A DNA stretch of 64,000 nt, taken from Micromonospora lutea (GTDB taxonomy: Bacteria > Actinomycetota > Actinomycetes > Mycobacteriales > Micromonosporaceae). The notes under the pieces were generated by a model, which had not been told where the DNA came from, did not search any database, and saw only the letters and a list, made by a program, of their open reading frames with translations. The stretch covers positions 1 to 64,000 of the forward strand of contig NZ_BOPB01000025.1 in the NCBI RefSeq assembly GCF_016863535.1. The letters are read 5' to 3'. This document shows positions 1 to 64,000 of the stretch, piece by piece. The position numbers and the translations under genes are program-made. Every line of letters begins with the position of its first letter. The first letter of the stretch is position 1.

Positions 1-4
1 GATC

Positions 5-123
5 GCCGGGGCCGGGGCCGGGGCCGGGGCCGGGGCCGGGGCCGGGGGCCGGGGCCGGGGGCCGGGGCCGGGGCCGGGGCCGGGGGCCGGGGGGCCGGGG
101 TGGGGTGGGGTGGGGTGGTGGGG
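5..123. repeat. G-rich hexanucleotide tandem repeat
   Basis: Bases 5 to about 100 are near-perfect copies of CCGGGG with occasional extra G or C; about four TGGGG units follow and run up to the stop codon of the next gene. The + strand could form G-quadruplexes. It lies just downstream of a minus-strand gene. The window edge cuts it, so its full length is unknown. Nothing coding is seen. Confidence 0.85.
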
Positions 124-894
124 CTAGGGGGGTGGGGTTAGGGCTATGAGGGAGAAGAGGGCGCCGTGGGGGTCGCGGAGGGCGGTGATGCGGCCGGCGG
201 GGATGTCGCGCGGGGGAACCAGGATCGTGCCACCGAGTTCGGCGGCGTGTGCCGCGGTGGCATCCGCGTCGGAGACGGAGAAGTACACCGTCCAGTACGC
301 CGGGGATTCCGCCGGGAAGTCCGCGCCCAGCGGGGGCATCATCCCCGCCACGACCCGGTCGCCGAGTCGCCAGCCGGTGTAGGCGACCTGGCCCATCGGC
401 TCCTCCTCCGGCTGCCAACCGAAGACCAGTTCGTAGAAGATCTTCGCCCCGTCCGGGTCGGGTGTGACCAGTTCCGTCCAGCTCATCGCACCGGGGGTGT
501 CGAACACCTCGGCACCAGCGAAGGTCATCGGCTGCCAGACGCTGAACGCGGCGCCGGCAGGATCGGTGAAGACCGCCATCCGGCCCCGGTCGAAGACCTC
601 GAAGGGTGGCACCACGACCTGCCCACCGGCCCGCTCCACCCGGCCGGCGACCAGATCGGCGTCGTCGGTGGCGACGTACGTCGACCAGATCGGCACCTGG
701 TCTGGCACGGCCGGTGGGCCTGCCCCGGCCACCGCCCGACCATCCAGCAGGAAGACCGTGTACCCGCCCGCCTCCGGCTCGGGGTCGACCCGACCGGTCC
801 AGCCGAACAGCTCCGGGTAGAACCGTCGGGCCGCGTCGAGCCCTGGCGTCGCCAGGTCGGTCCAACAGGGCGTACCCGGCGCGACGCTGACCAC
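124..894 (-). CDS. two-domain VOC (glyoxalase/bleomycin-resistance fold) protein
   Basis: A 256-residue protein built from two copies of the vicinal-oxygen-chelate fold. Each half opens with a W-T/D-x-L-x-T-P strand (PCWTDLATPG and MSWTELVTPD), continues with FYxxLFGW or FYELVFGW and ends with DP-x-GA-x-FS. This is the pattern of the actinobacterial CFP-30-like hydroxylase/glyoxalase family, whose substrate is unknown. The GTG at 894 is preferred because GGAAAGG lies about 7 bases upstream; the GTG at 900 is too close to it and longer frames lack a ribosome site. It is transcribed away from helD. The fold assignment is firm; no reaction can be given. Confidence 0.85.
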   Translation of the reverse strand: MVSVAPGTPCWTDLATPGLDAARRFYPELFGWTGRVDPEPEAGGYTVFLLDGRAVAGAGPPAVPDQVPIWSTYVATDDADLVAGRVERAGGQVVVPPFEVFDRGRMAVFTDPAGAAFSVWQPMTFAGAEVFDTPGAMSWTELVTPDPDGAKIFYELVFGWQPEEEPMGQVAYTGWRLGDRVVAGMMPPLGADFPAESPAYWTVYFSVSDADATAAHAAELGGTILVPPRDIPAGRITALRDPHGALFSLIALTPPP

Positions 895-1020
895 GGCCAC
901 CCCTTTCCGACCTGCGGCGGCCACCGGTCGGCCGCTCCCTTCGGCATGGTGGCACCGGTTCGCCGCCGCCCGGGGTGGAAACGGGCGGAACATCCACTGA
1001 ATCGGCGACCCTGGACGGGG

Positions 1021-3096
1021 TCAGGCCAGCGGCGCGGGCAGTGGCACGGTGTGCAGCACGGACAGCCGGGACACCGCCCGGGTGAGCACCACGTACAGCC
1101 GGTGCAGACCGCGTGGTTCGGCGGCGACGATGGCGGCGGGCTCGACCACGATGACGTGGTCGTACTCCAGACCCTTGACCAGGGTCGCCGGCACTACAGT
1201 GACGCGCGCCCCGGCGGCGGGCGCGTCGGCGGTCGCGGTGTCGATCCCCGCCTCGGCCAGCGCCGACCGCAGCCCTTCCACGGTGTCGTCGGCGGCGACC
1301 ACGGCAATCGACCCTTCGTGCGCGAGCGCCGCCCGCACCTCGGCCACCGTCGCACCGGCAAGATCGGTGACGGTACGCACATCGAGCGTGCCGTCACCGC
1401 GCAGCGATTCGGCCGGCGGCACGTCGACGGCCAGTGCCGGAAGCAACCGGTTGGCGAAGGCGAGCACGGCAGCGGGTACCCGGAACCCGATGGTCAACGG
1501 CACCACCGCCGCGTCCGGCTTGCCCAGGTGGCGCAGGCTCTCCCGCCAGTCGGTGGCCGCCCAGGGCGCGGTGGCCTGCGCCAGGTCGCCGAGGAGGGTG
1601 AGCGAGCCGTGCTCGCTACGTCGGGCGATGACCCGGCACTGCATGGGTGACAGGTCCTGGGCCTCGTCGACCACGACGTGCCCGTAGCCCGTCGAGCGTT
1701 CGAGCAGGCCGGCCGCCTCGTCGATCAGCATGGCGTCCGCGGTCGTCCACCGGGTCGCCTTCGCCGTCCGGGCCAACCCGGTGCCGTTGGTGAGGCGGCC
1801 GGTCGCCCGGCGGGTGAGCAGACTCTGCTCGTCGGGGGTGAGCAGGCCGTCAGCGGCCTGTGCGAGCCGGACCGGCTCGGCGTACAGCGTGTGCAGCAGG
1901 CCGTCCGGGGTGAGCGCCGGCCAGACCGTGTCCAGGAACCCGGTGACCGGTTTCGACTTGCCCATCCGGCGCAGCCACGCGTCGCCCGGCGACTCCGCCC
2001 GTCGTGCCTCGGCCTGCCGTTGCAGCAGCCCGACCACCCGGGCCCGGACTCTCTCCCGCCCGACGGCGTACGGCAGCCGCTCCGCACGGGTTTCCTGCAC
2101 CAGCCGGTGCAGCGGCTCCAGCCCGATCCGCCAGCGGAACGAGCCGTCGGAGACGAGCATCGGTTCCACCGGCTCGCCGATGTACGCGTCGACGGCCCGG
2201 CGCAGCACCTCGGCCATCCGCGCGTCGTGTTTGAGCGTGGCCACGTCCGGCGGGTCCACCGCCCGCACCGGCGCCCGGTCGACCAGGTCCTCCACGGTGG
2301 CCTGCTCCACCTCGACCTCACCCAGTGCGGGCAGCACCGCCGCGATGTAGCCGAGGAATGCTCGGTTCGGTCCCACGACCAGCACCTTCGACCGCCGCAA
2401 CCGCTCCCGGTGCAGGTAGAGCAGGTATGCGGCGCGGTGCAACCCGACGGCGGTCTTGCCGGTGCCCGGGGCGCCCTGCACGCAGATCGAGGTGGCCAGG
2501 TCGGCACGGACGAGTTCGTCCTGCTCGGGCTGGATGGTGGCGACGATGTCCCGCATCGGTCCGACCCGGGGGCGTTCGATCTCGGCGGTGAGGATCCGGC
2601 TGGCCCTGCCGAGTTCCTCGCCCCGGTCCAGGTGTTCGTCCTCGAAGCTGGTCAGCTTCCCGTCGCCGAAGCCGAACCGTCGCCGTACCGCCAGGCCCTG
2701 CGGGTCGCGGGCGCTGGCCCGGTAGAACGCGCGGGAGACCGGTGCCCGCCAGTCCAGCACCAACGGTTCGCCCTGCTCGTCGGTGACGTGCCGACGACCG
2801 ACGTGGTAGCGGTGGCCGGCGTGTTCGGCATCCGCGTCGCCGAAGTCGAGCCGGCCGAAGAAGAGCGGCGTTCGCGGGTCGTCGGCGAGTTCGGCGACCC
2901 GCCGGGCCAGGTGCCGGCCGAGCTGCTCGGCGGTGTACGCGTCTCCGGCCACCTTGTCGCCGGTGGCGAAGAGCGCTTCGGCGCGTTCCCGCATCCGGCG
3001 CAGCGCCGCCCGCGAACGGGTCAGGTGCGCCCGCTCTTCGGCCAACTCGTCCGCCAATCCGTACGGCGGGGGGATTTCTTGGGCGTGCAGGCTCAT
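1021..3096 (-). CDS. helD: HelD/HelR-type superfamily 1 helicase-like ATPase
   Basis: A 691-residue UvrD/Rep-like ATPase. The Walker A motif GAPGTGKT is near residue 205, the Walker B motif VVVDEAQD near 475, and the C-terminal end carries the SF1 motif VLTRA. An N-terminal helical arm (about 1-100) rich in Glu and Arg precedes the ATPase core. HelD proteins bind core RNA polymerase and recycle stalled complexes; actinobacterial relatives (HelR) can also displace rifamycins. The ATG at 3096 has GAGGAG seven bases upstream. An upstream GTG at 3186 lacks a ribosome site and would only add a low-complexity tail. No rifampicin-associated element palindrome was seen in the 233 bases before mqnA, so a rifamycin-inducible HelR is not supported. 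Confidence 0.85.
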   Translation of the reverse strand: MSLHAQEIPPPYGLADELAEERAHLTRSRAALRRMRERAEALFATGDKVAGDAYTAEQLGRHLARRVAELADDPRTPLFFGRLDFGDADAEHAGHRYHVGRRHVTDEQGEPLVLDWRAPVSRAFYRASARDPQGLAVRRRFGFGDGKLTSFEDEHLDRGEELGRASRILTAEIERPRVGPMRDIVATIQPEQDELVRADLATSICVQGAPGTGKTAVGLHRAAYLLYLHRERLRRSKVLVVGPNRAFLGYIAAVLPALGEVEVEQATVEDLVDRAPVRAVDPPDVATLKHDARMAEVLRRAVDAYIGEPVEPMLVSDGSFRWRIGLEPLHRLVQETRAERLPYAVGRERVRARVVGLLQRQAEARRAESPGDAWLRRMGKSKPVTGFLDTVWPALTPDGLLHTLYAEPVRLAQAADGLLTPDEQSLLTRRATGRLTNGTGLARTAKATRWTTADAMLIDEAAGLLERSTGYGHVVVDEAQDLSPMQCRVIARRSEHGSLTLLGDLAQATAPWAATDWRESLRHLGKPDAAVVPLTIGFRVPAAVLAFANRLLPALAVDVPPAESLRGDGTLDVRTVTDLAGATVAEVRAALAHEGSIAVVAADDTVEGLRSALAEAGIDTATADAPAAGARVTVVPATLVKGLEYDHVIVVEPAAIVAAEPRGLHRLYVVLTRAVSRLSVLHTVPLPAPLA

Positions 3097-3296
3097 CCAC
3101 GGACTCCTCGACACGGGGAAGAAGGCTGCCGCTCGCGTTTCCGACTCGTGGGTCGGCGCGGAGACGTCCGCTGCGGTGCTACTCACCGCGGCCGTCGGGC
3201 GGGACGAACAGCCTACTCCCGCTCATGCCGTGGACAACCGGTTTTCCTCCGACGCCGGTGGGTGCGGGGTTCACCACTTACCCGACGTCCCGCTGA

Positions 3297-4181
<885 letters not shown>

Positions 4182-4196
4182 GGAGCGGGCGCAGGC

Positions 4197-5135
4197 TCAC
4201 GGCGACGTGGTGAGGAGAGCCTCGGTGATCTTCTCGCAGTTGCTCATGCCGTACTCGTAGCCCTTGTTGATCGGGTACTGGAGCATCACGCCCATCGTCC
4301 AGGTGTCGCCGATCGCCAGGCAGTTGACGTGGATCTCCTGCTCACGGGTGCGATCGACCCAGCCGTTCTTGATGGCGATCTTCTTCGCCTCGGCGGCCGG
4401 GAACGCCTTGCGGATGCCGAAGTCGCCGGCACCGCGTACCTGACGCATCTCGCCGAGCAGCCACTTGGTCCACTTCGGACCGGCGGCGGTGCCGTTGGCG
4501 ATGCATTCGCCGAGGCGGGCGGTGTCCCGGGGGGACAGCTCCGTACGGCTCCAGCCGAGATCGCGGGACACCTTGCTGTCGGTCAGCTCGCAGGTGGACA
4601 GCAGTCGCTTGATCGAGGCGGACCGGCCGATCTGTGTGTAGAGCTGCTCGGTGCGGGTGTTGTCGCTGTCCCGGATGATCCGGGTCAGGTCGCCCAGCTT
4701 CGCGTCGCTCGGGGTCTGCCCGGCGTCGGCGGTACGACGCAGGTAGTCGGCGACGATCCAGGATTTGATCAAGGAGGCGGTGGTGCTGGTCTCGGCCATG
4801 TTCTCCGAGCCGATGATCTCGCCGGAGCGGCGGTCCAGCACGCTCCACGCGTACCAGCCGTCGATGTCGAGGTCGATCTCCTTGGCCTCGAAGGGCAGCG
4901 GCTCCGGCTCCGGCGAAGGGCTGGGCGACGGCGACGGTCGTGCGCTGCGGTCGGTCAGGGTGGTGCCCCGGTCCGCCGGTGACTCACCCCGGCCCCACTG
5001 GGCGGCGGCGGTGGATTCGAAGGGCGAGCCGGGCAGCAGGCGCAGCGAGACCAGGACCAGCCCGATCAGCACAGCCGCGATCGCGGCCAGGCGCAGCGGC
5101 GATGTCTCGCCGTTGCGGCGGCTGCGGCCGGGCAT
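4197..5135 (-). CDS. membrane-anchored serine hydrolase, beta-lactamase fold (second of pair)
   Basis: A 312-residue protein with a single N-terminal membrane segment (about residues 16-35), a Pro/Ser-rich linker and a penicillin-recognising serine hydrolase domain. The SxxK tetrad reads SLIK, the SDN-like element is RDSDN, and the KTG box is changed to KNG. Its ATG at 5135 overlaps the TGA of the upstream paralogue (TGATG), so the two are probably translationally coupled. Similarity to class A beta-lactamases is at fold level only; many such proteins are cell-wall or housekeeping hydrolases, so no resistance role is claimed. The stop lies only 15 bases from the convergent mqnA stop. Confidence 0.8.
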   Translation of the reverse strand: MPGRSRRNGETSPLRLAAIAAVLIGLVLVSLRLLPGSPFESTAAAQWGRGESPADRGTTLTDRSARPSPSPSPSPEPEPLPFEAKEIDLDIDGWYAWSVLDRRSGEIIGSENMAETSTTASLIKSWIVADYLRRTADAGQTPSDAKLGDLTRIIRDSDNTRTEQLYTQIGRSASIKRLLSTCELTDSKVSRDLGWSRTELSPRDTARLGECIANGTAAGPKWTKWLLGEMRQVRGAGDFGIRKAFPAAEAKKIAIKNGWVDRTREQEIHVNCLAIGDTWTMGVMLQYPINKGYEYGMSNCEKITEALLTTSP

Positions 5136-6112
5136 CAGAGCTTGCCGATCGGCTGCTGCGGCACCTTGAGGGCGCCGCCCGGCTGCGGTGTCACCAGCTG
5201 GCTGGCGACGCTGGCGCAGACGTCCGACCCGTAGTCGAGCCCGCTCCGCTGGGGGTAACGCAGCATCACCGCGAGGCTCCACTTCTCGGTCACGGCCAGG
5301 CAGTTGACGTGCCAGTTGCCGTCATAGTTGAGGGGGGTCCAGCCGTTCTTGATGCCGATCGGACCCTGGCTGGTGATCGACTCAGGCAGGCCGTCGATGA
5401 TGCCCCACCGGCCGCCACCCGAGCGGGGGTTCTGGTCCTTGGTGGCGGTGCTGCCGCGCACCTTGCTCATCTCGCTGAGCAGCCACTTGGTCCACTTCGG
5501 GCCGGCGGCGGTGCCGTCGGCGATGCAGTCGCCGAGCCGTACGGCGTCGCGCGGGGACATCCGGGTGAAGCTCCACCAGCCCTCGTAACCCTTGACGTTG
5601 CCGCGCTTGGTGTCGGTGAGGTCGCAGGTGCTGATCGCGCGCTTGATCACCGGGCCGGGCTGCCCGTCCGCAGGCACGCGGTAGGAGCCGCCGATGGCGC
5701 TGTAGATCCGGTTGGTCGCGTCGTCGTCGCTGTCCCGGATGGCCAGGCTGGCTGCCTTCTTCATCGCCGCGGGCGGCTCCTTGTCGCCGAGTCGACGCAG
5801 GTAGTCGGCGACGATCCAGACCTTGAGCATCGACTCGGTCGAGCTGGTCGCGGCCATGTTTTTGGAGCCGGAGAGCTCGCCGGTCTCGCGGTCCAGCAGC
5901 GCCCAGGAGAAGAACTCGCCCTTGAAGTTCACCGAGACCTTGCCGGCGGCCAGGGTCGGTGGCGGCGGCGGGGTGGGCGGTGGCGCGGCGACGCTCTCCT
6001 GGCCGGCGTTCGCTCCGCCGGCGGAAAGCCGGGCGTACGCGGTCGGCACCAGCATGACGCCGCCGAGCAGCACCGCCGTTACGGCGAGCACCATGGTCAC
6101 GCGAGATCGCAT
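5135..6112 (-). CDS. secreted serine hydrolase, beta-lactamase fold (first of pair)
   Basis: A 325-residue paralogue of the next gene: N-terminal signal or anchor (about residues 5-25), a proline-rich linker, then a serine hydrolase domain with SMLK as the SxxK nucleophile motif, RDSDDD at the SDN position and KNG in place of KTG. The ATG at 6112 has GGAG about 10 bases upstream and directly precedes the hydrophobic segment; a further 59 upstream codons look like untranslated leader. Both paralogues share the KNG change, so this is probably a distinct subfamily. It is transcribed divergently from paaA. Confidence 0.8.
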   Translation of the reverse strand: MRSRVTMVLAVTAVLLGGVMLVPTAYARLSAGGANAGQESVAAPPPTPPPPPTLAAGKVSVNFKGEFFSWALLDRETGELSGSKNMAATSSTESMLKVWIVADYLRRLGDKEPPAAMKKAASLAIRDSDDDATNRIYSAIGGSYRVPADGQPGPVIKRAISTCDLTDTKRGNVKGYEGWWSFTRMSPRDAVRLGDCIADGTAAGPKWTKWLLSEMSKVRGSTATKDQNPRSGGGRWGIIDGLPESITSQGPIGIKNGWTPLNYDGNWHVNCLAVTEKWSLAVMLRYPQRSGLDYGSDVCASVASQLVTPQPGGALKVPQQPIGKL

Positions 6113-6312
6113 GAGCGGGTAGCTCCAGATGTCGGGGCCGGGGGAACCGGCTTGTTGCCAGGACTGACCGGTGCGGATCGCCGGGGCCGGGGGAAGTGGC
6201 CCTGAACTGGCGATCGTCTTCAGCCGATCGGTGTGACGGGGGAAGTCTACGTCCGGATCGCCGTTATGCCAGGACCCGACACTGGGCAACTCGGGGTGAA
6301 GGCGGGATAACG

Positions 6313-6330
6313 AACCGCTATGTGGCGGTT
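6313..6330. promoter_or_regulatory. inverted repeat upstream of paaA
   Basis: AACCGC and GCGGTT form a perfect 6-bp inverted repeat with a 6-base spacer. It lies between the divergent serine hydrolase gene and the paa operon, so it could serve either promoter. No regulator can be named from sequence. Confidence 0.3.
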
Positions 6331-6378
6331 GCGAGGATTTATCGCTGGTTCGTGACCTAACTCATAGTTACCGAATCC

Positions 6379-6394
6379 ACCGTTCGCGACCGGT
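6379..6394. promoter_or_regulatory. candidate TetR-type operator of the paa operon
   Basis: ACCGTTCGCGACCGGT is a 16-bp palindrome with one mismatched pair, centred on TCGCGA. It is nested in a wider dyad, GTTACC at 6367-6372 and GGTAAC at 6396-6401. It sits 75-90 bases before the paaA start. The ACCG...CGGT arms resemble the PaaR operator described in corynebacteria, as recalled; no paaR gene lies in this window. Confidence 0.4.
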
Positions 6395-6468
6395 GGGTAA
6401 CGGTGGGGAGTCCTGGATTTGTATGACACCCTCTGGTTTCTTCAGCGGCTAGCTGTAACACTGGTGGC

Positions 6469-7524
6469 ATGTATGGCAATGACTTCCCGGGTGAGGACCC
6501 GCCCGGCGGCCTGCTCGGCGAGGTCGAGGCCGCGGAGGCGGCGTTGCGTGCTGCTGCGGAACGTGGTCGTGCTGCCGCCCAGCCGGGTGAGGATCTGGCC
6601 GCCTACTTCGCCGAGGTCGTCGACGCCGACCAGAAGATCGAGCCCCGCGACTGGATGCCGGAGGCGTACCGGCGGACGCTGATCCGGCAGATCGCCCAGC
6701 ACGCCCACTCCGAGATCATCGGCATGCAGCCGGAGGGCAACTGGATCAGTCGCGCCCCGTCCCTCAAGCGCAAGGCGATCCTGCTGGCCAAGGTGCAGGA
6801 CGAGGCCGGCCACGGCCTCTACCTGTACGCCGCCGCCGAAACCCTCGGCGTCAGCCGGGACGAGCTGGTCGACCTGCTGCTCAGTGGCCGTCAGAAGTAC
6901 AGCTCGATCTTCAACTACCCCACGCTCAGCTGGGCCGACGTCGGCGCGATCGGCTGGTTGGTGGACGGCGCGGCGATCGTCAACCAGGTGCCGCTGTGCC
7001 GCTGCTCCTACGGCCCGTACGCCCGCGCCATGATCCGGGTCTGCAAGGAAGAGTCGTTCCACCAGCGCCAGGGCTACGAGATCCTGCACATCCTGGCGCA
7101 CGGCACTCCGGCGCAGAAGGCGATGGCCCAGGAGTCGGTCAACCGCTGGTGGTACCCGTCCCTGGCCATGTTCGGTCCACCCGACGGCGACTCCACCCAC
7201 TCCGCCCAGTCGATGACCTGGAAGATCAAGCGCTTCTCCAACGACGAGCTGCGTCAGCGCTTCGTGGACATGTGCGTCGGCCAGGCCGAGGTGCTCGGGC
7301 TGACCCTGCCCGACCCGGATCTGCGCTGGAACGACGAGCGCCAGGCGTACGACTTCACCCAGCCCGACTACGACGAGCTGATGCGGGTGATCAAGGGCAA
7401 CGGGCCGTGCAACCGGCAGCGGATGGAGCACCGACGCCGTGCGCACCGCGAGGGTGCCTGGGTGCGTGAGGCGGCCGTCGCGTACGCCGCCAAGCACGCG
7501 GAGAAGGAGAAGGTGGCAGCGTGA
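6469..7524 (+). CDS. paaA: phenylacetyl-CoA 1,2-epoxidase subunit A (catalytic)
   Basis: A 351-residue catalytic subunit of the di-iron monooxygenase that converts phenylacetyl-CoA to its ring 1,2-epoxide. The ferritin-like iron ligands are visible as KVQDEAGHG (DExxH) and EESFHQRQG (ExxH), with the family segment [16 protein letters not shown] near residue 85. It is the first gene of paaABCDE, and its stop overlaps the GTG of paaB. A dyad likely to be its operator lies upstream. The phenylacetate-CoA ligase and ring-opening genes are not in this window. Confidence 0.97.
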
Positions 7525-7808
7525 GCCAGCAACACACCCCGCTGTGGGAGGTCTTCGTTCGGGCTCGGCGCGGGTTGGCACACACCCACGTCGGCAGCCT
7601 GCACGCGCCCGACGCGGAACTGGCCCTACGCAACGCCCGTGACCTCTACACCCGGCGTCAGGAGGGCGTGTCGATCTGGGTGGTTCCGGCGAGCGCCATC
7701 ACCGCCTCCAGCCCGGACGAGAAGGACGCCTTCTTCGACCCGGCCGCCGACAAGGTCTACCGCCACCCCACCTTCTACGAGGTCCCAGAAGGGGCGGCCC
7801 ACCTGTGA
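7521..7808 (+). CDS. paaB: phenylacetyl-CoA epoxidase subunit B
   Basis: A 95-residue small subunit of the epoxidase complex. The motifs [20 protein letters not shown] and [14 protein letters not shown] are typical of PaaB, as is the length. GTGA overlaps join it to paaA upstream and paaC downstream, so the stoichiometry of the complex is probably kept by coupled translation. Confidence 0.95.
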
Positions 7809-8530
7809 ACGGGCCGTTCGCCTTCACCCTCGCCCTCGGCGACGACGCGCTCATCGCGGCGCAGCGACTCGCCGAGTGGACCACCCGGGCGCCGGAGATG
7901 GAGGAGGACATCGCGCTGGCCAACATCGCCCTGGACCAGCTCGGTGCCGCCCGGCTCCTGCTGTCGTACGCGGGCGAACTGGAGGGGGCCGGCCGGGACG
8001 AGGACGCGTTGGCCTACCTGCGCGACGACCGGGAGTTCCGCAACTGCCTGCTGGTCGAGCTGCCGAACGGCGACTTCGCGGTGACCATGGCGAAGCTGCT
8101 CGTCCTGGCGGCGTACCAGGTGCCGCTCTACACGGCGCTTGCCGACTGCCCGGACGAGCGGCTGGCGGCCATCGGCGGCAAGGCTCGCAAGGAGTCCGCG
8201 TACCACCTGGACCACGCCGCGCTCTGGGTGAAGCGGCTCGGCGACGGGACCGAGGAGTCGCACCGGCGGATGCAGGCCGGCGTCGACCAGATCTGGCCGT
8301 ACGCCGACGAACTCTTCGCGGCCTGGCCGGACGCTCCGGTCGACCCCGCGATCCTGCGGTCCGACTTCGACGACACGGTGACCGCCGTGTTCGCCGAGGC
8401 GACCCTCACCGTGCCCGAGGTGGGCTGGACGCCGGCGGGCGGGCGCGACGGGGTGCACACCGAACACCTGTCGTACCTGCTCGCGGAGATGCAGGTGCTG
8501 CACCGCGCCCATCCCGGGGCCCGTTGGTGA
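7805..8530 (+). CDS. paaC: phenylacetyl-CoA epoxidase subunit C (structural)
   Basis: A 241-residue ferritin-like partner of PaaA that stabilises the catalytic subunit but does not hold the active di-iron site. It shows GDDALIAAQRLAEW near the N-terminus and RKESAYHLDHAALWVKRLGDG in the central helices, as in the family. The GTG start at 7805 overlaps the paaB stop. Confidence 0.95.
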   Translation: MNGPFAFTLALGDDALIAAQRLAEWTTRAPEMEEDIALANIALDQLGAARLLLSYAGELEGAGRDEDALAYLRDDREFRNCLLVELPNGDFAVTMAKLLVLAAYQVPLYTALADCPDERLAAIGGKARKESAYHLDHAALWVKRLGDGTEESHRRMQAGVDQIWPYADELFAAWPDAPVDPAILRSDFDDTVTAVFAEATLTVPEVGWTPAGGRDGVHTEHLSYLLAEMQVLHRAHPGARW

Positions 8531-8534
8531 TCAG

Positions 8535-9011
8535 ATGAGCAGGGCGCGGCAGGCCGTGGCGGCGGTGGTGGACCCGGAGATCCGGGTGGTCACCATCGAC
8601 GACCTCGGCATCCTGCGGTCGGTGCAGGAGGACCCGGCCACCGGTCGGGTGGTGGTGACGATCACTCCCACCTACACCGGCTGCCCGGCGATGGATGTCA
8701 TCCGCGCCGACATCCGTCGCGCGTTGGCCGCCGTCGGCCATCCGGACGCCGAGGTGCGTACGGTGCACAGCCCGGCCTGGAGCACCGACTGGATCAGCGA
8801 CGCCGGGCGGGCCAAGCTGGCCGCCGCCGGCATCGCCCCGCCCGTCCCGGTCCGGCGCGACGGCGTCGTCCCACTCACCCTGGCGGTGCGCTGCCCACGC
8901 TGCGGGTCGCCGGAGACCGAGCAGCTCAGCCGGTTCGGCTCCACCGCGTGCAAGGCGCTGTGGCGGTGCCGCTCCTGCGCCGAACCCTTCGACCATGTGA
9001 AGGCCCTGTGA
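8535..9011 (+). CDS. paaD: PaaD, iron-sulfur maturation factor for the epoxidase
   Basis: A 158-residue MIP18/SufT-family protein. The N-terminal part carries VVDPEIRVVTIDDLGILR and TPTYTGCPAMD; the C-terminal part is a PaaD-specific zinc-ribbon-like segment with CPRCGSPE and CRSC. PaaD is needed for epoxidase activity and probably helps assemble the PaaE cluster. Its ATG is four bases past the paaC stop, and its own stop overlaps the paaE GTG. Confidence 0.93.
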   Translation: MSRARQAVAAVVDPEIRVVTIDDLGILRSVQEDPATGRVVVTITPTYTGCPAMDVIRADIRRALAAVGHPDAEVRTVHSPAWSTDWISDAGRAKLAAAGIAPPVPVRRDGVVPLTLAVRCPRCGSPETEQLSRFGSTACKALWRCRSCAEPFDHVKAL

Positions 9012-10147
9012 CTGTCACCATCACCCGTCCGGTTCGCCGCCGGCCGGTGTTCCATCCGCTGCCCGTCGTCGCCGTCGACCGGCTCACCGCCGACGCCGTC
9101 GCGATCACCTTCGCCGTGCCCGAGGAACTACGCGGGACCTTCACCTTCCGCGCCGGCCAGCACCTGACCGTACGCCTGCCGGCCGTGGCCGCTGGCGCGC
9201 AGGGCGACGCTGCCCGCGCGGCCGGTGCGGACGTGCGCCGCTCGTACTCGATCTGCTCCACCCCGGCGGAGCTGGAGCGGCACGGACGGTTGCGGATCGG
9301 CGTGCGGGAGATCCCGGGTGGGGCCTTCTCCGGCTACGCCTGCGGGGCGCTGCGGCACGGCGACACCATCGAGGTGCTGCCGCCGCTGGGGCACTTCACC
9401 ACGGCGTTCGCACCGGAACGGACACGCCACTACGGCGCGGTGGTCGCCGGCTCGGGCGTCACCCCGGTGCTGTCGCTGATCGCCACCGCGCTGGCCGTGG
9501 AGCCGGCCAGCACCTTCACTCTGGTGTACGGCAACCGGACGGCCGGCAGCGTGATGTTCGCCGAGGAACTGGCGGATCTGAAGGACCGCTACCCGACCCG
9601 GCTGCACCTGGTGCACGTGCTCTCCCGCGAACAGGGCGAATCACCGCTGCTCTCGGGCCGGATCGACGCCGACCGGCTGGGCCGGCTGCTGGACACCATC
9701 GTCCCCGGTGAGCTGATCGAGGAGTGGTTCCTCTGCGGCCCGTACGGGCTGGTGGTGGACGCCAAGGCGGTGCTCACCGACCGTGGCGTGCCGGAGTCCG
9801 CGGTGCACACGGAGCTGTTCCACGTCGACGCCCCGTCCGAGCCGGTGGCGCGCCGGGACGACTCGTCCGGCGGCACGGACGTGACGATCATGCTTGACGG
9901 ACGCTCGTCGAGCTTCACGATGCGCCGCGACGAACGGGTGCTGGACGCGGCGCTGAAGGTCCGCGGCGAACTGCCGTACGCCTGCAAGGGTGGGGTTTGC
10001 TCGACCTGTCGGGCGAAGGTCGTCTCCGGCGAGGTGGAGATGGCCCGCAACTACGCCCTGGAGCCCGACGAGGTGGCCGCTGGTTACGTGCTGACCTGCC
10101 AGTCCAGCCCGCGCACCGACACCCTTGCCATCGACTATGACGCGTGA
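9008..10147 (+). CDS. paaE: phenylacetyl-CoA epoxidase reductase subunit E
   Basis: A 379-residue NADPH-dependent reductase that passes electrons to the PaaA di-iron centre. It has an FAD-binding domain with RRSYSICS, an NAD(P)-binding domain with VVAGSGVTPVLSL, and a C-terminal plant-type 2Fe-2S ferredoxin domain with CKGGVCSTC plus a distal Cys in VLTCQS. The start is the GTG at 9008 that overlaps the paaD stop; a longer in-frame extension runs inside paaD and is rejected. It is the last gene of the operon and is followed by a strong palindrome. Confidence 0.95.
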   Translation: MTVTITRPVRRRPVFHPLPVVAVDRLTADAVAITFAVPEELRGTFTFRAGQHLTVRLPAVAAGAQGDAARAAGADVRRSYSICSTPAELERHGRLRIGVREIPGGAFSGYACGALRHGDTIEVLPPLGHFTTAFAPERTRHYGAVVAGSGVTPVLSLIATALAVEPASTFTLVYGNRTAGSVMFAEELADLKDRYPTRLHLVHVLSREQGESPLLSGRIDADRLGRLLDTIVPGELIEEWFLCGPYGLVVDAKAVLTDRGVPESAVHTELFHVDAPSEPVARRDDSSGGTDVTIMLDGRSSSFTMRRDERVLDAALKVRGELPYACKGGVCSTCRAKVVSGEVEMARNYALEPDEVAAGYVLTCQSSPRTDTLAIDYDA

Positions 10148-10195
10148 CGTGACCTCCGACCCCTCGCCGGGGCAGGGGACAGGTCTCGGCCTGGT

Positions 10196-10241
10196 GGTGG
10201 GTAGTTTTGTTGTCGCTGGGACGACAACAAAACTACCCACC
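10196..10241. terminator. perfect 20-bp palindrome after paaE, candidate terminator
   Basis: Two perfectly complementary 20-base arms (10196-10215 and 10222-10241) flank the loop CTGGGA. The inner half of each arm is AT-rich (TAGTTTTGTTGTCG), which is striking in this GC-rich DNA. Position after paaE and 149 bases before mqnC suits a terminator, but there is no clear T run. It may instead be a dispersed repeat. Confidence 0.6.
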
Positions 10242-10389
10242 GCACCGGGCTCCCCTCACCATGGTGTACCGAGTCGCCTCGATCTCCGCCTCGGACGGTT
10301 GCCGCTGCTCGGGAAAGGGGATGGATCACAGGTCGGGATCGGCCCTGGCGGGCGGGGAGAAGAAGCGGCGTACCCTCGGAGGCGTGACG

Positions 10390-11574
10390 GTGAACCGGGA
10401 GATTGACGACATCCTGCAGCGTGGTGCGGACGGCGGGCGGATCACGCCCGAGGAGGCCCTGCTGCTCTACACCGACGCCCCCTTCCACGCCTTGGGCGAG
10501 GCGGCGGAGGCGGTCCGTCGGCGGCGGTACCCGGACAACATCGTCACGTACCTGATCGATCGCAACATCAACTACACGAACGTCTGCGTGACGGCGTGCA
10601 AGTTCTGTGCCTTCTACCGCGCTCCGAAGCACAAGGAAGGGTGGACCCACCCGACCGAGGAGATCCTGCGCCGGTGCGGCGAGGCGGTCGAGTTGGGCGC
10701 CACCCAGGTGATGCTTCAGGGCGGCCACCACCCGGACTATGGCGTGGAGTACTACGAGGAGTTGTTCTCCTCGGTCAAGAAGGCGTACCCGCAACTCGCG
10801 ATCCACTCGATCGGGCCGAGCGAGATCCTGCACATGGCCAAGGTCTCCGGCGTCAGCCTGGACGAGGCGATCGCCCGGATCAAGGCCGCCGGGCTCGACT
10901 CGATCGCCGGAGCGGGTGCCGAGATGCTGCCGCAGCGCCCCCGCACGGCGATCGCGCCGTTGAAGGAGTCGGGCGAGCGCTGGCTGGAGGTCATGGAGCT
11001 GGCGCACCGGCAGGGGGTCGAGTCGACCGCCACGATGATGATGGGGACCGGCGAGACGGCCGCCGAGCGGATCGAGCACCTGCGGATGATCCGCGACGTG
11101 CAGGATCGTACGCAGGGCTTCCGGGCCTTCATCCCGTGGACGTACCAGCCGGAGAACAACCACCTCAAGGGTCGCACCCAGGCCACCACGCTGGAGTACC
11201 TGCGGCTGGTGGCGGTGGCCCGGCTCTTCTTCGAGACCGTGCCGCACCTGCAGGCGTCCTGGCTGACCACCGGCAAGGACGTCGGCCAGCTCGCGTTGCA
11301 CATGGGTGTCGACGACCTCGGTTCGATCATGCTGGAGGAGAACGTCATCTCCTCGGCGGGTGCCCGGCACCGCTCCAACCTGCACGAGCTGATCGGGATG
11401 ATCCGCTCTGCCGACCGGATCCCCGCCCAGCGGGACACGCTCTACAACAGACTGGCTGTGCACCACACGCCGGCCGACGACCCGAGCGACGACCGAGTGG
11501 TCTCGCACTTCTCCTCGATCGCCCTGCCCGGTGGGGGTGCCGGTCGGTCGCTGCCGCTGGTCGAGGCGAACTGA
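10390..11574 (+). CDS. mqnC: cyclic dehypoxanthinyl futalosine synthase (radical SAM)
   Basis: A 394-residue radical SAM enzyme that cyclises dehypoxanthinyl futalosine in menaquinone biosynthesis. The cluster motif CVTACKFCAFY lies at about residues 66-76, and GGHHPDYG and SIGPSEILHMA follow, as in MqnC. The GTG at 10390 is chosen because GGAGG ends seven bases upstream; the GTG at 10384 is only one base from it. MqnE, the other radical SAM enzyme of the route, has a different N-terminus, so MqnC is preferred. It is followed by a terminator-like hairpin. Confidence 0.93.
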   Translation: MNREIDDILQRGADGGRITPEEALLLYTDAPFHALGEAAEAVRRRRYPDNIVTYLIDRNINYTNVCVTACKFCAFYRAPKHKEGWTHPTEEILRRCGEAVELGATQVMLQGGHHPDYGVEYYEELFSSVKKAYPQLAIHSIGPSEILHMAKVSGVSLDEAIARIKAAGLDSIAGAGAEMLPQRPRTAIAPLKESGERWLEVMELAHRQGVESTATMMMGTGETAAERIEHLRMIRDVQDRTQGFRAFIPWTYQPENNHLKGRTQATTLEYLRLVAVARLFFETVPHLQASWLTTGKDVGQLALHMGVDDLGSIMLEENVISSAGARHRSNLHELIGMIRSADRIPAQRDTLYNRLAVHHTPADDPSDDRVVSHFSSIALPGGGAGRSLPLVEAN

Positions 11575-11612
11575 CCGCCCACACACTGACGGGTGGCAGA
11601 CGCGCCTGATTT

Positions 11613-11651
11613 GTCGGCCGAGCGATCACGTCAAGTGACTGCTCGGCCGAC
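11613..11651 (+). terminator. hairpin after mqnC
   Basis: Arms 11613-11629 and 11635-11651 pair over 17 bases with two adjacent mismatches; the outer GTCGGCCGAGC/GCTCGGCCGAC is perfect. It lies 39 bases past the mqnC stop. There is no T run, as is common in actinobacterial terminators. Confidence 0.55.
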
Positions 11652-11908
11652 GCTGCGTCCGGGTCGAGGACGCCTCCCCGTTCAGCCGAATGGTCCGTAC
11701 GGGCCATCCATCCGGTTCGAAGCGTCGGACCGCCCCGGTCGGATAGCGGGGGGTGACCGGGCAGTAAGGCCCATCAATCCGGACAATCCTTAAGTTGCCA
11801 TTAGCTGAGCAGCTTGTGACTGGTGTGTTTGAGGGTGGCGCGGGTGATCGCTGAGCGCTAACGTCCCCGCCCGTACGTTTTCACTGAACCTACGGGGGAG
11901 ACCATCCC
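11652..11908. other. gene-free leader region of the LPVTG protein
   Basis: No gene is seen here. It contains an 18-bp near-perfect palindrome at 11690-11707 (ATGG and CCAT arms around CCGTACGG, one mismatch) that could be an operator, an AT-richer stretch near 11780-11810 likely to hold the promoter, and GGGGGAG about ten bases before the ATG at 11909. Confidence 0.4.
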
Positions 11909-13093
11909 ATGATCTTCCGAACCCGCCGGGCCGCCAGCCTGGCCACGGCCGCGCTGCTCGCCTCGGGCACCTTCACCGCCCTGGGCGCGCCGGCCTACGC
12001 CGCTGGCACCGAGACGGACCTCGCCCTCACCGCCGCCGGCACCCGCGCCACCGACGGCGTCGAGGCCAAGGTCGGCTGGGCCAAGATCGCCAATCAGGGC
12101 GAGGGCACGCCGACCAAGGTGCTCGTCAAGGTCGACACCTCCAAGGTGGACGACAGCAAGCTCATCGTGGCCTCCGTCACCGAAGGCGGTTGTGAGGTCA
12201 CCGGTGACACCAAGCCCGAGCTGTGGGTCTGCGAGCTCGACAAGGAAGAAATCCCCGGGCCGGGTGAGACGACCGAGGTGCCGATCGTCCTGTTCAAGGC
12301 GGCCGAAGGCGTCACCGGTCCGTACCAGGCGCCAGTGACGATCAGCATCGAGTCTTCGGACGACACCGACGAGAGCAACAACAGCGTCGAGATCAACGTC
12401 GAGCTGACTCCGGAGAGCGGTGTCGACCTGGGTGTCATCGTCCCCGACGTGAAGACCCGCATCGACCTGGAAACCCTCGATGAGGACGGTCCGGTGCACC
12501 CGGGCGACCGCACCGTGTTCTGGAGCGAGATCGCCAACCAGGGTGACCTGACCGCTCAGGGCCTCAAGCTGACCTACCAGCTGCCGAAGGGCGTCAGCTT
12601 CCTGCCGGTCGAGGGTTGCGAGATCAGCTCCGACAAGCGCCGCGCGGTCTGCGAGGACGACACCTTCCTGCTGGAGCGGGACACGGTGCTTGTCGTTCCG
12701 CTGGCCGTCGAGGTGGGCAAGGGCGTCGAGGCTCCGGTGACTCTGACCGGCGGCTCGCTTGAGGCCGTGGCGTTCGGTGCGCTGTCGCCCGACGCACGGA
12801 TCAGCCAGCAGGCCACCAAGCCCGGTTTCGGCAAGGCCGAGGTGCGTGAGATCAAGGAGTCGGAGTTCGCCGACATCGACCCGACCGACAACTCCGATGA
12901 CTTCGCTGTGGTGGTCGCTGCCACCAGCGGTGGTGGCGGCGGTGGCGGTGGCCTGCCGGTCACCGGTGTGCAGGCCGGCCTGATCGGTGGCATCGGCGCG
13001 GGTGTGGTGCTCGCCGGTGTGGCGATGTTCCTGGTTGCCCGTCGTCGCCGGGTGGTCCTGGTGACCCCGGGTGACGAGAAGACGAACGCCTGA
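11909..13093 (+). CDS. LPXTG-type cell-wall-anchored surface protein
   Basis: A 394-residue exported protein. It has a signal peptide (about residues 1-31, ending near APAYAAG), then two immunoglobulin-like repeats of CARDB/DUF11 type with matching WAKIANQGE and WSEIANQGD segments and paired Cys residues. A Gly-rich spacer, the sortase motif LPVTG, a hydrophobic helix and an RRRR stop-transfer tail follow. A sortase should cleave between Thr and Gly and join it to peptidoglycan; no sortase gene is in the window. A strong terminator follows. Function beyond surface display is unknown. Confidence 0.88.
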   Translation: MIFRTRRAASLATAALLASGTFTALGAPAYAAGTETDLALTAAGTRATDGVEAKVGWAKIANQGEGTPTKVLVKVDTSKVDDSKLIVASVTEGGCEVTGDTKPELWVCELDKEEIPGPGETTEVPIVLFKAAEGVTGPYQAPVTISIESSDDTDESNNSVEINVELTPESGVDLGVIVPDVKTRIDLETLDEDGPVHPGDRTVFWSEIANQGDLTAQGLKLTYQLPKGVSFLPVEGCEISSDKRRAVCEDDTFLLERDTVLVVPLAVEVGKGVEAPVTLTGGSLEAVAFGALSPDARISQQATKPGFGKAEVREIKESEFADIDPTDNSDDFAVVVAATSGGGGGGGGLPVTGVQAGLIGGIGAGVVLAGVAMFLVARRRRVVLVTPGDEKTNA

Positions 13094-13139
13094 GGTTCGT
13101 CCTCTATCGGCCCGCGCGGGCCGTTCACATAACGCACGG

Positions 13140-13177
13140 CAGTGAGGGCGGGATGGTCACCCATCCCGCCCTCACTG
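13140..13177 (+). terminator. strong hairpin terminator
   Basis: Perfect 17-bp arms (13140-13156 and 13161-13177) enclose the tetraloop TCAC, followed by TTCG. It lies about 50 bases after the LPVTG gene and before menG, and is the clearest intrinsic terminator of this part. Confidence 0.8.
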
Positions 13178-13229
13178 TTCGTCGCGCCCCGGCCCGGGGT
13201 GCCAGCGGGCGGGCTGGCAGAGTGGAGGG

Positions 13230-13952
13230 GTGAGCCGTACCCCGCAGGGCCAGCGCGCCAGTCTGGACAAGCAGCCGCACGAGGTCGCCGCGATGTTCGA
13301 CGGTGTCGCGGCCCGTTACGACCTGACCAACACGGTCCTCTCCTTCGGTCAGGACCGGTTCTGGCGGCGGGCCACCCGGGCCGCGCTCGACCTGCGACCG
13401 GGTGACCGGGTGCTGGACGTGGGCGCGGGCACCGGGGTGTCCACCGAGGAACTCGCCCACTCCGGGGCGTACGCGGTCGGCGCCGACCTGTCCCTCGGCA
13501 TGTTGCACGCCGGTAAGCGCACCCGCCCGCAGGTGCCGTTGCTGGCCGGGGACGCCCTGCGGCTGCCCTTCGCCGACGCCAGCTTCGACGCGGTGACCAT
13601 CTCCTTCGCGCTGCGCAACGTCAACGACACCGACGCCGCGCTCCGCGAACTGGCCCGGGTGACCCGCCCGGGCGGGCGGCTGGTGGTCTGCGAGTTCAGC
13701 ACCCCGGTCAATCGCGCGTTCCGCACCGTCTACCTGTCGTACCTGATGCGTTCCCTGCCGGCCGTGGCCCGGACGGTTTCCAGCAACCCGGACGCGTACG
13801 TCTACCTGGCCGAGTCGATCCGGGCCTGGCCGGACCAGGCCGCCCTGGCGAGCCGGGTCGGCGCGGCTGGCTGGCGGGCGGTGAAGTGGCGCAACCTGAC
13901 CGGCGGGGTGGTGGCCCTGCACCGAGCCATCCGGGATGAATCCGTAATTTAG
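13230..13952 (+). CDS. menG: demethylmenaquinone methyltransferase
   Basis: A 240-residue UbiE/MenG family S-adenosylmethionine methyltransferase that adds the ring methyl group in the final step of menaquinone synthesis. The SAM site DVGAGTGVS is near residues 62-70; [21 protein letters not shown] and FALRNVND are UbiE/MenG signatures. The GTG at 13230 gives the MSR N-terminus seen in mycobacterial orthologues, although GGAGG lies very close to it. It stands with mqnC, menJ and nuo on the same strand. Confidence 0.93.
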
Positions 13953-13998
13953 GTGAATACGACAATTTAAAGCCCTTTCTGGGCGTACGCTGGCCGGC

Positions 13999-14208
13999 AT
14001 GACGGAGCCGAGGAACCGGGCCACCTGCGATGCCGTGGAGCTGATCGACCAACTCCGCGAGTTGGCCGGCGCGGATCCCGCCGAGGTGCGTCAGGTGGTG
14101 TCGGAGGTGCTCGCGGCCCTGGATCGGGCCGCCGGCGGCACCCTGCGCGAGCAGTTGCCGGAGACCATCCGGGTCAACCTGGACAGCGCTGACTCGGTCC
14201 GTCGGTGA
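13999..14208 (+). CDS. small conserved-looking hypothetical protein
   Basis: A 69-residue acidic, helical protein between menG and menJ. It has no membrane segment and no recognised motif; charged helices (about residues 10-45) suggest a small soluble or coiled protein. No strong ribosome site precedes the ATG, but codon use is like the neighbours and it does not overlap any gene. Function unknown. Confidence 0.5.
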   Translation: MTEPRNRATCDAVELIDQLRELAGADPAEVRQVVSEVLAALDRAAGGTLREQLPETIRVNLDSADSVRR

Positions 14209-14239
14209 GGGGTCGTCGACCCGCGTTCATCGCTTTTTA

Positions 14240-14258
14240 GCAGGTTAGGTCGCCCTAA
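14240..14258. promoter_or_regulatory. candidate DtxR/IdeR-type iron box upstream of menJ
   Basis: The segment contains AGGTTAGG and CCTAA in the spacing of the iron box TTAGGTTAGGCTCACCTAA known from streptomycete DmdR targets; I count about 13 of 19 positions matching. It includes the perfect inverted repeat GTTAGG/CCTAAC (14244-14249, 14254-14259). It lies about 85-100 bases before menJ. Binding is not shown. Confidence 0.35.
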
Positions 14259-14342
14259 CAAGGCGAGCGTAAGGCGTCGGTCATAGACTCGTCCCGGCTG
14301 GCTTGTGAAGCATTTCACGAGCAGGGCGGGGAGGAGGCGCTA

Positions 14343-15617
14343 ATGACCGCGGTGGAGAACGACGCCGACGTGATCGTCGTGGGCGCCGGTCCCGGTGGCT
14401 CGGCGACCGCGTACCACCTGGCTCGGCACGGCGTACGCGTGCTGCTGCTCGAAAAGACCGAGTTCCCCCGGGAGAAGGTCTGCGGCGACGGGCTCACGCC
14501 GCGCGCGGTGCGGCAGCTGATCCGGATGGGTGTGGACACCTCTCCCGAGGCCGGCTGGCTGCACAACCGTGGCCTGCGGGTGATCGGTGGCGGCGTCCGG
14601 CTGGAACTGGACTGGCCGGATCTGGCCAGCTTCCCGAACTACGGGCTGGTACGCACCCGACTCGACTTCGACGACCTGCTCGCCCAGCGCGCGGTGGCGG
14701 CCGGAGCGAAGCTGCGTACCAGCGTGAACGTCGTCGGTCCGGTGCTGGACGGTGACGGCCGGGTGGTCGGGGTGCAGGGCGAGGACGGGCCGGACAAGGC
14801 ACCCGTCACCTTCCACGCCCCGCTGGTGGTGGCCGCCGACGGCGTCTCGGGCCGGTTTCCGCTCGCGCTCGGACTGGCCAAGCGGGAGGACCGCCCGATC
14901 GGTGTCGCGGTCCGGCGCTACTACCGCTCCGCCGCCCGCCACGACGACGACTACCTGGAGTCCTGGCTGGAGTTGCGCTCCAAGGGCACCAACGAACTGC
15001 TGCCCGGGTACGGCTGGATCTTCGGCCTCGGTGACGGCCGGGTCAACGTCGGGCTCGGCATCCTCAACTCGTCCTCGGCGTTCGGCAAGACGAACTACCG
15101 GCGGCTGCTCACCGACTGGCTGGCCAACACGCCGGCGGAGTGGGGCATGACCGACGAGACGAACGCCGAGGGGTCGATCCTCGGCGCCGCCCTGCCGATG
15201 GGCTTCAACCGGGTGCCGCACTACACGCGAGGCGTGCTGCTCGTCGGTGACTCCGGTGGCATGGTCAACCCGTTCAACGGCGAGGGCATCGCGTACGCGA
15301 TGGAGTCCGGCGAACTGGCCGCTGAGGTCGCGGTCCAGGCGCTCGCCCGGCCCGCCGGCGTCGAGCGGGAACGGGCCCTGATGGCGTACCCGCAGGAGTT
15401 GAAAACCCGGTTCGGCGGCTACTACCGGCTGGGCGGGATCTTCGTGAAGCTGATCGGCCGTCCGGAGATCATGCGGGTGGCGACGAAGCACGGCATGCCC
15501 CACCCGACGCTGATGCGCTTCGTGCTCAAGTTGCTGGCCAACCTCACCGACCCGCGCGGCGGTGACGCGATGGACCGGGTGATCAATGCGATGACCCGGG
15601 TTGCGCCCGCTGTGTAG
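14343..15617 (+). CDS. menJ: geranylgeranyl-reductase family enzyme, probable menaquinone side-chain reductase
   Basis: A 424-residue FAD-dependent oxidoreductase. The dinucleotide motif VVGAGPGGSAT lies near residues 11-22, KVCGDGLTPRAV near 44, and GDSGGMVNPFNGEGIAYAMESG near 300, the typical GGR pattern. In Mycobacterium the orthologue MenJ saturates one isoprene unit of menaquinone-9. Position between menG and nuoA supports that role, although an archaeal-type lipid reductase function cannot be excluded from sequence alone. GGGAGGAGG precedes the ATG. An iron-box-like element lies upstream and a hairpin downstream. Confidence 0.85.
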   Translation: MTAVENDADVIVVGAGPGGSATAYHLARHGVRVLLLEKTEFPREKVCGDGLTPRAVRQLIRMGVDTSPEAGWLHNRGLRVIGGGVRLELDWPDLASFPNYGLVRTRLDFDDLLAQRAVAAGAKLRTSVNVVGPVLDGDGRVVGVQGEDGPDKAPVTFHAPLVVAADGVSGRFPLALGLAKREDRPIGVAVRRYYRSAARHDDDYLESWLELRSKGTNELLPGYGWIFGLGDGRVNVGLGILNSSSAFGKTNYRRLLTDWLANTPAEWGMTDETNAEGSILGAALPMGFNRVPHYTRGVLLVGDSGGMVNPFNGEGIAYAMESGELAAEVAVQALARPAGVERERALMAYPQELKTRFGGYYRLGGIFVKLIGRPEIMRVATKHGMPHPTLMRFVLKLLANLTDPRGGDAMDRVINAMTRVAPAV

Positions 15618-15637
15618 GGGCGCGGAGCAGGCAAGGT

Positions 15638-15664
15638 CCACCCCCGCCGAAGGGTGCGGGGTGG
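15638..15664 (+). terminator. short hairpin between menJ and nuoA
   Basis: CCACCCCCGC (15638-15647) pairs with GCGGGGTGG (15656-15664) with one bulged C. It could end or attenuate menJ transcripts before nuoA, which begins about 60 bases later. Confidence 0.4.
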
Positions 15665-15725
15665 GATGTGAATAGTGTGATTTTCACCAACCACCGAGGG
15701 CAGGGAAGGACGAGCAGGAGAAAAA

Positions 15726-16091
15726 ATGTCGCTCTCGCCTTACGTACCCATCATCGGGCTGTTCGCCCTCGCCGCGGGTTTCGCGCTGTTCTCGATAGCC
15801 GCCGCCCGGTTCACCGGCCCCCGTCGCTACAACAAGGCCAAGCTCGAAGCCTACGAATGTGGGATTGAGCCTAGCCCTCAACCGATCGGTGGCAGCCGGT
15901 TTCCGGTCAAGTTCTACCTGACGGCGATGCTCTTCATCGTCTTCGACGTGGAAATGATCTTCCTGTACCCGTGGGCGGTCTCCTTCGACATCCTGCCGGT
16001 GTTCGGGTTCGTCGCCATGTTGGTGTTCATCGGTTCCATCTTCGTCGCGTACGCCTACGAGTGGCGGCGTGGCGGCCTGGACTGGGACTGA
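15726..16091 (+). CDS. nuoA: NADH-quinone oxidoreductase subunit A
   Basis: A 121-residue membrane subunit of Complex I with three predicted helices. The conserved loop YECGIEPSP (about residues 43-51) contains the Cys that takes part in the active/deactive transition in the family. CAGGAG lies six bases before the ATG. First gene of nuoA-N; it follows menJ by 108 bases, which probably include the operon promoter. Confidence 0.96.
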
Positions 16092-16104
16092 GGGAGGAAC
16101 CGCT

Positions 16105-16782
16105 ATGGGTATCGAGGAGAAACTTCCCGCCGGTGTCCTGCTCACCTCGGTGGAGAAGCTGGTCAACTGGTCGCGCAAGTCGTCGGTGTGGGGTGCCACG
16201 TTCGGCCTGGCCTGCTGCGCGATCGAGATGATGGCCGCCGGTGGTCCGCACTACGACATGGGCCGCTGGGGCATGGAGGTCTTCCGGGCCTCGCCCCGTC
16301 AGGCCGACCTGATGATCGTCGCCGGCCGGGTGAGCCAGAAGATGGCCCCGGTGCTGCGCCAGATCTACGACCAGATGGCCGAGCCCCGTTGGGTGCTCTC
16401 CATGGGCGTCTGCGCCAGCAGCGGCGGCATGTTCAACAACTACGCCATCGTGCAGGGCGTCGACCACGTCGTACCGGTCGACATGTACCTCCCGGGTTGC
16501 CCGCCGCGCCCGGAGATGCTCATCGACGCGATCCTCAAGCTGCGCGAGAAGATCGGCCACGAGCCGCTCGGCGCGAACGGTCGCAAGATGCTGGCCGCCC
16601 GCGAGGCGCGCGGTGACGTGCCGGTGGTGCCGTACGGCTCGATGCCGTCGTCGTACCGCAGCGACAAGGCCCGGCGGGCCGAGTGGACGAAGGCCGTCCG
16701 CGAAGGCCGCGAGGAGCAGCTGCGGATCGAGAACTGGATGAAGGCCCAGAACCACCTCCACCCGTACGGGGGGATCAAGTGA
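16105..16782 (+). CDS. nuoB: NADH-quinone oxidoreductase subunit B (N2 cluster)
   Basis: A 225-residue subunit carrying the terminal 4Fe-4S cluster N2 that reduces menaquinone. Ligands are visible in [17 protein letters not shown] and PGCPPRPE. The ATG at 16105 has GGGAGGA upstream; a longer frame starting inside nuoA is rejected. Its stop overlaps the GTG of nuoC. Confidence 0.97.
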
Positions 16783-17510
16783 CTGACGACAAGCCGACCA
16801 CCGGTGGGGTGCCGGTTCCGGTGACGCCCGCCGGCGCGACGAGTGGCGCTCCCGCCGAGTTCCCGCCGGCCGCACCGGCCGGTCGGGGCATGTTCGGCAA
16901 CCAGGGCACCGGTGACACCTCCGGTTTCGGCGGCCTGGTCCGCCGGCACCACACGGTCGAGGACTCGCCCCGGCCCTACGGCGGCTACTTCGACGAGGTG
17001 CGGGACGCGCTGGAGGAGGCGTACCCGGCGTTCGGCGAGGCGATCGAGAAGGTCGTGGTCGATCGGGGCGAGCTGACCCTGCACATCCGCCCGGAGCGGA
17101 TCGCCGAAGTCTGCCAGGTGATGCGGGACGACCCGGCGCTGCGCTTCGAGCTCTGCTCCTCGGTCTCCGGAGTCGACTACCTGGGCGCCGACGCGCGCCG
17201 GCTGCACGTCGTCTACCAGCTCACCTCGATGACCTATCGGCGGCAGGTCCGGCTGGAGGCTGCGGTCAGCGTCGAGGAACCGCACCTGCCCAGCGTCACC
17301 TCCGTCTACCCGACCGCCGACTGGCAGGAGCGGGAGACGTACGACATGTTCGGTGTCATCTTCGACGGTCACCCGGCACTGACCCGCATCCTCATGCCGG
17401 ACGACTGGGAGGGACACCCGCAGCGCAAGGACTACCCCCTCGGCGGCGTGCCCGTGGAGTACAAGGGCGCCGAGATCCCGCCGCCCGACAAGCGGAGGTC
17501 TTACCAATGA
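16779..17510 (+). CDS. nuoC: NADH-quinone oxidoreductase subunit C
   Basis: A 243-residue peripheral-arm subunit. An unusual Pro/Gly/Ala-rich N-terminal extension of about 55 residues precedes the conserved 30-kDa subunit domain, which includes [19 protein letters not shown] and [14 protein letters not shown]. The start is the GTG overlapping the nuoB stop. The stop overlaps nuoD. The extension is common style in actinobacteria and has no known role. Confidence 0.95.
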
Positions 17511-18832
17511 CCGGGTCGAACTACGCTACCGAGCGCGAGACGACCGAGGGCCGGGTCTTCACCGTCACCGGTGGGGACTGGGACGACGTCGTCTCCGGCG
17601 TCGATCCGATCAACGAGGGTCGGATCGTGGTCAACATGGGCCCGCAGCACCCGTCCACGCACGGTGTGCTCCGGCTGATCCTTGAGCTGGAGGGTGAGAC
17701 GGTCCGGGAGGTCCGCTCGGTCGTCGGCTACCTGCACACCGGTATCGAGAAGAACCTGGAGTTCCGCAACTGGGTCCAGGGTTCGACCTTCGTGACTCGG
17801 ATGGACTACCTCTCCCCGCTGTTCAACGAGACCGGGTACGCGCTGGCGGTGGAGAAGCTGCTCGGCATCGAGGAGCAGATCACCGAGCGCGCCACCACCA
17901 TCCGGGTGCTCATGATGGAGCTGAACCGGATCTCCTCGCACCTGGTCTGGCTGGCGACCACGGCGATGGAGCTGGGTGCGATCAACATGATGCTCTACGG
18001 CTTCCGGGAGCGCGAGTACATCCTGGAGATCTTCGAGCTGATCACCGGCCTGCGGATGAACCACGCGTACGTCCGGCCGGGCGGCGTCGCCCAGGACGTG
18101 CCGGACGAGGCGATCGTCAAGATCCGCGACTTCCTCAAGCTCATGCCGAAGCGGTTGAAGGAGTACGAGGACCTGCTCTCCGGCCAGCCGATCTGGCTGG
18201 AGCGGACGCAGAATGTGGCCGTGCTCGACGTGACCGGCTGCCTGGCGCTCGGTGTCACCGGTCCGGTGCTCCGCTCGGCCGGCCTGGCCTGGGACCTGCG
18301 CAAGACCATGCCGTACTGCGGCTACGAGACGTACGAGTTCGACGTGCCGACCCACACCGACGGCGACGTCTGGGGCCGTTACCTGGTGCGTAACGCGGAG
18401 ATCCGCGAGTCTCTCAAGATCATCGAGCAGGCCGTGGACCGGCTCAAGCCAGGCCCGGTGATGGTGGACGACAAGAAGATCGCCTGGCCGGCGCAGCTGG
18501 CCATCGGCGTCGACGGCATGGGCAACTCGCTGGAGCACGTCGCTAAGATCATGGGCCAGTCGATGGAGTCCCTGATTCACCACTTCAAGCTGGTGACGGA
18601 GGGCTTCCGGGTGCCACCGGGCCAGGTGTACGTGGGGATCGAGTCGCCGCGGGGTGAGTTGGGCGTACACGCGGTCTCCGACGGCGGGACCCGGCCGTAC
18701 CGGGTGCACTACCGGGAGCCGAGCTTCGTCAACCTCCAGGCCCTACCGGCGATGGCCGAGGGTGGCCTGATCGCCGACGTGATCGCCGGCGGCGCCTCGC
18801 TGGACCCGGTAATGGGAGGTTGTGACCGGTGA
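17507..18832 (+). CDS. nuoD: NADH-quinone oxidoreductase subunit D
   Basis: A 441-residue 49-kDa-type subunit that, with NuoB, forms the quinone-binding site. It shows [14 protein letters not shown] near residue 45, [10 protein letters not shown] and the C-terminal [15 protein letters not shown], all typical of the family derived from hydrogenase large subunits. ATGA and GTGA overlaps join it to nuoC and nuoE. Confidence 0.97.
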
Positions 18833-19869
18833 CTGTCTTCACGGACGAGACGCGGGCCCGGGCGCGGGAGATCATCGCCCGCTATCCGGCGGACCGGTCG
18901 CGCTCGGCCCTGCTGCCGTTGCTGCACCTCGTGCAGGCTGAGGAGGGCTACGTCTCTCCGGCCGGAGTGGCGTTCTGCGCCGAGGTGCTTGGCCTGAACA
19001 AGGCCCAGGTCGGCGCGGTGGCCAGCTTCTACACCATGTACAAGCGCCGGCCCACCGGTGACTGGCTGGTCAGCGTCTGCACCAACACGATGTGCAACGT
19101 GCTCGGTGGCCAGGAGGTCTACGACACCCTCGCCGAGCACCTGGGCGTTGGGCACGACGAGACCACCACCGACGGCAAGGTGACCCTGGAGCACGCCGAG
19201 TGCCTGGCCGCCTGCGACTACGGCCCGGTGATGACCGTCAACTACGACTTCTTCGACGGCGTCGACCCGCAGACCGCGGTCGGGGTGGTCGACGAGTTGC
19301 GCGCCGGTGGCCGGCCCACGCCGAGCCGTGGCGCCCGCCTCTGCACCCTGAAGGAGATGGCGATCCAGCTCGCCGGCTTCGCCGATGAGCGGGAGGGCGC
19401 CGTCGCCGACGGGGTGCCGGGCGAGCCGACCCTGCGCGGCCTGCGACTGGCCCAGCAGCACGGCATCTCGGCACCGGGCTTCGACCCGAACACCCCGATC
19501 CGCAGCGGCCAGGCCGGCGACAAGCCCGCACCGGCCACCCCGGCGAAGTCCGCGCCGACCGGCAGCACCGCACCCGACGTTCCGGCGCCGGACCGCAAGT
19601 CGCCGCAGGTGCGTACCGCCGAGACCCGGCAGCCGGACGCGAAGACCGCGGTGCCCGACGCTCCTGGCACCAAGGTTCCGGTCGACGGGCAGCCGCCGGC
19701 TTCGGATGACGCCCGGGCCGCGGAGGCCGCCGGTGCGGCGGCCAACAAGCCGGCGGGCGACGCCAAGCCGGCCGGCGACGACGCCGGGGCGCAGGAGCGC
19801 AACCTCAAGGAAGCGGAGTCCGCCGGCAGCGGTCAGGGTTCCGCGAACGACAAGGGGGCTCAGAAGTGA
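18829..19869 (+). CDS. nuoE: NADH-quinone oxidoreductase subunit E with long Pro/Ala tail
   Basis: A 346-residue subunit of the NADH-oxidising module. The first 200 residues form the thioredoxin-like domain with the N1a 2Fe-2S ligands in CTNTMCNV and CLAACDYGP. The remaining 110 or more residues are a disordered Ala/Pro/Lys/Asp-rich tail absent from the usual protein of about 160-240 residues. It is coupled to nuoD and nuoF by GTGA overlaps. The tail may be a surface extension of the complex; its role is unknown. Confidence 0.95.
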
Positions 19870-21182
19870 CCACGCCTGCGCCGGAGACCCTGGCCAAGTT
19901 GACGCCCGTGCTCACCAAGCGCTGGTTGTCCCCTGACGCCTGGCGGATCGACACCTACGAGAAGCTGGACGGCTACGCCGCACTGCGCAAGGCGGTCAAG
20001 GCGCACCCGGACGACCTCATCCAGCTGGTGAAGGATTCCGGGCTGCGCGGTCGCGGCGGTGCGGGTTTCCCCACCGGCCTCAAGTGGGGCTTCATCCCGC
20101 AGGGTGACGGCAAGCCGCACTACCTCGTGGTCAACGCCGACGAGGGTGAGCCGGGCACCTGCAAGGACCTGCCGCTGATGACCCACGACCCGCACTCGCT
20201 GGTCGAGGGCGTCATCATCGCCTCGTACGCGATCCGGGCCAACCGGGCCTACATCTACATCCGGGGCGAGGCCGTGCACGCCGCCCGCCGGCTGCGCAAC
20301 GCGGTGAACGAGGCGTACGCCAAGGGCTACCTCGGCCGCGACATCCTCGGCTCGGGCTTCGACCTGGACCTGGTGGTGCACTCCGGTGCCGGCGCGTACA
20401 TCTGCGGCGAGGAGACGGCGTTGCTCGACTCCCTGGAGGGCTTCCGTGGCCAGCCCCGGCTACGCCCGCCGTTCCCGGCCACCCACGGCCTGTACGCCAG
20501 CCCCACCGTGGTCAACAACGTGGGCACGATCGCCAGCGTGCCGTACATCGTGCTGGGTGGCGCGGACTGGTGGAAGTCGATGGGCACGGAGAAGTCCTCC
20601 GGCCCGATGATCTACTCCCTCTCCGGCCGAATCGCCAACCCCGGCCAGTACGAGTGCGGTCTCGGCATCACCCTGCGCGAGCTGATCGAGCTGGCGGGTG
20701 GCATGCAGCCGGGTCACAACCTGAAGTTCTGGACTCCGGGTGGGTCGTCCACCCCGCTGCTCACCGCCGAGCACCTGGACGTGCCGTTGGACTTCGAGGG
20801 CGTGGCCGGTGCCGGCTCGATCCTCGGCACCACCGCCACGCAGATCTTCTCCGACCAGGACTGCCCGGTCTACGCGACCTACCGGTGGCTGGAGTTCTAC
20901 CACCACGAGTCGTGTGGCAAGTGCACCCCGTGCCGGGAGGGCAACTACTGGATGGTCCGGGTCTACCGGCGCATCCTGGCCGGCCAGGGCACCCAGGAGG
21001 ACCTGGACACTCTGCTCGACACCTGTGACAACATCCTCGGCCGTTCGTTCTGCGGTCTGGGTGACGGTGCCACCAGCCCGGTGACCTCGTCGCTGAAGTA
21101 CTTCAAGCAGGACTACCTCGACTACATCGAGGGACGGACCGCGCCGAAGTTGTCCGACAAGCAGCTCGTGGGAGCCCACTGA
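19866..21182 (+). CDS. nuoF: NADH-quinone oxidoreductase subunit F (NADH/FMN/N3)
   Basis: A 438-residue subunit that binds NADH and FMN and holds cluster N3. [15 protein letters not shown] (near residue 63) is the NADH/FMN loop, and [12 protein letters not shown] carries the 4Fe-4S ligands with a distal Cys in FCGLGDGA. The GTG start overlaps nuoE. Its TGA overlaps the ATG of a short repeat-derived reading frame (TGATG) that leads to nuoG. Confidence 0.97.
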
Positions 21183-21301
21183 TGCGAGTGCGAGGAGTCA
21201 GCGCAGCGAGTCCCAACCGCGAGCGCGAGGAGAGAGCGCAGCGAGCCCCGCAGTCGCGAGCAGAGACCTGCGCCGCCGCGAGCGAAAGGCGAGCACTGTG
21301 A
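21182..21301 (+). CDS. bridging mini-ORF between nuoF and nuoG
   Basis: A 39-codon frame fills the whole spacer. It starts at an ATG that overlaps the nuoF stop (TGATG) and ends at a TGA that overlaps the nuoG GTG (GTGA). The peptide begins [11 protein letters not shown], is very Arg-rich and has no known domain. Most of it is a degenerate tandem repeat related to the one before nuoN. It may only allow ribosomes to run from nuoF into nuoG; the peptide itself may have no function. Confidence 0.4.
21186..21291 (+). repeat. repeat-derived intercistronic element, nuoF-nuoG
   Basis: Two degenerate tandem units, each GAG(T/C)GCGAGGAG then AGCGCAGCGAG then CCC and ending CGC, are followed by the tail CGAGCGAAAGGCGAG. 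GAAAGG at 21284-21289 is the ribosome site of nuoG. The second unit shares CGCGAGGAG and GCGAGCCCCGCAGTCGCGA with the nuoM-nuoN units, with one base difference in loop length that changes the frame. Confidence 0.7.
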
Positions 21302-23793
21302 CGGACGTTGCCAAGCCGACCGAGACGGTCACCCTCACCATCGACGGCGTCGAGGTCACCGCCCCCAAGGGTGCGCTGCTGATCCGGGTCGCCGAGCAGT
21401 TGGGTACCGAGATCCCGCGCTTCTGCGACCACCCGCTGCTGGCCCCGGCCGGCGCTTGTCGGCAGTGTCTGGTGGAGGTGGAGGGGCAGCGTAAGCCGGT
21501 CGCCTCCTGCACCCAGCCGGTCGCCGACGGCATGGTGGTCCGTACCCAGCTCACCTCCCCGGTCGCCAAGAAGGCGCAAGAGGGGATCATGGAGCTGCTG
21601 CTGGTGAACCACCCGCTCGACTGCCCGATGTGCGACAAGGGCGGTGAGTGCCCGCTGCAGAACCAGGCGATGTCGACCGGCCGCACCGACTCCCGGTTCC
21701 ACGAGCACAAGCGGGAGTACCCGAAGCCGCTGCCGATCAGCACCCAGGTGCTGCTCGACCGCGAGCGGTGCGTGCTCTGCCAGCGCTGCACCCGGTTCTC
21801 CGACGAGATCGCCGGCGACAAGTTCATCGACCTGATGAACCGCTCCTCCGCCGAGGAGATCAACATTTACCGGGACGAGGCGTACGGGGCCGAGGGCGAC
21901 GAGGGGGACGTCCCGTTCAACTCGTACTTCTCCGGGAACACCGTGCAGATCTGCCCGGTCGGTGCGCTGACCGGTACCCAGTACCGGTTCCGGGCCCGCC
22001 CGTTCGACCTGGTGTCCAGCCCGAGCGTGTGCGAGCACTGCTCGGCCGGGTGTGCCCAGCGCACCGACTGGCGTCGGGGCAAGGTGTTGCGTCGGCTGGC
22101 CGGCGACGATCCGCAGGTCAACGAGGAGTGGAACTGTGACAAGGGGCGGTGGGGCTTCCAGTACGCCCGCGCCGCCGACCGGCTCACCACGCCGCTGGTC
22201 CGCGACGAGCACACCGGGGAACTGCGGGCGGCGTCCTGGAGCGAGGCGCTCAGGGTCGCCGCCGAAGGGCTGCGTGCCGCCCGGGACGCCCGCCAGGGCG
22301 CGGCGGTGCTCACCGGCGGTCGACTGACCGTCGAGGACGCGTACGCGTACGCCAAGTTCGCCCGCATCGCCCTGCACACCAACGACATCGACTTCCGGGC
22401 CCGCCCGGCCTCCCGCGAGGAGGCCGACTTCCTGGCCAGTACGGTCGCCGGCAGCACCGATGTCACCTACACCGACGTCGAGAACGCACCGGCGGTGGTG
22501 CTGGTCGGCCTGGAGCCGGAGGAGGAGTGCCCGATCCTCTTCCTGCGGCTGCGCAAGGCGTACCTGAAGAACAAGCTGAAGGTGTACGCGATCGCCCCGT
22601 TCGCCACCCGGGGGCTGGAGAAGCTCGGCGCCAAGCTGGCGCGGGTGGTGCCGGGCGAGGAGGCCGGGGTGCTCGCCGAGCACGCCACGGTCGCCGAGGC
22701 GCTCAGTACCGAAGGGGCCATCCTGATCGTCGGCGAGCGGCTGGCCACCGTCCCGGGTGGCCTCTCCGCCGCCGCCGAGGTGGCGGCGCGTACCGGAGCC
22801 AAGCTGGCCTGGGTGCCGCGACGGGCGGGTGACCGCGGTGCCGTGGACACCGGTTGTCTGCCCAACCTGCTGCCCGGCGGTCGCCTGGTCACCGAGCCGG
22901 CCGCCCGCGCGGAGCTGGGTGAGGCGTGGGACATCCCGGCCGGGGTGATCCCGAGCCAGGCTGGTCGGGACACCGACGGCATCCTCGCCGCCGCTGCCGC
23001 TGGCCAGCTCGGCGCGCTGGTGGTGGCCGGGGTGGATCCGGCGGACCTGGCCGACCCGCGGCTGGCCGAGCAGGCCCTGGACGCGGTGCCGTTCCTGGTC
23101 AGCCTGGAGCTGCGGGCCAGCGCGGTGACACGCCGGGCGAACGTGGTCTTCCCGGTCGCGCCGGTGGCGGAGAAGGCCGGCAGCTTCCTGGACTGGGAGG
23201 GCCGGCTGCGCCCGTTCGACGCGGTGCTGGACACTGCCGCGATGACGGACGGTCGGGTGCTCGACGCGCTCGCCGCCCAGTTGGACGCGCGGTTGGACAC
23301 CGGGGACGTGCTGACCGTCCGACGTGAGCTGGGCAGCCTGCCGGTGACCCGGGTGAGTCGTCCGGCCGCCCCCACGGTCGCGCCGGGCTCGGTACCCGAG
23401 CCCCGTGCCGGCGAGGCGGTGCTGGCGACCTGGCACCAGCTGATCGACCTGGGCAGCCTCACCGACGGCGACGAGCACCTGGGTGGCACCGCCCGCCCGC
23501 CGGTGGTCCGGCTCGGCAAGGGCACCGCGAAGGCGCTCGGCGTCACCGACGGCGACCCGGTCACGGTGGGCACCGACCGGGGTGCGTTGACCCTGCCGGC
23601 GGCGATCACCGAGATGCCGGACGGTGTGGTGTGGCTACCCACCAACTCGCCCGGTTCGACCGTACGGCGCAGCCTGGGGGCTACCTCCGGCGCGGTGGTA
23701 CGGATCTCGGCACCCGGCACCATCGAGCCGGTCGCCGCTGACGCGGCGGGCCGGCCGGGACCGATCCTCAACTCCTCCGGGGGTGTCGCATGA
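21298..23793 (+). CDS. nuoG: NADH-quinone oxidoreductase subunit G
   Basis: An 831-residue iron-sulfur subunit. The N-terminal 2Fe-2S domain shows [20 protein letters not shown], followed by 4Fe-4S motifs [12 protein letters not shown] and [10 protein letters not shown], and [10 protein letters not shown] of the N7-type site. The rest is a molybdopterin-oxidoreductase-like domain without catalytic cofactor. The GTG at 21298 has GAAAGG eight bases upstream, supplied by the intercistronic repeat. Its TGA overlaps the nuoH ATG. Confidence 0.96.
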
Positions 23794-25136
23794 ACCCGCT
23801 GGCGCAGACGCCGTCGTTGACCGACTTCGGCCACGACCCGTGGTGGCTGGTCCTCGGCAAGATCGTCTTTGCGTTCGTGGTCGCGCTGCTCGGCACGCTG
23901 CTCGGCGTCTGGTTCGAGCGGCGGGTCGTGGGGCGGATGGCGGTGCGGCCCGGCCCCAACCAGCTCGGTCCGTTCGGCCTGCTGCAGACCCTCGCCGACG
24001 GTCTGAAGATGGCCTTCAAGGAGGACATCCTCCCGAAGGCCGCGGACAAGGTCATCTACTTCATCGCCCCGGCCATCTCGATGATCTGCGCGGTCACCAT
24101 GCTGTCGGTGATCCCCTTCGGCCCGATGGTGAGCATCTTCGGTCACCAGACGCCGCTGCAGGTCACCGACGTGCCGGTCGCGGTGTTGGTGGTGCTGGCG
24201 CTGTCGTCGATGGCGGTGTACGGCATCGTGCTCGCCGGCTGGGCCTCCGGCTCGACCTATCCGCTGCTCGGCGGTCTGCGTTCCGCCGCCCAGCTGATCT
24301 CCTACGAGGTGTCGCTGGGGCTGTCCATCGTGGCGGTGTTCATGCTCGCCGGCTCGATGTCCACCAGTGAGATCGTCGCCGCCCAGGGCAGCGGGACCCA
24401 GGTGAGCCTCTTCGGCCTCGACATTCCGACGCCGGGCTGGTATGCGCTGCTGCTCTTCCCGAGCTTCATCGTCTTCTTCATCTCCATCGTCGGTGAGACC
24501 AACCGGCCGCCCTTCGACCTGCCGGAGGCGGAGTCGGAGCTGGTGGCCGGCTTCATGACCGAGTACAGCTCGCTGAAGTTCGCCTTGATCATGCTCAGCG
24601 AGTACGTCGCGATGGTGGCCATGTCGGCCTTCACCGTGACGCTCTTCCTGGGTGGTTGGCACGCGCCGTGGCCGATCACCCTCTGGTCGGGTGCCAACTC
24701 CGGCTGGTGGCCGCTGATCTGGTTCTTCGCCAAGGTCATCCTGCTGGTCTTCGTCTTCGTCTGGCTGCGTGGCACGCTGCCTCGGCTGCGGTACGACCAG
24801 CTCATGCGCCTCGGCTGGAAGGTGCTGATCCCGATCAGCCTGGTCTGGGTCGTGGTCCTCGCCGGCCTGCGCACCATCGACGACTGGGACACCCAGAGCC
24901 GGTTGTACGCCATCGGCATCCCCGCCGGCATCGTGCTGCTCGCCGCGCTGTTCTGGCCGAGCCGCAAGCCGGAGCCGAAGCCGACGCTCGTCGAGCAGGT
25001 CGAGAACCGGCCGCCGGGCAGCTTCCCGCTGCCCCCGATGGATCTGCAGGTACCACCGAGCCCGGGCACCCGGCGCATGGTCGCCGAGCGGGAGCCCGCC
25101 AACGCTCCCGCCGGCCAGGACTCTGAGGAGGTGTGA
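23790..25136 (+). CDS. nuoH: NADH-quinone oxidoreductase subunit H
   Basis: A 448-residue membrane subunit with eight or more helices that forms the quinone entry chamber. It shows the conserved [19 protein letters not shown] loop near residue 55 and the acidic [20 protein letters not shown] loop near residue 235. The C-terminus has a Pro-rich tail of about 50 residues. The ATG overlaps the nuoG stop. Confidence 0.97.
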
Positions 25137-25137
25137 C

Positions 25138-25779
25138 ATGGGCGCGATCACCGGAACGTTCAAGGGCTTCGGGGTCACCTTCTCGCACATGTTCAAAAAG
25201 GTCGTCACCACCGACTACCCGTTCACGCCGCCGAAGCCGGCGCCGCGCTACCACGGGCGGCACATCCTCAACCGCCACCCGGACGGGCTGGAGAAGTGCA
25301 TCGGCTGCGAGCTGTGCGCGTGGGCCTGCCCGGCGGACGCGATCTACGTCGAGGGTGGCGACAACACCGAGGAGCAGCGCTTCTCGCCGGGTGAGCGGTA
25401 CGCCAGCGTCTACCAGATCAACTACGCCCGCTGCATCTTCTGCGGGCTCTGCATCGAGGCCTGTCCCACCCGCTCGCTGACGATGAGCAACGAGTACGAG
25501 CTGGCCCGGGACAACCGCAAGGACCTGATCTTCACCAAGGAGCAGTTGCTGGCACCGCTGCTGCCCGGGATGGAGCAGCCGCCGCACCCGATGCGGCTCG
25601 GTGACAGCGAGAAGGACTACTACGTCGGCAGCCTGACCAACCCGGGCACCTCTGCCGGCGCGGAGCGCTCCCCGATGGGTCCGGGTCGTTACCAGTTGGA
25701 CGAGCACCCGGGCGTCACCTTCCCCGGTGCCGAGCAGGCCGCGCAGCGGTCCGCAGCGGAGAAGGGGGAGACGGCATGA
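25138..25779 (+). CDS. nuoI: NADH-quinone oxidoreductase subunit I (N6a/N6b)
   Basis: A 213-residue subunit with two 4Fe-4S ferredoxin motifs, [15 protein letters not shown] (near residue 55) and [15 protein letters not shown] (near residue 100), that relay electrons to cluster N2. GAGGAGG precedes the ATG, which is one base past the nuoH stop. Its stop overlaps nuoJ. Confidence 0.97.
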
Positions 25780-26546
25780 CCGCCTCGACGCTGCTCGCCG
25801 CCTCCGGTGCGGTCTCCGGCGGCGAGGCGGTGGCCTTCTGGATCCTCGCCCCGGTCGCGCTGGCCGGTGCGATCGGCATGGTCGCCGCCCGCAACGCGAT
25901 GCACTCGGCGCTGTGGCTGGTGCTCACCATGCTCAGCCTCGGCGTGTTCTACGTACTCCAGGCGGGGCCGTTCATCGGCATGGTGCAGATCATCGTCTAC
26001 ACCGGCGCGATCATGATGCTCTTCCTGTTCGTGCTGATGCTGGTCGGGCGGGAATCCTCCGACTCGCTGATCGAGGTGCTGCGCGGCCAGCGCATCGCGG
26101 CACTCGGGCTCGGGCTCGGCTTCGCCGGCCTGCTCGGCAGCGCGGTCTACCGGGCCACGCAGGGCAGCGCCCCGGTCGGCCTGGAGCAGGCCAATGCCGG
26201 CGGCAACGTGGAGGGCATCGCCCGGTTGCTCTTCACCGACTACATCTTCGCCTTCGAACTCACCGCGGCGCTGCTGATCACCGCCACCATCGGCGGCATG
26301 GTCCTCGCGCACATCGAGCGGCGCAAGGAGGACAAGCGCGACCAGGTTGCCACCATGAAGGCCCGCTTCAGGCCCGGCAACTACCCCGGCCCGAAGCCCG
26401 GCCCGGGTGTCTTCGCCACCTCCTCGTCGGTCGCCACCCCGGCCCGCCTGCCGGACGGGCGGCTCAGCGACCGCAGCACGCCGGACATCCTGCCGCTACG
26501 GGAGCTGACCGCCGAGGAGACCACGCTGAAGGGCACTGAGAAATGA
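25776..26546 (+). CDS. nuoJ: NADH-quinone oxidoreductase subunit J
   Basis: A 256-residue membrane subunit with five predicted helices. [21 protein letters not shown] holds the pi-bulge helix typical of NuoJ. A hydrophilic C-terminal tail of about 70 residues follows the last helix. ATGA overlaps join it to nuoI and nuoK. Confidence 0.95.
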
Positions 26547-26860
26547 GTGACTTCTTCTCGGTCGAGCCGAACTACTACCTGGTCCTCGCCGCGGTGCTCT
26601 TCACCATCGGCGCCGCCGGGGTGCTGGTCCGGCGCAACGCGATCGTGCTGTTCATGTGTGTCGAGCTGATGCTCAACGCGGCCAACCTGGCGCTGGTCAC
26701 CTTCAGCCGGATGAACGGTGACCTCAACGGCCAGATCATGGCGTTCTTCGTGATGGTGGTGGCGGCGGCCGAGGTCGTGGTCGGGTTGGCCATCATCATG
26801 GCGATCTTCCGCACCCGGCGCTCCGCCAGCGTCGACGACGCCAACCTGCTGAAGTACTAG
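26543..26860 (+). CDS. nuoK: NADH-quinone oxidoreductase subunit K
   Basis: A 105-residue Mrp-like subunit with three helices. The membrane glutamates in [11 protein letters not shown] and [10 protein letters not shown] are the conserved proton-path residues. The length is standard. Twelve bases separate it from nuoL. Confidence 0.96.
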
Positions 26861-26872
26861 AGGGGCCCACCG

Positions 26873-28831
26873 GTGGACGAAATCTTGACGTACGCCCAGG
26901 CTGCTCCGGCCGGGACCGTCTCGTACGCGACGGCCGACGGGCTGCTGAGCAGCGTCTGGCTGCTGGTGGCGATCCCGCTGGTCAGCGCGACGATCCTGCT
27001 GTTGCTCGGCCGGCGGGCCGATCGGTGGGGGCACTGGCTCGGGGTGGCCGCGGTCGGTGCCGCCTTCCTGCTCGGCCTGAGCTACTTCCTCGGCCTGCGC
27101 GGCCTGGAGAACCGGTCGGTCGAGCTGAGCCTCTGGGACTTCATCGCGGTCGGCGGCCTGCATGTGGACTTCGGTCTGCTCTTCGACCCGCTGGCCGGGG
27201 TCTTCGTCCTGCTGATCACGGGCGTGGGCTTCCTGATCCACCTGTACGCGGTCGAGTACATGGCGCACGACGAGCGTCGGCGGCTCTTCTTCGCCTACTT
27301 CAACCTGTTCGTCGCGGCCATGCTGCTGCTGGTCCTCGGCAACAACTACGTGATGCTCTACTTCGGCTGGGAGGGCGTCGGACTCGCGTCGTACCTGCTG
27401 ATCAACTTCTGGTACACCAAGCCGGCCGCCGCCACCGCCGGTAAGAAGGCCTTCCTGATGAACCGGGTCGGCGACGCCGGCCTGGCCATCGCGATCTTCA
27501 TCATGTTCGCCACCCTCGGCACCACCCAGTACGACGAGGTGTTCAACGGGGTCGGCGCGCTGGCGGGCGGCACCGTGCTGGTGCTCGGGCTGCTGTTGCT
27601 GCTCGGCGCGGCCGGCAAGTCCGGCCAGTTCCCGCTCCAGGCGTGGTTGCCGGACGCGATGGAGGGCCCGACCCCGGTGTCGGCGCTGATCCACGCCGCG
27701 ACGATGGTCACCGCCGGCGTCTACCTGATCGCCCGGTCCAATATCATCTTCTCGGCCAACAGCACGCTGCAACTGGTGGTGGTCAGCGTCGGCGCGCTGA
27801 CCCTGCTCCTCGGCGCGATCATCGGCTGCGCCAAGGACGACATCAAGCGGGTGCTGGCCTGGTCCACGGTCAGCCAGATCGGCTACATGTTCCTCGGTGT
27901 CGGGCTGGGCGGCGCGGCGTACGCGCTGGCCATCGTGCACCTGCTGGCGCACGGCTTCTTCAAGGCCAACATGTTCCTCGGTGCCGGCTCGGTCATGCAT
28001 GGCATGAAGGACCAGGTCGACATCCGTCGTTTCGGTGGGCTGGCGAAGTACATGAAGATCACCTGGCTGACCTTCGGCGCGGGCTGGCTCGCCATCATCG
28101 GTCTCTTCCCGTTCTCCGGGTTCTTCTCCAAGGAACCGATCATCGTGGAAGCGTTCGCCCGGGACGACTGGACGGCCTGGCTCTTCGGCGGTGCCGCGCT
28201 GCTCGGCGCGGGGCTGACCGCCTTCTACATGACCCGGCTCTTCGTGCTCACCTTCCACGGTCCGAAGCGGTGGACCGAGGACATCGAGCACCCGCACGAG
28301 TCGCCGGCGTTGATGACCATCCCGTTGATCCTGCTCGGCATCGGTTCGCTGGGTGCCGGCTGGCTGCTGGCGACCTCCGTACCGGACTGGCTGACCACCA
28401 CCGCCGGCCTGGGCGCCCAGGTGGAGGGCCACGAGGCGGTGCTGTCGCACTTCGCGATCACCGTGATCGCCACGCTCGTCACCGTGCTCGGTGTGGCGCT
28501 GGGCTGGTTCCTGTTCCGCAACGGGACGGCGACCGAGCCGCAGCCGGCCGGGGTGCTGGTCACCGCCGCCCGCAAGAACCTCTACACCGACACGGTCAAC
28601 GAGGCGGTCTTCGAGAAGCCGGGCATCTTCCTCACCCGGGCGCTGGTCTACCTCGACAACCGCGGCATCGACGGGCTGGTCAACGGCTTGGCCGCAGGTA
28701 TCGGCGGCGGTTCGGGCCGACTGCGGCGGTTGCAGACCGGTTTCGTCCGGTCGTACGCCGCCTCGATCCTGACCGGCGCGCTGCTGGTGGTGGCCGCCTT
28801 CCTGGCCGTACAGGCGGGGTGGTTGGCGTGA
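26873..28831 (+). CDS. nuoL: NADH-quinone oxidoreductase subunit L (antiporter-like)
   Basis: A 652-residue proton-pumping subunit with about 16 helices. It shows LYFGWEGVGLASYLLI near residue 163, the broken-helix region around LLLLGAAGKSGQFPLQAWLPDAMEGPTPVSALIHAATMV positions 240-280 and a C-terminal lateral helix region. The GTG start follows GAGGGG. Its TGA overlaps the GTG of a 27-codon frame leading to nuoM. Confidence 0.96.
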   Translation: MDEILTYAQAAPAGTVSYATADGLLSSVWLLVAIPLVSATILLLLGRRADRWGHWLGVAAVGAAFLLGLSYFLGLRGLENRSVELSLWDFIAVGGLHVDFGLLFDPLAGVFVLLITGVGFLIHLYAVEYMAHDERRRLFFAYFNLFVAAMLLLVLGNNYVMLYFGWEGVGLASYLLINFWYTKPAAATAGKKAFLMNRVGDAGLAIAIFIMFATLGTTQYDEVFNGVGALAGGTVLVLGLLLLLGAAGKSGQFPLQAWLPDAMEGPTPVSALIHAATMVTAGVYLIARSNIIFSANSTLQLVVVSVGALTLLLGAIIGCAKDDIKRVLAWSTVSQIGYMFLGVGLGGAAYALAIVHLLAHGFFKANMFLGAGSVMHGMKDQVDIRRFGGLAKYMKITWLTFGAGWLAIIGLFPFSGFFSKEPIIVEAFARDDWTAWLFGGAALLGAGLTAFYMTRLFVLTFHGPKRWTEDIEHPHESPALMTIPLILLGIGSLGAGWLLATSVPDWLTTTAGLGAQVEGHEAVLSHFAITVIATLVTVLGVALGWFLFRNGTATEPQPAGVLVTAARKNLYTDTVNEAVFEKPGIFLTRALVYLDNRGIDGLVNGLAAGIGGGSGRLRRLQTGFVRSYAASILTGALLVVAAFLAVQAGWLA

Positions 28832-28911
28832 TCGACCTCAGGAGGCTGTCGGCCTCTCAGGCGGCCGTCGCCGGCGGACCGCACAGTGACGACGGAGGTA
28901 AGGCCGCATAA
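28828..28911 (+). CDS. bridging mini-ORF between nuoL and nuoM
   Basis: A 27-codon frame starts at a GTG overlapping the nuoL stop (GTGA) and ends at a TAA overlapping the nuoM ATG (TAATG). The peptide begins MIDLRRLSASQ and is Gly/Ala-rich near the end. It is not visibly related to the repeats at the other junctions. It carries the nuoM ribosome site GGAGG/AAGG inside its coding part, which suggests coupled reinitiation. An untranslated spacer is equally possible. Confidence 0.35.
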   Translation: MIDLRRLSASQAAVAGGPHSDDGGKAA

Positions 28912-30443
28912 TGTCCGACTTCCCGTTCCTCTCGGTGCTCACCGTGGCACCGCTGGTCGGCGCCGTGGTCGTCGCCCTCCTGCCGCGCAGCCGGCCCACG
29001 CTGGCGAAGCAGGTCGCGCTCGGCTGGTCGCTGCTCGTGCTGGTGCTGTCGGTGGTCATGTGGGTGACCTTCCAGGTCGATGGCGACCGGTTCCAGTTCC
29101 GCGAGTCGTACCCGTGGATCCCGAACTGGGGGGTCAACTTCACCTTCGCCGCCGACGGCATCGCGTTGGTCATGCTGATGCTGATCGCGGTGCTGGTGCC
29201 GCTGGTGATCCTCGCCTCCTGGCACGACGCCGAGTCCTCGAAGCGCTCGGTGCCGGTCTACTTCGCGCTGCTGCTCGTCCTCGAATGCACGATGATCGGC
29301 GTCTTCGCCGCCGCCGACGTCTTCCTGTTCTACGTGTTCTTCGAGGTCATGCTGGTGCCGATGTACTTCCTGATCGGCAGCTACGGCGGCCACCAGCGGC
29401 AGTACGCGGCGGTGAAGTTCTTCCTCTACTCGCTGGTCGGCGGTCTGTTCATGCTGGCCGCGGTGATCGGCCTGTGGGTGGTCGGTGGCAAGACCTTCGA
29501 CTGGGTGGCGCTCTCCGAGGTGGACATCTCCACCGGCGCGGAGCGTTGGCTGTTCCTCGGTTTCTTCATCGCCTTCGCGATCAAGGCGCCGTTCTTCCCG
29601 TTCCACACCTGGCTGCCGGACGCCGGTGGCGCGGCACCCGCCGGTGCCGCCGCACTGCTGGTGGGTGTCCTGGACAAGGTCGGCACCTTCGGCATCCTGC
29701 GGTACTGCCTGCCGCTGTTCCCCGACGCGGCCCAGTGGTTCGCGCCGTGGGCGTTGGGCCTGGCGGTCATCGGCATCATCTATGCCGCGCTCCTGGCCGT
29801 CGGGCAGAACGACCTCAAGCGGTTGGTGTCGTACACGTCGATCGCCCACTTCGGCTTCATCGGCGTGGGGATCTTCGCGTTCACCACGCAGGCAGGCACC
29901 GGAGCCGTGCTCTACATGGTCAACCACGGCCTCGCCACCGGGCTGCTCTTCCTGGTGGTGGGCATGCTGGTCGCGCGCCGGGGCTCGGCGCTGGTCAGTG
30001 ACTTCGGTGGTGCGGGCAAGCTGGTCCCGGTGCTGGCCGGCGTGTTCTTCTTCGCCGGTCTCGCCTCGCTGGCGCTGCCCGGCACTGCGCCGTTCGTCTC
30101 CGAGTTCCTGGTACTGATCGGCACGTTCACGGTCAACAAGCCGGTCGCTGTGATCGCCACGCTGGGCATCATCCTGGCGGCGGCGTACGTGCTGTGGATG
30201 ATCCAGCGCACCACCCAGGGCACGCTCAACCCGGCGCTGACTGAGATCGACGGGATGAAGCGTGACCTCAATCTCCGCGAGAAGGTCGTCGTGGCCCCGC
30301 TGATCGCGCTGATCGTGGTGCTCGGGTTCTACCCGAAGCCCGTGACGGACGTGATCAACCCCGCCATCCAGGCGACCATGGAGGACGTCGGCCGCACCGA
30401 CCCGGTCCCGTCGGCAGGCACCGTCCAGGAGGCGAGCCGGTGA
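28911..30443 (+). CDS. nuoM: NADH-quinone oxidoreductase subunit M (antiporter-like)
   Basis: A 510-residue proton-pumping subunit with about 14 helices. YVFFEVMLVPMYFLIGSYGG holds the conserved membrane Glu, and KAPFFPFHTWLPDAGG the conserved Lys and loop. The ATG at 28911 overlaps the stop of the upstream mini-ORF. Its own TGA overlaps the GTG of the repeat-derived frame before nuoN. Confidence 0.96.
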   Translation: MSDFPFLSVLTVAPLVGAVVVALLPRSRPTLAKQVALGWSLLVLVLSVVMWVTFQVDGDRFQFRESYPWIPNWGVNFTFAADGIALVMLMLIAVLVPLVILASWHDAESSKRSVPVYFALLLVLECTMIGVFAAADVFLFYVFFEVMLVPMYFLIGSYGGHQRQYAAVKFFLYSLVGGLFMLAAVIGLWVVGGKTFDWVALSEVDISTGAERWLFLGFFIAFAIKAPFFPFHTWLPDAGGAAPAGAAALLVGVLDKVGTFGILRYCLPLFPDAAQWFAPWALGLAVIGIIYAALLAVGQNDLKRLVSYTSIAHFGFIGVGIFAFTTQAGTGAVLYMVNHGLATGLLFLVVGMLVARRGSALVSDFGGAGKLVPVLAGVFFFAGLASLALPGTAPFVSEFLVLIGTFTVNKPVAVIATLGIILAAAYVLWMIQRTTQGTLNPALTEIDGMKRDLNLREKVVVAPLIALIVVLGFYPKPVTDVINPAIQATMEDVGRTDPVPSAGTVQEASR

Positions 30444-30549
30444 GCGCGAGGAGTGAGCTTGCGAGCCCCGCAGTCGCGGGTCGAAAGGCTGGTTGGGTGA
30501 GCGCGAGGAGTGAGCTTGCGAGCCCCGCAGTCGCGAACGAAAGGCTGGT
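30440..30549 (+). repeat. 57-base tandem repeat, nuoM-nuoN spacer
   Basis: Unit 1 (30440-30496) and unit 2 (30497-30549) share GTGAGCGCGAGGAGTGAGC, TTGCGAGCCCCGCAGTCGCG and CGAAAGGCTGGT and differ only by GGT versus AA in the middle of the tail. CGCGA and TCGCG can pair within each unit. The tail GAAAGG of unit 2 is the ribosome site of nuoN. It is related to the nuoF-nuoG element. Confidence 0.85.
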
Positions 30550-30556
30550 CCAGTGA
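30440..30556 (+). CDS. repeat-encoded bridging mini-ORF between nuoM and nuoN
   Basis: A 38-codon frame exactly spans the spacer. The GTG overlaps the nuoM stop (GTGA) and the TGA overlaps the nuoN GTG (GTGA). The DNA is a 57-base tandem duplication, a multiple of three, so the peptide repeats SARSELASPAVA twice (after GTG at 30440 and again after GTG at 30497). Each unit carries its own GAAAGG followed by GTG, so the second unit could also be started internally. I recall similar N-termini in annotated Micromonospora proteins but cannot check this. Confidence 0.45.
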   Translation: MSARSELASPAVAGRKAGWVSARSELASPAVANERLVQ

Positions 30557-32103
30557 CCGAGCTTGAACTGCCGCCGATCGACTATGCGGCGATCGCGCCG
30601 ATCCTGATCATGCTGGTTGCGGCGGTGGTCGGGGTGCTGATCGAGGCATTCGTGCCTCGGCGGCTGCGGCATCCCGTGCAGCTGCCGCTGGCGCTGCTGG
30701 CGGTGCTCGCGGCGTTGACGATGGTGGTGGTCAACGCCGACAAGCGAGTGATCACCATCGGGGTGATCGCCGTCGACGGGCCGACGCTGTTCCTGCAGGG
30801 CGCGATCCTCGCGCTGTCGGCGGTGGCGCTGCTGCTGCTCGGCGAGCGGGCGGTCGAGCGGGGCGGCGCGTTCGTGGCCCAGGCCGCGGTGACCGCCGAC
30901 TCTCCGGAGGACCGCCAGCAGGCGGAGAACGCCGGTGGCGCGGGTGAGGTGTACCCGCTGACCACGTTCGCCATCGCCGGCATGCTGATCTTCGTGTCGG
31001 CGAACGACCTGCTGACCATGTTCATCGCGCTCGAAGTCTTCTCGCTGCCGCTCTACCTGCTCTGCGCGCTGGCCCGCCGCCGGCGGTTGCTGAGCCAGGA
31101 GGCGGCGATGAAGTACTTCCTGCTCGGTGCGTACGCCTCGGCCTTCTTCCTGTTCGGGTTGGCGCTGATCTACGGCTTCACCGCCGGCCTCGGTGACCGG
31201 GCGTCCGGCGTGGACTTCGCCACCATCAACGCGGCCGTGGCGAACTCGACGGCCAGCCCGGTGCTGCTCTTCGCCGGTATGGCGCTGGTCGCCATCGGTC
31301 TGCTGTTCAAGGCGGCCGCCGCGCCCTTCCATGTCTGGACGCCGGACGTCTACCAGGGCGCTCCGACGCCGTTGACCGGTTTCATGGCGGCCTGCACCAA
31401 GGTCGCCGCCTTCGGCGCCCTGCTGCGGGTGTTCCACGTGGCCTTCGAAGGGGCCCGCTGGGACTTCACCCCGGTACTGGGCGCTGTGGCGGTCCTCACC
31501 ATGCTGGTCGGCTCGCTGTTCGCGGTGACCCAGACCGACATCAAGCGGCTGCTGGCGTACTCGTCCATCGCCAACGCCGGCTACCTGCTCGTCGGTGTGC
31601 TCGCGCCGGGCAGCGAGGGGCTCTCCGGCACGATGTTCTACCTGGTCGCGTACGGCTTCACCGTGCTGGCCGCGTTCGCGGTGGTGACGTTGGTGCGGGA
31701 CGCCGACGGTGAGGCCACCCACCTTTCCCGGTGGGCCGGTCTGGGCAAGCGGTCGCCGGTGTACGCCTCCGTCTTCACCTTCATCCTGCTCGCCTTCGCG
31801 GGCATTCCGCTCACCAGCGGCTTCATGGGCAAGGTCGCGGTCTTCGCGCCGGCGCTGGACGGCGGGCAGGTGTGGCTGGTCGTCGCGGGTGTGCTGACCA
31901 GCATGGTGTTGGCCTTCCCGTACCTACGGGTCGTGGTGCTGATGTGGCTCTCCGAGCCGGGTGACAGCACGCCGACGGTGGCCGTGCCCGGTGCCCTCAC
32001 CTCGGCCGCACTGGTGATCGGGGTGCTCGCCACCCTGGTGCTCGGCGTCGCTCCGGCACCGCTGCTCGACCTCGCGTCCTCAGCGGCGGACTTCGTCCGG
32101 TAG
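30553..32103 (+). CDS. nuoN: NADH-quinone oxidoreductase subunit N (antiporter-like)
   Basis: A 516-residue proton-pumping subunit with about 14 helices. MFIALEVFSLPLYLLCALAR contains the membrane Glu, and KAAAAPFHVWTPDVYQGAPT the conserved loop. The GTG at 30553 has GAAAGG eight bases upstream, provided by the repeat. It is the last nuo gene and is followed by a clear hairpin. Confidence 0.96.
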   Translation: MTELELPPIDYAAIAPILIMLVAAVVGVLIEAFVPRRLRHPVQLPLALLAVLAALTMVVVNADKRVITIGVIAVDGPTLFLQGAILALSAVALLLLGERAVERGGAFVAQAAVTADSPEDRQQAENAGGAGEVYPLTTFAIAGMLIFVSANDLLTMFIALEVFSLPLYLLCALARRRRLLSQEAAMKYFLLGAYASAFFLFGLALIYGFTAGLGDRASGVDFATINAAVANSTASPVLLFAGMALVAIGLLFKAAAAPFHVWTPDVYQGAPTPLTGFMAACTKVAAFGALLRVFHVAFEGARWDFTPVLGAVAVLTMLVGSLFAVTQTDIKRLLAYSSIANAGYLLVGVLAPGSEGLSGTMFYLVAYGFTVLAAFAVVTLVRDADGEATHLSRWAGLGKRSPVYASVFTFILLAFAGIPLTSGFMGKVAVFAPALDGGQVWLVVAGVLTSMVLAFPYLRVVVLMWLSEPGDSTPTVAVPGALTSAALVIGVLATLVLGVAPAPLLDLASSAADFVR

Positions 32104-32119
32104 CGGCTGACCTGCCGTT

Positions 32120-32154
32120 CGAGGGCCGGCCCACGGTGTGTGGGTCGGCCCTCG
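32120..32154 (+). terminator. nuo operon terminator
   Basis: Arms 32120-32134 and 32140-32154 pair over 15 bases with one mismatch around the loop GGTGT. It lies 17 bases after the nuoN stop and about 55 bases before the prenyl synthase gene. Confidence 0.7.
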
Positions 32155-32210
32155 TCGCGTATCCACCCGGTCCGGTGCAGGTAGAACGTGTGTGGCATGG
32201 TGGAGACGTG

Positions 32211-33281
32211 GTGATTAGGGGTGGCGAGGGTTCAGGTGTCACCGGCTCCGGTGGTCGCCGGAGCCGGTCCGGCGCGGCGCAGTTCGGCACGCTCGGCCTT
32301 CACCTCGCCGACCCGCACAGCGAGGAGTCCGTACTCGGCGTGCTGGCGGCGGTGGAGGCGGAGCTGCTGGCCAGCGTCGCCAGCGCCGACCCGTTCGTCA
32401 CCGAGGCGGCCCGGCACCTGGTGGAGGCCGGCGGGAAGCGGTTCCGGCCGCTCCTGGTGGCCCTGGGCGCCCAGTTCGGCGATCCGACCCGAGCCGAGGT
32501 CGTCTCGGCGGCCGTGGTGGTGGAGCTGACCCACCTGGCCACGCTCTACCACGACGACGTGATGGACGAGGCGCCGGTTCGTCGGGGCGCGCCCAGCGCC
32601 AACTCCCGGTGGACCAATTCGGTGGCCATCCTGGTCGGCGACTATCTTTTCGCTCGGGCCGCGGACGTGGCTGCCGAGCTGGGGCCGGAGGCGGTCCGCC
32701 TTCAGGCGCGTACGTTCGCCCGGCTGGTCCACGGTCAGATCGCCGAGACCGTCGGTCCCCGGGACGGCGACGATCCGGTGGCGCACTACCTGGGAGTGAT
32801 CGCCGAGAAGACGGGCTCACTGATCGCCACCAGCGCCCACTTCGGTGCTCGGTTCGGTGGGGCCGCGCCGGAGCACGTGGCGGCGCTGGCCGGGTACGGC
32901 GAGACCATCGGCGTGGCCTTCCAGCTCTCCGACGATCTGCTCGACATCGCCAGCGAGTCGACCGAGTCGGGCAAGACGCCCGGCACCGACCTGCGGGAGG
33001 GCGTGCCCACCCTGCCGGTGCTCTACGCGCTCGGATCGGACGACGCGGACGCCGCCTCGGTGCGGCTGCGGGAGATCCTGGCCACCGGGCCGCTGACCGA
33101 CGACGCCCTGCACGCCGAGGCGCTCAATCTGCTTCGGGAGAGTCCGGCGCTCAAGCGTTCCCGGGAGACCGTCCGCAGCTACGCCGAGGACGCCCGCGCT
33201 CAACTCGCACCCCTGCCGGCCGGTCCGGCCCGTCGTGCCCTCGAATCCCTCTGCGACCACATCGCCGACCGCACCAGCTGA
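32211..33281 (+). CDS. long-chain trans-polyprenyl diphosphate synthase
   Basis: A 356-residue all-trans prenyltransferase that should extend farnesyl or geranylgeranyl diphosphate with isopentenyl diphosphate to make the menaquinone tail. The first aspartate-rich motif is in LYHDDVMDEA, the second in FQLSDDLLDIA, and GGKRFRP is the substrate-binding loop. Chain length cannot be read securely. The GTG at 32211 is five bases past GGAG; the preceding GTG at 32208 is too close. Neighbouring menaquinone and nuo genes support the quinone role. Confidence 0.88.
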   Translation: MIRGGEGSGVTGSGGRRSRSGAAQFGTLGLHLADPHSEESVLGVLAAVEAELLASVASADPFVTEAARHLVEAGGKRFRPLLVALGAQFGDPTRAEVVSAAVVVELTHLATLYHDDVMDEAPVRRGAPSANSRWTNSVAILVGDYLFARAADVAAELGPEAVRLQARTFARLVHGQIAETVGPRDGDDPVAHYLGVIAEKTGSLIATSAHFGARFGGAAPEHVAALAGYGETIGVAFQLSDDLLDIASESTESGKTPGTDLREGVPTLPVLYALGSDDADAASVRLREILATGPLTDDALHAEALNLLRESPALKRSRETVRSYAEDARAQLAPLPAGPARRALESLCDHIADRTS

Positions 33282-33315
33282 CTCTGGCCCACTCCCTCAG
33301 CCGGTCGATCAAGGA

Positions 33316-33346
33316 GTTTCGACTCGCCCTGCGCGCGAGTCGAAAC
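33316..33346. terminator. convergent hairpin terminator
   Basis: GTTTCGACTCG (33316-33326) and CGAGTCGAAAC (33336-33346) are perfect 11-bp arms. An outer pair GTCGATC/GATCGAC (33304-33310, 33357-33363) can extend it. It sits between the convergent prenyl synthase and MFS genes and can serve both. Confidence 0.65.
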
Positions 33347-33363
33347 GCAAACGTCTCGATCGA

Positions 33364-34563
33364 CTAGGTGGGTCGCGTCGGGTGGTGCGGTGCGGTGGGA
33401 AGCAGACGGGTCGCGGTGAGCATGAGAGCGGCGGCCACGAGCATGGCGGCGGCGGCCGTGAGCCACATCGCCGGGTAACCGGCTGCGGCGGCGAGTGGTC
33501 CGAGGGCGAGCGGTCCGAGTGCACCACCTGCGTACACCCCCGTCTGGGTGATCGAGGTGGCTGCGGCCGGTGCCTGCGGATGCAGTTGGACCACCGCGAA
33601 GTTCATCAGCCCGGGCCAGGACCAGCCGAGACCGAAGCCGAGTACCACGCCCACCATCAACGGCCCGGGGCCGGCCGCCGCGAGCAGGGCCAGCCCCACT
33701 GCGCCGGCCACCAGCAGCCCGGCGATCACCGCGACGTGTCCACCGGTGCGACGGTCGGCGAGCCAACCAACGCCGACCCGGGCCGCCACGCAGACCGCAC
33801 TGCCCAGGGTCAGGGTGAGCCCGGCCATCCCGGGGCCGAGACCCCGGTCGACCGAGGCGTCGACCACGAAGGTGCCCAGCGCGTTCGCCGCCCCCGCGGC
33901 CAGCGTCGCGGCCAGCCCGACCAGGATCAGTCCTGGACTCGCGTCGCCCGTCCGTCCGGTGCGGCGCGTCGTGGGCTGGGTGCCGTGCGAGGGTACGGCC
34001 GGCAGGGCGGCCAGCGCGGCACCGGCTGCTGCCACGAAGGCCCAGCGCCAACCGACGGTCAGCGCGAGGGTGGGTACCGCCACGCCGGCAAGCAGGGTGG
34101 AGACCGGGATGGCGGCCTGCTTGACGCCGAACGACAGGCCTTGCCGACGGGGCGGGACGTGCCGCGCGAGCAGCGCGTTGCTGGACAGTTGACCGAGGGC
34201 GTTCGCGGTGCCGGCCAGAGCGAGCAGACCGACCAGCACCGGGTACGACCGGGCCGCCACCGCCACGGCGAGCAGGCTGCCGGCGGAGATCACGATGCCG
34301 GCCCGGGCCACCACGGCGGCACCCCATCGTTCGACCAGTGCACCGGAAGGGACCGAAGCGAGGGCACCGACAGCGAAGTAGACCGCCACCACGAGCCCCA
34401 GGCCGGCGGGGGAGAAGCCCAACTCCTCCCGCATCTGCACGGCAAGGCCACCGACCAGGAAGACCGGCAGGACGCAGGCGATCGTGACGGTGACCGCGAC
34501 CACGCTGGCCTGGACGGGCCGTGCGGCGGTCTCCGAGGTGCGCGCAGGGGCGATGGGGGCCAT
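33364..34563 (-). CDS. MFS transporter
   Basis: A 399-residue protein with about 12 predicted helices in two halves. The loop after helix 2 carries LVERWGAA, and the central loop is rich in Arg and Thr. Small Gly/Ala-rich helices resemble MFS drug or sugar-efflux carriers (CynX/YcaD-like). The substrate cannot be predicted. It is divergent from the IclR regulator, which could control it. Confidence 0.85.
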   Translation of the reverse strand: MAPIAPARTSETAARPVQASVVAVTVTIACVLPVFLVGGLAVQMREELGFSPAGLGLVVAVYFAVGALASVPSGALVERWGAAVVARAGIVISAGSLLAVAVAARSYPVLVGLLALAGTANALGQLSSNALLARHVPPRRQGLSFGVKQAAIPVSTLLAGVAVPTLALTVGWRWAFVAAAGAALAALPAVPSHGTQPTTRRTGRTGDASPGLILVGLAATLAAGAANALGTFVVDASVDRGLGPGMAGLTLTLGSAVCVAARVGVGWLADRRTGGHVAVIAGLLVAGAVGLALLAAAGPGPLMVGVVLGFGLGWSWPGLMNFAVVQLHPQAPAAATSITQTGVYAGGALGPLALGPLAAAAGYPAMWLTAAAAMLVAAALMLTATRLLPTAPHHPTRPT

Positions 34564-34716
34564 GATGGGCCAACCTACGCCAGGCGCATCTCAGCGACGG
34601 AAAGTGCGGTCTACCTCACATCCCGTATCGGATGACCTTGGATCCTCCACCCGATCAGGCATTTCGCGGAGGGCTGCTTTTTCATATGGTGTAAGTCCCC
34701 GGTGGCGGAGGTGGTT

Positions 34717-35496
34717 GTGCGTGACCCCCTGGCGGAACCTTCGGACCTGATCCGAAGTGTCTCCCGCGCGCTTCGAGTGCTTGAGTCGGTCGGTCGTGCC
34801 CCACGGGGCCTGACGGTCAAACAGATCGCCCGCCGCTGCGAGCTCACCGTGGCCACCACCTATCACCTGGTCCGCACGCTCGCCTACGAGGGCTACGTGA
34901 TCCGTCGGGAGGACGGCACGTACATCGTGGGTCTGGAAGTCGCCGACCGGTACCGCGAACTGGTTGCCGCGTTCCGCTCGCCGGCCGTCGGGGAGAGCCT
35001 GCGTCGGGCGGCCCTGGAGACCGGCTGGAGTCACTTTCTGGGCCGGTTCGTGGGTGGCCAGGTGGCGATCACCGCCGTGGCGGAGGGGAGCCGCTCGCCG
35101 TACCTGGAGGATCTGGTGCCCGGGTTCGACGAGGGCGCGCATGCGACCGCACTCGGCAAGGCCCTGCTCGCCACCCTCACTGCGGACCAACGCCACCGCT
35201 ACCTGCGTGAGTACGGCATGCGTCCGTTCACCAGTGCCACCCTCACCACCCCCGAGGCATTCGAGGCCGACCTGACCGCCGGGGAGCGACGCGGGATGCA
35301 GCTGGAACTGGGCCAGTTCCGGCAGGGAGTGGCCTGCGCCGCCGTGCTGGTATGCCCGGACAAGGACATGGAACGGCGGACGGTGCTGGCCTGCTCGCTG
35401 CCGGCGAGCGAGATGATGACCTCCGCCCGGGTGGTCCGGACGAAACTGCTCACCGCCGCGCGTGCCATCGCCGAGGGCCTGGCCGCCGACACCTGA
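34717..35496 (+). CDS. IclR-family transcriptional regulator
   Basis: A 259-residue regulator with an N-terminal winged helix-turn-helix (SVSRALRVLESV, then LTVKQIARRCELTVATTYHLVRTL positions 30-55) and a C-terminal IclR effector domain with ATALGKALLA and a GQFRQGVACAAVLV strand. The GTG at 34717 has GGAGG five bases upstream; an in-frame GTG at 34702 without a ribosome site is also possible. It is divergent from the MFS gene, a common regulator-transporter arrangement. Effector unknown. Confidence 0.88.
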   Translation: MRDPLAEPSDLIRSVSRALRVLESVGRAPRGLTVKQIARRCELTVATTYHLVRTLAYEGYVIRREDGTYIVGLEVADRYRELVAAFRSPAVGESLRRAALETGWSHFLGRFVGGQVAITAVAEGSRSPYLEDLVPGFDEGAHATALGKALLATLTADQRHRYLREYGMRPFTSATLTTPEAFEADLTAGERRGMQLELGQFRQGVACAAVLVCPDKDMERRTVLACSLPASEMMTSARVVRTKLLTAARAIAEGLAADT

Positions 35497-35513
35497 TCGC
35501 CGTCACCTGCCGA

Positions 35514-35546
35514 GACGGCCCCCTCCCGGTTTGGGAGAGGGCCGTC
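35514..35546. terminator. convergent hairpin terminator
   Basis: GACGGCCCCCTCCC (35514-35527) and GGGAGAGGGCCGTC (35533-35546) pair over 14 bases with one mismatch around GGTTT. It lies between the IclR gene and the convergent phosphatase gene. Confidence 0.7.
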
Positions 35547-35576
35547 GGAACGGCGGCCGGCGGTGCCGGGGCGGGG

Positions 35577-37700
35577 TCAGCTTCCGACCGGTCCGCCGTC
35601 CAGCCGCCAGGTCACCACCACGCCTGGCTTGGCGTAGTCGCCGTCGGGCCAGGTGGAGGCCGGCTTGTGGACCGTGGCGCCGGTGAGCTCACCCGGGTGT
35701 TGCACGGCCACGAAGACCGAGCGATTGTCCCCGGTGATGAACGGACCGCAGGTCTCGGCACCGATCGGCACGGTCAGGAACTGCTTCAGGTGGCCACGCT
35801 CCGGGCCCTCGGTCGCCGTGGCGAAGAGGCCGTCGTTGCTGCCCAGCGCGTTACCGTCGGTGGAGATCCAGAGGTTCCCGGTGGCGTCGAACGCCACGTT
35901 GTCCGGGCAGGAGATCGGCGAAACCTTGGTCTTGTCGTACCCGGCGAAGTAGGTCGACGGGTCCGCCGGGTCCCCGCAGACGATCGGCAACGACCAGCTG
36001 AAGGAATCGGCGGTGTTGTCCCCCCGGTCCTCGACCAGCTCCAGGATCTGCCCGTGCCGGTTGGCGGTACGCGGGTTGGCCTCGTCCGCCGCGGGGTTGC
36101 TGCCGACGCCACGGTTCGTGTTGTTGGTCAGCGCCACGTACACCTTGCCGGTGAGCAGGCTCGGCTCGACGTCCTCCGGGCGGTCCATCTTGGTCGCCCC
36201 GACCTTGTCCCCGGCGAACCGGGTGAAGGTCAGCACCTCGGCCGCGGTCATCCCGGCCACGTATGAACGGGTGCCGCTGACCAGCTTGATCCAGCGGCCC
36301 TTGCCGTTGAAGGCACCGTCGCTGGGCAGGGTGCCGGAGCCGTCGATCTCACCGGCGCTGGTCTGGTCGAGCTTGGCGACGTACAGCGAGCCCGACTCCA
36401 GCAGCGTCAGGTTGTGCTTACGGGCAACCCAGGAGTCACCCTTCATGAACTTCTTGTCCGACACGAACTTGTACAGGTAGTCGAAGCGCTCGTCGTCACC
36501 CATGTACGCCACGACGTGTCCGCTGCGCGCGACGATGACGTTCGCGCCCTCGTGCTTGAACCGGCCCAGCGCGGTGTGCTTGCGCGGGCGGCTCTGCGGG
36601 TCGAACGGGTCGATCTCCACGATCCAGCCGTGCCGGTTGGCCTCGTTTGGGTGCCTGGCAAGGTCGAAGCGGTCGGCGGCCCGGTCCCACTTGCGGCTGC
36701 CGCTGGGGTACCGCGCGGTGGTGCTGATGCCGTAGCGCGCCAGTCGGGCCTTCTCCGACTCCGGCGCCGCGTCGCCGCCGACGAAGTACTGGTTGAAGTT
36801 CTCCTCGCCGGAGAGCACCGTGCCCCACGGAGTCACGCCGCCGGCGCAGTTGTTCAGCGTGCCGATGACCGTCCGACCCTTCGGGTCGGCGGCCGTCTTC
36901 ACGAACGACGAGCCGGCGGCCGGGCCAGTCAGCTCGAACGCACTGCTCAGCGCATCGACACGACGGTTGTACGGCCGGCGGCCGGAGCCGACGACCCGCC
37001 ACTGGCCGGAACCGGCGACCCGCTCGATCTCCACCACGGACATGCCGTGCGCGGCCATCGCCACCTTCACCTGCTCGACGGTGAGCGCGTCCTGGCTGGT
37101 GAAGCCGGGGAACATCAGGTCCTCGTTCGTGTACTCGTGGTTGACCACGAGCAGTGCCCGTCTGTCGTTCTTGTCCAGCGGCAGCACACCGACGAAGTCG
37201 TTGTTGTAGCCGAACTGCTTGGCCTGCGCGGCGGCGGTCTGCCGGCGCAGGTTGAACTCCGGCGCGTCGGGCACCACCGGGTCGCCCCAGCGGATGACCA
37301 CGGCGTGGTCGTAGCCGTTCGGGACGACGAGCGTGTCGAGGGTGTTCGGCGGGATCGGCTTGAAGCTCAGGGCACCACTGCCCGGACGACGGCCGGGCGC
37401 CGCAGCCTGACCGGCCGGAGGCAGCGGGGGAACCGGGACCGCAGCGGCGGGAGCCGCGCCGGCCAACGCACCGGCCGCAGCGCCGCCGAAACCGAGCACC
37501 AGGGCGCCGACCGCCCCAGCGCGGACCACACCACGGCGGCTGACCTCGGCGTTCACCACGTCACCGAAGTAGGCGTTGTCGGAGGTGTTGGGCACCGGGT
37601 GGTCACAGGCGTTGCCGCAGCGGTAGAGGCAGGTCATGGCGTCGCGGCTGCCGTGGCGGGGGGTGCTCAGCAGCGGGAGCAGCCGGGGACGGTCGCTCAT
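35577..37700 (-). CDS. Tat-exported PhoX-type phosphatase (DUF839)
   Basis: A 707-residue exported enzyme of the PhoX family, Ca/Fe-dependent alkaline phosphatases. A short N-terminal segment with TCLYRCGNACDHPVPNTSDN is typical of actinobacterial members, followed by the twin-arginine signal EVSRRGVVRAG and a hydrophobic stretch (about residues 55-85). The body has the family blocks VNHEYTNEDLMFPG, LSGEENFNQYFVG and FARSGHVVAYMGDDERFDYLYKF regions. The ATG at 37700 has AGGAGG about ten bases upstream; the longer frame runs into the sigma-factor gene and is rejected. Divergent from the sigma gene. Confidence 0.88.
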   Translation of the reverse strand: MSDRPRLLPLLSTPRHGSRDAMTCLYRCGNACDHPVPNTSDNAYFGDVVNAEVSRRGVVRAGAVGALVLGFGGAAAGALAGAAPAAAVPVPPLPPAGQAAAPGRRPGSGALSFKPIPPNTLDTLVVPNGYDHAVVIRWGDPVVPDAPEFNLRRQTAAAQAKQFGYNNDFVGVLPLDKNDRRALLVVNHEYTNEDLMFPGFTSQDALTVEQVKVAMAAHGMSVVEIERVAGSGQWRVVGSGRRPYNRRVDALSSAFELTGPAAGSSFVKTAADPKGRTVIGTLNNCAGGVTPWGTVLSGEENFNQYFVGGDAAPESEKARLARYGISTTARYPSGSRKWDRAADRFDLARHPNEANRHGWIVEIDPFDPQSRPRKHTALGRFKHEGANVIVARSGHVVAYMGDDERFDYLYKFVSDKKFMKGDSWVARKHNLTLLESGSLYVAKLDQTSAGEIDGSGTLPSDGAFNGKGRWIKLVSGTRSYVAGMTAAEVLTFTRFAGDKVGATKMDRPEDVEPSLLTGKVYVALTNNTNRGVGSNPAADEANPRTANRHGQILELVEDRGDNTADSFSWSLPIVCGDPADPSTYFAGYDKTKVSPISCPDNVAFDATGNLWISTDGNALGSNDGLFATATEGPERGHLKQFLTVPIGAETCGPFITGDNRSVFVAVQHPGELTGATVHKPASTWPDGDYAKPGVVVTWRLDGGPVGS

Positions 37701-37862
37701 GGGGAGGATCCTCCTGAGGGTCGGTGCACGTCGGTGCAGGTCACCGACGCGTACCCGCCGGACGCTAGGGCGGTGCGGTGAGCGTGGGTCGGCGTCGATG
37801 TGAACCAGCGATGAACTCCGCCTCGGGAATCCCAGGTTCGAGCTGGGAATGAACCGATCGGC

Positions 37863-38441
37863 GTGACAGCACGTATCTCCGGTCGTAACACCGCGCCCGC
37901 TCGCGCCGAGAGCGAGGAGAAAGCCATCAGCGACCACGACGCCCACCTGCTGCGCGCCCTGCATGACGAGCATGCCGAGGCGCTGTACGCGCACGCGCTG
38001 CGGCTGGTCAACGGCGACCGGCAGCGCGCCGAGGACCTGGTGCAGGAGACGCTGCTGCGGGCCTGGCGGCATCCGGAGTCGCTCGACCCCCGGCGCGGAT
38101 CGGTGCGGGCCTGGCTCTTCACCACCGCGCGCAACCTCGCCATCGACGCCTGGCGGCGGCGGTCCACCCGGGTCGGCGAGATCTACACCGACGAGCTTCC
38201 CGAGCCACCGGAGGTCGTCGACGAAACCGAGCGAGCCGTCGAGGCGTGGACGGTCGCGGAGGCACTCAACCGGCTCAGTCCGTCGCATCGTGATGTCCTG
38301 GTGGAGTGCTTCTACCAGGGGCGTTCCGTCTCCGAGGCAGCCTCTCGGCTGGGCGTGCCGCCGGGCACGGTGAAGTCCCGCACCCACTACGCGTTGCGCT
38401 CCCTACGGCTGGTCCTGGCCGAGATGGGGGTGACCGGATGA
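37863..38441 (+). CDS. ECF-family RNA polymerase sigma factor
   Basis: A 192-residue extracytoplasmic-function sigma factor. Region 2 covers residues 30-95 (RAEDLVQETLLRAWRHPESLD, then AWLFTTARNLAIDAWRRR), and region 4 covers 135-190 (LSPSHRDVLVECFYQGRSVSEAA). It resembles the SigL group. The GTG at 37863 lacks a clear ribosome site. Its TGA overlaps the ATG of the anti-sigma gene. The divergent PhoX gene could be a target; no promoter consensus could be confirmed. Confidence 0.9.
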   Translation: MTARISGRNTAPARAESEEKAISDHDAHLLRALHDEHAEALYAHALRLVNGDRQRAEDLVQETLLRAWRHPESLDPRRGSVRAWLFTTARNLAIDAWRRRSTRVGEIYTDELPEPPEVVDETERAVEAWTVAEALNRLSPSHRDVLVECFYQGRSVSEAASRLGVPPGTVKSRTHYALRSLRLVLAEMGVTG

Positions 38442-39130
38442 ACCGTTGCGAGTTCGCGTTCGACGATGGGGCGTACGTGCTGGGCGCGCTCTCCCCGGCC
38501 GACCGGGTGACCTACGAACGGCACCTGGTCGACTGTCCGGCGTGCCAGCAGTCGGTTTCCGAGATCGCCGTACTGCCCGGTCTGCTGGGCCGGTTGGATC
38601 CGGCCAGCCTCGAACAGTTCCTGCCGCCGCCGGAGAACCCCCGGGTGCCGCAGCTGCTCAGTGCCGCCCGGGACCGCCGACGCCGTGAGCGGCAGGCCAG
38701 CCGGCTGCGGTACGCGGTCATCGGGCTGGCTGCCGCCGCGTTCGCCCTGGTGGTCGGCTTCGGGGTGGCCGTGATGCTGCCCGGGCAGGCGCCGAACACG
38801 CCGGTGGCCCAGGTGCGGATGGTGCAGATGCAACCGGTCGCCGGAACGGTGCCGGTGCACGCCGAGATCGGGTTGACCGGCACCAACTGGGGCACCGAGG
38901 TGACCATGCACTGCGGCTACGACGAGCGGGCCGGGTACGGCAAGGCGAACACCTTCCGACTGGTGGCGCACGCCGGGGACGGCTCGCAGGAGCAGATCGG
39001 TTCCTGGCTGGCCGCTCCCGGCGACGACCTGCGGATCACCGGGGCGACCCGGTTCACCAACGCCGAGTTGGTCCGGCTGGAACTGATTCGTGCCGACGGC
39101 ACTCCCGTACTCGCCTACGAGGTCCGCTGA
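38438..39130 (+). CDS. membrane anti-sigma factor with zinc-binding domain
   Basis: A 230-residue protein. The N-terminal zinc-associated anti-sigma domain has RHLVDCPACQQSV (HxxxCxxC), one membrane helix lies at about residues 88-112, and the outer domain has a conserved-looking sandwich with a WGTEV and CGYDERAGYG segment. It should hold the ECF sigma factor at the membrane until a signal releases it. The ATG overlaps the sigma-factor stop, which gives coupled synthesis. Confidence 0.88.
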   Translation: MNRCEFAFDDGAYVLGALSPADRVTYERHLVDCPACQQSVSEIAVLPGLLGRLDPASLEQFLPPPENPRVPQLLSAARDRRRRERQASRLRYAVIGLAAAAFALVVGFGVAVMLPGQAPNTPVAQVRMVQMQPVAGTVPVHAEIGLTGTNWGTEVTMHCGYDERAGYGKANTFRLVAHAGDGSQEQIGSWLAAPGDDLRITGATRFTNAELVRLELIRADGTPVLAYEVR

Positions 39131-39139
39131 GCCGGAGCG

Positions 39140-40075
39140 TCAGTGGCTGCCGGCGACCGCCGCCGTGGGCGGCACGGCGGCGGCCAGGCGCAGGCGGCGG
39201 TCGTGCCGAGCCTGGCGTACGGCGTCGGCGGTGAAGACGATCAGAGCGAGCCAGACCAGGGCGAAGCCGGCCAGCCGGGCCGGCGGCATCGGTTCGTGAA
39301 AGATCAGTACGCCGAAGCCGAGTTGGAGGATCGGCGCCACGTACTGGAGCATGCCGAGGGCGGTCAGGGGCAGCCGGTTGGCGGCACCGGCGAAGAGCAG
39401 CAGCGGGATGGCGGTCAACGCCCCGGCGAGCACGAGCAGGGCCGTGTGTCCGGCCGAGACGTGACCGAAGGCGGCGTCACCGGTGGCGGCGAGCCAGCCG
39501 AGGTAACCCAGCGCGGGCAGCGACAGCACGGCCGACTCGACGAAGAGACCCTCCGCTGCGGGCAGGCCGAGACGCTTCTTCACCAGGCTGTACCCGCCGA
39601 AGGAGAACGTCAGGATGAGGGCGAGGTACGGCAGTCGCCCGTAGTCGACGGTGAGCACGGCCACCGCCAGCGCGCCGACGCCGAGCGCCCACCACTGCGC
39701 CGGGCGCAGCCGCTCCCGCAGCACCAGCACCCCGAGCAGGACCACCACCAGCGGGTTGATGAAGTATCCGAGGGCGGTCTCCACCACCCGGTCGGAATTG
39801 ACGCCGTAGATGTAGGTGAACCAGTTGACGGCGATCAGCGTGGCGGCGGCACCGATGCCCGCCAACGTCCGTGGCCGACGCAGCAGGCCCCGCAGGAAGC
39901 CGACGTTGCGCAGCGCGATGAGCAGCAACGCGACGAACGCGACGGACCACACCACCCGGTGGGCCAGGATCTCCATCGGGCCGGCCGGGCGCAGCAACTT
40001 GAAGTAGAGCGGGAAGAACCCCCACAGCAGGTACGCAACAAGGCCGTAGAGGTATCCGAGGCGGAGCGGTGTCAC
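39140..40075 (-). CDS. rarD: RarD/EamA-family permease
   Basis: A 311-residue protein with ten predicted helices, two EamA repeats. YLLWGFFPLYFKLL at the N-terminus, EILAHRVVWS and NWFTYIYGVNSDRVVETALGYFINP positions 85-110 are RarD signatures. RarD proteins are linked to chloramphenicol sensitivity by name only; substrate unknown. It overlaps the end of the upstream GNAT gene by four bases. Confidence 0.9.
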   Translation of the reverse strand: MTPLRLGYLYGLVAYLLWGFFPLYFKLLRPAGPMEILAHRVVWSVAFVALLLIALRNVGFLRGLLRRPRTLAGIGAAATLIAVNWFTYIYGVNSDRVVETALGYFINPLVVVLLGVLVLRERLRPAQWWALGVGALAVAVLTVDYGRLPYLALILTFSFGGYSLVKKRLGLPAAEGLFVESAVLSLPALGYLGWLAATGDAAFGHVSAGHTALLVLAGALTAIPLLLFAGAANRLPLTALGMLQYVAPILQLGFGVLIFHEPMPPARLAGFALVWLALIVFTADAVRQARHDRRLRLAAAVPPTAAVAGSH

Positions 40076-40404
40076 GGCTCAACCGTAAGCGGCTGACCCG
40101 TCGGCTGCTCCTTGCCGGTGAGCGGGCTCACGGCCTGGTCACGCTGGTCCAGTTCCATCCACCGGTCGGCGCGTACGCCGTCGAAGCCGACCGTTTCGTA
40201 CACCGCGTGGGCGTCGTTGGTGGCCAGCAGGATCCGGCGTACGCCCAGGTGGTCGCGAACCGCGCCCGCCAGCCAGGTGCCCAGCCCGCGACCCCGTTCG
40301 GCCCGGTCGACGTAGACGTCACAGAGGTAGCCGAAGCGGTCCAGATCGAGCCGGGCCGGGTCCGTGCTGATCGTGTAACCGTCGTCGCGGGTGCGGGTGA
40401 ACAC
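40072..40404 (-). CDS. GNAT acetyltransferase with internal deletion
   Basis: A 110-residue GNAT-like protein. The acetyl-CoA loop RGRGLGTWLA is intact. The N-terminus begins TRDDGYTISTDPARLDLDR, as in a common family of about 140-155 residues, but then jumps straight to FGYLCDVYVDRAERGRG; the usual stretch of about 45 residues between these blocks is missing in frame. This removes early helices and strands of the fold, so activity is doubtful. It is coupled to rarD. The deletion is inferred from memory of the family. Confidence 0.7.
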   Translation of the reverse strand: MFTRTRDDGYTISTDPARLDLDRFGYLCDVYVDRAERGRGLGTWLAGAVRDHLGVRRILLATNDAHAVYETVGFDGVRADRWMELDQRDQAVSPLTGKEQPTGQPLTVEP

Positions 40405-40527
40405 CCTGCCGAAGCTAGCGCCTCGCCTCGGTCGTGCCAGCAGCCAATTCCCGCGACATGGCCGACTTCCCGGGCCCTGCCGGCGGTCACCGGTGCGGCG
40501 CGGTCGCCGGCAGGGTCACCGAGGCGG

Positions 40528-40923
40528 TCAGTCGCGGTCGAGGATGGCGCCGAGGATCCAGGTGACGATGCCGACGAAGAGCGCTCCGAGCACCGCGGCC
40601 GGCCAGAAGCCGTCGACGTCGAAGGGCAGCCCCACCTGATCCGCGATCCAACCGGTGAGCAGGAACAGCAGACCGTTGACCACCAGTGCGATCAGGCCGA
40701 GGGTGAGCAGGTAGAACCCGCAGCCGACAGTCTTGATGATCGGCTGCAGGACCCCGTTGACGACACCGAAGATGACTGCGACGAGGATCAGCGTCAGTAT
40801 CGTCTCGGTGGCCGAGTCCGTGTCGAGCGAAATGCCGGGAATGAGCAGCGTGGCCAGCCAGAAGGCCACCGCCGTGGCGCCGACCCGGATCAGGAGACCT
40901 TTCAGAAAACCCATGGCGGGCAT
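40528..40923 (-). CDS. phage-holin-family (YvlD-like) membrane protein
   Basis: A 131-residue protein with four predicted helices. NGVLQPIIKTVGCGFYLLTLGL is the family signature of the membrane DUF360/YvlD group, often named holin-like although no lysis role is known. A start at the second Met (three residues in) is possible; neither has a strong ribosome site. Confidence 0.85.
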   Translation of the reverse strand: MPAMGFLKGLLIRVGATAVAFWLATLLIPGISLDTDSATETILTLILVAVIFGVVNGVLQPIIKTVGCGFYLLTLGLIALVVNGLLFLLTGWIADQVGLPFDVDGFWPAAVLGALFVGIVTWILGAILDRD

Positions 40924-40959
40924 GGTGTCACGGCGGACGCGTGGGCGGAACCCGCGAGA

Positions 40960-42810
40960 TCATCCTGCTCGGCGAAGGTCCCGGACACCGACGAGCTGCG
41001 TCTCGATCGGGGTGCAGGTGACCAATGCCCAACGCAGGGCCCGCCGGTTGACCACGGCGACCATGTCGTGCCGGACCCGGGTCAGCAGCTCCGCCGCGTC
41101 GCCGAGCCCCAGAGCGTTGCCGGCGACCGTCGCTTCCGCCCGGCTGAGTGGTGGGAAGACCGCCAGGTCGGCCCGGCCCAACGCGTCCGCGTCTGCCGAG
41201 GTCAGCACGTCGCGGACCAGCAGCGTGGTCTGCCATGCCGTGCCCGGCCGTGGACCCGCCGGCGGTGGCGCGTCCAGCACCACGAGCACCGGGGCGAGGG
41301 GCGTCCCCGATCCTCCCGCCACCGGGCGGTCCGGTGGTGTCAGCGGAACAGGCCCGCCTGGCACGCCAACGCCCCGGACGAACCGCTCCCAGGCGTGCGG
41401 ACGGGTGGTCTGGACGATCACCCGGGCACCGAGCGCCATCGCCCGCACGGCGACCAGTTGGGCGACGGGTACCCCACCGACGAGCACCAGTCGGGTGCTC
41501 TCCGGCCGGAACAGCCGGACGGTGACGGCCTGACCGTGCCGGTTGACGCCGAGCTTCAGCCCGGCGGCACCGTACGGTAACGCCAGCTCCGGGTGCCCGG
41601 CACCGGCAAGCGGCGGTGCTCCGGGCAGGGCCGACGGCAGCGTGCCGGCGAAGGCCGGCAACTGGCCGCCGTCGAGCCGCTCCACCGCCGCGCCGTCCAC
41701 GGCCACCGCCCGGCGTAACTGCCGGGCCGCGTCCGACAGCTCGGTGGGCGTCGTCGCGGCCAGCCGTACGGACAGCCCGGTTGCGGTCGGCCGCTCCGTC
41801 TCGCTGTGCAGGGACATCGTGATCGCGGTCACCGGCAGCCGCCGCAGCCGGGGCACGAGCGTGGCCATCGCGGCCCCGGCCGGCCACCTGCTCAACCGGA
41901 AAGTGGTCTGGAGCAGGCCGCCGCACCGGACCGCCTGCCAGGACTCCCGAACCGGCAGCCCGTCGTGGTGGTGGGCGAACTCGGCGAGCACCCGTCGGAT
42001 CGACTGCTCGCCCACCGGCCGCACGGTCAGCGGGCGCAGCCGCCGGATGCTCCGCCGCACGACACCCGTGAGGGCGTGCCGGAGCGCCTCCTCCGGCCAG
42101 CCCCGGGCCCGCGACACCCGCACCGCCAACACCGCCCGCTCCCAGCCGACCTGTCGTTCATCGGTGAGCTGACCGTAGGAAACGGCCACCGCGCCGCCGC
42201 CGGCACCGATCGCCGGTGCCGGCGTACCGGTCAGCAGAAGTTGTACGCGTACGGGCGGCGTCTGGTCGGTCTCGGCGGGAAGCAGCGACGCCGGTGACGG
42301 TAGTGACTGCCCGCCGTCACCGAGCAGATCAGCCGGATCGCCGATCTCCAGCAGGGTCACCAGGCCATCCGGGTCGTCCAGCACCGCGCCCGGGCCACCG
42401 TCCCACTCGACGGACCGGACCACGGCCTGCGGGTCCACCAGATTGAGCAACTCGACCGGGTTGGTGCGGCGCCGGGCCGACCGCCGTCGAGCGAGGTAAC
42501 CGACGCCGATGACCAGCCACTCGTGCAACCATCGCCGACGTACCCGGAACCAGGTCACGGCGAGCAGCCCAGCCACCGCCAGTGCTGTGGCGCCGGTCGC
42601 CAGGAGACCTCGGCCCGCCACGGCGACGAGACCCGCCGCTGCGACCTGGGTGATGACGATCTGCCCAGGGTGGGGACGTGGCCACCGCCAGCGGCGGCCG
42701 GATCGTCGCGGACCGGTGGGGCGGATCCGACGTCTGGAGCCGGGGGGTGGACCGTCGGAACGGGGGTGGCCGGCCACGTCCAGGCGGTGCGGATTGAAGG
42801 TCGTCGTCAC
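40960..42810 (-). CDS. eccE: type VII secretion protein EccE
   Basis: A 616-residue protein with two closely spaced membrane helices near residues 52-85, followed by a large outer domain, the layout of EccE, the peripheral component of the type VII secretion membrane complex. It is longer than mycobacterial EccE (about 400-500). The GTG at 42810 has GGAGG five bases upstream; an earlier GTG at 42834 is nine bases from a TTGACA-type promoter and could be a leaderless start. The WXG100 pair and mycosin next door support the call. eccB, eccC and eccD are absent from the window. Confidence 0.75.
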   Translation of the reverse strand: MTTTFNPHRLDVAGHPRSDGPPPGSRRRIRPTGPRRSGRRWRWPRPHPGQIVITQVAAAGLVAVAGRGLLATGATALAVAGLLAVTWFRVRRRWLHEWLVIGVGYLARRRSARRRTNPVELLNLVDPQAVVRSVEWDGGPGAVLDDPDGLVTLLEIGDPADLLGDGGQSLPSPASLLPAETDQTPPVRVQLLLTGTPAPAIGAGGGAVAVSYGQLTDERQVGWERAVLAVRVSRARGWPEEALRHALTGVVRRSIRRLRPLTVRPVGEQSIRRVLAEFAHHHDGLPVRESWQAVRCGGLLQTTFRLSRWPAGAAMATLVPRLRRLPVTAITMSLHSETERPTATGLSVRLAATTPTELSDAARQLRRAVAVDGAAVERLDGGQLPAFAGTLPSALPGAPPLAGAGHPELALPYGAAGLKLGVNRHGQAVTVRLFRPESTRLVLVGGVPVAQLVAVRAMALGARVIVQTTRPHAWERFVRGVGVPGGPVPLTPPDRPVAGGSGTPLAPVLVVLDAPPPAGPRPGTAWQTTLLVRDVLTSADADALGRADLAVFPPLSRAEATVAGNALGLGDAAELLTRVRHDMVAVVNRRALRWALVTCTPIETQLVGVRDLRRAG

Positions 42811-42842
42811 CTCGCCCTCCCCGACCTCGGTCACCCATCGCG

Positions 42843-42871
42843 ATCTGACAACCGCCCATCGTATTTGTCAA
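42843..42871 (-). promoter_or_regulatory. TTGACA-type promoter of eccE
   Basis: On the minus strand TTGACA (42871-42866) is followed after 17 bases by TCAGAT (42848-42843). This is a good -35 with a weak -10, placing transcription start close to 42836, just ahead of eccE. A perfect TTGTCCACA (DnaA-box-like) at 42884-42892 lies immediately upstream. Confidence 0.45.
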
Positions 42872-43038
42872 CCGGCGATCGCGTTGTCCACAGGGGAGCG
42901 GGATGGGGTAGCAGAAAGGCGATCGTGTCGCTACTGTCAGCGACGAGTTCTCGTTGGCCCCTCCCGCGTCGTGCTCGCCCTCCGACGTCGTGGGCGGTGC
43001 GTTTCCACCGCAGGGCCAGCCACGATCGAGGAGACGAG

Positions 43039-43371
43039 GTGACGTCCCAGGTGTCCCAGACCCAGGCAGAGGCCGTGGTGATGCAGCAGACCGCGGTCAA
43101 GTTCGAGCAAACCGACCAGTCGTTGCAGTCGATGCTCAGTGGACTGTTGGTCCAGCTGGAGATCCTCCAACAGGCATGGCGCGGGGCCGGTGGCCGGTCG
43201 TTCGAGCAGGTCAAACGGAAGTGGGCGGAGGACCAGGCCGGTCTGCAGCAGGCGCTACGGGAGACGGCGGGCGCGATCCGCACCGCCGGCACGCAGTACG
43301 ACGCGTCGGACAGCGAGGCGGCCGCCCGGGTGGCCGCCACCAACCGCGGCGGCATTCGGCTGCCGCTCTAG
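43039..43371 (+). CDS. WXG100-family type VII secretion substrate (first)
   Basis: A 110-residue helical hairpin protein. The turn motif is WRG in QQAWRGAGGRSF, and the two helices span about residues 8-48 and 58-92. WXG100 proteins are exported as dimers by type VII secretion. The GTG at 43039 follows GAGGAG and starts the natural N-terminus; the longer frame upstream is spacer. It forms a pair with the next gene, 25 bases downstream, and is divergent from eccE. Confidence 0.88.
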   Translation: MTSQVSQTQAEAVVMQQTAVKFEQTDQSLQSMLSGLLVQLEILQQAWRGAGGRSFEQVKRKWAEDQAGLQQALRETAGAIRTAGTQYDASDSEAAARVAATNRGGIRLPL

Positions 43372-43396
43372 CTCAGGACCCAGGGAGAAGAATCCG

Positions 43397-43690
43397 ATGG
43401 AGCACGGTGTGCTGGTCGTCAACTTCGCCGCGCTGCAACAGGCCAGCGCGGACATCCAGCGGGCGTTGAACACGCTGGACGCACAGCTCGGCCAGTTGGA
43501 GCGCGACGCCGCGCCGCTGGTCGCGAGCTGGTCCGGTGCGGCCCAGCAGGCCTACGAGCAGCGGCAGGCGCGGTGGCGCAACGCCTCGCAGGACCTCCAG
43601 GCGATGCTGCGCGACATCAAGCTCGCGGTGGACGAGTCCGCAGCCGACTATCTCGACACCGAGAAGCGGAACACCCACCTCTTCCAGTGA
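43397..43690 (+). CDS. WXG100-family type VII secretion substrate (second)
   Basis: A 97-residue ESAT-6-like protein with WSG in the helical turn (ASWSGAAQQAYEQRQ). It is of the usual length and has the YxxxD/E-type tail SAADYLDTEKR that acts as export signal in partner proteins. AGGGAG precedes the ATG. Likely heterodimer with the upstream WXG100 protein. A strong terminator follows. Confidence 0.9.
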   Translation: MEHGVLVVNFAALQQASADIQRALNTLDAQLGQLERDAAPLVASWSGAAQQAYEQRQARWRNASQDLQAMLRDIKLAVDESAADYLDTEKRNTHLFQ

Positions 43691-43705
43691 CCTCTCCAGA
43701 CCGAC

Positions 43706-43737
43706 CGCGGGGTGACGCCGACCGGCGTCACCCCGCG
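43706..43737. terminator. bidirectional hairpin terminator
   Basis: CGCGGGGTGACGCC (43706-43719) and GGCGTCACCCCGCG (43724-43737) are perfect 14-bp arms around GACC. It follows the WXG100 pair and overlaps the last codons of the convergent mycosin gene. Confidence 0.75.
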
Positions 43738-44969
43738 TCGTGGTCATGGCCGGCTGGACGCCATCGTCGACGTCTCCCCCGAGGCACCACCGCCGCGGTC
43801 AACACGACGGCGGCCACCATCGGCACCCCCACGCCGGCCAGCACCAGTGCGCGGGTCCGCGCGATCCTTCGGCGGTCCTGCTGCGCCAGCAGCGCCGGAT
43901 CGGGCGGCTGTTCGGCCAGCCCGGTCGCCGACCGCGTGCGCCCCGGCACGGACCCGGACTCGGTCATGGCCCGGTACGGATTGAGCACCCCCGCGCCGTA
44001 GCCACCACCGGGCGCCGGATCGGCGGTGGCGACGATCCGCCGAGCCACCTCGACGGCGCTGAGATCAGGGCGGTACTGACGCAGCAGGGCTGCGGTGGCG
44101 GCGACGAAGGGGGCGGCGAAGCTGGTTCCGTCGGCGTTGCGGTGACCCTGCCCAGGATTGGCGACCAGCACGCCGACACCGGGCGCGACGAGATCCACCT
44201 GAGCACCGGTGTGCGAGAAGTCGGCCCGCAGCCCGTCCGCGCCGATCGCGCCTACCCCGAGCACCCCGTCATAGGCGGCCGGATAGGGGCGCCGTTCGCC
44301 CTCACCGGAGAGGTTGCTGGCGGCGGCGACCACGACCACGTCCCGGCTGACCGCGTAGGCGACCGCCGCGCGGACGGCGGGATGGTCGGCGTAGAGCACA
44401 ACGGAGAGGTTGACCACGTCAGCGCCCTGGTCGACCGCCCAACGAACCGCCCGGCCAAGATCCCGGGGTGCCGACGTCCGTCCCGTCCCGCGCCCGTCGA
44501 CGACCTGCTGCTCGCTGACCCGGACCGGCAGGATCCGGGCCTGCGGCGCCAGTCCTCGGAAACTGGTCCCGTCGCGTGGCGCAGCGGCGATGATGCTCGC
44601 CACCCCGGTGCCGTGGCCGACACAGTCGATGCCGCCGTCACCGCCGGGGTCGAGCAGATCGGTGCCGGCGAGCACCCGCCCGGCCAACTGGGGGTGCCGA
44701 CGGTCGACGCCCGAGTCGACCACTGCCACGGTCACCCCGGCACCTGTGGCCAGTCGGGCGAGTCGTTCCGGGGCGTACCGTTGCTGTGGCCAGGGGGTCG
44801 CGGAGATTGGCCGCGCGGGTGCCGGTGGTGACTCGCATTGCGGTGCGGCGTGGGCCGACATCGCCGCGAGCGCCATCGTCGGGCTGGCCAACACGGTTGC
44901 GGCCGCGAGCAGACGGGACCAGCGTCGGCCAGCTCGCAGGTGTCGCCGGGCACCTCGTAGCCGGGACAT
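43728..44969 (-). CDS. mycP: mycosin, type VII secretion subtilisin-like protease
   Basis: A 413-residue membrane-anchored S8 protease. A signal peptide (about 18-42) is followed by the catalytic Asp in AVVDSGVD, His in GHGTGVAS and Ser in DGTSFAAPF. The C-terminus has a single membrane helix (about 370-392) and an Arg-rich cytoplasmic end, the standard mycosin layout. GGAGG lies six bases before the ATG. It belongs to the neighbouring EccE/WXG100 locus. Mycosins stabilise the secretion complex in mycobacteria. Confidence 0.93.
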   Translation of the reverse strand: MSRLRGARRHLRAGRRWSRLLAAATVLASPTMALAAMSAHAAPQCESPPAPARPISATPWPQQRYAPERLARLATGAGVTVAVVDSGVDRRHPQLAGRVLAGTDLLDPGGDGGIDCVGHGTGVASIIAAAPRDGTSFRGLAPQARILPVRVSEQQVVDGRGTGRTSAPRDLGRAVRWAVDQGADVVNLSVVLYADHPAVRAAVAYAVSRDVVVVAAASNLSGEGERRPYPAAYDGVLGVGAIGADGLRADFSHTGAQVDLVAPGVGVLVANPGQGHRNADGTSFAAPFVAATAALLRQYRPDLSAVEVARRIVATADPAPGGGYGAGVLNPYRAMTESGSVPGRTRSATGLAEQPPDPALLAQQDRRRIARTRALVLAGVGVPMVAAVVLTAAVVPRGRRRRWRPAGHDHDAG

Positions 44970-45053
44970 CGACCGCCTCCGTATCGTGTCGACACCGCGA
45001 CGCGATGTTATCGGTTGCTGGTGAACCGGGCGGGCCGCCGCCGGCCTGACATT

Positions 45054-45069
45054 GTGATCTTGTAATCAC
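45054..45069. promoter_or_regulatory. GTGAT/ATCAC dyad between mycP and the SseB gene
   Basis: GTGAT and ATCAC with a six-base spacer lie between two divergent genes, in the only AT-rich part of the spacer. It could be a GntR- or Crp-like operator. No assignment is possible. Confidence 0.25.
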
Positions 45070-45121
45070 CTTGTAGGTTGTACCCGATACCTATGGCCTG
45101 TGCCCGGGAGGAGGGGTGGCC

Positions 45122-48016
45122 GTGACCGACTGGGAGCCGGCCACCGGGGCCGAGGCGGCGATGCGCGACGCGCTGCACGGCAATGACCAGCAGCTTTACT
45201 TCCGGATCCTGTCCGGTGTCGAGCTGCTGCTGCCGGTCTCCGCGCAGGCGGCGGCGGGGCGGACGCCGGTGGGTTGGGGCACCTGGACGACCGGCGGCCG
45301 GACGCACGTGTTGGCGTTCACCTCCGCCGAGGCGATGCGTGCCTGCCTCGGTGAGCACGCCGGTCCGAGCCGGCGCACCGGCTACGCGGAGTTGGCCGCG
45401 AGTTGGCCGAACCACGAGTGGTGGCTGGCGGTGAACCCGGGCCTGCCGATCGAGGGATACCTGCCCGCCTGGTACGTCTCCCAACTGTCCCGGGGCGACG
45501 TCCGGCTACCCGGGCGTACGGTGGGCGCCCGCGCCCGGCTGGAACGCGTGGAGGCGCTGAACCGGTCCCGTGACGCCGCCTCCACACCGCCTCCCCCGGC
45601 GACGCCCAATCCCCGACCGCGACCGCCGGGCCCGGTTCGACCGACCCAGCTTCCCCCGGCACCACCGGTGGTGCCGGCGGCTTTCCACCTCCCCGAGGTG
45701 CCACTGCCGTCGAGCGCGGCCAGCGGGCCGCGATCGGAGCCCGCCGACCGACCATCCGGCCCCCCGCACCCCACACAGCCGGACAGCAGCGGGATGGGTC
45801 GTGCCGCAGCCATCGGTCACCAACGGTTGGGTGGTCTCGGTGCTGCTCGACCGGACAGCCCCGGCGTCATGGACAGTCCGTCGTCACGGCGGTCGACGCC
45901 GGATCGACACGAGGAACCGGCGTCCGCCGGGCCGGGATGGCCGACGGCCGCGGAACGCTCCGGGACGCTCCCCAACGGGAACCGGGCAGACTCCGGCACC
46001 GAGCAGACGGGTCAGCGATCCTTCTTCGAGCCCGCGAACGGTCGCTCGACGCATCGCGGCGACCGTCTCGCCGAGCGGGCCGCCCCACCGTCCCGGTTCC
46101 GTGGTGGTCAGCCGTTTCCCCGGCGCGGCCCGGCCGGCGAACCGCCATCCGAAGGGCCGACCCGCGCCTTCGTCTTCACCGAGAACGACCAGGCCACCAG
46201 CACGCGAACGGGTCCAAACGAGGAGACGACCCAACCGTTGCCGGCACCCGACGACCCGGTCCGTCCGCTGCGGGTGAGCACTCCCGTGGGCTGGGCGGCA
46301 CCGGGCGGCGGTGATCCGACCGCCGGTGGCGGTGCCGATCCCACCCAGGCGCTACCCCGTCGTCAGCCGGTGGAGGAAGAGCCGACCTCGGCGGCCGAGC
46401 CGGTCTCCAGTCCACCCGCGCCGCGTCGCGAGTTCACCCCGATCGTCATAGAGGGCACCATCATCGAGGCGCGGGACCTCACCCTGACCAACGGTCACCC
46501 GGCTCAGACCGGCGCTGAGGGGGCACCGCACGGTGGGGCAGGACCGGCCACCCATGCCGGCCCGTCGTCGACCCGACCGGCACCGGAGGACACCGAGGAG
46601 GCGGCTCCGCCCGCCGCGCCCACACCGGCGGAGCCGACGGTACGCTTTCCGGCTGCCGACCCCGAGCCGGCGCGGATCCCAACCTCGCACCAGGAGCCCG
46701 CCGCACCGGGATCCGAGCCGACTGTGCCGGTGCCGATGGCTGTGCCGGAGCCGCCGACTGTTCCGGTGCCGATGGCTGTGTCGGAGCCGCCGACTGTTCC
46801 GGTGCCGATGGCTGTGTCGGAGCCGCCCAGCCAGGCCCACACCGGGACCGACGCTGATACGGCGCAGTTGGCCGACGCCCGCCCGGCGGAGACGCCGTCG
46901 ATGTTCGCGCCGGTGTCTGCGCCGCCGGCAGCCACCCCGCCCTCCTCGGCACCGGTGCCGGGCACACCGCCTGCGACGGCAGCAGCGGCAGCGCCCGGGT
47001 CCTCGGTGTCCGGCCCGAGCGCCGCGCCCGCCGCCGGTCCGCCGCCCTTCCAGCCCGCCAACGAGGTGGAGGACGACCTGTACGCTGCCGCCGGTGCCGG
47101 CAGCACCGACACGTTCCTGTCCACGTTGCTGTTGGCCCGGGTCCTGATGCCGGTGGCTCGGGACTCCGCCCCCGGTAGCCGTCCCGGCGACCCGGGCTTC
47201 GTCTGGCCGGCTGTGCAACTGGACGGGCAGACCTTCGTGCTGGCCTACACCTCCCCGCAGCGCCTCGCCGACCACACCGACCCGGCGGCCGAGACGGTCC
47301 AGGTCCGCTTCGTCCAGCTGATCCGTAGGTGGCCGGACCCGTCCTGGTCGTTCGCGGTCAACCCCGGCACCCCGGTGGGTGCGAAGCTGCCCGGTGAGCA
47401 GATCGTCGGCTTGGCCAACTGGGCGGCCGAACTCGGCCTCGGCGACGATGCTGAGGGCGAGCCCGAGCCGGCTGCCGAAGCTCCCGCCCGGGCGAGCGGC
47501 CCCCGGCAGGCCGCCCCGACGGGTGACCTGGCCCGGCCGATCGTGATGCAGAAGGCGATCGCCCCGAGCCAACTCAACTACTACCTGGAGCGGGGCTACG
47601 ACCGGGTCTCCGGATTCGTCCACCGGGCGAGCGAACTGGCGCACCTCACCACCCCGTCGGCCCTCTACCAGGCGCTCGGCCTCAGCCACCCCGAATCGCC
47701 CTTCGCGCCGGACGCCGAACAGATCTACGTGCTCCGGTGGCCGGCGTACCGGCCGAGTCTGTACCGGATCCCGTACGGCGGGCAGAACGAGGCAGCCATG
47801 CGGGCGATGGAGGGCTGGGTCATCGAACGGCCCCCGTTCCGGGGTAACGGCTTCGCGCCCGGCGAGAGCAGCGACGTGCTGGCCGAGTTCAAGGTGGACA
47901 GCGTCCGGCTGCCGCACGGTGCCCAACTGGTACGCATCGACGCCTCGGGCGACGAGCGGCTGATCGCCGTCCTCGACACCGACACGCTCTCCTGGCAACA
48001 AGTCGGTGAGCGGTGA
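45122..48016 (+). CDS. large SseB-domain protein of the type VII locus
   Basis: A 964-residue cytoplasmic-type protein with no membrane helix. Two SseB-like domains share WPNHEWWLAVNPGLPIEGYLP (domain 1, about residues 10-130) and WPDPSWSFAVNPGTPVGAKLP (domain 2, about 645-780). They are joined by some 500 residues of Pro/Ser/Thr-rich disorder, including three 12-residue repeats (534-569). A different conserved C-terminal domain (about 806-964) begins LNYYLERGYDRVSGF. The GTG at 45122 is eight bases past GGAGGAG; the GTG at 45116 is too close. SseB proteins often accompany actinobacterial type VII genes; the role is unknown. Confidence 0.8.
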   Translation: MTDWEPATGAEAAMRDALHGNDQQLYFRILSGVELLLPVSAQAAAGRTPVGWGTWTTGGRTHVLAFTSAEAMRACLGEHAGPSRRTGYAELAASWPNHEWWLAVNPGLPIEGYLPAWYVSQLSRGDVRLPGRTVGARARLERVEALNRSRDAASTPPPPATPNPRPRPPGPVRPTQLPPAPPVVPAAFHLPEVPLPSSAASGPRSEPADRPSGPPHPTQPDSSGMGRAAAIGHQRLGGLGAARPDSPGVMDSPSSRRSTPDRHEEPASAGPGWPTAAERSGTLPNGNRADSGTEQTGQRSFFEPANGRSTHRGDRLAERAAPPSRFRGGQPFPRRGPAGEPPSEGPTRAFVFTENDQATSTRTGPNEETTQPLPAPDDPVRPLRVSTPVGWAAPGGGDPTAGGGADPTQALPRRQPVEEEPTSAAEPVSSPPAPRREFTPIVIEGTIIEARDLTLTNGHPAQTGAEGAPHGGAGPATHAGPSSTRPAPEDTEEAAPPAAPTPAEPTVRFPAADPEPARIPTSHQEPAAPGSEPTVPVPMAVPEPPTVPVPMAVSEPPTVPVPMAVSEPPSQAHTGTDADTAQLADARPAETPSMFAPVSAPPAATPPSSAPVPGTPPATAAAAAPGSSVSGPSAAPAAGPPPFQPANEVEDDLYAAAGAGSTDTFLSTLLLARVLMPVARDSAPGSRPGDPGFVWPAVQLDGQTFVLAYTSPQRLADHTDPAAETVQVRFVQLIRRWPDPSWSFAVNPGTPVGAKLPGEQIVGLANWAAELGLGDDAEGEPEPAAEAPARASGPRQAAPTGDLARPIVMQKAIAPSQLNYYLERGYDRVSGFVHRASELAHLTTPSALYQALGLSHPESPFAPDAEQIYVLRWPAYRPSLYRIPYGGQNEAAMRAMEGWVIERPPFRGNGFAPGESSDVLAEFKVDSVRLPHGAQLVRIDASGDERLIAVLDTDTLSWQQVGER
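46721..46828 (+). repeat. three 36-base tandem repeats in the SseB gene
   Basis: Units at 46721-46756, 46757-46792 and 46793-46828 encode TVPVPMAV(P/S)EPP three times. The near identity at DNA level points to recent duplication in the disordered linker. Confidence 0.9.
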
Positions 48017-48378
48017 TGCGCGACGGCTACGTGGCCCGCTGGCGTGGGCAGGAATATCAGGCCAGCCCGGACGGCGGCGAGGTTCGGCTGTACCAGCCGG
48101 AAGCGACCGAGGGTTTCACCGAGGTCCGCCCCGGCCGGTACGTCCGGGTCGTCCCGGCCAACGAGATCGAGGAACTGGCGTACGTCCGGACGACCTGCAC
48201 CTGGAAGGGTCAGCCGTTCATCGTGCTGGCCGAGCACGACGGGTGGCTGCGGGTGGAGTACACCGGCGGACGATGGCCGGTCGCGCAGGCGATGCGGCTG
48301 GAGGCCTTCGACTTCGGCGTCTATCAGGGGTGGGCACCTGTCGGCGAGGTCACCGAGGTGCGCGAACAGCGGGTCTGA
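48016..48378 (+). CDS. small hypothetical partner of the SseB protein
   Basis: A 120-residue soluble protein rich in beta strands and Trp/Tyr/Arg (YVARWRGQEYQASPDG, TCTWKGQPFIVLAEHDG). No domain is recognised. Its ATG overlaps the stop of the SseB gene (TGATG; a GTG three bases earlier is also possible), so the two are coupled and probably act together in the type VII locus. Confidence 0.75.
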   Translation: MRDGYVARWRGQEYQASPDGGEVRLYQPEATEGFTEVRPGRYVRVVPANEIEELAYVRTTCTWKGQPFIVLAEHDGWLRVEYTGGRWPVAQAMRLEAFDFGVYQGWAPVGEVTEVREQRV

Positions 48379-48393
48379 GGCGGTCGGCGCGGG

Positions 48394-49326
48394 TCAGGAC
48401 TTCGCCCACCGGAGGATCTCGCCGAGCACCAGTTCCGGTGTCTCCAGGTGCGGGAAGTGCCCGACGTCGTCGAGCAGCCGCCACTCGTACGGTGCGCTGA
48501 CGTAGCGCCCGGAGCCCTGAGCGGTGCGGGGCAGCGACGCCACGTCCCGCGCGCCGTGCAACTGCAGGGTGGGGGTGGTCAGCGGGCGCTGCATCAGCTT
48601 CACGAAACGGTAGCCGTGCAGCCGCAGTACCGACCGGAACGCCCACCGGTAGCCCTCCAACGCGCAGAAGGCGGCCTGCGGGATCCGCATGGCCTCCCGG
48701 TAACGGCGCGCGTACCCGACGAAGTCTGCGCCGGTGACCCAGCGGGGGCCGCCCCAGCGGCGCATGATCTCCTCTACCGCCCGGCCGTCGTCGCGGGTGA
48801 GAAGGTGTTCGTACCGGGGCAGCTGGAACTTCAACGCCGGTGTCGACGCGGCGAACTGACCTCGTGGATCGGCGAAGATGGCGGCCCGCAGCCGCAGCGG
48901 GTGCGGGGCGCCGAGCACCACCAGGCGGCGCACCAGGTTGGGGTGGAACGACGCCGCCGTCCAGGCGATCATGCCACCGGCACCGGTGCCGACCAGGGTG
49001 GCCGAACGCTCGCCCAGCGCCCGGATCAGCCCGGCCACGTCGGCCGCGAGGGTGTATCCGTCGTACCCACGGGGTGGTTTGTCGCTGGCGCCGTAGCCCC
49101 GCAGGTCCATGGCGACGGCGCGGAAGCCGGCGTCGGCGATCGCCGGCAGCATCTGATGCCAGGCCCACCAGTACTCGGGGAAGCCGTGCAGGAAGAGGAC
49201 CATCGGGCCGGTGCCCGCCTCCACGACGTGGAAGCGGCTGCCGTTGGCACCCACGAACCGGTGCGTCCACGGCCCCTCGGTGAGTACGCAGGACTCGTCG
49301 ACGGCATCGCCACGCTGCTCGGTCAT
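48394..49326 (-). CDS. EphE-like alpha/beta-hydrolase lacking the nucleophile
   Basis: A 310-residue protein of the epoxide-hydrolase branch. The oxyanion loop HGFPEYWWAWHQ and the MDLRGYGASDKPPRGYDGYTL segment closely follow the mycobacterial EphE group. The nucleophile elbow reads VGTGAGG, so the position that should be Asp or Ser is Gly. The terminal His is kept in VGHFPHLE. Catalysis by the usual route is unlikely; EphE itself has an Ala there, as recalled. It lies downstream of the lipoprotein gene with 87 bases between. Confidence 0.85.
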   Translation of the reverse strand: MTEQRGDAVDESCVLTEGPWTHRFVGANGSRFHVVEAGTGPMVLFLHGFPEYWWAWHQMLPAIADAGFRAVAMDLRGYGASDKPPRGYDGYTLAADVAGLIRALGERSATLVGTGAGGMIAWTAASFHPNLVRRLVVLGAPHPLRLRAAIFADPRGQFAASTPALKFQLPRYEHLLTRDDGRAVEEIMRRWGGPRWVTGADFVGYARRYREAMRIPQAAFCALEGYRWAFRSVLRLHGYRFVKLMQRPLTTPTLQLHGARDVASLPRTAQGSGRYVSAPYEWRLLDDVGHFPHLETPELVLGEILRWAKS

Positions 49327-49413
49327 GACCGACAGCCTAGGACCTGTGTCGAAGCGGTCGGGCGAGCCGAGGCGCTGGCCGTGCGGCGGCAGTCGGAGGC
49401 CGGTCCTTGACGG

Positions 49414-49905
49414 TCAACTGACCGGGCTCATCTTGAGGATGCTGACCGGGACACCCGGGCCGCAGTCCACCTCGGCCGTCGCCGGAGCGGTGGTCACTCG
49501 TACCCAGGTGCCGGTGGCGAAGGTGCCTTTGCCGGTGCCGTGCAACGCGTACTCCCGGCCGTCGTCGGTGACCAGCGTGTAACAGGGACCGCTGCCGCCA
49601 CGGCTGAGCCGGCCGGCCAGGACGTTCGCCTTGCGTAGCTCGGTGGGATGGCTCGGCGGTGCCGTCGGGGTGCCGATCAGCGGCGGTTCGGTCGGTGACA
49701 GCGTTCCGCCGGTGCGGCCGGCGGGAGGCTGCCCGGTGGCGTCGCCGTCAGCGGGGTCGCTGGCGCTGCCCGCCGGCGCGCTGCCGGCCGCGGTGGGGCT
49801 CTGGTCGGTGGTCACGGTGCCTCCGTCCGGGTCGCCGCAGCCGGCCAGGACCAGCAGCATGGCGAGACAGGCTGCCGGCACACGGGCGCGGCTGGTGGCG
49901 GGCAC
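49414..49905 (-). CDS. lipoprotein with small C-terminal OB-like domain
   Basis: A secreted lipoprotein of about 163 residues. The lipobox LVLAGC lies about 20 residues after the chosen GTG; a Ser/Pro/Gly-rich linker of about 60 residues and a compact C-terminal domain with paired Cys (GPCYTLVTDDGREYALHG and VDCGPG) follow. Upstream in-frame codons run into the terminator hairpin of the metalloprotease gene, so a later start is preferred, though no strong ribosome site is seen. Function unknown. Confidence 0.7.
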   Translation of the reverse strand: MPATSRARVPAACLAMLLVLAGCGDPDGGTVTTDQSPTAAGSAPAGSASDPADGDATGQPPAGRTGGTLSPTEPPLIGTPTAPPSHPTELRKANVLAGRLSRGGSGPCYTLVTDDGREYALHGTGKGTFATGTWVRVTTAPATAEVDCGPGVPVSILKMSPVS

Positions 49906-49972
49906 GAGGGTACGACGTGCGCGCTGGCGCGTCGGTTCCCTCCGGTCGTGTCCGGGCGGTGCCGGAGAGGGC

Positions 49973-50005
49973 GATGCCCCGGGCAGGTGGCCTGCCCGGG
50001 GCATC
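49973..50005 (-). terminator. terminator of the metalloprotease gene
   Basis: GATGCCCCGGGCAGG (49973-49987) and CCTGCCCGGGGCATC (49991-50005) are perfect 15-bp arms with the loop TGG, 17 bases past the stop at 50022. Confidence 0.8.
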
Positions 50006-50021
50006 ACTGTCACTCAGCGGA

Positions 50022-52442
50022 TCAGGAGAAGCGGACCTTGGTGTAGATGCCGTCCTGCTTCATGACCTTGATCTTGGTGCCGGTGGCGGGGAGCTTGACG
50101 CCGTGGTTCGGCAGCTCCGGGAACCAGTACTGCTTGGTGTCGTCGAACAGCGGCTGCGCGGCCTGACCACGGATGTACTGCGGCTGGCTGTTCAGGTGCA
50201 GCGTGAACGAGTCCGCCTTCTTGAGGCTGAACGGCGCATCGTAGACCTGGATACGGGCCCGCCAGGGCTGTCCGGTCAGGTTGTAGATCGGCCGTGGGTG
50301 AGCATCGATGATCAGGTTCCGGCCTTCGCCCGGGTGCGCGAACGTGTCGTTGTCCGCCCACCGGGTGTTCCAGTACGAGATCAGCAGCCCCTCCTGGTAC
50401 GCGTAGTGGTCCACGTAGTCCGGCTTGGTGTTCGTGTACCCGAAGAAGTACGGGCCGGTCTTGAGGTACTTGTCGTACGAGATGTACTGCCGGGTGCCCG
50501 CGATGTAGTAGTTCGCGAACTTGCGGGTGTACGTCTCCTCGACCACCTCGAACCCGCCGGCCAACGTCCAGCCGTCCGCGCCGGACTCCGCACCGTCGGT
50601 GAAGACCGTCTCACCGTCGGCGGTCAGAGTGACCGCGTCGCCGAAGAAGCCGCCCTCGGAGACACCACCGTCGGTCTGGTAACGCAGCCGGAATCCGACG
50701 GTGCCGCCAACCACCTGGTCCAGCGGGATCTCGACGTCGACCCACTCGTCGTCGGTGCTGCCGTCCAGCGCGTACCGGCCGGGAGAGATCTCCTTCAGCG
50801 GCTTGCCGTCGGCGGTGCCGGGCTGGGTCGTCCAGCTCTGTCCGCCGTCAACGGAGGTCTCGAAGAAGAGGTAGTCGTAGTCGGCCTCGATGCTGTAGCG
50901 GCCCTTCATCGACAGGGTCGCTGACGACTTTCCGGTCAGGTCGAACGTCCGGGTCATCGTGCTGTTCAGGTCGTCGGCGTTGCCGGAGAAGAACTGCTTG
51001 TCACCCTCGAACGGCGCGCCGTTGTCGAAGGTGTACTCCCGCTCGGGCAGCACCACCACGGCGGCCTGGGCCTCCTTGGTGTTGTACTCCTGCGGGCCGA
51101 GGGTCAGCGTCCGCTTCTGCCCGGCCACGATCACCTCGTAGTCGAGCCAGCCGAGCTGGAGCTTGTTCCAGGCGCCGAGGTCGCCACCGCGTTCGCCGAT
51201 GCCGCCGTCGTTCTTGGCGCCGAGACGGCTCTGGGCCATCAGCGTCCAGTGCTCGTTGTTGTTGTCGCCGCCGCTGATGACGTTGTAGTCGTCCGGCAGG
51301 CCGAGGTCGTGCGCGTACTCGTGGTAGAAGACGCTGCGACCGCCGTTCTCCGGCTGGATGGTGTAGTCACCGATCCACACCCCGGTGTTGCCGATCTGGG
51401 TGCCACCGGCCGGGAAGTTCGGCGGCCCGGTGCGACCCTGGTCGGAGGCGTACGCGTACCAACGGTGGCTCCAGATGGCGTCCTCGCCCTGGATCGGGTC
51501 GCCGTCGGCCATGTCGCCACCGGCGTGCACGATCTGGAAGTGGTCGATGTAGCCGTCCGGCTCGTTGAAGTCGCCGTCACCGTCGTGGTCGTACCGGTCC
51601 CACTGGTCCATCGCCCGGATGTCGGTGGCGATCTCCTCGTCGGTCCGCCCGGCCGCCTTCTGGTCGGCGACCCACTGGTTCGCCGCGTCGCGCACCAATG
51701 CCCAGACGTTGTTGCAGACGATCCCGTCGCAGGGGTAGCCGCTGGAGCGGCCGTAGCGGGCTTCGTTGTACTGGACCTTGACCCAGTCGGTGACCACGCC
51801 GTCCACGCTGTACCGGCCGGAGGACTGGGCCTCGTAGTACTGCTTCACCGACTCGTCACCGGGGCCGGTGCCGAAGTAGAGCTTCCGGTAGTGCTCGGCG
51901 TCGTAGTCCGCCTGCCAGACGGTGGAGTTGTCCACCGACCGGTCCGGCTCGGGGATTTCGTTGTGCAGCGGCCCGTCGAACTTGATCGGGCCGGGGATGT
52001 CCGGGTCGGTGTCCTGATCGGGGTAGTCCGGGTGCCGTTCGTTGCCGAACTCGGCGAGGATCACGAAGATCCGGTCGGTCTTTTCCCGGGACAGCTCGAC
52101 GTACTGCTTCTCGGTGGGGCCTCGGCCGCCCTTGGTGGCCTTGGCGTTGCGACCGGCCTTACCGCCACGGGTGGCTCGCTCGCCGACCTTCACCACCGTG
52201 CTGCCGTTGATCCGTTCGGCCTTGGCTCGGCCCGAGAGCACCTCACTGAGGCCCTCCTGACGCAGGGCGCGACGCTTGGCCTCCAGCGGGTTCGGTAGGT
52301 CGTGTTCGGCGTGGGCGGGCTCCGCGATGGACGGGGCGGCCGCCGGCGTCTCCAGCTGCGGCGCAGCGGCGGCGGATGTGCCGACCGTCAGTCCGGTAGC
52401 CGTCAACGAGAGCCCGAGCAGACCCACTGCGACTTTCCGCAC
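50022..52442 (-). CDS. immune inhibitor A-type M6 metalloprotease
   Basis: An 806-residue secreted protease. A signal peptide (about 1-28) is followed by a propeptide with a Lys/Arg-rich segment (to about 110). The catalytic domain has the zinc motif in FYHEYAHDLGLPDDYN, and C-terminal jelly-roll or MAM-like domains include FFETSVDGGQSW and an acidic DGAESGADGW segment. It matches InhA/M6 peptidases that degrade host or competitor proteins. The GTG at 52442 has GGAGG six bases upstream; the longer frame is rejected. It is followed by a strong terminator. Confidence 0.9.
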   Translation of the reverse strand: MRKVAVGLLGLSLTATGLTVGTSAAAAPQLETPAAAPSIAEPAHAEHDLPNPLEAKRRALRQEGLSEVLSGRAKAERINGSTVVKVGERATRGGKAGRNAKATKGGRGPTEKQYVELSREKTDRIFVILAEFGNERHPDYPDQDTDPDIPGPIKFDGPLHNEIPEPDRSVDNSTVWQADYDAEHYRKLYFGTGPGDESVKQYYEAQSSGRYSVDGVVTDWVKVQYNEARYGRSSGYPCDGIVCNNVWALVRDAANQWVADQKAAGRTDEEIATDIRAMDQWDRYDHDGDGDFNEPDGYIDHFQIVHAGGDMADGDPIQGEDAIWSHRWYAYASDQGRTGPPNFPAGGTQIGNTGVWIGDYTIQPENGGRSVFYHEYAHDLGLPDDYNVISGGDNNNEHWTLMAQSRLGAKNDGGIGERGGDLGAWNKLQLGWLDYEVIVAGQKRTLTLGPQEYNTKEAQAAVVVLPEREYTFDNGAPFEGDKQFFSGNADDLNSTMTRTFDLTGKSSATLSMKGRYSIEADYDYLFFETSVDGGQSWTTQPGTADGKPLKEISPGRYALDGSTDDEWVDVEIPLDQVVGGTVGFRLRYQTDGGVSEGGFFGDAVTLTADGETVFTDGAESGADGWTLAGGFEVVEETYTRKFANYYIAGTRQYISYDKYLKTGPYFFGYTNTKPDYVDHYAYQEGLLISYWNTRWADNDTFAHPGEGRNLIIDAHPRPIYNLTGQPWRARIQVYDAPFSLKKADSFTLHLNSQPQYIRGQAAQPLFDDTKQYWFPELPNHGVKLPATGTKIKVMKQDGIYTKVRFS

Positions 52443-52643
52443 GTGGTACCTCCGGATTGAGGGAACCGGCCCGTCGGGGGTTGTGGGCCGGTGAAAAAGG
52501 CCCCCGTGAATGGGGCCAGTGGTGAATTTAGGCACTGACGGGGCCGGTGGGAAGGGTCAGGCCGGAATTTGTTGCAGATAGTTTCTGACAGGTGTCCTCG
52601 CTGTCACATGGGGATCAGGTCGGGACGGGCCGAAACATGACGA

Positions 52644-52675
52644 AGGGTGGCGGTCCGTACTCGGACCGCCACCCT
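52644..52675 (-). terminator. acs terminator
   Basis: AGGGTGGCGGTCCG (52644-52657) and CGGACCGCCACCCT (52662-52675) are perfect 14-bp arms around TACT, about 20 bases downstream of the acs stop. Confidence 0.8.
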
Positions 52676-52695
52676 CGTCGGGCGTACGCCTGCCG

Positions 52696-54690
52696 TCAGT
52701 CCTCGTCGGACTTCCCGCCGCTCATCCCGGCGGAAATCAGCTCCATCACGGACGAATCCTGCAACGTGGTCACGTCACCCAGCGAACGGTTCTCCGCCAC
52801 GTCCCGCAGCAACCGGCGCATGATCTTGCCGGAACGGGTCTTCGGCAGCTCCGGCACCAGCATGATCTGCCGGGGCTTGGCGATCGGGCCGAGCGTCTTC
52901 GCCACGTGGTTGCGCAGCTCGGCGATGAGCTGCTCGCCGGCCTCACCGGAGATCTCGGTGCTGCCCCGGGGGATGGCGAACGCGACAATCGCCTGCCCGG
53001 TGGTCGGGTCGGTGGCGCCGACCACCGCCGCCTCCGCCACCGACGGATGCGACACCAGCGCCGACTCCACCTCAGTGGTGGAGATGTTGTGCCCCGACAC
53101 CAGCATCACGTCGTCGACCCGGCCGAGCAGCCAGATGTGCCCGTCGTCGTCCTTCTTCGCGCCGTCACCGGCGAAGTAGATCCACGGGGCATTGGCGTCG
53201 CCACTGGCACCGGCGCCGAACCGCGACCAGTACGTCTCGATGAACCGGTTGTCGTCGCCCCAGATGGTGCGCAGCATCGACGGCCACGGCTCGCGCAGCA
53301 CCAGATAACCGCCGCCGCCGTTGGGCACCGACTGGCCCTGGTCATCCACCACGTCCGCGACCACACCCGGCAGTGGAGTCATCGCCGAACCGGGCTTGGC
53401 GGCGGTCACCCCCGGCAACGGCGAGATCATCATGCTGCCGGTCTCGGTCTGCCACCAGGTGTCCACGACGGGCAGCTCACCGTGCCCCACGTGCTGCCTG
53501 TACCACATCCAGGCCTCGGGGTTGATGGGCTCGCCGACACTACCGAGCAACCGCAGCGAGGAGAGGTTGTACTCGGCGGGAATCTCCTCGCCCCACTTCA
53601 TCATGGTGCGGATCAACGTCGGCGCGGTGTAGAGGATGGTCACTCCGTACCGGTCGACGATCTCCCAGATGCGGCCCTTGTGCGGGGTGTCCGGGGTGCC
53701 CTCGTACATCACCTGGGTCACGCCGTTGGAGAGCGGACCGTAGACGATGTAGGAGTGGCCGGTCACCCAACCGATGTCCGCCGTGCACCAGTACACGTCG
53801 GACTCCGGCTTCAGGTCGAAGACCGCGTGCGAGGTGTACGCCGTCTGAGCCAGATAACCACCGGTGGTGTGCAGGATGCCCTTCGGCCGGGCGGTGGTGC
53901 CGCTGGTGTAGAGGATGAACAGCGGATGCTCGGCGTCGAACGGCTGCGCCGAATGCTCCGGCGACGCCTGCTCCACCGCCTCGTGCCACCAGAGGTCCCG
54001 CTCGGACCACTCGACCTCCCCGCCGGTACGACGAACCACCAGCACGTGCTCGACCGACGGGCACTTCGCCACCGCCTCGTCGACGGTCGGCTTGAGCGCG
54101 GAAGGCTTGCCGCGCCGGTAGCCACCATCGGCGGTGATCACGACCTTCGCCGAGGCGTCCTGGATCCGGTTGGTCAACGCCTCGGCGGAGAAGCCGCCGA
54201 AGACCACGCTGTGCGTGGCGCCGATCCGGGCACAGGCCAGCATCGCGACTGCGGCCTCCGGAATCATCGGCAGGTAGATCGCCACCCGGTCACCGGCGGT
54301 AACCCCGAGGTCGGTGAGCGCGTTCGCCGCCTGGCAGGTCATCCGATGCAGGTCCGCGTAGGTGATGGTGCGGCTGTCGCCGGGCTCACCCTCCCAGTGG
54401 ATCGCCACCTTGTCGCCCTGACCGGCCTCCACGTGCCGGTCGAGACAGTTGTAGGCCACGTTCAACTGCCCGCCGACGAACCACCTCGCGAACGGCGGCC
54501 GGGACCAGTCCAGCACCTGGTCCCACTTCTTCGCCCAGACCAGCCGGTCGGCCTGGCGCTCCCAGAAGGCGAGCCGGTCGGCCTCCGCCTCGGCGTACGC
54601 GTCAGCGGTGACGTTGGCGTCGGCGGCGAGTTCGGCCGGCGGCGGGAACTGGCGCGTCTCGTTGAGCAGATTGGCCAATGCCTCACTCAT
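52696..54690 (-). CDS. acs: acetyl-CoA synthetase
   Basis: A 664-residue AMP-forming enzyme that activates acetate with ATP and CoA. The phosphate loop is [20 protein letters not shown], the acyl pocket includes [10 protein letters not shown], and the C-terminal domain holds the catalytic, acetylation-controlled Lys in [11 protein letters not shown]. The ATG at 54690 has GGAG seven bases upstream. It overlaps the stop of a 27-codon leader frame and lies inside a 13-bp hairpin, so initiation may depend on leader translation. Confidence 0.96.
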
Positions 54691-54724
54691 GCCGACACTC
54701 CGCTTCGCTTCGTGTCGGCATGAG
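54686..54724 (-). promoter_or_regulatory. hairpin burying the acs start codon
   Basis: On the minus strand CTCATGCCGACAC (54724-54712) is perfectly complementary to GTGTCGGCATGAG (54698-54686), with a 13-base loop. The right arm contains the acs ATG (54690-54688); GGAG of the ribosome site is at the loop edge. The left arm lies inside the leader frame, so a translating ribosome would open the hairpin. Confidence 0.6.
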
Positions 54725-54770
54725 GCACCAGCGCGCTGCGTTGATGATTCGCTCGCTGCCGCTCACTCAT
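54687..54770 (-). CDS. 27-codon leader frame upstream of acs
   Basis: A short frame begins at ATG 54770 with GAGGAG seven bases upstream and ends at a TGA that overlaps the acs ATG (ATGA). It begins [15 protein letters not shown]. Its start region GGAGTGCAGGCATGAGTGAG is nearly repeated at acs (GGAGTGTCGGCATGAGTGAG), as if an insert had duplicated the start site. The peptide may be a leader whose translation controls acs through the overlapping hairpin. Confidence 0.5.
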
Positions 54771-54896
54771 GCCTGCACTCCTCGTCGTTCAGGTGATCTG
54801 GGTCTCTTCCGGGCAGGTTAGTCGTGGCGTACGAGCGAGGCGACCGATCCCTCGCGCGCCCGTCGCCCAACGGCCCCTCCCACGCGCCGAGGTGCA

Positions 54897-54947
54897 AGGA
54901 AGGGCACCTTGTTAACGCCTCCGGTAGAGGAAGGGTCCCCTGCTAAC
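54897..54947. repeat. imperfect direct repeat in the acs/Fic-like spacer
   Basis: AGGAAGGGCACCTTGTTAAC (54897-54916) and AGGAAGGGTCCCCTGCTAAC (54928-54947) match at 16 of 20 positions with a period of 31. Similar strings are, as I recall, scattered in Micromonospora intergenic regions. The rest of the 255-base spacer holds no gene. Confidence 0.6.
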
Positions 54948-55025
54948 ACGCCGCTACGGGTGGCGGGCGTCGCGTTGCCGGTTACTCGTGCCCGAAGCTG
55001 CCGACCCGGTCGCTAGCGTGACGGG

Positions 55026-55769
55026 GTGACTTCCGATCCGCTCGCGCCGCTGCTCGACCTTGCCGACATCGCCGCCGCCGTCGAGCGCGCCCGCGACCGG
55101 TTCGACCGGGCACTCGGCCATCGGGCGCTGCGCCGTCACGGCGGCCAGGTGGCGGCCGAGGTGAGTCTGCGCTCCGCGGTGGCCAGCGCCGCCCTGGAGG
55201 GCCACGACCACGAGCGGGAGGCGGTACGCGCCGGCACCGTCACCGAACCGGTGCTCCAGGGGGCGCTGCGGGTCGCCGGCGCCCTGCCCGGGCTCAGCGA
55301 ACTCTGGCCGAAGGCACCCCGACAGGTACTGGCGAAGCTGCACGTACTCGCCGCCCGTGAGGTGATCAGCGAAGCCGAGCTGGGCCGCCCGGTCGACGAC
55401 CCGGTGGTCGCCGCCCGGCTCGACGGGCTGGTCGCGCTGGTGGCCGGCGGTACCCAGGTGAGCCCGCTGGTGCTGGCCGCCGTCGTGCACGGCGAACTGC
55501 TCAACCTGCGCCCGTTCGCCGGCCCCTCCGGCGTGGTGGCCCGGGGCGCGGCCCGTCTCGTACTGCTCTCCACCGGCTTCGACCCACGCGGCCTGCTCGC
55601 CGTCGACGTCGGCCACCGCGAGCGTGAGCCGGAGTACGTGGGCGCGGCCGGTGCCTTCGCCACCGGCACCCCCGACGGGTTGCGATCGTGGCTGCGGCAC
55701 TACATGTCGGCTGTCGAAGTCGGTGCCGACCAGCTCACCGCGATCGGAGACGAAACACTGGCCGCCTGA
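55026..55769 (+). CDS. degenerate Fic-like protein (actinobacterial oxidoreductase-annotated family)
   Basis: A 247-residue helical protein of a family found next to HAD-IB/ssd genes in actinobacteria (Rv3662c-like by position). A Fic-like core is visible as VVHGELLNLRPFAGPSGVVAR, where the catalytic His is Arg and the GNGR turn is lost, so AMP transfer is unlikely. The GTG at 55026 has no ribosome site; a TAGCGT box seven bases upstream suggests a leaderless transcript. It is convergent with the HAD gene. Function unknown. Confidence 0.7.
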   Translation: MTSDPLAPLLDLADIAAAVERARDRFDRALGHRALRRHGGQVAAEVSLRSAVASAALEGHDHEREAVRAGTVTEPVLQGALRVAGALPGLSELWPKAPRQVLAKLHVLAAREVISEAELGRPVDDPVVAARLDGLVALVAGGTQVSPLVLAAVVHGELLNLRPFAGPSGVVARGAARLVLLSTGFDPRGLLAVDVGHREREPEYVGAAGAFATGTPDGLRSWLRHYMSAVEVGADQLTAIGDETLAA

Positions 55770-55838
55770 CGGTCCGGGTCGTGGCGCGGGGTGAGCTAAC
55801 CGGCGGTGCTGTGGCGTGGGGCCGGTTCGGGTGGGCGG

Positions 55839-56645
55839 TCAGGCCGGCGAGGCGCTGGCGCGGGTGCGGCGGTGCCGGCCGTACCAGGCGATGCCGATCG
55901 CCACCCCCACACCGACGCCGAGCGCGGCCGCAGCGACCGGAACGGCGGGTCGGTCACGCAGCCGCCGACCCAGCGGGACCGGATGCCGGAACTCAAGCAC
56001 CGGCCAACCGTTCTCGACCGCCAGCCGGCGCAACTGCCGGTCCGGGTTGACCACGCTCGGATGACCCACGCACTCCAGCAACGGACGATCGCTGTACGAG
56101 TCGGAGTAGGCGTACGCGGCGGACAGGTCGTACCCGCGCTCGGTGGCGAGTTCGCTGACCGCCTCGACCTTCCGGGGACCAGCGGCGTAGAACTCGACCT
56201 CACCGCTGTACCGACCGTCGACCACGCTCATCCGGGTGGCGATCACGTCGGTCACCCCGAGCAGCGCACCGATGGGCCGGACCATCTCCTCGCCCGAGGC
56301 GGAGACCAGCACCACATCCCGGCCGGCGGCCTGGTGCTCCTCGATCAGCGCGGCTGCCTCCGCGTACACATAAGGGTTGATCAGTTCGTGCAACGTCTCC
56401 GCGACGATCTGGCGGACCTGCTCCACCTGCCACCCCTTGCAGAGGGCGGCGAGATAATCACGCGTACGCGCCATGGTCTGCTCGTCGGTGCCGCCCAGCC
56501 GGAACATCAGCTGCGCGTACGCCGACTTGACCACGTCACGCCGAGTAATCAGACCGTCCCGGTAGAACGGCCTGCCGAACGCCAACGCGCTCGACTTGGC
56601 GATGACGGTCTTGTCCAGATCGAAGAAAGCGGCACTTCGGCCCAC
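55839..56645 (-). CDS. HAD-IB family phosphatase with C-terminal membrane helix
   Basis: A 268-residue SerB-like hydrolase. Motif I is FFDLDKTVI (residues 7-15), motif II VLVSASG, and motif IV YSDSYSDRPLL; a hydrophobic helix near residues 235-253 and a basic tail follow. It matches Rv3661 of M. tuberculosis, which also lies near ssd. The GTG at 56645 gives the expected N-terminus. The substrate is unknown; the family is linked to morphological differentiation in Streptomyces annotation. Confidence 0.88.
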   Translation of the reverse strand: MGRSAAFFDLDKTVIAKSSALAFGRPFYRDGLITRRDVVKSAYAQLMFRLGGTDEQTMARTRDYLAALCKGWQVEQVRQIVAETLHELINPYVYAEAAALIEEHQAAGRDVVLVSASGEEMVRPIGALLGVTDVIATRMSVVDGRYSGEVEFYAAGPRKVEAVSELATERGYDLSAAYAYSDSYSDRPLLECVGHPSVVNPDRQLRRLAVENGWPVLEFRHPVPLGRRLRDRPAVPVAAAALGVGVGVAIGIAWYGRHRRTRASASPA

Positions 56646-56739
56646 GGCGCGAAAGTCTAGCCCGATGGTCTATGGTCGGCGGGTGCCCGGGGCCTGAAGA
56701 GCACTCGGACCTGCGGGCCGAACCCCCGCTTGCCTGCGA

Positions 56740-56970
56740 AGAGTGACGGCGGTCACACGCTGCGAACAGGATTTCGCAGGGAGTGGAGGCTACACCACTC
56801 GACGTACACAGGTCTGCTCAGGCAGACTTGTTCACTAGCACGAGTATTCACACCAGCAGACCCTCGGCGGTTGCACCCCCCGTGACCGCTGAGCGGGTTC
56901 GGCTCGACCCCCCCCGGAGCCGAACCTCCGACGACCCCCGTCTCCCCCCGACGGGGGTCGTCCCTTTCTC
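56740..56970. ncRNA. candidate structured RNA, possibly 6S-like
   Basis: A gene-free, AT-richer 364-base spacer upstream of the HAD-IB gene. GCGGTCAC (56749-56756) can pair with GTGACCGC (56882-56889) and enclose small perfect hairpins: 56760-56766/56773-56779, 56781-56786/56795-56800 and 56812-56817/56822-56827. Two strong hairpins follow (56896-56905/56917-56926 and 56930-56942/56950-56962, then CCTTTCTC). The 6S-like RNAs Ms1/MTS2823 and scr3559 are encoded near HAD-IB genes in Mycobacterium and Streptomyces, as recalled. Strand and ends are unresolved; the last hairpin may instead end the gene at 57010. Confidence 0.35.
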
Positions 56971-57009
56971 GGGTGAGCGCTCTACCGCAGTTCACAACCG
57001 GGTGCCTGG

Positions 57010-57327
57010 TCACCGCGACCTCCTCGACGGTGAGGCTGCCGCCGGTGCTTTCCGAGTCGTTCCGCTTCGCCCTACCTGGCCGGTACGCCCGGTTGCGGGG
57101 GTGGGTGCCGGGGCGATCAGCCGCAGGCCGGCCGGTCGCACGAAGATTTCCCGCCGGTCCATGGCGTTGCCGGTCCGGTCGAGTGTGTAGCCGAGGAGCC
57201 AGACCCAACCGTCGTACGTTGTCCAGTCACGAACCTTGATTACTCGGAAGGTCACCGACCGCTTGCCAGCGAACTGCACGGACGCTCCGCTACCTACGTG
57301 CAGCACATCGCCCGGACGCGGGTCCAT
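57010..57327 (-). CDS. small hypothetical protein, PRPGDVLHV family
   Basis: A 105-residue basic protein beginning MDPRPGDVLHVGSGASVQF. Strands with FRVIKVRDWTTYDGWVWLLG suggest a small beta-barrel. I recall similar short proteins beside XRE/DUF397 genes in Micromonospora and Streptomyces, but no function. The ATG at 57327 (or GTG three bases earlier) follows AAGGGCAGG; upstream codons look non-coding. It lies downstream of the gene ending at 57404 and probably shares its transcript. Confidence 0.65.
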   Translation of the reverse strand: MDPRPGDVLHVGSGASVQFAGKRSVTFRVIKVRDWTTYDGWVWLLGYTLDRTGNAMDRREIFVRPAGLRLIAPAPTPATGRTGQVGRSGTTRKAPAAASPSRRSR

Positions 57328-57403
57328 CACGGCCTGCCCTTGGCGCCTGATGTGGATGGGCACCGAGGCAAGCGGGCTTTGGCCACGACCGACACCGTGA
57401 GAA

Positions 57404-57730
57404 TCAGATGATCGATCGACGAAACGGGCCCCAGGCGATGAACCGCTCGAACATCTCGCGGGGACTCTGGCCGTCATGCGGGTTCAGGTGGTACAGGTCT
57501 CGCATCGCTTTGTACATCAGGCCAGCGAGATAGATCGACAGGCCGGCGGCGTTCTTCTCGTACTCGGTCCGTAGTAGCAGCCGAGCGGTTGAGCAGGGCC
57601 AAGGGTGCCCGCAAGCCCTACAGCACCACATCGGGCGCAGCGGGGTGTGCGGTGGCTCGGTCTGGGTGCGCCAACGAGGCCGGTCGGGGGTCGGACCGTC
57701 AGCAGGGATCGACACCATGGACGAGATCAC
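57404..57730 (-). CDS. small Cys-rich hypothetical protein (often annotated flavin reductase)
   Basis: A 108-residue protein. LRPMWCCRACGHPWPC holds a CxxC...C cluster that may bind zinc, followed by helices with LLRTEYEKNAAGLSIYLAGLM and DLYHLNPHDGQSP. Members of this family are commonly labelled flavin reductase in actinobacteria, without support from the sequence. The GTG at 57730 has GGAGG four bases upstream. Divergent from the XRE gene, with 194 bases between them. Confidence 0.65.
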   Translation of the reverse strand: MISSMVSIPADGPTPDRPRWRTQTEPPHTPLRPMWCCRACGHPWPCSTARLLLRTEYEKNAAGLSIYLAGLMYKAMRDLYHLNPHDGQSPREMFERFIAWGPFRRSII

Positions 57731-57924
57731 CGGACCTCCCTTTGGTCAACTGGGTGGGCCGCCCCGCCATCCCCTGCGAGGCGGCCCCGGACGTACGAGG
57801 CCGCCGGGCTCTCGCCTCCACCAACCACGCCGCTTTGACCTCAACCTTGCCAACCGTTGTGGAACGAACACACAGCGTTGCACTATCTCGTGTAGACGTT
57901 CGGAACGTTCTGAGGGAGCAACGG

Positions 57925-58692
57925 ATGAACCATGCCGTTATCGAAGCCATGGCAGCGACAGGCGAGACAGCGGAGAGCCTTGCAGCTCAGATCGGCGTGG
58001 ACCCGAAGACGGCGGCGAAGTGGGCGAACCCGGGACGGATACCACAGACACGCCATCGCTCCCAGGTTGCATCGGTGCTTAAGCGCGAGGTGCAGGAGCT
58101 TTGGCCGGACGTATTCAAGCGACGGGAACCGACATGGTTCCGGCGGTGGGTGGACATCGAACACGATGCGGTAGCCCTGCGGTGGTTTGAACTGGCCTGG
58201 GTACCAGGTCTCTTCCAGACGGAGGCGTACGCGCGGGCAACGCTTGCCATGACGAACCTCAGTTCCGAAGAGGTGGACGAACTGGTCTCGGCGCGGCTGC
58301 GACGGCAGGCGATCCTTCAGCGGTCACGGCCCCCGCTGGTCGTCGCCACGCTCGATGAGGCGGTCATTCGGAGACGGGTCGGTCGCGACGGGACGCTGAT
58401 GCGCGAGCAGTGCGAACACATCGCGGCATGTGCTGAACTGCCGGGTGTTCAGATACACATCGTGCCCAGTGGTACGCCGATGTATCTCGGCATGGGTGGT
58501 CCGTTCATCCTCGCCGAGCTGCCGGACGGCACCCGGATAGCACACCTGGATGATCAGGTCAGGGCACACCTCACCGACGAGACGACCGAAATAGCTACGC
58601 TCGAACATCGATGGGCGCGCATAGTGGGAGAGGCCCTACCCTGGACGCAGTCCTTAGACCTCGTCAGAGAAGCGGCAGCATCATGGACATGA
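57925..58692 (+). CDS. XRE-type regulator with DUF5753 domain
   Basis: A 255-residue protein with an N-terminal helix-turn-helix (about 5-45, TAESLAAQIGVDPKTAAKW) and a C-terminal DUF5753 domain (about 80-245, with LFQTEAYARA and a TLDEAVIRRRVG segment). In Streptomyces such genes pair with DUF397 genes and affect development, as in the WhiJ-type systems. The ATG at 57925 has GAGGGAG six bases upstream; the long upstream extension is rejected. It overlaps the DUF397 gene by ten bases. Confidence 0.9.
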   Translation: MNHAVIEAMAATGETAESLAAQIGVDPKTAAKWANPGRIPQTRHRSQVASVLKREVQELWPDVFKRREPTWFRRWVDIEHDAVALRWFELAWVPGLFQTEAYARATLAMTNLSSEEVDELVSARLRRQAILQRSRPPLVVATLDEAVIRRRVGRDGTLMREQCEHIAACAELPGVQIHIVPSGTPMYLGMGGPFILAELPDGTRIAHLDDQVRAHLTDETTEIATLEHRWARIVGEALPWTQSLDLVREAAASWT

Positions 58693-58883
58693 CCGGCGCA
58701 CAGTGGCGTAAGAGCAGCAAGAGCGGTAGCAACGGTGGAGCCTGCGTCGAGGTGGCCGACAACCTGCCTGGCGTGATTCTTGTTCGGGACACCAAGAACC
58801 GTGACGGCGGGACGCTGGCCTTCCGCCCGGCCGCTTGGCAGGGTTTCGTGGACATGGCCAAGGGGATCGGCGCGGCACGCTGA
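58683..58883 (+). CDS. DUF397 protein
   Basis: A 66-residue small protein with the DUF397 pattern: QWRKSSKSGSNGGACVEVAD, VRDTKNRDGGTLAF and AWQGFVDMAKG. Such proteins are thought to act with the adjacent XRE/DUF5753 regulator, possibly as its antagonist. The ATG lies inside the end of the XRE gene, so the two are coupled. A hairpin follows. Confidence 0.92.
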   Translation: MDMTGAQWRKSSKSGSNGGACVEVADNLPGVILVRDTKNRDGGTLAFRPAAWQGFVDMAKGIGAAR

Positions 58884-58897
58884 CTCAATGACGGAAG

Positions 58898-58929
58898 CGC
58901 CCCGGCACCCATCACCGGTGACCGGGGCG
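58898..58929 (+). terminator. hairpin after the XRE-DUF397 pair
   Basis: CGCCCCGG (58898-58905) and CCGGGGCG (58922-58929) pair; the 16-base loop holds a smaller CACCGGTG palindrome. It lies 15 bases after the DUF397 stop. Confidence 0.6.
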
Positions 58930-59028
58930 TCTTGGTGGCTGCGGCTAAGACAGGTAGCGGTAGACCACGTGGGGCACGATGTGCTTGCGCCGTAGCCGGC
59001 GGGCGGGTGGCTCGCTCTAGGTGATCGA

Positions 59029-59200
59029 TTACAGGCTCGGCACTTTGCTCGATGCAGCGAACGTCTTCACGGCCTGGAGTAAGCGGTCGAGGAAGGTTGG
59101 CAGGTCGGTGGCGGCCATGTCGAAGTGCGGGTCCTCCGAGGTGTAGACGCCGTCGAGGAGAGCGTCCGGTGGGAGGCGGTAGACGGGAGGGATACTCCAC
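59029..59200 (-). pseudogene. out-of-frame tail of the HAF-repeat gene
   Basis: In the frame next to that of the gene above it, a protein-like segment with VYRLPPDALLDGVYTSEDP and LPTFLDRLLQAVKTFAAS runs to a stop at 59029. The upstream gene shifts into low-complexity Ser/Thr/Pro sequence at about the same place. A one-base frameshift near 59190-59210 would explain both. Confidence 0.4.
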
Positions 59201-59699
59201 CGGAGACCTGGCCGTGGTCGTTGACGTCGGACACGTCGGCGAGGGGCAGGAGCCGGGAGCGGCCGTTCGTCCACAGGGCGGGACCTGCGTCGGTGTGACC
59301 GACGACCTGACCCCGGTTGTTGATCGCCACGGGCCGCACGAACGAGTCACCCAGCGGTCGCAGGAGACCGCGATCCCAGATGTACGCACCGGAGCCGTCG
59401 TCGTGGCTGCCGACGATCTGGCCACGGTCGTTGATGTCGACTGGGCTGAAATCACCGAGGTCGATCATCCGGCCGTGACGCCAGAGGAATCCGCGGTAGA
59501 TGCCGTCCGTGCCCTGGGCGCGGCCCACCACGTCGCCACGGTCGTTCATGGCGTTGGCGTAGCTGCTCTCGCCGCCGAGCGTGCCGAGGTCCACCATGCG
59601 GTACTGGGCCACGGTGTCGGGCGCGGCGGCGGTGGGTGCGAGAGCGGGTGCCGCCGTCACGGCGGCTGCGAGGAGAGCGGTAGCGAGGATGGATGGCAT
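59067..59699 (-). CDS. secreted HAF-repeat protein, probably frameshifted
   Basis: A 210-residue exported protein with a signal peptide (about 1-26) and HAF-type repeats (MVDLGTLGGESSYANAMNDRGDVVG, positions 35-60, then DINDRGQIVGSH, AINNRGQVVGHT and DVNDHGQVSGG). After about residue 168 the sequence becomes Ser/Thr/Arg-rich and lacks the repeat, while the neighbouring frame looks like protein. GGAGG lies nine bases before the ATG. The role of HAF repeats is unknown. Part of the accessory stretch between the HAD-IB and ssd genes. Confidence 0.65.
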   Translation of the reverse strand: MPSILATALLAAAVTAAPALAPTAAAPDTVAQYRMVDLGTLGGESSYANAMNDRGDVVGRAQGTDGIYRGFLWRHGRMIDLGDFSPVDINDRGQIVGSHDDGSGAYIWDRGLLRPLGDSFVRPVAINNRGQVVGHTDAGPALWTNGRSRLLPLADVSDVNDHGQVSGGVSLPSTASHRTLSSTASTPRRTRTSTWPPPTCQPSSTAYSRP

Positions 59700-59996
59700 G
59701 GTCAGCGTCCTCCGCAGCGTCGCCGGGCGAAACGTGCGCTCAGCGTAGGCGCGTCCTGCCGCTCCGGCAGGGTGCTGTCACGTAGCGGACAGCCCGTGCG
59801 CATCAGGAATCGCCGTGGCGGATCGCGAACCGTTGAGCCGGATCAACACGGAAGACCGGAGCAGCAGCGAACCAGTCACTGTCCCGAGGATCCAGCCTGG
59901 CGACGAGAAGGCGGCAGCGGACCTCCGGGAGGTGGGGGTCGAGCAGGACGAAACCATGAGCTTCGGGAAAGCAGCCAGTGAGGGAAAGACCACGGC

Positions 59997-60881
59997 TTAC
60001 CTGATCACGGCTCGGCCGGGCGTACCCGTCGGCTCGAAGCAGGCCAGGGTGCGGCCCCGGCGGTCGGTCACCACCCACGGGTGACCGACGTACGTGTGCT
60101 GCTGGTACGACTCGTGTGGTTGCAGCACGGCGTACTGCCTCCGGTGCCCACGATGGTCGAGCCAGTGCACGATGACCGACCGCGACCGAAGGTTGACGAA
60201 TTCGATGCTCGTCTCGCTGCCGCCGTCGGTCGACCGCAACCCGCGTTCGCGCCAGGCTGGCAGTGGGTTCAGGTGCTCCGGCTCGGGCGGGCGGGTGGTC
60301 GCTGGTGGAGCCACCGGCCGGCTCGGCGAGGGGGTGGGGCGGGTGTTCGGCGTCGCCGCTCTGGTAGGAGAGTCGGCGCTGGTGGGCGACGGGGGCGGCG
60401 TCGCCTTGCGACTCAGGTTCGGCCGGGAGGAGGAGACGCCGCCGACGGATGAGGAGGGGGTCGGGGCGGAGGGTGACGGCGCACCGGCAGAGGCGAAACC
60501 GTCCAGGTTGCCCGCCGGGCTGCCCGGCGGCGGAGGAATCCAACCCGCCGGGGCATCCGGTGCCGCGACCGTCGGCGGTTCGGTCGCCGGCCAGAGCACG
60601 GTGAGGATGAGGCCGAGTACGGCGGCGGCGACGCCCGCCAGCACCAGCCGGTGCGACATTCGGCCGGGAGCGCGATGGGCGGGTTCGAACGAGACGACGG
60701 ATTCCCGTACCAGCAGAGGTGTGGCCGAATCGTTGGCTCCTGCCTCCGGTGCCGGTGGCAGTGCCCGTGGAGCCGGACGTGCCGCCAGCTGCCTGGCGCG
60801 GGAGCGTGGGTCGAACAGCCAGGGGCCGACCCGCAGCCTCGGCTCGACACGGGCATGTTCGTGATCTGGCGACTGTTTCAT
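59997..60881 (-). CDS. membrane protein with C-terminal VHL-like beta domain
   Basis: A 294-residue protein: basic cytoplasmic N-terminus (about 1-75), one membrane helix (about 77-98), a Pro/Ser/Thr-rich linker (to about 200) and a C-terminal domain with IEFVNLRSRSVIVHWLDHRG and YQQHTYVGHPWVVTD. That domain follows the von Hippel-Lindau beta-domain pattern (FxNRSxxxVxVxWLxxxG ... YxTxxxHPWxxxD). Bacterial VHL-domain proteins have no settled function. Orientation suggests the domain is outside the cell. The ATG at 60881 has a weak GAGG very close to it. Confidence 0.75.
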   Translation of the reverse strand: MKQSPDHEHARVEPRLRVGPWLFDPRSRARQLAARPAPRALPPAPEAGANDSATPLLVRESVVSFEPAHRAPGRMSHRLVLAGVAAAVLGLILTVLWPATEPPTVAAPDAPAGWIPPPPGSPAGNLDGFASAGAPSPSAPTPSSSVGGVSSSRPNLSRKATPPPSPTSADSPTRAATPNTRPTPSPSRPVAPPATTRPPEPEHLNPLPAWRERGLRSTDGGSETSIEFVNLRSRSVIVHWLDHRGHRRQYAVLQPHESYQQHTYVGHPWVVTDRRGRTLACFEPTGTPGRAVIR

Positions 60882-61019
60882 GACCTCGATCCGGCGCGGA
60901 ATACCGTTCGGCCGACGGCACAGGACGTCGATTATGCGTGGTGCGCGTCACGTCCGCCATGGGTGGTCAGGGTGCGATGTGCGGCCGTCCACATAACAGA
61001 TCAACAACGGGTGTGGGTG

Positions 61020-61047
61020 TTGTCCACAGAACGCTTCGTTGTCCACA
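61020..61047. promoter_or_regulatory. two perfect DnaA-box-like sites upstream of ssd
   Basis: TTGTCCACA occurs at 61020-61028 and 61039-61047 in the same orientation, 19 bases apart, in the 251-base spacer between the VHL gene and ssd. TTGTCCACA is the actinobacterial DnaA consensus. A third copy lies at 42884-42892. They may link ssd expression to replication; no origin is present. Confidence 0.4.
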
Positions 61048-61132
61048 GGCTCGTCGGCTGGGGCGGCATCCGGGGTGGCAGCGGCGGCAGGGTTCGACCC
61101 AGTGAACCCGCGCCGACCGCTTGGAGGCCGCG

Positions 61133-62236
61133 ATGCCACCCCGTACCTCCCTCCCACCGGACCGACGTCCGCCGCTGGTCGTCACCTCGGACGGTGACCT
61201 GCTCGACGACCTCCTCCGGCTCGCTGCCGCAGGAGGAGTCGAGGTGGAGGTCGCCGCTGATCCGGCGGCCGCACGCACCCGCTGGCGCCCGGCCCCGCTG
61301 GTCCTCATCGGCAACGACCAGGCGCAGTCCTGCCTACGGGCGCGGCTGCCCCGGCGTCCCCGACTGGTCCTGGTGGGGCGGGCCGGCGACGTCGAGGCCG
61401 GCTGGCAGGTGGCCGACCTGCTCGGCGCGGAACACGTGGCCGTGTTGCCGGCGGCCGAGCCGTGGCTGGTGGACCGGTTCGCCGACTGCGGGGGCGAGGG
61501 TATGGCCACGGCCCAGGCCCGCATGGTCGCGCTCGTCGGTGGCCGGGGTGGAGCCGGTGCCAGCATCCTCGCCGGTGGCCTCGCCGTCACCGCCGCGCGG
61601 GCACGGCTGCGCACCCTCCTGCTCGACGCCGACCCGCTCGGTGGCGGCCTGGACCTGGTGCTCGGTTGGGAGCAGATGGAGGGGCTGCGCTGGCCGGCGC
61701 TGACCGGGGCCGATGGGCGGGTCGACGCACCTGCCCTGGTACGAGCGTTGCCCAGCCGGGGCGATCTGGTGGTGCTCTCCTGGGACCGGGGAGACCTGAT
61801 CGCCGTGCCGGCCGAAGCGGTCGCCGCGACTCTGGACGCCGCTCGGAGGAGCCGCGACTTCGTGGTGGTGGACCTGCCCCGGCATCTCGACGACGCTGCG
61901 GTGACCGCTCTTCAGGCTGCTGATCGCGCGTTCGTGGTGGTTCCCGCCGAGCTGCGGGCGACCGCCGCCGCAGCCCGGGTGGTCGCCGCAGCGGCACCCC
62001 ACTGCCCCGACCTGTCCGTCATCGTCCGAGGTCCGGCGCCCGGCCGACTCCGTGCCGTGGAGGTGGCCAAAGCGCTCGGCCTGCCGCTGGCCGCTTCCCT
62101 GCGGCCGGAGCCGGGCCTGTGCCGTGGGCTGGAGCGGGGCGAGGCTCCGGCGGCCGGTGGGCGCGGGCCGTTGGCCGAGCTTTGCCAGCGGATCGTCACC
62201 GAGCTCACCGGTCAACCCGCGGCGGGTGCGGCATGA
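61133..62236 (+). CDS. ssd: septum-site-determining protein Ssd (ParA/MinD-like)
   Basis: A 367-residue protein with a receiver-like N-terminal part (about 1-125) and a ParA/MinD-like ATPase domain. The deviant Walker A reads VGGRGGAGAS, without the usual Lys pair, and DADPLGGGLDLVLGW and FVVVDLPRHLD follow. It matches Rv3660c/Ssd and CpaE-like proteins that lie upstream of tad genes. GGAGG lies six bases before the ATG at 61133. The stop overlaps the tadA ATG. Confidence 0.88.
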   Translation: MPPRTSLPPDRRPPLVVTSDGDLLDDLLRLAAAGGVEVEVAADPAAARTRWRPAPLVLIGNDQAQSCLRARLPRRPRLVLVGRAGDVEAGWQVADLLGAEHVAVLPAAEPWLVDRFADCGGEGMATAQARMVALVGGRGGAGASILAGGLAVTAARARLRTLLLDADPLGGGLDLVLGWEQMEGLRWPALTGADGRVDAPALVRALPSRGDLVVLSWDRGDLIAVPAEAVAATLDAARRSRDFVVVDLPRHLDDAAVTALQAADRAFVVVPAELRATAAAARVVAAAAPHCPDLSVIVRGPAPGRLRAVEVAKALGLPLAASLRPEPGLCRGLERGEAPAAGGRGPLAELCQRIVTELTGQPAAGAA

Positions 62237-63432
62237 CCGGGGAGAATCTCGCGGCCCGGGTACGCCAGCGGATCGCCGCCACCACCACGCCGGTCACCCC
62301 CGCCGCGATCGTCTCTGCGGTACGCGCCGAACCCGACGCCGCCGTCCTTGGTGACAACGCGCTGCTGCGGATCGCCGACCGGGTACGCGACGACCTGGTG
62401 GGCGCTGGCCCGCTCGCCGTGCTGCTGGCCGACCCCGAGGTGACGGACGTCCTGGTCAACGGTGCTCGGGTGTGGGTCGACCGTGGTCAGGGGCTGCACC
62501 AGGTTCCGGTGCCGGTGGGCACTCCGGACGACGTGCGTCGACTCGCGCAGCGGCTTGCGGCCGGTGCCGGTCGCCGGCTGGACGACGGTTCGCCGTGCGC
62601 CGACGCACGGTTGGCTGACGGCACGCGACTGCACGCGGTGCTGCCTCCGGTGGCGACCGAGGGCCCCTACCTGTCCCTGCGTACCTTCCGGCAGCGTCCG
62701 TTCAGTCTGGACGAACTGGTGGCACAGGGTGCGGTGGCCCGGCCGGTGGCGCCGGTGCTCGCCGCCGTGGTGGCGGCCCGGCTCGCCTACCTGGTGATCG
62801 GAGGTACCGGCTCCGGCAAGACAACCCTGTTGAACACGTTGCTCGGGCTGGTACCGAGCACCGAGCGGATCGTCCTGGTCGAGGACGCCGCCGAGCTGCG
62901 GCCGGTGCATCCGCACGTGGTGAGCCTGCAAACTCGCACGGCCAACGTGGAGGGTACGGGTGCCGTCGGCCTGAGCGAGCTGGTCCGGCAGGCGCTGCGG
63001 ATGCGCCCGGATCGGCTGGTGGTCGGTGAGTGTCGGGGCGGCGAGGTGGTCGACCTGTTGGCCGCCCTCAACACCGGTCACGAGGGTGGCGCGGGGACGC
63101 TGCACGCCAACACTCCGTTGGACGTACCGGCCCGGCTGGAGGCGCTCGGCCTGCTCGGTGGGCTGCCACGTCCGGCGCTGCACGCCCAGGTGGCGGCAGC
63201 ACTTCAGGTGGTGTTCCAGATCCGCCGCACGCCGCAGGGCCGCGTGCTGGAGTCGATCTGCCTGTTGCTGCCGGAAGGGCCCGACCGGCTGGTCACCGCA
63301 GTCCCCGCCTGGATACGTGGTCGAGGAATCGGGGTGGCGGCTCGGGCGCTCGGCACGTTGATTCGTGGCCGTGACGTGTCGGTGCCGCCGATCCTGTGCG
63401 AACCCTGGCCCGCGTCGGCGGTGTCGTCATGA
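62233..63432 (+). CDS. tadA: TadA/CpaF-type secretion ATPase
   Basis: A 399-residue hexameric ATPase for Tad-type pilus assembly. The Walker A motif VIGGTGSGKTTLLNTLL is near residue 190, the Asp-box VLVEDAAELRP and Walker B region RPDRLVVGECRGGEVVDLL follow, and the His box is GHEGGAGTLHAN. The start is the ATG overlapping the ssd stop; the longer frame inside ssd is rejected. Its stop overlaps the ATG of the next gene. Confidence 0.94.
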   Translation: MTGENLAARVRQRIAATTTPVTPAAIVSAVRAEPDAAVLGDNALLRIADRVRDDLVGAGPLAVLLADPEVTDVLVNGARVWVDRGQGLHQVPVPVGTPDDVRRLAQRLAAGAGRRLDDGSPCADARLADGTRLHAVLPPVATEGPYLSLRTFRQRPFSLDELVAQGAVARPVAPVLAAVVAARLAYLVIGGTGSGKTTLLNTLLGLVPSTERIVLVEDAAELRPVHPHVVSLQTRTANVEGTGAVGLSELVRQALRMRPDRLVVGECRGGEVVDLLAALNTGHEGGAGTLHANTPLDVPARLEALGLLGGLPRPALHAQVAAALQVVFQIRRTPQGRVLESICLLLPEGPDRLVTAVPAWIRGRGIGVAARALGTLIRGRDVSVPPILCEPWPASAVSS

Positions 63433-64000
63433 GCGGCGCGTGGTGGGGGACGTTGGCGGTGTTGCCGGTCCTGGCGGCGGCACTGAGGCTCCGGATGCGG
63501 GGCCGTCGTGTTCCTGGAGGGTCCACGAAGGGCCGCAAGGCGGCCGACGATCCACTGGTCGAGTGGGTTGTCACCCTTCGTGAGACGAGTGCTCAGTGTG
63601 ACGGTGAGGGGCTGGCCCGGTCCGCCGGGCCGACCTGCACGGTGCGGGGTCCGGCCAGCACTCGAGTGTCGGCACGGGAGCGCGGGGCAGCCATCCCGAT
63701 GGTCGGGGTGCGCCCGGGTGGGCCAGCGGCCTCGCCGATCGCATTGCCCGCGTCCGGGCCGTCGACATCACCTGTCGCGTCCCGCCCACCGGGGCCGCGC
63801 GGAGGCCGGCGACCGTCTCGGCCCGGCGGCCTACCCGGTGGTGCCACGCAGGGACCAGCAACCGCATTCGCGGTGCCGACGACCGGTACCCCGGCACCTG
63901 CCGAGGACCAGATCGCCGCGACCATGAACAACCACCGAGTTCAGGCCGACCGTCGAGTTCAGGCCGACCGTCACGATCAGGCAGACCGCCGTGATCAGAC
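63429..64000 (+). CDS. tadB: N-terminal part of TadB-like protein (cut by window end)
   Basis: An open frame of at least 190 codons starts at the ATG overlapping the tadA stop and runs off the window. It begins with a hydrophobic segment (WWGTLAVLPVLAAALRL), then a long Pro/Gly/Arg/Ser-rich stretch, and ends in tandem hexapeptides of the form (R/H)(V/D)QADR. Position after tadA predicts the integral-membrane platform protein TadB, whose conserved membrane domain would lie beyond the window. The disordered insert is unusual, so the identity is inferred from context. Confidence 0.6.
   Translation, partial: MSGAWWGTLAVLPVLAAALRLRMRGRRVPGGSTKGRKAADDPLVEWVVTLRETSAQCDGEGLARSAGPTCTVRGPASTRVSARERGAAIPMVGVRPGGPAASPIALPASGPSTSPVASRPPGPRGGRRPSRPGGLPGGATQGPATAFAVPTTGTPAPAEDQIAATMNNHRVQADRRVQADRHDQADRRDQ
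63936..64000 (+). repeat. 18-base tandem repeat in the tadB-like gene
   Basis: Units at 63936-63953, 63954-63971 and 63972-63989, and a partial unit to the window end, encode (R/H)(V/D)QADR. The first two are identical at DNA level. The array continues beyond the window. Confidence 0.9.

Follow-up and report, generated by a model that had tools for sequence, protein, structure and literature searches.

The window analysed here, a stretch of 64 kb, carries on its minus strand the gene acs for acetate–CoA ligase, whose start is preceded by the features collected in Table 1. A leader frame begins with an ATG at 54770 and ends in a TGA (54689-54687) lying inside the ATGA at 54690-54687, the first three letters of which (54690-54688) are the acs start codon. 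The original prediction had described a 27-codon frame of this kind with a good ribosome site, a perfect 13-bp hairpin over the acs start codon and a near-duplication of the ribosome-site and start region, and all three were confirmed. The hairpin arms (13 nt, 54686-54698 and 54712-54724) are 100% complementary, and a direct repeat of 26 nt (85%, spacing 80; 54682-54707 and 54762-54787) spans both start regions.

The 61 nt from 54675 to 54735 have a folding energy of -32.8 kcal/mol, compared with a mean of -19.5 (sd 3.2) when shuffled, and 0 of 200 shuffles were as low; for 126 nt around the hairpin the values were -53.3 and -42.2 kcal/mol, with one shuffle in 200 as low. No Rfam match at E ≤ 1 was found within 54400-55100. 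Further upstream of acs, at 54897-54947, there is also a 20-nt repeat in two copies (AGGAAGGGCACCTTGTTAAC, 80%), and similar sequence occurs upstream of acs in several relatives.

Table 1. Features at the start of acs, in window coordinates
Feature	Position	Strand	Basis
acs, acetate--CoA ligase, 664 aa	52696..54690	minus	TIGR02188, 955.9 bits (cut-off 724.95)
3' junction (acs start), ATGAGTGAG	54682..54690	minus	empty sites with only one such copy
Hairpin 3' arm, contains acs start codon	54686..54698	minus	covariation over 59 units
Leader frame, 27 codons plus TGA overlapping acs ATG	54687..54770	minus	sequence
One 80-nt unit of the start-codon mobile element	54691..54770	minus	model R1 match 54685-54770, 106.6 bits
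GGAG before acs, element-borne, mostly in hairpin loop	54698..54701	minus	by eye
Hairpin 5' arm	54712..54724	minus	covariation over 59 units
5' junction (leader start), ATGAGTGAG	54762..54770	minus	sequence and acs orthologue comparison
Host ribosome site AGGAG, now before leader	54778..54782	minus	by eye; similar site abuts acs in empty relatives

The repeat at the acs start is one copy of an interspersed, often tandem family. Within the 64-kb window, this unit is the sole significant match of model R1, apart from an antisense shadow of the hairpin at 54686-54724. A 201-nt query gave 20 BLAST matches in its own genome (G000), itself included, and some of the 19 others were partial and several tandem. 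With a covariance model built from 59 units, 34 matches were obtained in the same genome at E ≤ 0.01, including the acs copy; one of them is this hairpin read in antisense, and the lowest-scoring ones are doubtful. Fourteen loci in gene orientation start at or near RTGAGYGAGCG..GCGAGCGAATCATC, and 13 of these lead into the RTGAGC or RTGAGT of an ORF, the other (L020) being cut by a contig end.

The family is also dispersed over many start codons in other genomes, and other actinobacterial orders are among its hosts. Model matches occurred in at least 99 of 150 genomes and 29 of 44 genera of the family (at most 29 candidates scored per genome), and in at least 75 of 298 genomes of the order, seven other families included (at most 15 candidates per genome); a few genomes show one candidate above 29 or 15, and these counts are lower bounds. 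Two congeners have 80 and 86 matches per genome. We chose 16 top-scoring loci, 13 of which belong to other genera, and in all 16 a leader of 27 codons overlaps the start that follows. Among the matches listed, the head pattern was found in Micromonospora, Verrucosispora, Plantactinospora, Phytohabitans and Virgisporangium, as well as in Nocardia, Nocardioides, Kitasatospora, Streptomyces, Nonomuraea, Kribbella, Pseudonocardia, Actinopolymorpha and an Acidimicrobiales MAG. Beyond the family, a stop-start overlap follows in 21 of 24 head matches, at a distance of 125-152 nt in three of them, and a stem over the next start exceeds shuffles (p ≤ 0.05) in 13 of 17 tested copies (17 of 23 loci entered this test; L315 was dropped at the filter).

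Comparison of acs starts attested to an insertion with defined boundaries. Of the 61 genomes of the genus with acs, 59 entered the comparison (G047 and G070 were left out). Read by eye, the element is present in seven, own genome included; the other 52 have an empty site, with the acs ATG directly behind a conserved ribosome site. The closest relative by acs (97% protein identity) has no element there. The insert is patchily distributed on a tree of acs from 30 genomes, where the sisters of G000 and of G071 are empty, and this implies repeated gain or precise loss. Since two subfamilies of the element are present at acs among the genomes of the genus, the gene was probably struck at least twice.

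Empty and occupied sites were likewise found at other genes. At gpsA, the element is present in 9 of 29 genomes (by eye) and empty relatives exist (G024 compared with G002 and G044); four more genomes have shorter inserts or scar-like extra codons. At nuoN, there are two units in the own genome and none in G007. The empty sites at acs, gpsA and nuoN support the earlier idea that an element inserted at the start codon and copied it. The extra codons after some gpsA starts (L216, L218, L222, L229) resemble remnants of the element head.

At either end the insert has ATGAGY, or a little more, in common with the host, which makes target duplication and target preference inseparable. The codon-2 letters at the two ends agree beyond expectation (T/T 4, T/C 4, C/T 4, C/C 55; p = 0.005, a value that ignores the relatedness of copies), a hint of target duplication that is suggestive only. 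Host bases before the first start match the element end slightly more than shuffled ones do, but we did not rely on a wider target duplication, because some of the 'first' units (L055, L151) sit inside arrays.

In the own genome, the genes behind the element include those for anthranilate synthase component I (trpE), glycerol-3-phosphate dehydrogenase (gpsA), NuoN, class I fumarate hydratase (fumA), an acetate/propionate family kinase (ackA-family), Era, an OppD-like ATPase and transport permeases, and several have no family match. The copy at the kinase gene (L175, G000:C22:46793-46866) is 68 nt long. Over 94 loci from this and other genomes, a list that favours high-scoring matches, the end of the unit directly opens a same-strand ORF of 100 codons or more, or one that continues past the edge of the locus, in 82; eight of the other 12 lead to another 27-codon frame. 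At 47 of the 94, a frame of 100 codons or more coming from upstream stops in the leader's own ATGA. As a scale for these counts, the window has 111 RTGAGY sites, and at 37 of them a frame of 100 codons or more begins, whether or not it is a gene. At five loci (L451, L452, L079, L325, L268) the head of the element is fused in frame to the gene, and the protein seems to have an element-derived N-terminus.

Unit length is conserved: among 112 units at 94 loci, 93 are of 80 nt and 10 of 81 nt, the rarer lengths being 77, 68 and 72 nt (two each) and 71, 82 and 73 nt (one each). The two subfamilies differ by one-base indels that cancel each other, +1 near the head and -1 further on. The 81-nt units fuse in frame with what follows and may for that reason represent a tolerated error.

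The leader frame is conserved along with the length. Traced from the element start codon, 90 of 94 copies lead through an NTGA overlap to an ORF of 100 codons or more; the other four are two in-frame fusions (L451, L452), one dead copy (L407) and one without a start codon (L180). This count took one unit per array, mostly the last, with the upstream array units not entered, and left out copies cut by contig ends (L170, L177, L178), weak hits (L182, L185) and antisense hairpin matches (L155, L171, L181, L188). Its list and that used for position, 94 entries each, overlap without being identical, and both favour high-scoring matches.

By a stricter script, restricted to full-length matches, 57 of 61 loci arrive at a frame at the end of the unit. 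Delivery was 74% after one random insertion, 4% after one deletion and 60% after shuffling of the interior, implying that unit length, more than openness of the frame, holds the signal. The leader frame is open in all of a first set of 62 units of 80 nt, compared with 1 and 37 for the other forward frames; one reverse frame, however, is open in 61 of the 62, so base composition contributes to openness, which by itself may be taken as weak evidence.

The hairpin is conserved too. Over 59 units, 91.0% of the cells of the stem are paired (86.5 when shuffled), seven pairs have changed on both sides (3.2 shuffled) and the covariation score is 0.163 (0.087 shuffled), figures that are inflated, as are the frame counts, because the copies are related. 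For all five measures the outcome was 0 of 500 shuffles, and slid versions of the stem scored lower. One inner pair (columns 55/82) is unpaired in 34 of the 59 units.

We consider it quite probable that the acs repeat is a non-autonomous mobile element sitting exactly at the acs start codon, and tolerated there because its leader keeps the host gene translated. Each 80-nt unit starts with a new start codon (RTGAGY), placed to use the ribosome site of the host or the end of the upstream gene, and contains a 27-codon frame whose TGA overlaps the host start, a GGAG and the hairpin covering that start. Ribosomes would initiate on the leader, read through it, open the stem, halt at the ATGA and start acs, either by unfolding or by reinitiation; sections of a 2025 review describe both models of coupling (PMC12548453). 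Tandem units would chain by the same stop-start overlap.

As ribosomes would pass from the unit to the host gene, insertion should cost the host little. Translation of the leader, opening the hairpin and delivering ribosomes, is consistent with the pattern seen in the copies, which have conserved the frame, the length and the hairpin that coupling would require. The leader is presumably translated and acs dependent on that translation, with the sequence of the leader peptide itself probably of no consequence.

The original prediction had seen here a translational switch for acetate activation, and a leader followed by a start-codon hairpin does have the form of one. A regulatory leader specific to acs, sensing acetate, energy or amino-acid supply and turning acs on, would also find some favour in the 68-nt copy at the acetate/propionate kinase gene of the same genome; that copy is the sole hint of an acetate theme, came after the fact, and we take it as a coincidence. 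Because the element is missing at acs in 52 of 59 genomes, the nearest relative included, and because it stands before many unrelated genes and in many genomes, an acs-specific switch was rejected as highly improbable. It is just as hard to believe that slippage or recombination at ATGAGYGAG motifs produced local duplications independently at each gene, with no mobility involved. The near identity of tandem units in one locus and the scar-like extra codons at gpsA would fit such events, but the sequence between the start motifs is common to unrelated genes and orders, and is missing from empty orthologues.

An effect mainly on transcription, with the element bringing a promoter or a regulator site and the frame being secondary, would have precedents in M. 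tuberculosis: parts of two reports ascribe promoter activity to the senX3-regX3 MIRU region (PMC4213456) and correlate a repeat array upstream of fpg1 with the fpg1 mRNA level (PMC2734929). A promoter, however, would not need the unit length and the stop-start overlap that are kept here, and we regard this explanation as unlikely.

In mycobacteria, the known start-codon repeats are the MIRUs, which reportedly go back to Supply et al. in 1997; to our knowledge, how they move is unsolved. The 2025 review presents MIRUs as apparently mobile repeats whose insertion sites are start codons and whose frame, coupled at -4 nt, likely limits harm (PMC12548453). The mobile element described here resembles them in being a short repeat, often in tandem (80-nt units, 34 own-genome matches), which has inserted at start codons in the direction of the gene and carries a small frame with a stop that overlaps the host's start (-4 nt in MIRU; NTGA in 90 of 94 copies here, with empty sites). 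It differs in its 80-nt units, compared with mostly 53 nt in the MIRU units examined, in the GY that follows its start where MIRUs have varied dinucleotides, in the covarying hairpin over the start codon, and in its hosts, mostly of other families.

In sequence the two are distinct. On 30 loci with MIRU-like units, found with a MIRU motif, the best R1 match overlapping a unit had E = 0.24 and the best overall, located elsewhere, 0.047; since R1 does not find MIRUs, we rejected the identification of the element as a MIRU by sequence. The MIRU motif matched in 41 of 78 genomes of a genus from another family of the order (g8 in f8), which we took for Mycobacterium. A complete coupled leader is present in 20 of 38 motif matches (30 loci), 15 of these being of 53 nt. 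Under strict filters, no element was found in that genus among the matches listed for 298 order genomes, and the hosts named in the head-pattern scan, among the matches listed, are other genera. By its architecture, then, the element appears to work like a MIRU, and we do not class it as one. The 41 genomes with the MIRU motif contrast with a statement in one report that confines MIRUs to M. leprae and the M. tuberculosis complex (PMC4213456).

Other known systems share some traits with the element. Like the translationally coupled leaders or uORFs treated in sections of the review (PMC12548453), it has a short frame overlapping the next start and a structure over that start; unlike them, it has as its leader a mobile repeat that precedes many genes. 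We found no title or abstract in the open-access literature on such elements in Micromonospora or another non-mycobacterial genus. A different family of short repeats, of 56-60 nt (GTGAGCGCGAGGAGTG..CCCCGCAGTCGCGAACG) and partly tandem, was also seen at gene starts, with 11 distinct units in the loci examined (L249, L256, L258, L248 and L247 at the nuoM-nuoN junction; L292; L441).

REP sequences are mobilised by Y1 (RAYT) transposases. They resemble the element in being short, dispersed and hairpin-bearing without an enzyme of their own, and differ from it in that the element sits at start codons. The own genome has one Y1 transposase (PF01797), but 9 of the 14 congeners that have at least 14 element matches possess no such enzyme, so that the Y1 transposase expected in hosts of REP is lacking from these element-rich genomes. 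Given the absence of correlation, it was rejected as the mover. Presumably, some activity supplied in trans moves the element.

It is tempting, though rather doubtful, to think of start codons as a niche for a class of mobile DNA in Actinomycetota. The 80-nt hairpin family, the MIRUs and at least one other short family at nuoN would then be separate lineages, all targeting RTGA and bringing a disposable frame with a stop-start overlap, and one hairpin would serve both as recognition structure and as an RNA lock making the host gene depend on the frame of the element.

There is now a second family of start-codon repeats that follows the logic of MIRUs; its hosts are soil actinomycetes, each genome may hold tens of copies, and the empty sites are clean. 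With it, two questions become open to test: what moves elements of this kind, and whether a leader that is mobile sustains the translation of a host gene. It also matters for annotation, as a copied start and ribosome site lies ahead of many start codons in these genomes, and a few genes appear to have acquired their N-termini from the element.
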